IMG/VR virus record: IMGVR_UViG_3300037558_000083 | Span: 1 to 22,204 of that record | From: a virus | Length of the DNA: 22,204 nt | Reading direction: 5' to 3' (one strand) | The notes under the pieces: model-generated | Database searches by the model: none | Told to the model about the DNA's origin: nothing | What the model saw: the letters and a program-made list of their open reading frames with translations, nothing else | Position numbers and translations under genes: made by a program | Shown: piece after piece, positions 1 to 22,204 of the stretch | How positions within the stretch are numbered: position 1 is the stretch's first letter | Layout of the letters: every line of letters starts with the position of its first letter

Positions 1-2
1 AC

Positions 3-614
3 TGGCGCACTGCACGTGACGGTGCATGGGCTATGCTTGACATCACTCTGCCCAACATGAAAACTGTTGTTGAGACAGAGAAACATAGCACAGAGATTGG
101 TAACAGGATCATATCATTACATGGTATTGATGGGTCGTGCTCTAACCAAGTGTACTTTGGTGCTATTGATTTCTTCTGTACCAATGGGCAGATCAGTGGT
201 GACTATGACAAGGTACGTAAGAAGAATACATCTAACTTTTCTATGGAAAGTTTCATCTATGAACTGACCAAAGCACGTACTGATTTCTATGAGCAAGCTG
301 CCAAGATGCAGGTGTGGGCTAAGACTAGCCTCAAATACGTAGATGTAAGCTCATTGCTTGAGGGCATGATCACATCCAAACGTAAGGCTGAAAAGATGTA
401 CAGCTTGTACATGCAAGAAGCATCACAACGTGGTCACAACAAGTGGGCATTGTATTCTGCCTTCACCAACTATGCATCGTATGCTGATGAACGTAATGGG
501 TTCAACCTGCGTAACACTGGCAACGATACACAGGCTATCAGCATGTGGTCACGTGAGCAAGAGGTATCTAAGTGGGTATCAGATAGTAAGTTCATTGAAT
601 TGGAGGCTGCATAA
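3..614 (+). CDS. DUF932-like protein, C-terminal part (5' truncated by window edge)
   Basis: The frame stays open to the left edge, so this is the C-terminal part of a longer gene; ATG at position 33 is an internal methionine rather than a proven start. The segment with the sequence FFCTNGQISGDYDKV resembles the 'R/FxCTNG' core of DUF932 (phage/plasmid TIGR03299-like) proteins, whose biochemical role is unknown to me. After it comes a helical C-terminal region rich in Lys, Glu and Tyr. It lies 3 nt upstream of the integrase, and the likely Shine-Dalgarno of the integrase (TTGGAGG) lies inside its last codons, so the two are co-transcribed. Codon use (CGT for Arg, many ACGT strings) matches the rest of the early arm. 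Family assignment is moderate; function unknown. Confidence 0.6.
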   Translation, partial: WRTARDGAWAMLDITLPNMKTVVETEKHSTEIGNRIISLHGIDGSCSNQVYFGAIDFFCTNGQISGDYDKVRKKNTSNFSMESFIYELTKARTDFYEQAAKMQVWAKTSLKYVDVSSLLEGMITSKRKAEKMYSLYMQEASQRGHNKWALYSAFTNYASYADERNGFNLRNTGNDTQAISMWSREQEVSKWVSDSKFIELEAA

Positions 615-617
615 TCC

Positions 618-1742
618 ATGCCTAAACTGCCACGATATGTACAAGAACGAGTGTCACCTACGGGTGACATCTCATACCGTTTCAACCCACCACAGAACCT
701 TGTAGATGAGGGCGTGGTCAAACGTGAGGAATATGGATGTGACTTAAAAGAGGTACGCAAGATCGCACGTGAACATAACAAAGAGATTGATACATATCGT
801 GCAGAACAAGCACAAGTTGTACGAATAAAGTCAAGCAGCAAGGTGACTGATCTGATTAACTATTACTATATGTCTAATGACTTCAATGCCTTACGTGATA
901 CAACTAAAGTAGATTATAGGTACTTTCTCACTGTGTTACACCAGACAATGGGGTGGCGTAAGTATGAGTACGTTACCGCCAAGGTTGCAAAGCAAGCATA
1001 CGAAGAGTGGGTCAAACGTGGCATAAGTTTTGCCAACCATGCGGCAACATGTGCCAGTAGGGTGTACAACTACGCCATTGACATGCAGCACACTACGTAC
1101 AATCCTTGGGCAAATATAAAACGTAAGTCACCAGAACAACGTAAGGTAGTGTGGTCACACGGTGAGGTGAACAAGTTCCTTGACGTTGCATACAGTGACT
1201 TTGAGTACAGGAATGTGGGCTTGATTGTTCACATGGCATACGAGTGGTGTCAACGTCTGGGTGACATGCGTACCTTAACGTGGGACAACGTAGACTTTGA
1301 TAACAGTGTGCTTGAACTAGAGCAAAGCAAACGTAGGGCTGACGTAAGTCTACCCATATCTGACAGCCTACTACACATGCTCAAGGAACAGAAGAATGAC
1401 TTTGGGTTTCAGTGTTACGTAGCACCACACCCACGTCCTGTTGACGGTACATACAATCCATATGCTATGGAAAGATTGTCCAAGGTAGGGCGAAGGGTTA
1501 TGCGACTAGCTAAACTACCCGAAGAGCTACGGCTTATGGACTTACGTAGGACAGGAGTAACACAGATGGACAAGGAAGGTGTACCAATCAATCAGATTAT
1601 GTCGGTGACAGGACACAATCATATCTCTTCTGTTAAGCCTTATCTAAAGCATTCGTATGCAAGTGCAAATAATGCCTTGACACAGAGAAACATAAGTGTA
1701 TCCTTGAGTGGAACGAACAACATAGAAAGTGATATACTATGA
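618..1742 (+). CDS. int: Tyrosine recombinase / phage integrase
   Basis: A 374-aa tyrosine recombinase, expected to catalyse site-specific integration or excision of the phage genome. The N-terminal ~170 residues look like an arm-type/core-binding region; the catalytic domain follows. Visible catalytic positions: Arg213 in QRLGDMRTLTWDNVD (box I), Lys238 in the beta-hairpin SKRRADVSLPI, Arg310 in LMDLRRTGV (box II), His333 in TGHNH, and nucleophile Tyr342 in SSVKPYLK, nine residues after His333. The usual first His of HxLR is Met307. The gene starts 3 nt after the DUF932-like gene and overlaps the primase start by 4 nt (ATGA), so it sits inside the replication operon with no room for an adjacent attP. 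No excisionase or repressor is visible. Family call is secure; whether it is active is inferred. Confidence 0.93.
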   Translation: MPKLPRYVQERVSPTGDISYRFNPPQNLVDEGVVKREEYGCDLKEVRKIAREHNKEIDTYRAEQAQVVRIKSSSKVTDLINYYYMSNDFNALRDTTKVDYRYFLTVLHQTMGWRKYEYVTAKVAKQAYEEWVKRGISFANHAATCASRVYNYAIDMQHTTYNPWANIKRKSPEQRKVVWSHGEVNKFLDVAYSDFEYRNVGLIVHMAYEWCQRLGDMRTLTWDNVDFDNSVLELEQSKRRADVSLPISDSLLHMLKEQKNDFGFQCYVAPHPRPVDGTYNPYAMERLSKVGRRVMRLAKLPEELRLMDLRRTGVTQMDKEGVPINQIMSVTGHNHISSVKPYLKHSYASANNALTQRNISVSLSGTNNIESDIL

Positions 1743-2503
1743 ATATAAAAGATATTATAAGTAACTTATCACTTGTTAATGGTGAGACTAAACGTATGAC
1801 ATGTCCTGTATGTAATACTAAGAATACTTTTACTGTTACAAACAACATGGGTTCTATCATATGGAATTGTTACAGGGCTAGTTGCACTGCATCAGGTGGT
1901 ACACGTACTACCCTGAGTGCAGATGATATTCGCAAGTCTTTGGGTAGTGTTGCAGAAGAGACACACACTGCAACTTTCTCAAAGCCTGATTGGTTTGTGC
2001 GTGATAACAAGAAGCTCAAACCTTTCTGTGATGATTGGGTCATAGACCCACAAGATTTAGGGTTATTGTATGACGTGAAGGAACATCGTGTGGTGTTCCC
2101 TGTTGTACACAACAATGTTATGGTCGATGCCACAGGCAGATCACTGGGTAAACGTATACCTAAGTGGAAGAGATATGGAAAAAGCCACTTGCCATATGCT
2201 CATGGGTGTGGTAAAACGGCTGTAGTTGTTGAGGACTGCGTGAGTGCTGCTATTGTAGGTGATGGTGGTGTATATGTCGGGGTCGCAGTGTTGGGTACAT
2301 CATTGTCCAGTGGACACAAGAGGTACTTGTCGCAGTTCTCAACAGCAATAATTGCATTAGACCCCGATGCTTTACCCAAGACATTGCAATTTGCAAGAGA
2401 CTTACGACAACACGTTAAGACAGTAAAGATACTGTACTTGACTGACGATTTGAAATACAGAAACCCTACCGACTTTGATAACCTTACAACACTAGGAGAC
2501 TGA
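1739..2503 (+). CDS. DNA primase, zinc-ribbon plus TOPRIM (T7 gp4 primase-like, stand-alone)
   Basis: A 254-aa primase that would make RNA primers for lagging-strand synthesis. The N-terminal zinc ribbon has Cys22-x2-Cys25 and Cys44-x4-Cys49. The C-terminal half is a TOPRIM fold: VVVEDCVSA carries the catalytic Glu165, and IIALDPDAL carries the metal-binding Asp208-x-Asp210. Length fits a primase without a helicase domain; in T7 gp4 both are fused, whereas here the helicase is the next gene, 3 nt downstream. The start overlaps the integrase stop by 4 nt (ATGA), suggesting translational coupling because no strong Shine-Dalgarno precedes it. Primase family is well supported by the paired zinc and TOPRIM motifs. 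Confidence 0.87.
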   Translation: MNIKDIISNLSLVNGETKRMTCPVCNTKNTFTVTNNMGSIIWNCYRASCTASGGTRTTLSADDIRKSLGSVAEETHTATFSKPDWFVRDNKKLKPFCDDWVIDPQDLGLLYDVKEHRVVFPVVHNNVMVDATGRSLGKRIPKWKRYGKSHLPYAHGCGKTAVVVEDCVSAAIVGDGGVYVGVAVLGTSLSSGHKRYLSQFSTAIIALDPDALPKTLQFARDLRQHVKTVKILYLTDDLKYRNPTDFDNLTTLGD

Positions 2504-2506
2504 CAC

Positions 2507-3730
2507 ATGGAATTATCATTAATACGTAGCCTCATGGACAAAGAGTTCTATGATGAGCATCGTGGCGCACGTTGTCCCGACAGGCTATTCAGCAAAGATG
2601 TACGTAAGATCAAGCAGTCTATCGACACTGCTATGGATCGTTATGAACGTACCATAACACCTGCTGAGATTGAGGCGTTGTTCATGGCTAACAACCCAAC
2701 CCTCACCACAGCACAGAAGCAAGCATACAGTCATCTGTTTCAACAGGTACAGAAGGAACGGCCTATGGGTAGTGACGTAGCACAAGAGGTGCTATCCAAG
2801 TTGTTCCAACAGGTCATTGGCGAGGACATTGCTAACCTTGGCTTTGACTATGTGAACGGTAGCAAGTCTAGCCTTGAGCCACTACGTGATATGCTTGAGC
2901 AGTATGGTGATGACTTCACACCTAACCTGCGTATTGATTGGGAAGACATCAACCTTGATACCATCCTTGCCATGACTGACCTTGAGTCACAGTGGACGTT
3001 CAACATCCCTACCCTTACACGTAAGGTAGAGGGTATCAATGCAGGACACTTGATTGAGGTAGGTGCTAGACCTAACACTGGCAAGACATCCTTCCATGCC
3101 TCACTAGTAGCAGGGCCGAATGGTTTTGCTTGGCAGGGTGCACGTGTCATTGTGTTGTGTAACGAAGAAGGATACCACCGTGTCGCCCACCGTTACATTA
3201 CTGCTGCTACTGGCATGGACAAGTTCGAGATTGTGAAGCACAAGCAGCAAGCATTGTCTATCTTCAACCGTATCCGTGACAAGATCATGTTCAAAGATGC
3301 GACTAGTCGTGACATGAACTGGGTTGAGTCTGTATGCAAGTCATACAAGCCTGACATTGTGATCCTTGATATGGGTGACAAGTTTGCACGTACTAGTGGC
3401 TTCTCACGTCCTGACGAGGCACTCAAGGCTAATGCTGTACATGCTAGGCAGATTGCAAAGCAACAAGAGTGTGCGGTGTTCTACATGTCTCAGCTATCAG
3501 CAGAGGCAGAGGGCAAGGTGGTACTCAACCAAGCCATGATGGAAGGATCACGAACAGGTAAGGCAGCAGAGGCTGACCTGATGCTGATGATCTCCAAGAA
3601 CCCTACCGTAGAGGGACAAGAGGAAGAAGACAATCAACGCCACATCAATGTGGTCAAGAACAAACTGTCTGGGTGGCATGGCATTGTGCACACAGACCTA
3701 GAGTACAAGATTGCTAGGTACGTAGCATGA
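2507..3730 (+). CDS. Replicative DNA helicase, DnaB/T7 gp4 RecA-fold family
   Basis: A 407-aa ring helicase expected to unwind DNA ahead of the phage polymerase and work with the separate primase. Residues 1-160 form a non-catalytic helical N-terminal domain. The RecA-like ATPase domain follows: Walker A GARPNTGKTSF (Lys193, Thr194), catalytic glutamates in CNEEGYHR (Glu220/221), Walker B PDIVILDMGD (Asp288), sensor-type Gln329 in FYMSQLS, and a basic C-terminal motif EGSRTGKAAEADLM, which probably carries the arginine finger. It starts 3 nt after the primase and ends with a 4-nt overlap with the next gene. High confidence for family. Confidence 0.9.
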   Translation: MELSLIRSLMDKEFYDEHRGARCPDRLFSKDVRKIKQSIDTAMDRYERTITPAEIEALFMANNPTLTTAQKQAYSHLFQQVQKERPMGSDVAQEVLSKLFQQVIGEDIANLGFDYVNGSKSSLEPLRDMLEQYGDDFTPNLRIDWEDINLDTILAMTDLESQWTFNIPTLTRKVEGINAGHLIEVGARPNTGKTSFHASLVAGPNGFAWQGARVIVLCNEEGYHRVAHRYITAATGMDKFEIVKHKQQALSIFNRIRDKIMFKDATSRDMNWVESVCKSYKPDIVILDMGDKFARTSGFSRPDEALKANAVHARQIAKQQECAVFYMSQLSAEAEGKVVLNQAMMEGSRTGKAAEADLMLMISKNPTVEGQEEEDNQRHINVVKNKLSGWHGIVHTDLEYKIARYVA

Positions 3731-4020
3731 CACCAGATGAAATGGATCAAGTCATAGCTGATTTAGAAGAGGATTTTCCTGCACTGCAAGAGATTCTAGG
3801 ATTGCGAGGTAGTAGCATGACCCCAAGAGAGTCATCACAGATAGAAGCTGAAAGAACTTTTGAAGAGTTCATAAAGTGGACAAAGAGATCGTGCATGTTT
3901 ATTGCAATAGTATTATTACTGGTTGTCTTTGGTTGTAATAATGGAGTAGAGGTTGGCACAAAAAAGACAGGCAGTAAGTACAATGGTGCAGTCTATGAAC
4001 CAAGTAATGTAGGAGAATAA
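3727..4020 (+). CDS. Small single-TM protein, unknown function (possible internal lipoprotein start)
   Basis: A 97-aa protein I do not recognise. Residues 1-50 are acidic and helical, followed by a basic patch (KWTKRS) and one hydrophobic segment, about residues 57-69 (MFIAIVLLLVVFG), then Cys70 and a polar Gly/Asn-rich tail. As read from the first ATG it is a single-pass membrane protein with a cytoplasmic acidic N-terminus. The basic-hydrophobic-Cys arrangement also resembles a lipoprotein signal that would start at Met57 (position 3895). The start overlaps the helicase stop by 4 nt (ATGA). No ACGT strings occur in it, unlike its neighbours, so it may be a later insertion. Position between helicase and thyX gives no clear clue to function. 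Confidence 0.6.
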   Translation: MTPDEMDQVIADLEEDFPALQEILGLRGSSMTPRESSQIEAERTFEEFIKWTKRSCMFIAIVLLLVVFGCNNGVEVGTKKTGSKYNGAVYEPSNVGE

Positions 4021-4022
4021 AT

Positions 4023-4730
4023 ATGATTGAAGCAACTTACATAGACAATATGGGCAGTGACCTGTCCGTAGTCAACGCAGCTAGAGTTAGCTTTGGTAAG
4101 ATGTCTGATTGGGAACACCCCTCTATTGGTCAGGAGTCTGGTCTATCTGACCGTGATACCAAACTAATATACTACCTAGCCAAGCACAAACATATGTCAC
4201 CTTTCGGTCATGCCTTTGCTACGTTCCATGTCAAAGCACCTGTGTTTGTAGCACGACAGCTAGTCAAGCATAAGTTCCTACGTTGGAATGAGATTAGTCG
4301 TAGGTATGTGGATGATGAGCCTACGTATTATTATCCTGATACATGGCGTGGACGTAGTGCCGATAAGAAGCAAGGCAGTGATGGCGTAATAGATTTATCT
4401 AAAATAAAAGATACAGAACATAATAATGCAATACTTGGTTCTGGTACACTAGAAGGTCACGTTGTAGAAATATCTGAGTGGTTGCTTGAGACATATAAAC
4501 TTTTAATAGACAAGGGTGTCTGCCCTGAACAAGCACGTATGATACTACCACAGTCCACCATGACCGAATGGTACTGGTCAGGGTCACTAGATGCATTCTC
4601 TGATATGTGCCTACTGCGTTGTGCCAGTGACACTCAAGCTGAGACACAAGAGGTGGCTAATCAGATCAGTCACAAGATGCATGAGCTATTCCCTGTGTCA
4701 TGGATGGCACTAGCTAAAGGGAGAGGATGA
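4023..4730 (+). CDS. thyX: FAD-dependent thymidylate synthase ThyX
   Basis: A 235-aa flavin-dependent thymidylate synthase that would convert dUMP to dTMP using methylenetetrahydrofolate and NADPH. The signature RHRx7S appears as Lys82-His83-Lys84-x7-Ser92 within LVKHKFLRWNEISRRYV. The surrounding ISRRYV, the upstream SPFGHAFATFHVKAPVFVARQ and the later CPEQARMILPQSTMTEWYWSGSL are all typical of ThyX. Both signature arginines are lysines, a conservative change. Length is close to the family norm. AGGAG lies just upstream of the start. It belongs with the downstream class II RNR and MazG as nucleotide-supply genes. Very confident. Confidence 0.95.
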   Translation: MIEATYIDNMGSDLSVVNAARVSFGKMSDWEHPSIGQESGLSDRDTKLIYYLAKHKHMSPFGHAFATFHVKAPVFVARQLVKHKFLRWNEISRRYVDDEPTYYYPDTWRGRSADKKQGSDGVIDLSKIKDTEHNNAILGSGTLEGHVVEISEWLLETYKLLIDKGVCPEQARMILPQSTMTEWYWSGSLDAFSDMCLLRCASDTQAETQEVANQISHKMHELFPVSWMALAKGRG

Positions 4731-4891
4731 TGAGTGAGGTAAAAATAGTAGAGATAGAAGAACATGAAGATGGTTCGGCTACACTACAAGTCGAGTGTGA
4801 TCCAGAGACTTTCATGGCTATCTTTAACGTAGGCTTTGTGACTTTAGTTACGGCAGGATTAGAAACAGAAAAGGAGAAACAAGATGAGTGA
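4730..4891 (+). CDS. Tiny acidic protein, 53 aa, unknown
   Basis: A 53-aa reading frame starting MSEVKIVEIEEHEDG, with an acidic N-terminal beta-rich half, a hydrophobic stretch (FMAIFNVGFVTLVTAGL) and a charged tail. Its ATG overlaps the thyX stop by 1 nt (TGATG). A purine-rich GGGAGAGG sits just upstream. Its end overlaps the next tiny gene by 8 nt. The overlaps and RBS support translation; function is unknown. Confidence 0.55.
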   Translation: MSEVKIVEIEEHEDGSATLQVECDPETFMAIFNVGFVTLVTAGLETEKEKQDE

Positions 4892-5018
4892 AGCAGAACT
4901 ATATTCAGTAGCAGGTATTGCAGTTTGTTCAGGCACTATCGGTTTTGTAATCGGTATGAAGATAGCTTGGGCTGATGCCAAGAAGATATACGAACCTTAC
5001 TTGTTTGGAGATAAGTAA
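4884..5018 (+). CDS. Tiny single-TM protein, 44 aa, unknown
   Basis: A 44-aa frame starting MSEAELYS, with one hydrophobic helix around residues 8-29 (SVAGIAVCSGTIGFVIGMK) and a short polar C-terminus. AAAGGAGAAAC precedes the ATG at good spacing. It overlaps the upstream tiny gene by 8 nt and its TAA shares a base with the next ATG (TAATG). Probably an inner-membrane mini-protein; role unknown. Confidence 0.55.
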   Translation: MSEAELYSVAGIAVCSGTIGFVIGMKIAWADAKKIYEPYLFGDK

Positions 5019-5227
5019 TGCCTTATGTAATAGAGATTGAAATAGAAAAAGGTGAGTACACCTTAGTAAGAAAAGAAAATCCGTGGACATACTCTACAGA
5101 TGTGTGGGTGTTTGACTCACGTGATGAGGCTGAGAAAGAAGCAGCTAGGTGGAACACAGGCAGGGTACTGTCTTATATAAGGCCCATGTCTGATCAGGAA
5201 AGACAACGAGCAAAGGAGAAAAGCTAA
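5018..5227 (+). CDS. Small hypothetical protein, 69 aa
   Basis: A 69-aa soluble-looking protein that I do not recognise. The N-terminal part is beta-rich and acidic/aromatic (YVIEIEIEKGEYTLVRKE), followed by VFDSRDEAEKEAARWNTGRV, a strand-helix-strand pattern found in many small phage proteins, and a basic-acidic helical tail. Start and stop are each shared by one base with their neighbours (TAATG junctions), so translation is probably coupled along the chain from thyX to polA. Confidence 0.65.
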   Translation: MPYVIEIEIEKGEYTLVRKENPWTYSTDVWVFDSRDEAEKEAARWNTGRVLSYIRPMSDQERQRAKEKS

Positions 5228-5472
5228 TGTCATTTAAAGAACTGAAAGATAAAGTACTGGAAGCTAAAAGTTATATAACAGAAGAGTTTGAAGAGTTTGA
5301 ATTGCCAAGTGCAATTGACGTTACTCGTATAACAGATGCTATAAAGAAACACAACCTATCTATTGATGATGTTGTAACTGCGATACAAAACTTTGCGGAA
5401 GACAGAGACTTTCATAATTCTCTTGACAACATGTATGGAAAAGAGGTAGAGATACTAGACGAACTAGACTAG
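5227..5472 (+). CDS. Small acidic helical protein, 81 aa, unknown
   Basis: An 81-aa, strongly acidic, mostly helical protein (for example YITEEFEEFELPSAID and a C-terminus ending EVEILDELD). No recognised family. GGAGAAAAGCTA precedes the ATG, and the start shares one base with the preceding stop. It sits immediately upstream of polA. An acidic helical protein next to the polymerase could be a small accessory or DNA mimic, but nothing in the sequence proves that. Confidence 0.65.
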   Translation: MSFKELKDKVLEAKSYITEEFEEFELPSAIDVTRITDAIKKHNLSIDDVVTAIQNFAEDRDFHNSLDNMYGKEVEILDELD

Positions 5473-5480
5473 GAGATAAC

Positions 5481-7523
5481 ATGATACTAACCCTCGACGT
5501 AGAAAACACAACAACAAAACGTGACGGCAAGCTGCACCTTGATCCGTTTGAACCAACCAACACATTAGTTATGGTGGGTATGCTGGATGATCACATGAAC
5601 GAAACTATTGTAACATTCGATCACGCAGAGCAACAACCCACCACAGATGGGCGGCGTATAGTCCAAGACGCATTGGATGCTGCCCATCTACTTATAGCAC
5701 ACAACGCACCACATGACTTGGTGTGGTTGTGGGAGTCTGGCTTTACCTATGACGGTGACATCTTCGACACCATGCTTGGCGAGTACGTACTGCAACGTGG
5801 ACAGAAAGATGTACTGTCACTTGAGGCTTGTGCTGAACGGTATGACCTTGACACAAAGAAGCAGGACACACTCAAGGCATGGCTCAAGGATGGCAAGTCT
5901 GTACGTGACATGGATCACGCAGAGTTGTCAGAGTATCTGTCTGCTGACTTACACGCAACACAACAGTTGTACTGTAAGTTAGACAAGCAGTATGCTGACA
6001 ATCCTACACTCGTGCCTACCATCAAGCTGACCAATCAACTTTCCTTGCACCTTGCACGTATATACCAACGTGGGTTTCAGGTGGACATGGATGCACTGAT
6101 GGAAGTACGTGACGAGTTTGAGCAAGAACGTAACATGCTTAAAATTGCACTTGAGGAACAGGTTGCTGACATCATGGGCGACAGACCGATCAACCTTAAC
6201 AGTCCAGAGCAATTGTCTTGGGTTATCTACAGCCGTAAGCCCAATGACAAGAAGGTGTGGGCAGATTTGTTTGATGAACGTATGCCTGACTCTGACTATC
6301 GTGGCACAGTCAATACTCATAGTCAACGTCTGTACAAACAAAAGGCACACCAGTGTCCTGATTGCTACGGTACTGGTCAGATCAGAAAAACCAAGAAAGA
6401 TGGTACACCATTCGCCAAGACAAACAAGTGTACTACTTGTGATGCCACTGGCTTTCTGTATCGTGACTCTACTACCATTGCAGGGTTGAAGTTCATTGCA
6501 CCTACATCCAAGTGGGTTAGTAATCACGGGTTCAGTACCAGTAAGGACAACCTCATATTCCTTGAGGGCATTGCCCGTTCCAAGAACATGAAGGAAGCTG
6601 AGTCGTTCCTACGTAATGTACGCAGACTGTCTGCTGTTGACACGTATCTTAGCAGCTTCGTAGAGGGCATTGCTACACACGTAAAGAATGACGGTAAGCT
6701 GCATGTACGTTTGTTACAACACCGCACTGGTACAGGCCGTTTGTCAGGTGCAGACCCCAACATGCAGAACATGCCACGTGGTGGTACATTCCCTGTCAAG
6801 AAAGTATTCATATCACGATGGCATGGCGGTGAGATTATGGAAGCTGACTTTGCACAGTTAGAATTTCGTGTGGCTGCATTCCTATCACAAGACATGACTG
6901 CCATTGACGAGGTGACTACTGGCTTTGACGTACACAGTTACACTGCACAAGTTATCAGTGATGCAGGTCAACCCATGTCACGTCAAGAAGCCAAGGCACA
7001 TACCTTTGCACCTTTGTATGGTGCTAGTGGTTTCGGTAGGTCGCAAGCAGAGGCGGCATATTATCAACAGTTTACGACAAAGTATTCTGGTATTGCCAAG
7101 TGGCACGAGGCACTAGCCAAAGAAGCATTGAACACAGGTAAGATCACTACACCATCTGGACGTGAGTTTGCATTCCCTGACGTTGTACGTAGACGTTATG
7201 GTGGTGTGACATATTTCACACAGATAAAAAATTATCCTGTGCAATCGTTCGCAACTGCTGACATAGTACCTATATCTTTGATATACATTGATAAGTTACT
7301 AACAGCAAACAAACTACGCAGTTGTGTAGTAAACACAGTGCATGATTCAATCGTTATTGACGTGCACCCACAAGAAAAGGAGACAGTACTAAAAGTAATA
7401 CGTACAGCCAACGACAGGCTGATTGACATCGTGAATCGCAAGTGGGACATTGACTTCAACATTCCCCTATTATTAGAGGCAAAGATTGGTCCGAATTGGC
7501 TTGACACAAAAGATGTCGCATGA
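5481..7523 (+). CDS. polA: Family A DNA polymerase with 3'-5' exonuclease and DnaJ-type zinc-finger insert
   Basis: A 680-aa replicative polymerase. The proofreading exonuclease looks intact: ExoI Asp6-x-Glu8 (LTLDVENT), ExoII Asn75...Asp79 (AHNAPHDLVWL) and ExoIII Tyr152-x3-Asp156. Polymerase motifs: RTGTGRLSGADPNMQNMP before the palm, motif A Asp456 (ADFAQLEFR), motif B Arg501/Lys505/Phe509/Tyr513 (RQEAKAHTFAPLYG) and motif C His621-Asp622-Ser623. Phe509 is the position equivalent to E. coli Phe762. Between the exonuclease and palm, residues 292-324 form a zinc-finger-like segment: CPDCYGTG and, 21 residues after its second Cys, CTTCDATG. These are two CxxCxGxG-type DnaJ motifs rather than the four of DnaJ. 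A partial DnaJ central domain in PolA is what I remember for phage HMO-2011. A clear Shine-Dalgarno (AGGAG) precedes the ATG. Confidence 0.96.
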   Translation: MILTLDVENTTTKRDGKLHLDPFEPTNTLVMVGMLDDHMNETIVTFDHAEQQPTTDGRRIVQDALDAAHLLIAHNAPHDLVWLWESGFTYDGDIFDTMLGEYVLQRGQKDVLSLEACAERYDLDTKKQDTLKAWLKDGKSVRDMDHAELSEYLSADLHATQQLYCKLDKQYADNPTLVPTIKLTNQLSLHLARIYQRGFQVDMDALMEVRDEFEQERNMLKIALEEQVADIMGDRPINLNSPEQLSWVIYSRKPNDKKVWADLFDERMPDSDYRGTVNTHSQRLYKQKAHQCPDCYGTGQIRKTKKDGTPFAKTNKCTTCDATGFLYRDSTTIAGLKFIAPTSKWVSNHGFSTSKDNLIFLEGIARSKNMKEAESFLRNVRRLSAVDTYLSSFVEGIATHVKNDGKLHVRLLQHRTGTGRLSGADPNMQNMPRGGTFPVKKVFISRWHGGEIMEADFAQLEFRVAAFLSQDMTAIDEVTTGFDVHSYTAQVISDAGQPMSRQEAKAHTFAPLYGASGFGRSQAEAAYYQQFTTKYSGIAKWHEALAKEALNTGKITTPSGREFAFPDVVRRRYGGVTYFTQIKNYPVQSFATADIVPISLIYIDKLLTANKLRSCVVNTVHDSIVIDVHPQEKETVLKVIRTANDRLIDIVNRKWDIDFNIPLLLEAKIGPNWLDTKDVA

Positions 7524-7560
7524 TATAACTACCATCCGTAAAACAAAAGGAGACTTATAT

Positions 7561-8454
7561 ATGACTCAAGTAACAACAATAGACACTAATAACTACAACG
7601 TAATGGCACAAGCAATGGGCATGAGTGCAGATGCATCACCACAAGCTACCAAGGCAAGTACACTTGCACGTTTGCGTATCAATCACTCGCCTATCATGGG
7701 TGAACAGGATATGAATGGCAAGAAAGTAAAGCTAGAAGTTGTGTCAGGTGGCACATACAAGCTAGAAGTACCTGACGGTGACACATACTACGCAGAGAGT
7801 GTGCGTATACGTCCATTCCTGCAACGGTTCATGCACAAGAAGTTTGTTAAGGGCACAGATCACACCCCTAATCGTTACATCAAAACTGTTATGGTCAATG
7901 ACCTCAATGGTGATATGAAGGACAACGATGGCGGGTTCAACTGTGGTAAACCTGCAGGGTTCATCAAAGATTGGGCAGCATTGCCTGATAGCATGAAGGA
8001 CTTGATCCGTTCTATCAAACGTGTTCGTGCATTGTTTGGTACAGTAGAACTGATCAATGCTACAGATGCAGAGGGTAACTCTGTTGACGTAGAGCCTACA
8101 GCATTCGTGTGGGAGATTGACAACCGTGATGCCTTCAAGATTGTGGGTAAGGTGTTTGCTGATCTTAGTAAGATGCGTAGGTTACCACCACAACACAGTG
8201 TAACACTAACATCTAATGAAGTGCCTTTACCCAACGGTAATAGCTTCTATGTTCCTGTGACGGCATTGGACTTGACCACTACACTAGAGATGGACAATGA
8301 TGCACAAGAAGTGTTTGGTAACTTTGTTGCATGGATTGAGAACTACAATACGTACATTCTCAACTCGTGGAACGAGAACATGCACAAGAACGAAGAGGTG
8401 GATACGGATACAGTAGAAGCCTTTGTGGACATTAGTGAAGAGGACTTCGTATAA
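7561..8454 (+). CDS. Candidate single-stranded DNA-binding protein (unrecognised family), 297 aa
   Basis: I choose ATG 7561, preceded by AAAAGGAG at good spacing, over an upstream in-frame start inside the polymerase. The 297-aa protein has no motif I can name. Residues 50-260 are mixed alpha/beta with repeated beta-type segments and basic/aromatic residues (VRIRPFLQRFMHKKFVKG). The last ~25 residues are strongly acidic and end DISEEDFV, like the acidic, aromatic-tipped tails of T7 gp2.5 and bacterial SSB. It sits between polA and the RecE-like exonuclease, where an SSB or recombination mediator would be expected. The strong RBS suggests high expression. SSB role is inference from tail and context; an annealing protein is the main alternative. 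Confidence 0.7.
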   Translation: MTQVTTIDTNNYNVMAQAMGMSADASPQATKASTLARLRINHSPIMGEQDMNGKKVKLEVVSGGTYKLEVPDGDTYYAESVRIRPFLQRFMHKKFVKGTDHTPNRYIKTVMVNDLNGDMKDNDGGFNCGKPAGFIKDWAALPDSMKDLIRSIKRVRALFGTVELINATDAEGNSVDVEPTAFVWEIDNRDAFKIVGKVFADLSKMRRLPPQHSVTLTSNEVPLPNGNSFYVPVTALDLTTTLEMDNDAQEVFGNFVAWIENYNTYILNSWNENMHKNEEVDTDTVEAFVDISEEDFV

Positions 8455-8483
8455 TGAACCACCCTTTACTTAGGAAGTTGTAA
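8454..8483 (+). other. Nine-codon mini-ORF linking the SSB candidate and the exonuclease
   Basis: ATG at 8454 shares a base with the preceding stop (TAATG). The frame encodes MNHPLLRKL, and its own TAA shares a base with the exonuclease ATG at 8483 (TAATG again). The exonuclease Shine-Dalgarno (TAGGAAG) lies inside it. It may act as a reinitiation bridge or be chance. Confidence 0.25.
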
Positions 8484-9253
8484 TGAAAAAGATAGCAAAC
8501 ATGTCCAATAAAGAATACCATTCGATGGATGGTGTATCTTCCAGTGCGGTTAAGACGGTATATAAAAAGTCTTTGGCCCACTGGAAAGGACAGAAGGTTG
8601 TTCAATCAGCAGCATTTGCAATGGGCAATGCTGTTCATGCAAACTTATTGGAAGGGGAAAAGAACTTAGTAATTAAAGGGCCAAAGACTAAATCAAGTAG
8701 CTCTTTTAAAGCTATGAAAGAAACTTTAACTGAAGACCAAGTTCTGCTTACTGAGGTAGAGTTTAATGTGGCTAATCGTATTACCAAAGGTGCACTAGAC
8801 AATCCTGTTTGCCATAAGATTCTAACTGATCCTAACAGATTAAATGAAATTAGTATTTTTGTAGAAGACCCAATATCAAAAGTGATGCTAAAGACTAGAC
8901 CCGATCTAATGCTTGAGACTAACAAAACTGTGTATGATGTTAAGACTACACAAGATGCTAGTCCAAAAGGTTTCTTTAATGAGTGTGTAAAGTATGGTTA
9001 CTTTTTACAAGGTGCACATTATATTTATACTTGTCAGCTTGCAGGTTATGACGTAACTGATTTTGCATTCATTGCTTGTGAGAAATCAAGCCCTTATCTT
9101 TCCCATCTACATTTAATGGGGACAGAGATCATGGCTTGGGCTACTACAGAACTACATAAAACTTTAGCTGTCATTGCAAAAGCAGATCAGTCTTGGTGTT
9201 ATGATACAGGTTGGGGTGACTATTCTGTAATGGAAAAACCGTCATGGATATAA
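8483..9253 (+). CDS. RecE/Cas4-type PD-(D/E)XK exonuclease
   Basis: A 256-aa nuclease of the RecB/Cas4/exonuclease VIII superfamily (PDDEXK, DUF3799-like). The N-terminus has the family's 'NKEYHSMDGVSSSAVK' and 'FAMGNAVHANLLEGE' segments, with His52. Catalytic positions: Glu122 (NEISIFVED), Asp141 (KTRPDLML), Asp152-Val-Lys154 (VYDVKTT) and the Gln176-x3-Tyr180 motif (FLQGAHY). It would degrade dsDNA 5'-3' to supply nucleotides or recombination ends, filling the slot of T7 gene 6 exonuclease. No C-terminal Fe-S cysteine cluster is evident. It starts by TAATG overlap with a nine-codon mini-ORF. Its composition is unlike its neighbours: few CGT codons and only one ACGT in 771 nt, suggesting recent acquisition. 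Confidence 0.87.
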   Translation: MKKIANMSNKEYHSMDGVSSSAVKTVYKKSLAHWKGQKVVQSAAFAMGNAVHANLLEGEKNLVIKGPKTKSSSSFKAMKETLTEDQVLLTEVEFNVANRITKGALDNPVCHKILTDPNRLNEISIFVEDPISKVMLKTRPDLMLETNKTVYDVKTTQDASPKGFFNECVKYGYFLQGAHYIYTCQLAGYDVTDFAFIACEKSSPYLSHLHLMGTEIMAWATTELHKTLAVIAKADQSWCYDTGWGDYSVMEKPSWI

Positions 9254-9264
9254 AAGGAGTAAAC

Positions 9265-9486
9265 ATGCTAGGTGATGATGAAATAAAAGAAATGCAGGAG
9301 CATATCGAACACATGGAAAAAGAAATACGTGTACGTAAGAAAGCATTACATGAAGCTAAGTATGCAGGACTACGAGCAGCAATGCAAACACGTAAGGATG
9401 CAGACGAAGCCATTAGAGAAGAATTAAAGTCTCTTGGGTATCCATCTGCAACTAGTCTTCCTACACTTGATTGGTTCAGGTTCTAA
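9265..9486 (+). CDS. Small coiled-coil protein, 73 aa, unknown
   Basis: The ATG at 9265 has AAAAGGAGT at good spacing and is preferred over the upstream in-frame ATG at 9244, which lies inside the exonuclease. Residues 5-60 are a charged amphipathic helix (EIKEMQEHIEHMEKEIRVRK) likely to form a coiled coil, followed by a short tail ending LPTLDWFRF. The stop shares one base with the endonuclease I start (TAATG). No family recognised. ACGT-rich codon use contrasts with the exonuclease just upstream. Confidence 0.7.
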   Translation: MLGDDEIKEMQEHIEHMEKEIRVRKKALHEAKYAGLRAAMQTRKDADEAIREELKSLGYPSATSLPTLDWFRF

Positions 9487-9938
9487 TGAACGGCAAGCAA
9501 TTTGCTGCTGCTTTAAAGTATGGGTATAGGAGTGGGCTTGAGATAAAAGTAAAAGACTATTTGGTTGAGCATGGTGTCAAGGTTAAGTATGAAGCCATCA
9601 AGATCGAATGGGAAGACCTCATGTACCGAACCTATACTCCAGACTTTGTACTACCTAATGGGATTATAATAGAAACTAAGGGCAGGTTTACAGCAGACGA
9701 TAGACGTAAACATGCAGCTATTAAGAAACAGCATCCAAAGCTAGACATTAGGTTTGTGTTTGAGAGTAGTAGACGTAAGCTGAGTAAGGGTGCTAAGACT
9801 ACCTATGGTCAGTGGTGTGAGAGAAACAAGATTCCGTTCTATAACAGGATCATCCCAGAAGAATGGCTTAATGAGAAGGGTAAGGATATGCATCCTGACT
9901 TGATACATTTCCCATACAAAAAAGTGAAGAGGAATTAA
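9486..9938 (+). CDS. T7-type endonuclease I (Holliday-junction resolvase)
   Basis: A 150-aa homologue of T7 gene 3 endonuclease I, recognised from conserved strings: RSGLEIKVKDYL, YRTYTPDFVLPNGI, IETKGRF, DDRRKHAAIKKQHPKLDIRFVF, SSRRKLSKG, YGQWCE and IIPEEWL. The catalytic residues map to Glu19, Asp53, Glu63 and Lys65 (T7 Glu20, Asp55, Glu65, Lys67). It would act as a dimer to resolve branched DNA before packaging and help break down host DNA. The ATG at 9486 shares a base with the upstream stop and is preferred over a TTG at 9471. Confidence 0.95.
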   Translation: MNGKQFAAALKYGYRSGLEIKVKDYLVEHGVKVKYEAIKIEWEDLMYRTYTPDFVLPNGIIIETKGRFTADDRRKHAAIKKQHPKLDIRFVFESSRRKLSKGAKTTYGQWCERNKIPFYNRIIPEEWLNEKGKDMHPDLIHFPYKKVKRN

Positions 9939-9940
9939 AT

Positions 9941-10270
9941 GTGGCAAATGAGAAAATACTACTTGACTTCGATCCTAATGATTTCATTATACATATCAGT
10001 CCATTTTTAGATGCACAAGGTAAGTGGACAGGGGAGTTGTTGGTTGGTAATACAACCACAGATGAGAACTCTCTTGATGATGATGACTATATAAACTTAA
10101 TGCGGCTGGTGCATATGGTATGTGCTTCTGTACCTGCAATGGAAGAAAACGAAACTGTTAGGGAAACCCTTTACAAGTACGTAGAAAATGTGTTAAAAGA
10201 AAGTAATGAGAAAGTGCCGAAAGTAAGGCGTAATGAAAATAGTAATGTAATAGAACTTAGCTTTGAATAA
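9941..10270 (+). CDS. Small acidic conserved-type phage protein, 109 aa, GTG start
   Basis: Starts at GTG 9941, 2 nt after the endonuclease I stop, with GAAGAGG upstream; an overlapping ATG at 9939 gives only a 23-codon frame. The protein is acidic, with a beta-rich N-terminal half (FIIHISPFLDAQGKWTGELL) and a helical C-terminal half (RLVHMVCASVPAMEENETVR). Small proteins of this style occur in many marine and cyanophage early regions as I remember them, but I know no function. Confidence 0.72.
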   Translation: MANEKILLDFDPNDFIIHISPFLDAQGKWTGELLVGNTTTDENSLDDDDYINLMRLVHMVCASVPAMEENETVRETLYKYVENVLKESNEKVPKVRRNENSNVIELSFE

Positions 10271-10280
10271 GGAGACACGT

Positions 10281-10541
10281 ATGGCAACTAAAGTAGAACC
10301 TAAACTTACATCAGATGATGTTGACATGGTAAACTCACCTGATCACTATAACTATGCAGGTATCGAATGCATTGATGCTATTCGTGCAGCAACAGGAGAG
10401 GAAGGTTATCAGTACTACCTACAGGGTAACATTATGAAGTACCTGTGGCGATACAGATATAAGAATGGTATAGAAGACTTGCAGAAAGCACAGTGGTATC
10501 TAAACCAGTTGATTGTGGAAGAGTCTGGTGATGGTGGTTAA
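10281..10541 (+). CDS. DUF3310 protein
   Basis: An 86-aa protein with the DUF3310 signature: VNSPDHYNYAGIECIDAIRA near the N-terminus and YLQGNIMKYLWRYRYKNGIEDLQKAQWYLNQL after it. The family is common in phages and sometimes labelled nucleotide-kinase-like; its biochemical role is not firmly known to me. The ATG at 10281 has GGAGACACGT upstream; an earlier in-frame TTG at 10263 lies within the previous gene. It overlaps the following small gene by 11 nt and is followed by the RNR, fitting a link to nucleotide metabolism. Confidence 0.87.
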   Translation: MATKVEPKLTSDDVDMVNSPDHYNYAGIECIDAIRAATGEEGYQYYLQGNIMKYLWRYRYKNGIEDLQKAQWYLNQLIVEESGDGG

Positions 10542-10689
10542 GATATATCTTACACTGGAACTAGACGAAGATGAGTATCCTATTCCTGTAGATGGTTTTG
10601 TTGATGAAGAAATCAAGGAAGCACTAAAGGAATTTATCTACGATGTAGATGGAATGAGTATAAAAACAATTAAAGTATTAGGAGAATAG
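10531..10689 (+). CDS. Small acidic protein, 52 aa, unknown
   Basis: This 52-aa frame begins MVVKIYLTLELDEDEYPIP and ends KTIKVLGE, filling the gap between DUF3310 and the RNR gene. It overlaps the DUF3310 gene by 11 nt, and its last codons hold the Shine-Dalgarno (TTAGGAGAA) of the RNR gene. GTG at 10534 is an alternative start. The strand-helix-strand layout (two beta segments around an acidic helix) suggests a small folded protein. Family unknown. Confidence 0.6.
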   Translation: MVVKIYLTLELDEDEYPIPVDGFVDEEIKEALKEFIYDVDGMSIKTIKVLGE

Positions 10690-10691
10690 AT

Positions 10692-12593
10692 ATGACACAA
10701 AACTACCTATCTACAGATTATCAATCCTTCATACACAAGTCACGTTATGCACGATGGCTTGACGAAGAAGGGCGCAGAGAGAATTGGTCTGAGACTGTAT
10801 CACGATACATAACTAATATAGTTAAACCCAACATAGATGATTTTACAGCAAAGGATATTGAAGAAAGTATTCTTAGCTTACAAGTCATGCCTAGTATGCG
10901 ATCAATGATGACAGCAGGTCCAGCAGCAGACAGAGATAATACATGTATGTATAACTGTAGCTATCTACCCATAGATGACCCTAAGTCCTTCGACGAGGCT
11001 ATGTTCATCCTCTTGTGTGGTACGGGTGTTGGGTTCAGTGTTGAACGTCAGTTCATCAGCAAGCTGCCCGAAGTCCCTGAGTTGTTCGACAGTGATACCA
11101 CAGTCGTTGTGAAGGATAGCAAAGAAGGTTGGGCTAAATCTCTCAGACAAGTAATGGCTCTTCTTTGGGCAGGTGAGATTCCACAGTGGGATGTTTCACG
11201 TGTACGTCCTGCAGGGGCTAGACTAAAAACATTTGGTGGTAGAGCTAGTGGCCCTGCACCTTTGGTGGATTTGTTTAACTTTGTAGTACGGATATTTAAA
11301 GATGCACAAGGACGTAGGCTATCTAGCATTGAATGCCACGACATCATGTGCAAGATTGGTGAGGTAGTTGTAGTTGGTGGTGTACGTAGGTCAGCTATGA
11401 TTTCCTTGAGCAACCTGAGTGATGATCGTATGCGTCATGCTAAGTCAGGTCAGTGGTGGGAGAATGAACCACAACGTGCCTTGGCTAACAACAGTGTTAG
11501 TTATACAGAGAAACCAGATGCAGTATCCTTCATGCGTGAATGGATGTCATTAGTAGAAAGTGGGAGTGGTGAACGTGGTATATTCAATCGTGAGGCAAGC
11601 AAGAAGCAAGCTGCAAAGTATGGTAGGCGTGATCCTGAATGGGAGTTTGGAACTAATCCGTGCAGTGAAATCATACTTAGGCCGAACCAGTTCTGCAATC
11701 TTACGGAAGTTGTGGTACGAGCCACAGACTCGTTGGAAGAACTGGCTAGAAAAGTCCGACTCGCCACAATACTTGGGACGATCCAAAGCACGTACACAAA
11801 GTTTCCATATCTGCGAAAGGTGTGGAACAGAAATACAGAAGAAGAACGACTGCTCGGTGTGTCTCTCACAGGGATAATGGATAACCCATTAATGACTACA
11901 GCCAATAAAGGATTGGATAAAACCCTTGAACATCTACGTGGGATTGCTGTATCTACTAATGCTGAATGGGCTGACCGTCTTGGTATACCTGTTGCTACTG
12001 CTATTAGTTGCGTCAAGCCGTCAGGAACAGTCTCGCAACTGGTGGATAGTGCCTCTGGCATACACCCTCGCCATAGTCCCTATTATATCCGTACTGTACG
12101 TGGTGATAACAAAGACCCTTTGACACAGTTTATGAAGGATCAGGGTATACCCAGTGAACCTGACGTTATGAAGCCCGATGCTACTACAGTGTTTAGCTTC
12201 CCTGTCAAGTCACCTCGTAAGGCTATCGTAACATCAGACCTGTCAGCAATAAGCCAACTAGAGACATGGCTTATGTATCAACGTCACTGGTGTGAGCACA
12301 AGCCAAGCATTACCTGTAATGTACGTAAGGATGAATGGTTTGAGGTAGGTGCATTTGTATACAAACATTTTGATGAGATGTCAGGTGTGTCATTTTTACC
12401 ATACAATGAGCATACATATCAGCAAGCACCCTATCAAGAGGTTGGCAAGACTGACTATGATATGTTATTATCTATTATGCCCGATAAAATTGATTGGGCT
12501 GGGCTGTCTGAGTACGAGAAAGACGATAACACTATAGCAATGCAAGCTATGGCTTGCTCTGGTGACGTGTGTGAAATAGTAGACTTAACATAA
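10692..12593 (+). CDS. nrdJ: Adenosylcobalamin-dependent (class II, monomeric) ribonucleotide reductase
   Basis: A 633-aa reductase that would convert ribonucleotides to deoxyribonucleotides using host-derived B12. The active-site loop TNPCSEIILRPNQFCNL gives Asn322, Cys324 (thiyl radical) and Glu326, with Cys335 spaced 11 residues after Cys324, as for Cys408/Cys419 in the Lactobacillus leichmannii enzyme. The redox partner is Cys85 or Cys89 in NTCMYNCSY. The C-terminus has Cys622-x4-Cys627 (ACSGDVCEIV), matching the shuttle pair of monomeric class II enzymes. FLLCGTGVGFSVER and CVKPSGTVSQL are typical barrel motifs. No small subunit (NrdB) is present in the window, as expected for class II. 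No intein or frameshift is seen. A GGAGA motif lies upstream of the start. Confidence 0.94.
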   Translation: MTQNYLSTDYQSFIHKSRYARWLDEEGRRENWSETVSRYITNIVKPNIDDFTAKDIEESILSLQVMPSMRSMMTAGPAADRDNTCMYNCSYLPIDDPKSFDEAMFILLCGTGVGFSVERQFISKLPEVPELFDSDTTVVVKDSKEGWAKSLRQVMALLWAGEIPQWDVSRVRPAGARLKTFGGRASGPAPLVDLFNFVVRIFKDAQGRRLSSIECHDIMCKIGEVVVVGGVRRSAMISLSNLSDDRMRHAKSGQWWENEPQRALANNSVSYTEKPDAVSFMREWMSLVESGSGERGIFNREASKKQAAKYGRRDPEWEFGTNPCSEIILRPNQFCNLTEVVVRATDSLEELARKVRLATILGTIQSTYTKFPYLRKVWNRNTEEERLLGVSLTGIMDNPLMTTANKGLDKTLEHLRGIAVSTNAEWADRLGIPVATAISCVKPSGTVSQLVDSASGIHPRHSPYYIRTVRGDNKDPLTQFMKDQGIPSEPDVMKPDATTVFSFPVKSPRKAIVTSDLSAISQLETWLMYQRHWCEHKPSITCNVRKDEWFEVGAFVYKHFDEMSGVSFLPYNEHTYQQAPYQEVGKTDYDMLLSIMPDKIDWAGLSEYEKDDNTIAMQAMACSGDVCEIVDLT

Positions 12594-12604
12594 AGGAGAA
12601 ACCT

Positions 12605-12793
12605 ATGTATGTACTAGTGCTTATTATGATGTTTGAAGGCAATATCAAAGTTCAATCCTATAGTGGTATTATCTATGATAAAGATGCTTGTAATAATGCT
12701 GCAGTTAGAATGGAAAAAACATTAATGAGTACTAGACCTACACCAGAATCTTTAGCAAAAGCCTATTGCTTTGAAGTTCCTACTGATATATAA
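12605..12793 (+). CDS. Small hypothetical protein, 62 aa
   Basis: A 62-aa protein with AAAGGAGAAACCT upstream of its ATG. The hydrophobic N-terminus (MYVLVLIMMF) is short, then comes a polar body with two cysteines (Cys29 in KDACNNAAV and Cys55 in KAYCFEV). The layout could suit a small exported or membrane-associated protein with a disulfide, but the hydrophobic run is too short to be sure. It is AT-richer than its neighbours and has no ACGT. Function unknown. Confidence 0.65.
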   Translation: MYVLVLIMMFEGNIKVQSYSGIIYDKDACNNAAVRMEKTLMSTRPTPESLAKAYCFEVPTDI

Positions 12794-12823
12794 TTAATAT
12801 AACAATAATAAGGAGAAAGATAA

Positions 12824-13267
12824 ATGATAAAACGTCAATTCAGTAAAGCACTATACGATGCATATGATGCACCCGCAAAGACAACCCTCGTACAATATCT
12901 GCAAAGTATTGGTCACGAGATTACAAACACAGAAGAGAACTACAATGTAGATGTTGTATCAACTAAGAAAGATTATACATACTTCAATGAAGCAGAAGTA
13001 AAGGTTTCATGGTCAGGGGATTGGCCTACTCATTGGGCAGAGATACGTATACCAGAACGTAAGGGACGTTTGATTGAGAAGTACGAGGGTGAGAAGGGAG
13101 TGCTTAACTTCTACGTGTTTCGTAAAGACCTAAAGCAAGTGTGGCGTATCAAAGATACTAGCCTGACTAAAGAAAGATTACGTGAGGCACGAGGACGTAA
13201 CATTGTGAAGGGTGAGAAGTTCTACCACATCCCATACACAGAGGCTGAATTAATTAACGTAGCATAA
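12824..13267 (+). CDS. Possible PD-(D/E)XK-fold nuclease, 147 aa
   Basis: AAGGAGAAAGATAA precedes the ATG. The protein has a helical N-terminus (FSKALYDAYDAPAKTTLVQY), then a beta-rich core NYNVDVVSTKKDYTYFNEAEVKVSW in which Asp43, Glu58 and Lys60 fit a D-x14-E-x-K nuclease signature on adjacent strands. An aromatic segment (WPTHWAEIRIPERKG) and a basic C-terminal half follow. The spacing resembles small restriction-endonuclease-like nucleases. Family membership is inferred from this motif alone; it could be a non-catalytic phage protein. It lies between RNR and the Rmf-like gene. Confidence 0.7.
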   Translation: MIKRQFSKALYDAYDAPAKTTLVQYLQSIGHEITNTEENYNVDVVSTKKDYTYFNEAEVKVSWSGDWPTHWAEIRIPERKGRLIEKYEGEKGVLNFYVFRKDLKQVWRIKDTSLTKERLREARGRNIVKGEKFYHIPYTEAELINVA

Positions 13268-13278
13268 GGAGATTTACT

Positions 13279-13539
13279 ATGCCAAAGAAACTTAACAGAA
13301 AAGAACGTGGCTTGGGTAAGTACGATGCACCATTACGTGTGCAGTTTCAAATGGGCTATAGTGCCTTTAAGAGTGGACACAAGTTGTCTAGCCCATTCAG
13401 CATCCATACGATGCAACATCGTGAGTGGGAACGTGGGTTTAACAAAGCCTACTTCGATCAACTAAAAAGGATTAAGGAGTATGAACGAACTACGGGCAGA
13501 GGCAGAACAGTTTCTAAAGGAGAAGTACAGCATGTCTGA
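13279..13539 (+). CDS. Rmf/CrpP-like small protein (ribosome modulation factor family resemblance)
   Basis: An 86-aa basic protein with AAGGAGATTTACT upstream of the start. Residues 21-60 align well with E. coli ribosome modulation factor: FQMGYSAFKSG against the RMF GYQAGIAG segment, PF against PY, then REWERGFNKA against SQWLGGWREA, with nearly identical spacing. RMF binds 30S ribosomes and promotes inactive 100S dimers; CrpP is a related plasmid protein. Extra basic sequences flank this core at both ends. If real, the phage might alter host translation; that is inference. The last 8 nt overlap the mazG start. Confidence 0.72.
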   Translation: MPKKLNRKERGLGKYDAPLRVQFQMGYSAFKSGHKLSSPFSIHTMQHREWERGFNKAYFDQLKRIKEYERTTGRGRTVSKGEVQHV

Positions 13540-13861
13540 CTTTAATTCGTATCAAAGGAATGCATCAAGTACAGCTATCTATTCTGATCAGCACAAAATA
13601 ATATACCCTGCACTTGGATTGGCAGGGGAAGCAGGTGAGGTAGCTAACAAAGTTAAGAAGCTCATACGTGATGGCCCAGATAAACGTCCTGATGATTGGC
13701 GAGAGCAGATTGCCAGTGAGATAGGGGATGTACTATGGTACTGTGCAGCACTAGCCACTGACCTCAACCTCACACTAGGTATGATAGCAGGTCAGAACCA
13801 AGCCAAGTTAAGTGCCAGAAAAGATGCAGGTACTATTGGTGGAAGTGGAGACAAACGATAG
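13532..13861 (+). CDS. mazG: MazG-like nucleotide pyrophosphohydrolase
   Basis: A 109-aa all-alpha NTP pyrophosphohydrolase. The metal-binding pattern is Glu33-x2-Glu36 (LAGEAGEVANKVKK) with Glu63-x2-Asp66 (SEIGDVLWY). It would hydrolyse NTPs or dNTPs to monophosphates, for housecleaning or to affect (p)ppGpp-type signalling as suggested for other phage MazG. I prefer ATG 13532 with AAAGGAG at 8 nt over ATG 13481, whose AAGGAG is only 1 nt away and which would overlap the previous gene by 59 nt. It is the last gene of the rightward arm, ending just before the shared terminator. Confidence 0.88.
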   Translation: MSDFNSYQRNASSTAIYSDQHKIIYPALGLAGEAGEVANKVKKLIRDGPDKRPDDWREQIASEIGDVLWYCAALATDLNLTLGMIAGQNQAKLSARKDAGTIGGSGDKR

Positions 13862-13862
13862 A

Positions 13863-13897
13863 CAAAAAAATGGGGGCTTAATTGCCCCCTTATTTAT
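13863..13897. terminator. Bidirectional intrinsic terminator between convergent arms
   Basis: A perfect six-base-pair GC stem, GGGGGC and GCCCCC (13872-13877 and 13884-13889), encloses the loop TTAATT. A run of seven A lies to its left, so leftward transcripts end in seven U after the hairpin; rightward transcripts meet TTATTTATTTA. It sits exactly between the stops of mazG and the 1188-aa gene, so it ends both arms, most strongly the leftward one. Confidence 0.9.
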
Positions 13898-16800
13898 TTA
13901 GTATATATCTGCAAACTCTATTAACTGTAATAGATCAGTTAATTCTGTAGGATCAGGACTTCTACCGTTATTAAACTTTTTGAATTGGACAATAGCAAAC
14001 TTTCTATCATCTCTTGGTATTCTTGAGAGATCATCTACAGCCGTAGCATATGGTGATGCGTAGCCATCTTCAAGAAATTCTTCTTTAGCTGTAGCTAAAG
14101 TGTTCTTTACTATCGAACGAGCTACTTGGTTTATTTCTCTTTTAGTTTCACCCCTAAGTGGTCCTGATGTAGATTGTTCTTTTGCTATCTCCACCACTAA
14201 AGGTAGAACAGTTGATAGGTACTGATTCTCTGCACGTTTTTCTTCTGGCAGCTTTGACCTACTGCCAAGTTCATACGTAGGGTCTTCGTACCCAATACTT
14301 AATAGATACTCTGTTATATCATTATCTGCTTTTTTTATATTTAACCCAAAGAAAAGTTTTTTAAGGGGGTCATATCTTTTAATATCCCCTGTGTCAATAG
14401 CAACTCTGTTTGGCATTTCTTCTTCATATGAGGGGGCAGCAAGACCACGTTGTATTAAAGACCTACTAAAGCCAGAACCAAAAGAAGTAGACCAATCATC
14501 GTTTAAGGTAGGAGAAGTTGCAGCATCTACGTATACATCAGACTTAATACCTGCAGCACGTTGACCTTCTACAACCTGAAACATTGGCGTTAAGAAAGTA
14601 TTTACATACTGACCTACAGCACTACCAATAGCTTTAGCACGTTTGTTCTTGTCAACAATATCTTCTGTACCAACTATTATATCACGTATTTCCTCTATCA
14701 TAACGTTGCCCACACCAGTACGTGCAGATGTTCCTAACCATGTTTCAGCAATATGATCCATGTCAGACCCATACCAAGTGTCTAGTGTTTCTTCTTTATA
14801 ACGTTTACCAAACTCTGCTATCCAACCTACTTGCCGCATAGGGTACGTTCCTGTAAGGTCTACCTGCTGGTCTTCATATTCCATAGACTCGTATCTTTCA
14901 CCAGCAAATTCTGATGTACGATACTGATACATACCGTATATAGCAGCAAAACCCACAAGATTACGGCTTATATCTTGTCTGTCTCTTGCGGTCATAACAC
15001 CACGAGTGTCTTTGAAAATAGCTTTACGAGCAGCCAAAATAAACATACCACCTGCATTTTGAGCCATGTACTCCATAGAGTTAAACATAAATCTTGGAAA
15101 AGGAACAATGACGGTTAGGCCAGATTTAGTAATAATGTCAGATGCCATTTTAAACGGAGCAAAATCGGGTTGCTTTGCATACGTAACATCAAGTGCCTTG
15201 GTGGTAGCTTCATCCAGCATGTTAATAAAGGATCGCCCGTTAGGGCCACGTAAATCTTCAGCATCGTTTATTACATCTTTTATTCTACCTTCATCTAAAG
15301 TTTTACGTAAGTCTATGCCCCATTCTGCTTTAGTTAAACGTTCAATCTCACTAAAGAATGTTGTGTGCCGTAGCATCATTTCTTGCCAACGGTTAGGTGT
15401 GTTTAAAAATGCAGTTCCATCTTCAAGTACAGAAGCCATTTTATCTAAGCCTTGACCAACACGTGTCGTAGCTTGACCTCTACCCGTCAACTCTTGCAGT
15501 TCATGTATACTACTTCCCAGTCTTTCAAAGTGTTGAGATAACTCAGGTCTGTCTAAAATGTACTTTGTATACTGCTCTGCTGTACCTTGATCAGCAAACA
15601 TATATTTCATGTTACGAAATGCACCAGAGTATGTACCGTCACGTACAAAAGGCATAACATTCTTTGTTGCTTCAACTACACCACGAAATTTATCACCCTC
15701 TGTTGCAGCTTTAGAGTACGTAATTAGTGCAGTATCCATAACATTAGCAAGACCTTCCATTGGTGCTCTAATAATACCAGACTGTAAGTTACGTGCAGCC
15801 GTAGCAAGTGAAGACACCATCAAACCCCTACGGATATTTTCTCCACGTAGTACTGTATTAGACCAGAATTTAGATAGACCTTTTTGTGTTGCCCTGTTAG
15901 CTAACTCTGCTTGTCTTTCTTTAATGCCCTTTGGTTTAAACCTAGACATTTGACTTACCCTGTTCAGCAATCTACCTGCTTCAGAGGCTGACCCTACCAC
16001 ACCCAACATGTATTCTTCGTATGACATACCATGTTTATTTAATATGTTATACAAAGTTTCATTTGCTATTAAATCTTCATTTACTGTAAGTTCAAATAGT
16101 TGATCTACTAAAGGTCTTGCACGTTTTTCTTCGCCTTTACGTTTACCCTTAGTGATTTTTACTGTTGGGGTTTTAAGAAGATCAGGAAATGCGTCTTGTA
16201 AATCTGCAACAACACCAACCAAAGCATCCAGTTTTTCTGGATTTAATATTGGTATAGCTAGTACGTCTTCATCGTTTATGGCTAGTTCATCTAACGGGTT
16301 TACAGAAGCATTGCTATTGTTGCCTTGATACACATCATCAATATAGTATTCTTTTAATTTTGTCTTACCACTAGCACGTACTGCAACAGGGTCAATAGCT
16401 AATCTACCATCTTTAGTTTCTTTAGATATTCTTACTTCATTTCTTTCTTCAAATGCAATGATTAAATCATCTTTAATTTCTTTGTGTTCTGCGGCTTTTG
16501 CTTTATTTTGTTTCTTTATTTCCTCGGCTAAATTGCTTTCGTTTAACATGGCATTTTGCACACGGTTATACTCACCACCGTTGCCAACAGCTTTCCATGT
16601 TTTTGTTATACCTTTAGCCAAAACACCTGCTACGGGAATTGCAGCAGCCGCATCTAGTGTAGCCCACCCAACATCTGCTGCGGCAGCACCCAACCTGCCC
16701 TCACGTACATGTTCCTGTACATTTGTCCAGTGTATAGGAAGTTCAGCCAAAGCAGTAGCAGGGTTTAACATTTCATCAGCAAATACAATAGCATTAATTT

Positions 16801-17464
16801 CCCCTGCAGTAATGTTACCCTCTTCAGCAGCAGATAACAACTTAGAGGTAAGCCCACTTGTTACCATGTTTTTATTGTTTAATCGTTCTATTAAAGCATT
16901 TCTACGACTTAATACTTTATCTAAATGAAACTTAGATACTTCTGCAACTCTTTCATCAACAGTCATGCCTATAGAAGAGTTAGGGTTCTTTTCTTTTTTT
17001 CTTTGGATTACTTCTTCAACAGAAATATCATAGGCTTTAGCAATACCCTGAAGAATCTTTTGTTCTTTTCTTACGTCTTCTTCAGCTATACGTCTTTGGG
17101 CTTCAATAAACTCAAGGTCTAAACCTGTGTCAACTCGATTTAAGTCTTCTTCAAAAAGTTTATCTACAATACTTTCTAAATTATTTATAGGTGTTGGGTC
17201 TTGTTCTTCTGTGTCTATAATAACTTCTTCTGTAGATGTATCTACGTTTAAATCAAACTCTTCTTCACTGTCATCAATATCATTAAACAAAAAATCACCG
17301 CCCTCTTGAGAAGGCAGTGTTGGTTCAGTACTTGTATTGTAGGAAGGCTCTTCCTCTTCTTGTATATCTGGAAAAGAAAAGGTTGACTGCTCTTGATCTG
17401 GTATAGTTGGTACAGTTACAACCTCTTCCTCATCAAGATCAGGAAATAAAAAGTTGTTATCCAT
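13898..17464 (-). CDS. Large internal-virion/ejection-type protein, 1188 aa
   Basis: The last gene of the leftward arm. The first ~90 residues are very acidic and hold three copies of an F-x-F-(P/N)-D-(L/I) acidic motif (about residues 4-14, 28-39 and 56-69). Residues 95-200 are helical and charged. An Ala-rich hydrophobic stretch near residues 260-285 (AAAADVGWATLDAAAAIPVA) could associate with membrane. The C-terminal half (for example VPFPRFMFNSMEYMAQN and RYDPLKKLFFGLNIK) reminds me of the large internal virion proteins of T7-like marine phages. I see no lysozyme or transglycosylase motif. The role, ejection of a scaffold or DNA-conducting protein into the host, is inferred from size, position and resemblance. 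It begins directly after the 401-aa gene stop (TAAATG). Confidence 0.75.
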   Translation of the reverse strand: MDNNFLFPDLDEEEVVTVPTIPDQEQSTFSFPDIQEEEEPSYNTSTEPTLPSQEGGDFLFNDIDDSEEEFDLNVDTSTEEVIIDTEEQDPTPINNLESIVDKLFEEDLNRVDTGLDLEFIEAQRRIAEEDVRKEQKILQGIAKAYDISVEEVIQRKKEKNPNSSIGMTVDERVAEVSKFHLDKVLSRRNALIERLNNKNMVTSGLTSKLLSAAEEGNITAGEINAIVFADEMLNPATALAELPIHWTNVQEHVREGRLGAAAADVGWATLDAAAAIPVAGVLAKGITKTWKAVGNGGEYNRVQNAMLNESNLAEEIKKQNKAKAAEHKEIKDDLIIAFEERNEVRISKETKDGRLAIDPVAVRASGKTKLKEYYIDDVYQGNNSNASVNPLDELAINDEDVLAIPILNPEKLDALVGVVADLQDAFPDLLKTPTVKITKGKRKGEEKRARPLVDQLFELTVNEDLIANETLYNILNKHGMSYEEYMLGVVGSASEAGRLLNRVSQMSRFKPKGIKERQAELANRATQKGLSKFWSNTVLRGENIRRGLMVSSLATAARNLQSGIIRAPMEGLANVMDTALITYSKAATEGDKFRGVVEATKNVMPFVRDGTYSGAFRNMKYMFADQGTAEQYTKYILDRPELSQHFERLGSSIHELQELTGRGQATTRVGQGLDKMASVLEDGTAFLNTPNRWQEMMLRHTTFFSEIERLTKAEWGIDLRKTLDEGRIKDVINDAEDLRGPNGRSFINMLDEATTKALDVTYAKQPDFAPFKMASDIITKSGLTVIVPFPRFMFNSMEYMAQNAGGMFILAARKAIFKDTRGVMTARDRQDISRNLVGFAAIYGMYQYRTSEFAGERYESMEYEDQQVDLTGTYPMRQVGWIAEFGKRYKEETLDTWYGSDMDHIAETWLGTSARTGVGNVMIEEIRDIIVGTEDIVDKNKRAKAIGSAVGQYVNTFLTPMFQVVEGQRAAGIKSDVYVDAATSPTLNDDWSTSFGSGFSRSLIQRGLAAPSYEEEMPNRVAIDTGDIKRYDPLKKLFFGLNIKKADNDITEYLLSIGYEDPTYELGSRSKLPEEKRAENQYLSTVLPLVVEIAKEQSTSGPLRGETKREINQVARSIVKNTLATAKEEFLEDGYASPYATAVDDLSRIPRDDRKFAIVQFKKFNNGRSPDPTELTDLLQLIEFADIY
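17258..17455 (-). repeat. Three copies of an acidic F-x-F-P/N-D motif in the N-terminus of the 1188-aa protein
   Basis: Encoded segments NFLFPDLDEEE, STFSFPDIQEEEE and GDFLFNDIDDSEEE share aromatic, Asp and acidic-tail positions. They lie about 24 and 29 residues apart in an otherwise disordered-looking, low-complexity acidic region. This looks like a repeated short docking motif rather than a folded domain. Confidence 0.7.
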
Positions 17465-18670
17465 TTACATTTTACCTGCATCAATAAAGTTATTGTGTTG
17501 GGTATTTATAGGCATACCAGTATACACCTGTATGCGAGTTACAGGCACACCATCTTCCACGGTATTAACTAAAATAATATCACCAATTGAATACATACCA
17601 GCTTGTGCATTTTTCTGTAAAACATTAACCCGTTGACCATTTTCTGTTGCAAACATGTCTATTGGTTGGTCTATGTTTTGTATTCTTTTTGAGTTCATAG
17701 CATCAGTAGGATTTAAAATTCTACTTCTGGCGTTTAACTGTATTTTTTTAATAGAGTTTTTAACGTATGCTGCTGCTTTATTATTTAGTTGTGGACTCAT
17801 AGGCTGACCGTCTTCGCCAGTATTGTCAACACGCATCATATTAGCAGCTTGGATAATTGCCACATTATACTCAGGTACTCTATCACCTACTTTTTCTGCT
17901 AATCTTCCCTCAAGGTCTACACTAAATTGATTTTCTTGTAGAGCATTTTTTATATTGGTAGTTTCAATAGTGGTAAGACTACGTTTACTAAAGGGACTAG
18001 AAGTATCACCTTCACCCTCTGCCTTTAATGTTGCATCTTTTTCTTTTATTTTAGCTAAGTACAAGTCTGCAAGTTTAGAATTTTTATCTCTTATAGCTTG
18101 TGTACTTCCTGTTATAGATTTCTGTACAGCAATAGCATATGCACTATCTAAAGTAGCCTGTTCATCATCTGCAGGAGACATAATTTGTCCATAGTAATCT
18201 AAATTAAATAGACTGCTTTTTCTTTCTACACCCTCTTGAGTTTTTTCTAAATCAGATACACCACTTTCAATAGGTGGTAAATCTGCTGTACTAGATAAAA
18301 CTTCTGAAGCAAAGTCTGAAGATTCTTGCGCACTTAATGCTGCTGCATCGGGTATGTTTATTAACGGACTAGCACTCATGCCTTTAGCTGCAGCATTTTG
18401 ACCAAGTGTCAATGCTTGTCGTGCTGCACCAACGCCACCTTTCATTATAGCTGTTACTTCCTCTGGATTAAAGAAAACACCTAGTGATCCAGTAAGTTCA
18501 TCTACAATTTTTTGTTCTTGTTCACGTTCTGCTTGTTTAGCTAGACGTTGCCTAGTAGCAATAGTACGTGCCTCATCTTGTATCTTTTCTTGACGGATAC
18601 GGTCATCATTTATACGACTAGTAAGAGTACTAGCAAACCCAGCACCAAAGCCTTGTAAATTAAATGCCAT
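17465..18670 (-). CDS. Putative virion-associated protein, 401 aa
   Basis: A 401-aa protein with no named domain. It starts MAFNLQGFGAGFASTL, followed by a long charged helical region (RIRQEKIQDEARTIATRQRL and onward to residue ~60) likely to form a coiled coil. The middle is Ala/Ser-rich, and the C-terminal ~60 residues are beta-rich (GMYSIGDIILVNTVEDGVPV). It lies between the 170-aa gene (start shares one base with its stop, TAATG) and the 1188-aa gene (TAAATG), so the three are probably translated together. Location suggests an internal virion or tail-associated protein comparable in place to T7 gp14/gp15; no sequence motif proves this. Confidence 0.72.
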   Translation of the reverse strand: MAFNLQGFGAGFASTLTSRINDDRIRQEKIQDEARTIATRQRLAKQAEREQEQKIVDELTGSLGVFFNPEEVTAIMKGGVGAARQALTLGQNAAAKGMSASPLINIPDAAALSAQESSDFASEVLSSTADLPPIESGVSDLEKTQEGVERKSSLFNLDYYGQIMSPADDEQATLDSAYAIAVQKSITGSTQAIRDKNSKLADLYLAKIKEKDATLKAEGEGDTSSPFSKRSLTTIETTNIKNALQENQFSVDLEGRLAEKVGDRVPEYNVAIIQAANMMRVDNTGEDGQPMSPQLNNKAAAYVKNSIKKIQLNARSRILNPTDAMNSKRIQNIDQPIDMFATENGQRVNVLQKNAQAGMYSIGDIILVNTVEDGVPVTRIQVYTGMPINTQHNNFIDAGKM

Positions 18671-19182
18671 TACACTCTCCTTGCCATAAGCCCACTAGGT
18701 GCAGGTTCTACTGGTGTATCTTCCATTACCTCTGGCTCTTCTTCACGTTCTTCTATAGCTTCTGGTAGTTTTTCACGCATCTTCTTCATGGCTAGTGCAA
18801 TCTTAACATCACTAATCTTGTCATCGTCAATACGTTTATCTGTACCCATAGTATAATCTATTCCTGCATCTTCCGCAATATATGCAAGCATTTCAATAAT
18901 CACAGGCATAGCCAACATACCAACATCAATTGTGTGTAAACCCTGCATAACACCGCCTGTCTGTAGGGTATCAGCCATAGTAGTAAGAGGTACACCAAGT
19001 TCCATAGTGTCTACTATACCCTCATACATCTCATCAGATACAAGTCTAGGTATGTACCACTCAAGTGCTTCTTCTACAGAGGCATACTGTGGTGGGTTCT
19101 GCCAAGGTCTGCTACCTAGTTCAGCAGTCATACCTTGTCCAGCTATAGGATAGTCCATAGTAGGAGTAAGTGTTTCAACCAT
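18670..19182 (-). CDS. Conserved-type phage structural-module protein, 170 aa
   Basis: A 170-aa protein starting MVETLTPTMDYPIAGQGMTAELG. A central hydrophobic helix-rich part (TIDVGMLAMPVIIEMLAYIAEDAG, residues ~84-108) is followed by a charged, Glu-rich C-terminus that ends in a short basic tail. The 'AELGSRPWQ' and 'HTIDVGMLAMPVI' strings remind me of small proteins that recur in marine podophage structural modules, without a known function. It overlaps the 67-aa gene by 8 nt upstream and shares one base with the 401-aa gene downstream. Confidence 0.72.
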   Translation of the reverse strand: MVETLTPTMDYPIAGQGMTAELGSRPWQNPPQYASVEEALEWYIPRLVSDEMYEGIVDTMELGVPLTTMADTLQTGGVMQGLHTIDVGMLAMPVIIEMLAYIAEDAGIDYTMGTDKRIDDDKISDVKIALAMKKMREKLPEAIEEREEEPEVMEDTPVEPAPSGLMARRV

Positions 19183-19378
19183 TTGTTATTTGCTTTCTTG
19201 CTTTACGTAATGAAGTAACATAACTACGAACACGATCAATAGGTTCATTTTTAGTGTCATTAGATTTACTGTTTCCATTACGAGATAGTAAACCAAAGCT
19301 CTTTGTTTGTTCTACAGGAGCTTCATCTTCTTTGATGCCTAAATTTGTGTATGCCATATATGCTGGATTAACGTCCAT
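19175..19378 (-). CDS. Small hypothetical protein, 67 aa, virion module
   Basis: A 67-aa polar, basic protein (starts MDVNPAYMAYTNLG; the C-terminus is Lys/Arg-rich, VRSYVTSLRKARKQ). AAGGACACACA precedes the ATG on the minus strand. It overlaps the 170-aa gene by 8 nt. Probably a small component of the virion or assembly module by position only. Confidence 0.62.
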   Translation of the reverse strand: MDVNPAYMAYTNLGIKEDEAPVEQTKSFGLLSRNGNSKSNDTKNEPIDRVRSYVTSLRKARKQITNG

Positions 19379-19393
19379 TGTGTGTGTCCTTAT

Positions 19394-21460
19394 TTAAAAT
19401 AAATATTCAAGACCTTTACCGAGTAAGGTGTCACCACCTATCTTTGAAGTAAACATCGTAGCTACGAGACTGCCCCAAGCACTAGAAGATTGTTGATCTG
19501 CAAGCAATGAAGAAGCCTCAACAGATGCATCAACTTCCATTTTCTTCATTGTAATCTCTTGCAGTCTTTGCCGTTCATTTTCCGTACTGTTCCAAGCATA
19601 CTCCATGCTATCTTGATAATATGCCCACAGATCATTGTATGCATTGTTAGAGATACCTAATAGATTAGTTGCATTAATTTCATTAGCACGATTAATAGCT
19701 GCAGTATCTGCTGTTGCTACTTGTTTACGCCATTGTGCATTCTGTTGATCAATCACTAATCTGTTTTGTGCATTGAACTGATCACGTTGGTTCATCATTT
19801 CTGCAGCAAACTTCTCCATTACGTTAGCTTCACCTGCATTAAACTGTGCCATAGCATTAGACTGTGAAGTATTAAACTGTGATGTCTGTGTTTGTAGATT
19901 AGCAAAGAACTGATCAGTTTGGTTTTGACTAGTTGCATTAAACTGACGTGCGGCATTCTCAGCAGCTTGATCAGTAAACAAAGACTGTATGCTTTGTTGT
20001 GCCTTAAACATTTCTGTTTGCTGTTGATTGTTTAGATTAGCCATATCTGTCTGTAGGAAAGTCTGTGCATTCATTACAGCAGATTGCTGCCTGTTGTTAA
20101 GGTTAGCCATGTCCATGTTAGCTAGGGCTGCAGCCTCAGACATTACAAGTGCCTGTCTGTTACCCAAGTTGGCTAGGTTCATAGTGTTTGCTGTACGGCT
20201 GTTCTCTAATGCAATCTGTTGTTCTGCAGTAAAGTTCATGTTTGCAATGTCACTAATCTTACTTGCATTCATTACACGTGCTTGGAATGCTTGATCAAAC
20301 TCTTGACCAATAAACTTAGCACGTTGTTCTGCTGCAAGCATAGCACGTTGCTGACGGTTTGACAAGTTCTGTGCTTCAAAAGATGCTATAACACTTGCAT
20401 CAGCTTGTGCAATGGGTAGTGCAGATTCCATAGCTGCCTGTACAAGAGCTTGTCCTGCTAAACTACTAGCACCTAAACCACGTGAAGCCATAGTAGCAGA
20501 CACATTACGCATAGCACCAGCAGCCCATGCAGGTGTAGCACCATCTTCAAACTGTTGCATTAATGTATCAAGTTGACCTTGAACTGTAGCCTGTTTGTTT
20601 AATGTGGCTTGCGCAGCTTGAACTTCTTCAGTAAACTTAGCAGCAGTGGCTGCATTAGAAGAAGGGCTAACTAATTCACCTTGCTCTACTTTACGTTGCA
20701 CAGGGTTATCCATAAGAATAGCAGAACCTTGTGCAGCTTCAAGATCACTTACACTAGTTGATGTAGCTATCTGTGCATCTACTATAGAACGTGGATCAAC
20801 AGTACCTTGTGCTGCCTGTGTTTGAGCTACAACGGCTGCTACATCATCTTTAGCTTGAACAGCATCCATAGTAGTAGCAGGAGTTGTGGTTGGTGCATCA
20901 GCCTGTGCAGTACCTGCTTGTAATGTACCTGTTTCAATATCTCCTAAAACTTGACCACTAGTTGATGGGATTAACTGATCAGATGTTATCTGTGTTCCAA
21001 CTGGTTGTACTGTTGTACCATAGGCTAGTGAAGGATCAATAGCACGTTGTGCTTGTAACTCTGTGATAGATTCACCTTGATACACAGGTTGTTGTGGTGG
21101 TCCTGAAATCAGTTCAGGTGTAAAGCCGCCGGGTCCAAAGCCTCCTAAATTGTCGTAAGGTTGTTGTGGTGGTAACACAGGATCAGGTGTAACTATCCCA
21201 CCCTCTTGATATTTACCCGCAAGTTCTGAGTTTATTTTTTGTTGTACATTTTCTGGTAGTTTAGAAAAACCTTTATACTTACTAGGTACACTACCACCTT
21301 TAACCATCTGCATAGCCTTATCTTGATACATATTCATTTGCTGCATCTTATCAGGGTTTTGTTCTAAGAATGCATTAAAGCCACTCATGTTACCTTGATA
21401 GCCCATACTACCTGCAATACGTTGCATAGCTTGTGGTTTAAATCCTTTGAATTGTATCAT
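19394..21460 (-). CDS. Gln/Ala/Asn-rich virion protein with long hendecad-repeat helix, 688 aa
   Basis: Three regions are visible. Residues 1-90 form a conserved-looking N-terminal domain (FKGFKPQAMQRIAGSMGYQG) that I associate with marine phage structural proteins. Residues ~90-360 are Pro/Gly/Gln/Ala/Thr-rich and low complexity. Residues ~363-582 form an uninterrupted 11-residue repeat: starts at 363, 374, 385 and so on, most obvious as QFN at 506, 517, 528, 539, 561 and (QQN) 572. The C-terminus is amphipathic (SLVATMFTSKIGGDTLLGK). An 11-residue repeat predicts a straight or right-handed helical rod or a lipid-binding amphipathic helix. Likely an internal virion/ejection or tail protein; the role is inferred. 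The start shares a base with the 153-aa gene stop. Confidence 0.75.
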   Translation of the reverse strand: MIQFKGFKPQAMQRIAGSMGYQGNMSGFNAFLEQNPDKMQQMNMYQDKAMQMVKGGSVPSKYKGFSKLPENVQQKINSELAGKYQEGGIVTPDPVLPPQQPYDNLGGFGPGGFTPELISGPPQQPVYQGESITELQAQRAIDPSLAYGTTVQPVGTQITSDQLIPSTSGQVLGDIETGTLQAGTAQADAPTTTPATTMDAVQAKDDVAAVVAQTQAAQGTVDPRSIVDAQIATSTSVSDLEAAQGSAILMDNPVQRKVEQGELVSPSSNAATAAKFTEEVQAAQATLNKQATVQGQLDTLMQQFEDGATPAWAAGAMRNVSATMASRGLGASSLAGQALVQAAMESALPIAQADASVIASFEAQNLSNRQQRAMLAAEQRAKFIGQEFDQAFQARVMNASKISDIANMNFTAEQQIALENSRTANTMNLANLGNRQALVMSEAAALANMDMANLNNRQQSAVMNAQTFLQTDMANLNNQQQTEMFKAQQSIQSLFTDQAAENAARQFNATSQNQTDQFFANLQTQTSQFNTSQSNAMAQFNAGEANVMEKFAAEMMNQRDQFNAQNRLVIDQQNAQWRKQVATADTAAINRANEINATNLLGISNNAYNDLWAYYQDSMEYAWNSTENERQRLQEITMKKMEVDASVEASSLLADQQSSSAWGSLVATMFTSKIGGDTLLGKGLEYLF
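19715..20374 (-). repeat. Hendecad (11-residue) protein repeat, about 20 units in register
   Basis: Codons for residues 363-582 of the 688-aa protein divide into 20 consecutive 11-residue (33-nt) units without insertion or deletion by my reading. Early units recur in pairs (LANLGNRQALV, MANLNNRQQSA, MANLNNQQQTE every 22 residues); later ones start QFN (19715-19945). Conservation is at protein level; the DNA copies have drifted. Confidence 0.85.
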
Positions 21461-21921
21461 TATCTAGTCCCTAAATATACAAAGCCAACCAAACATCCAG
21501 TGCAAATAATAAATACAGCTATACCTGCTGACCATTCTATTATTGACTGTTTAATTTCTATTTGTCTGTGCTCGTGTTCTTTCTTTTGTTTTCTTAACTT
21601 GGCTTCTATCTCAAGTATCTCTTGCCACTTAGATGGGCCATACATAACCGATATGTAATCTTTTAATTCCTTACGCATGGACTCAGCTTTTTCTTTAGCT
21701 TGCCATATCTCCATTGCCTGTGCTTCAACGCCACTACCTAGAGCCTTATACCAAGGTGGCTTTTGAGATTGTCTGTCTGCAAAGTCTAGGTCTGCTACTG
21801 CACCTGCCCACTGAGAGAGTTGACCACCCATGTCCTGCAAGTCTCTGCCTACTTGTATACCTTTTTTAATTGCATTGAAGGCTGCAGTAGCACCAGCTAT
21901 AGCTGTTACTGGATCAATCAT
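21460..21921 (-). CDS. Small helical protein with C-terminal TM segment, 153 aa
   Basis: The N-terminal 35 residues (MIDPVTAIAGATAAFNAIKKG) are Ala-rich and amphipathic. The middle holds a charged coiled-coil region (KLRKQKKEHEHRQIEIKQ), followed by one hydrophobic helix near residues 131-149 (AGIAVFIICTGCLVGFVYLG). Proteins with this start and layout recur beside large virion proteins in marine podophages as I remember them; function unknown, with a holin, spanin-like or virion membrane role all possible. A GGGGGGAT sequence precedes the ATG. Its stop overlaps the 688-aa start by one base. Confidence 0.72.
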   Translation of the reverse strand: MIDPVTAIAGATAAFNAIKKGIQVGRDLQDMGGQLSQWAGAVADLDFADRQSQKPPWYKALGSGVEAQAMEIWQAKEKAESMRKELKDYISVMYGPSKWQEILEIEAKLRKQKKEHEHRQIEIKQSIIEWSAGIAVFIICTGCLVGFVYLGTR

Positions 21922-21942
21922 AGTATCCCCCCAACGATTGTA

Positions 21943-22204
21943 TTAGTTTTCAGTGTCCCTGTTTGCCATCTTTTCCACTGAGTCACGTATGGCTTTTATG
22001 TTTTCATCCATTCGTCCAAGGGTTACGGCTTGACTTTGTACTACTTTTTCCAAAGCCTCTATTCTAGTTTCGTGCCGTATAAGTTCACGTTGATTGTTTT
22101 CTATGTTGTTGTCTAGACTTGATACGTACCAGACTAGTGCTACAGTCTGACCGACAATAGCTAGTATAAAAGAGATAGGTACAGATTTACTTAGATGCCA
22201 GCTA
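21943..22204 (-). CDS. Membrane-anchored coiled-coil protein, partial (5' end beyond window)
   Basis: The minus-strand frame is open from the right edge to a TAA at 21943-21945. It gives ~87 residues, with a hydrophobic helix (VPISFILAIVGQTVALVWYV) then a polar helical coiled-coil part (ENNQRELIRHETRIEALEKV...) ending NRDTEN. No start is visible, so the gene continues beyond 22204. The N-terminal TM plus coiled coil suits a holin, spanin or another lysis-related membrane protein, but no family is certain. It ends 21 nt before the 153-aa gene starts. Confidence 0.68.
   Translation of the reverse strand, partial: SWHLSKSVPISFILAIVGQTVALVWYVSSLDNNIENNQRELIRHETRIEALEKVVQSQAVTLGRMDENIKAIRDSVEKMANRDTEN

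Follow-up and report, generated by a model that had tools for sequence, protein, structure and literature searches.

A DnaJ-type zinc-finger motif pair with a conserved basic loop in the thumb of an HMO-2011-type phage DNA polymerase

The polymerase gene and its surroundings

The window analyzed here is the whole stretch of 22,204 nucleotides, a linear virus DNA of 22 kb that is probably a fragment of a larger genome. It encodes a family A DNA polymerase of 680 aa (5481..7523, + strand) with a 3'-5' exonuclease, a thumb carrying a putative zinc-finger insert, a palm and fingers. The polymerase matches both PF00476 (motifs A, B and C) and the PF01612 exonuclease above the Pfam cut-off. In an alignment of 68 relatives, the exonuclease residues D6, E8, D79, Y152 and D156 and the polymerase-domain residues D456, E461, R501, K505, F509, H621 and D622 are all invariant. 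The AlphaFold2 model of the polymerase has a mean pLDDT of 90, and the fold matches of the whole model are the Bst and Klenow polymerases. F509 (window 7005-7007), which is Phe throughout the 68 aligned sequences, is the equivalent of Klenow position 762 and agrees with the published Phe762 class of HMO-2011-like PolA.

Among named polymerases, the closest come from Roseobacter phages CRP-345 (79% identical) and CRP-1 (76%), with that of Puniceispirillum phage HMO-2011 at 66%. The polymerases of HMO-2011, CRP-1, CRP-345, CRP-3 and HTVC033P have the same domain order and the same finger site at 79-36% full-length identity. The present polymerase shows no essential difference from these and is one more member of the type, closest to CRP-345 and CRP-1, as it shares with them both the two-motif partial DnaJ domain and similarity over the full length. 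Phages of the HMO-2011 type belong to the dominant groups of ocean phages. The top 12 phage records are all of this type; identity then falls to about 27%, and the finger is absent from those of the lower-scoring polymerases that were examined. No finger-bearing polymerase outside the HMO-2011 group was found in the phage records, where the only non-group matches were two marginal ones (E 0.1 and 0.8).

The genes neighboring the polymerase encode an integrase, a primase, a DnaB helicase, ThyX, a ribonucleotide reductase and MazG, a set that fits the HMO-2011-type group. The core genes of the group found in the 22-kb fragment are primase, helicase and polymerase, and no capsid, portal or terminase gene was identified in it. 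The integrase, of the tyrosine type, lies upstream of the replication genes (window 618-1742, +) and suggests a temperate HMO-2011-type member, comparable to subgroups I-III of the published scheme. On the minus strand, an ORF of 1188 residues (window 13898-17464) has no Pfam or PHROGs match, and the block 13898-22203 to which it belongs may hold structural or ejection genes. The ORF directly 3' of the polymerase (window 7486-8454, +) has no family match; its mechanical TTG start overlaps the polymerase gene, and the true start is likely the ATG at 7561, which has AAAGGAG upstream. An unnamed gene is also found 3' of the polymerase in HMO-2011 and CRP-345. No RNA families or tRNAs were detected in the 22,204-nt window.

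Position and motifs of the thumb insert

The most conserved stretch of the thumb is the segment INLNSPEQLSWVIYSR of the thumb-tip helix H1 (residues 237-252; 6189..6236, +), which aligns with Klenow NLSSTKQLQTILF. It directly precedes an insert of residues 253-348 (6237..6524, +), in which two short helices accompany the finger and its flanking pair of strands. The thumb then resumes with HGFSTSKDNL (residues 349-360; 6525..6560, +), the equivalent of Klenow GGAPSTSEEVL. In an alignment with the Klenow fragment and T7 DNA polymerase, the insert thus splits INLNSPEQLSWVIYSR from GFSTSKDNL, which correspond to Klenow NLSSTKQLQTILFEK and GGAPSTSEEVLEEL. We take these two Klenow segments to form the tip of the thumb. 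When about residues 590-613 at the tip of the Klenow thumb are deleted, DNA affinity and processivity reportedly fall.

The preliminary description had placed the insert between exonuclease and palm. This needs correction, as both the alignment and the AlphaFold2 model place it within the thumb subdomain; judged from the aligned sequences, it lies between the equivalents of Klenow NLSSTKQLQTILF and GAPSTSEEVL. Over the insert, the AlphaFold2 pLDDT is 82-94 per ten-residue block, and in the model strands 285-291 and 325-333 flank the finger.

The thioredoxin-binding domain of T7 DNA polymerase is also a large thumb-tip insert of a phage family A polymerase. However, it lacks a zinc motif and has no visible sequence similarity to the finger insert. 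The two also differ in position, as the T7 domain sits before helix H1, at a site read from the motif FNPSSRDHI because MAFFT aligned that part poorly, whereas the HMO-type insert sits after H1. The present insert therefore does not lie between thumb helices H and H1 as in the T7 type, and the two thumb-tip inserts are found on opposite sides of H1.

The finger itself consists of motif 1, CPDCYGTG (C292 and C295; 6354..6377, +), and motif 2, CTTCDATG (C317 and C320; 6429..6452, +). The polymerase has seven cysteines, the other three being at positions 117, 165 and 615. Motif 2 is a degenerate CXXCXGXG, i.e., CXXCXAXG, and the same change is seen in 62 of 272 sequences. When the same 680 residues were shuffled 100,000 times, CxxCxGxG arose in 0.035% of the shuffles and a pair of CxxC separated by 10-40 residues in 0.008%. 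The full pattern never arose (0 of 100,000), which together with its conservation led us to reject a chance origin. The Pfam model DnaJ_CXXCXGXG matches residues 286-328 with E = 9e-5 and 23.1 bits, a score under the curated cut-off of 32.7, and it was found separately in 68/68 members of the insert alignment (E <= 0.1, best 2.6e-8). With its two motifs, the finger corresponds to the single-zinc form of the CXXCXGXG (CR-type) domain. C292, C295, C317 and C320 would be enough for one zinc, which is predicted here.

Conservation of the finger and its relatives

Both Cys pairs are present in 272 of 277 strong matches, which were gathered from viral and genome collections by searches in which one of the six patterns for the CRP-3 query falls in the finger. 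The remaining five are contig fragments that start within or after the region, and all four cysteines are found in 272/272 of the relatives that cover it. Random loss of the cysteines among homologues, which the preliminary description had named as evidence against its reading, was also checked, and no case occurred (0 of the 272 covering the region). The DnaJ-type motif pair, sufficient for one zinc and set in a polymerase in which the motifs of both catalytic domains are intact, is borne out as first described: the translation, the invariant residues, the four cysteines of the relatives and the Pfam matches all agree with it, and 6354-6452 coincides with the finger.

The spacing between the Cys pairs is 25 in 271/272 sequences. 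It is 37 in CRP-738, the sole relative whose hairpin between the pairs is longer, with a 12-residue Lys/Arg-rich extension. Cys and Gly are the only absolutely invariant residues within the finger, while the XX residues inside each Cys pair vary freely, like those of zinc knuckles. This pattern bears on whether the cysteines serve as a thiol redox switch or a weak oxidoreductase, as DnaJ has been reported to do. A weak thiol-reductase activity is described for DnaJ in the available text of PMC4428491. However, freely varying XX residues and strict glycines suit zinc knuckles, nothing here indicates redox control, and we regard such a role as very improbable.

The occurrence of the finger in this group has been described before. 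HMO-2011-type polymerases are reported to be atypical in that a partial DnaJ central domain, containing two CXXCXGXG motifs, separates their exonuclease and polymerase domains; in the available text of these reports the trait is given for every isolate as well as for 207 metagenomic genomes and served as a criterion of membership (PMC6918029, PMC9038755, PMC8528129). The claim that the finger marks HMO-2011-type phages thus matches a published group hallmark as well as the nearest relatives found here, and the observation is not new. For this trait an earlier HMO-2011 genome paper is cited, presumably Kang et al. 2013 as the original description. DnaJ and zinc are nowhere mentioned in PMC9069017 and PMC6302109. 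No experiments on the finger were found in the available text of the literature searched, HMO-2011-type descriptions included. What is added here to the published trait is, from sequence comparison, the placement at the thumb tip and the conserved charge of the loop. The finger is a hallmark domain for which we found no tested role, and its placement and loop charge make that role directly testable.

Compared with solved structures, the insert profile matches best the E. coli DnaJ zinc domain 1exk (E 0.0036, motifs 2 and 3), followed by the phage antitermination protein Q (E 0.03-0.18). The Q-like PHROG families phrog_6060 and phrog_127 match 66/68 and 63/68 inserts, respectively (E <= 0.1). 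For the model of the isolated insert, the best PDB fold match is the DnaJA2 zinc finger (probability 0.96, weak at E 0.34) and the next is UvrA bound to DNA (probability 0.82, likewise weak at E >0.3). The preliminary description had also named widely separated cysteines in a predicted structure as evidence against its reading, and these matches to zinc fingers gave no sign of that. The finger and DnaJ (Hsp40, PF00684) have CXXCXGXG motifs in common, and the finger covers profile positions 12-55, the zinc II half. However, DnaJ has four motifs and two zinc sites while the polymerase finger has two motifs, and can therefore hold at most one such zinc site. Nor does it have the J domain or the peptide-binding domain of DnaJ, and its loop is basic; no J domain (PF00226) was found in the polymerase or elsewhere in the 22-kb record. 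The polymerase accordingly has neither the J domain nor the four motifs and two zinc sites of a DnaJ/Hsp40 co-chaperone.

Phage Q (PDB 4mo1, 7ubj) likewise forms one finger from two CXXCXGXG-like motifs, but its finger belongs to a transcription factor with a helix-turn-helix and has no polymerase context. This finger is thought to share in DNA recognition (PMC9371919). Since the single fingers of Q and UvrA match as well, "DnaJ" names a fold here and not a chaperone role. Docking of a host chaperone, one of the roles first considered, gains no specific support, as there is no J domain and the comparable matches are non-chaperone fingers such as that of phage Q. Many stand-alone phage mini-fingers also match the fold with a probability near 1 at E >0.001. 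One example is the 48-aa K7QL67 of phAPEC8, whose predicted fold aligns with the finger at 1.8 A across 46 columns (probability 1.00, but E = 0.05). These mini-fingers are separate small proteins and not polymerase parts, and they are possible donors of the finger.

Possible roles of the finger

Between the Cys pairs lies the basic turn KTKKDG (residues 303-308; 6387..6404, +), which follows a K-x-K-K-D/N-G pattern in the relatives. Among 271 sequences, position 303 is K/R in 270 and H in one, position 305 is K/R in all 271, position 306 is K in 266, position 307 is D or N, and G308 is invariant. The net charge of the loop between the pairs is +3 to +8 in 271/271 sequences, while the equivalent loop of E. 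coli DnaJ has +1. The conserved basic loop makes contact with primer or template the best-backed of the roles first considered, and a loop that is always positive on the thumb tip implies that the finger probably grips DNA and does not serve as a chaperone.

The zinc might instead be a structural staple only, which holds a long loop of the thumb in its fold and takes no part in contacts. A single zinc commonly stabilizes small inserts, and the absolute invariance of Cys and Gly alone in the finger fits such a staple. However, a staple would not need the three K/R positions and the D/N-G turn to be kept down to about 37% whole-protein identity, and we consider this explanation unlikely.

We give roughly an even chance to the reading that the protein, as the replicative PolA of a marine phage of the HMO-2011 type, uses a single-zinc finger at its thumb tip to grip DNA for processivity. 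One zinc bound by the four cysteines would brace a beta-hairpin, and the lysines of the hairpin would point at the sugar-phosphate backbone of the nascent duplex, which the thumb tip also faces in other family A polymerases. Such lysine contacts could prolong residence on the DNA and thereby provide built-in processivity for a genome of roughly 55 kb. In favor of this reading, insertions in the thumb serve processivity in T7 DNAP and Pol gamma, and those of plant organellar polymerases, which are lysine-rich, have been modelled beside duplex DNA (PMC7699545).

Several points count against a DNA grip. The fold matches of the insert are weak by E-value, the basic loop could touch an acidic protein partner, and by analogy with T7, whose thumb insert acts through a protein partner, the finger might do the same. 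In the main rival reading, a partner protein docks on the finger, in the manner of the T7 thioredoxin-binding domain; candidates are the phage helicase or primase, an SSB, a host chaperone and a thioredoxin-like protein. The thumb insertions of T7 DNAP and Pol gamma raise processivity by binding partner proteins that act as processivity factors, and the T7 domain also binds the SSB tail (PMC7699545). In the present case the insert adjoins the T7 insertion point, primase and helicase genes are nearby, and lambda Q, with the same finger type, has several protein partners. However, the N-terminal flank of the finger is variable (mean identity 0.50 in residues 253-285), and the surface that stays constant is lysine-rich and not hydrophobic. 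The 22-kb fragment yielded no thioredoxin or J-domain gene, although such a partner may come from the host or from the rest of the phage genome. In addition, phages that infect Roseobacter, SAR116 and SAR11 all retain the finger, which makes a partner specific to one host less likely. Taken together, docking is possible but the less likely of the two.

The grip on DNA can be extended to a more tentative proposal, that the zinc-braced basic hairpin is a self-contained processivity device which spares a thioredoxin-like clamp and sits on the side of H1 opposite to that used by T7.

Thumb inserts after H1 are also found at the same point in the PolA of Autographiviridae and in the split polymerases of Zobellviridae-like phages, often as a short basic SGK.xGExK hairpin without zinc cysteine pairs. 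The inserts of these two groups match each other with an hhalign probability of 97.7%. By eye, SGK.xGExK resembles KKDGTPFAK of the finger. The profile comparison nevertheless gives no support to descent of the finger from this zinc-free hairpin, as the hhalign probability to the HMO insert is <6%. Finally, PolA is split into two ORFs in Methylophilales phage MEP401, Vibrio phage ICP2 and Alcaligenes phage QDWS535; the break separates the thumb from palm motif A, and in MEP401 the gap holds an extra small ORF.
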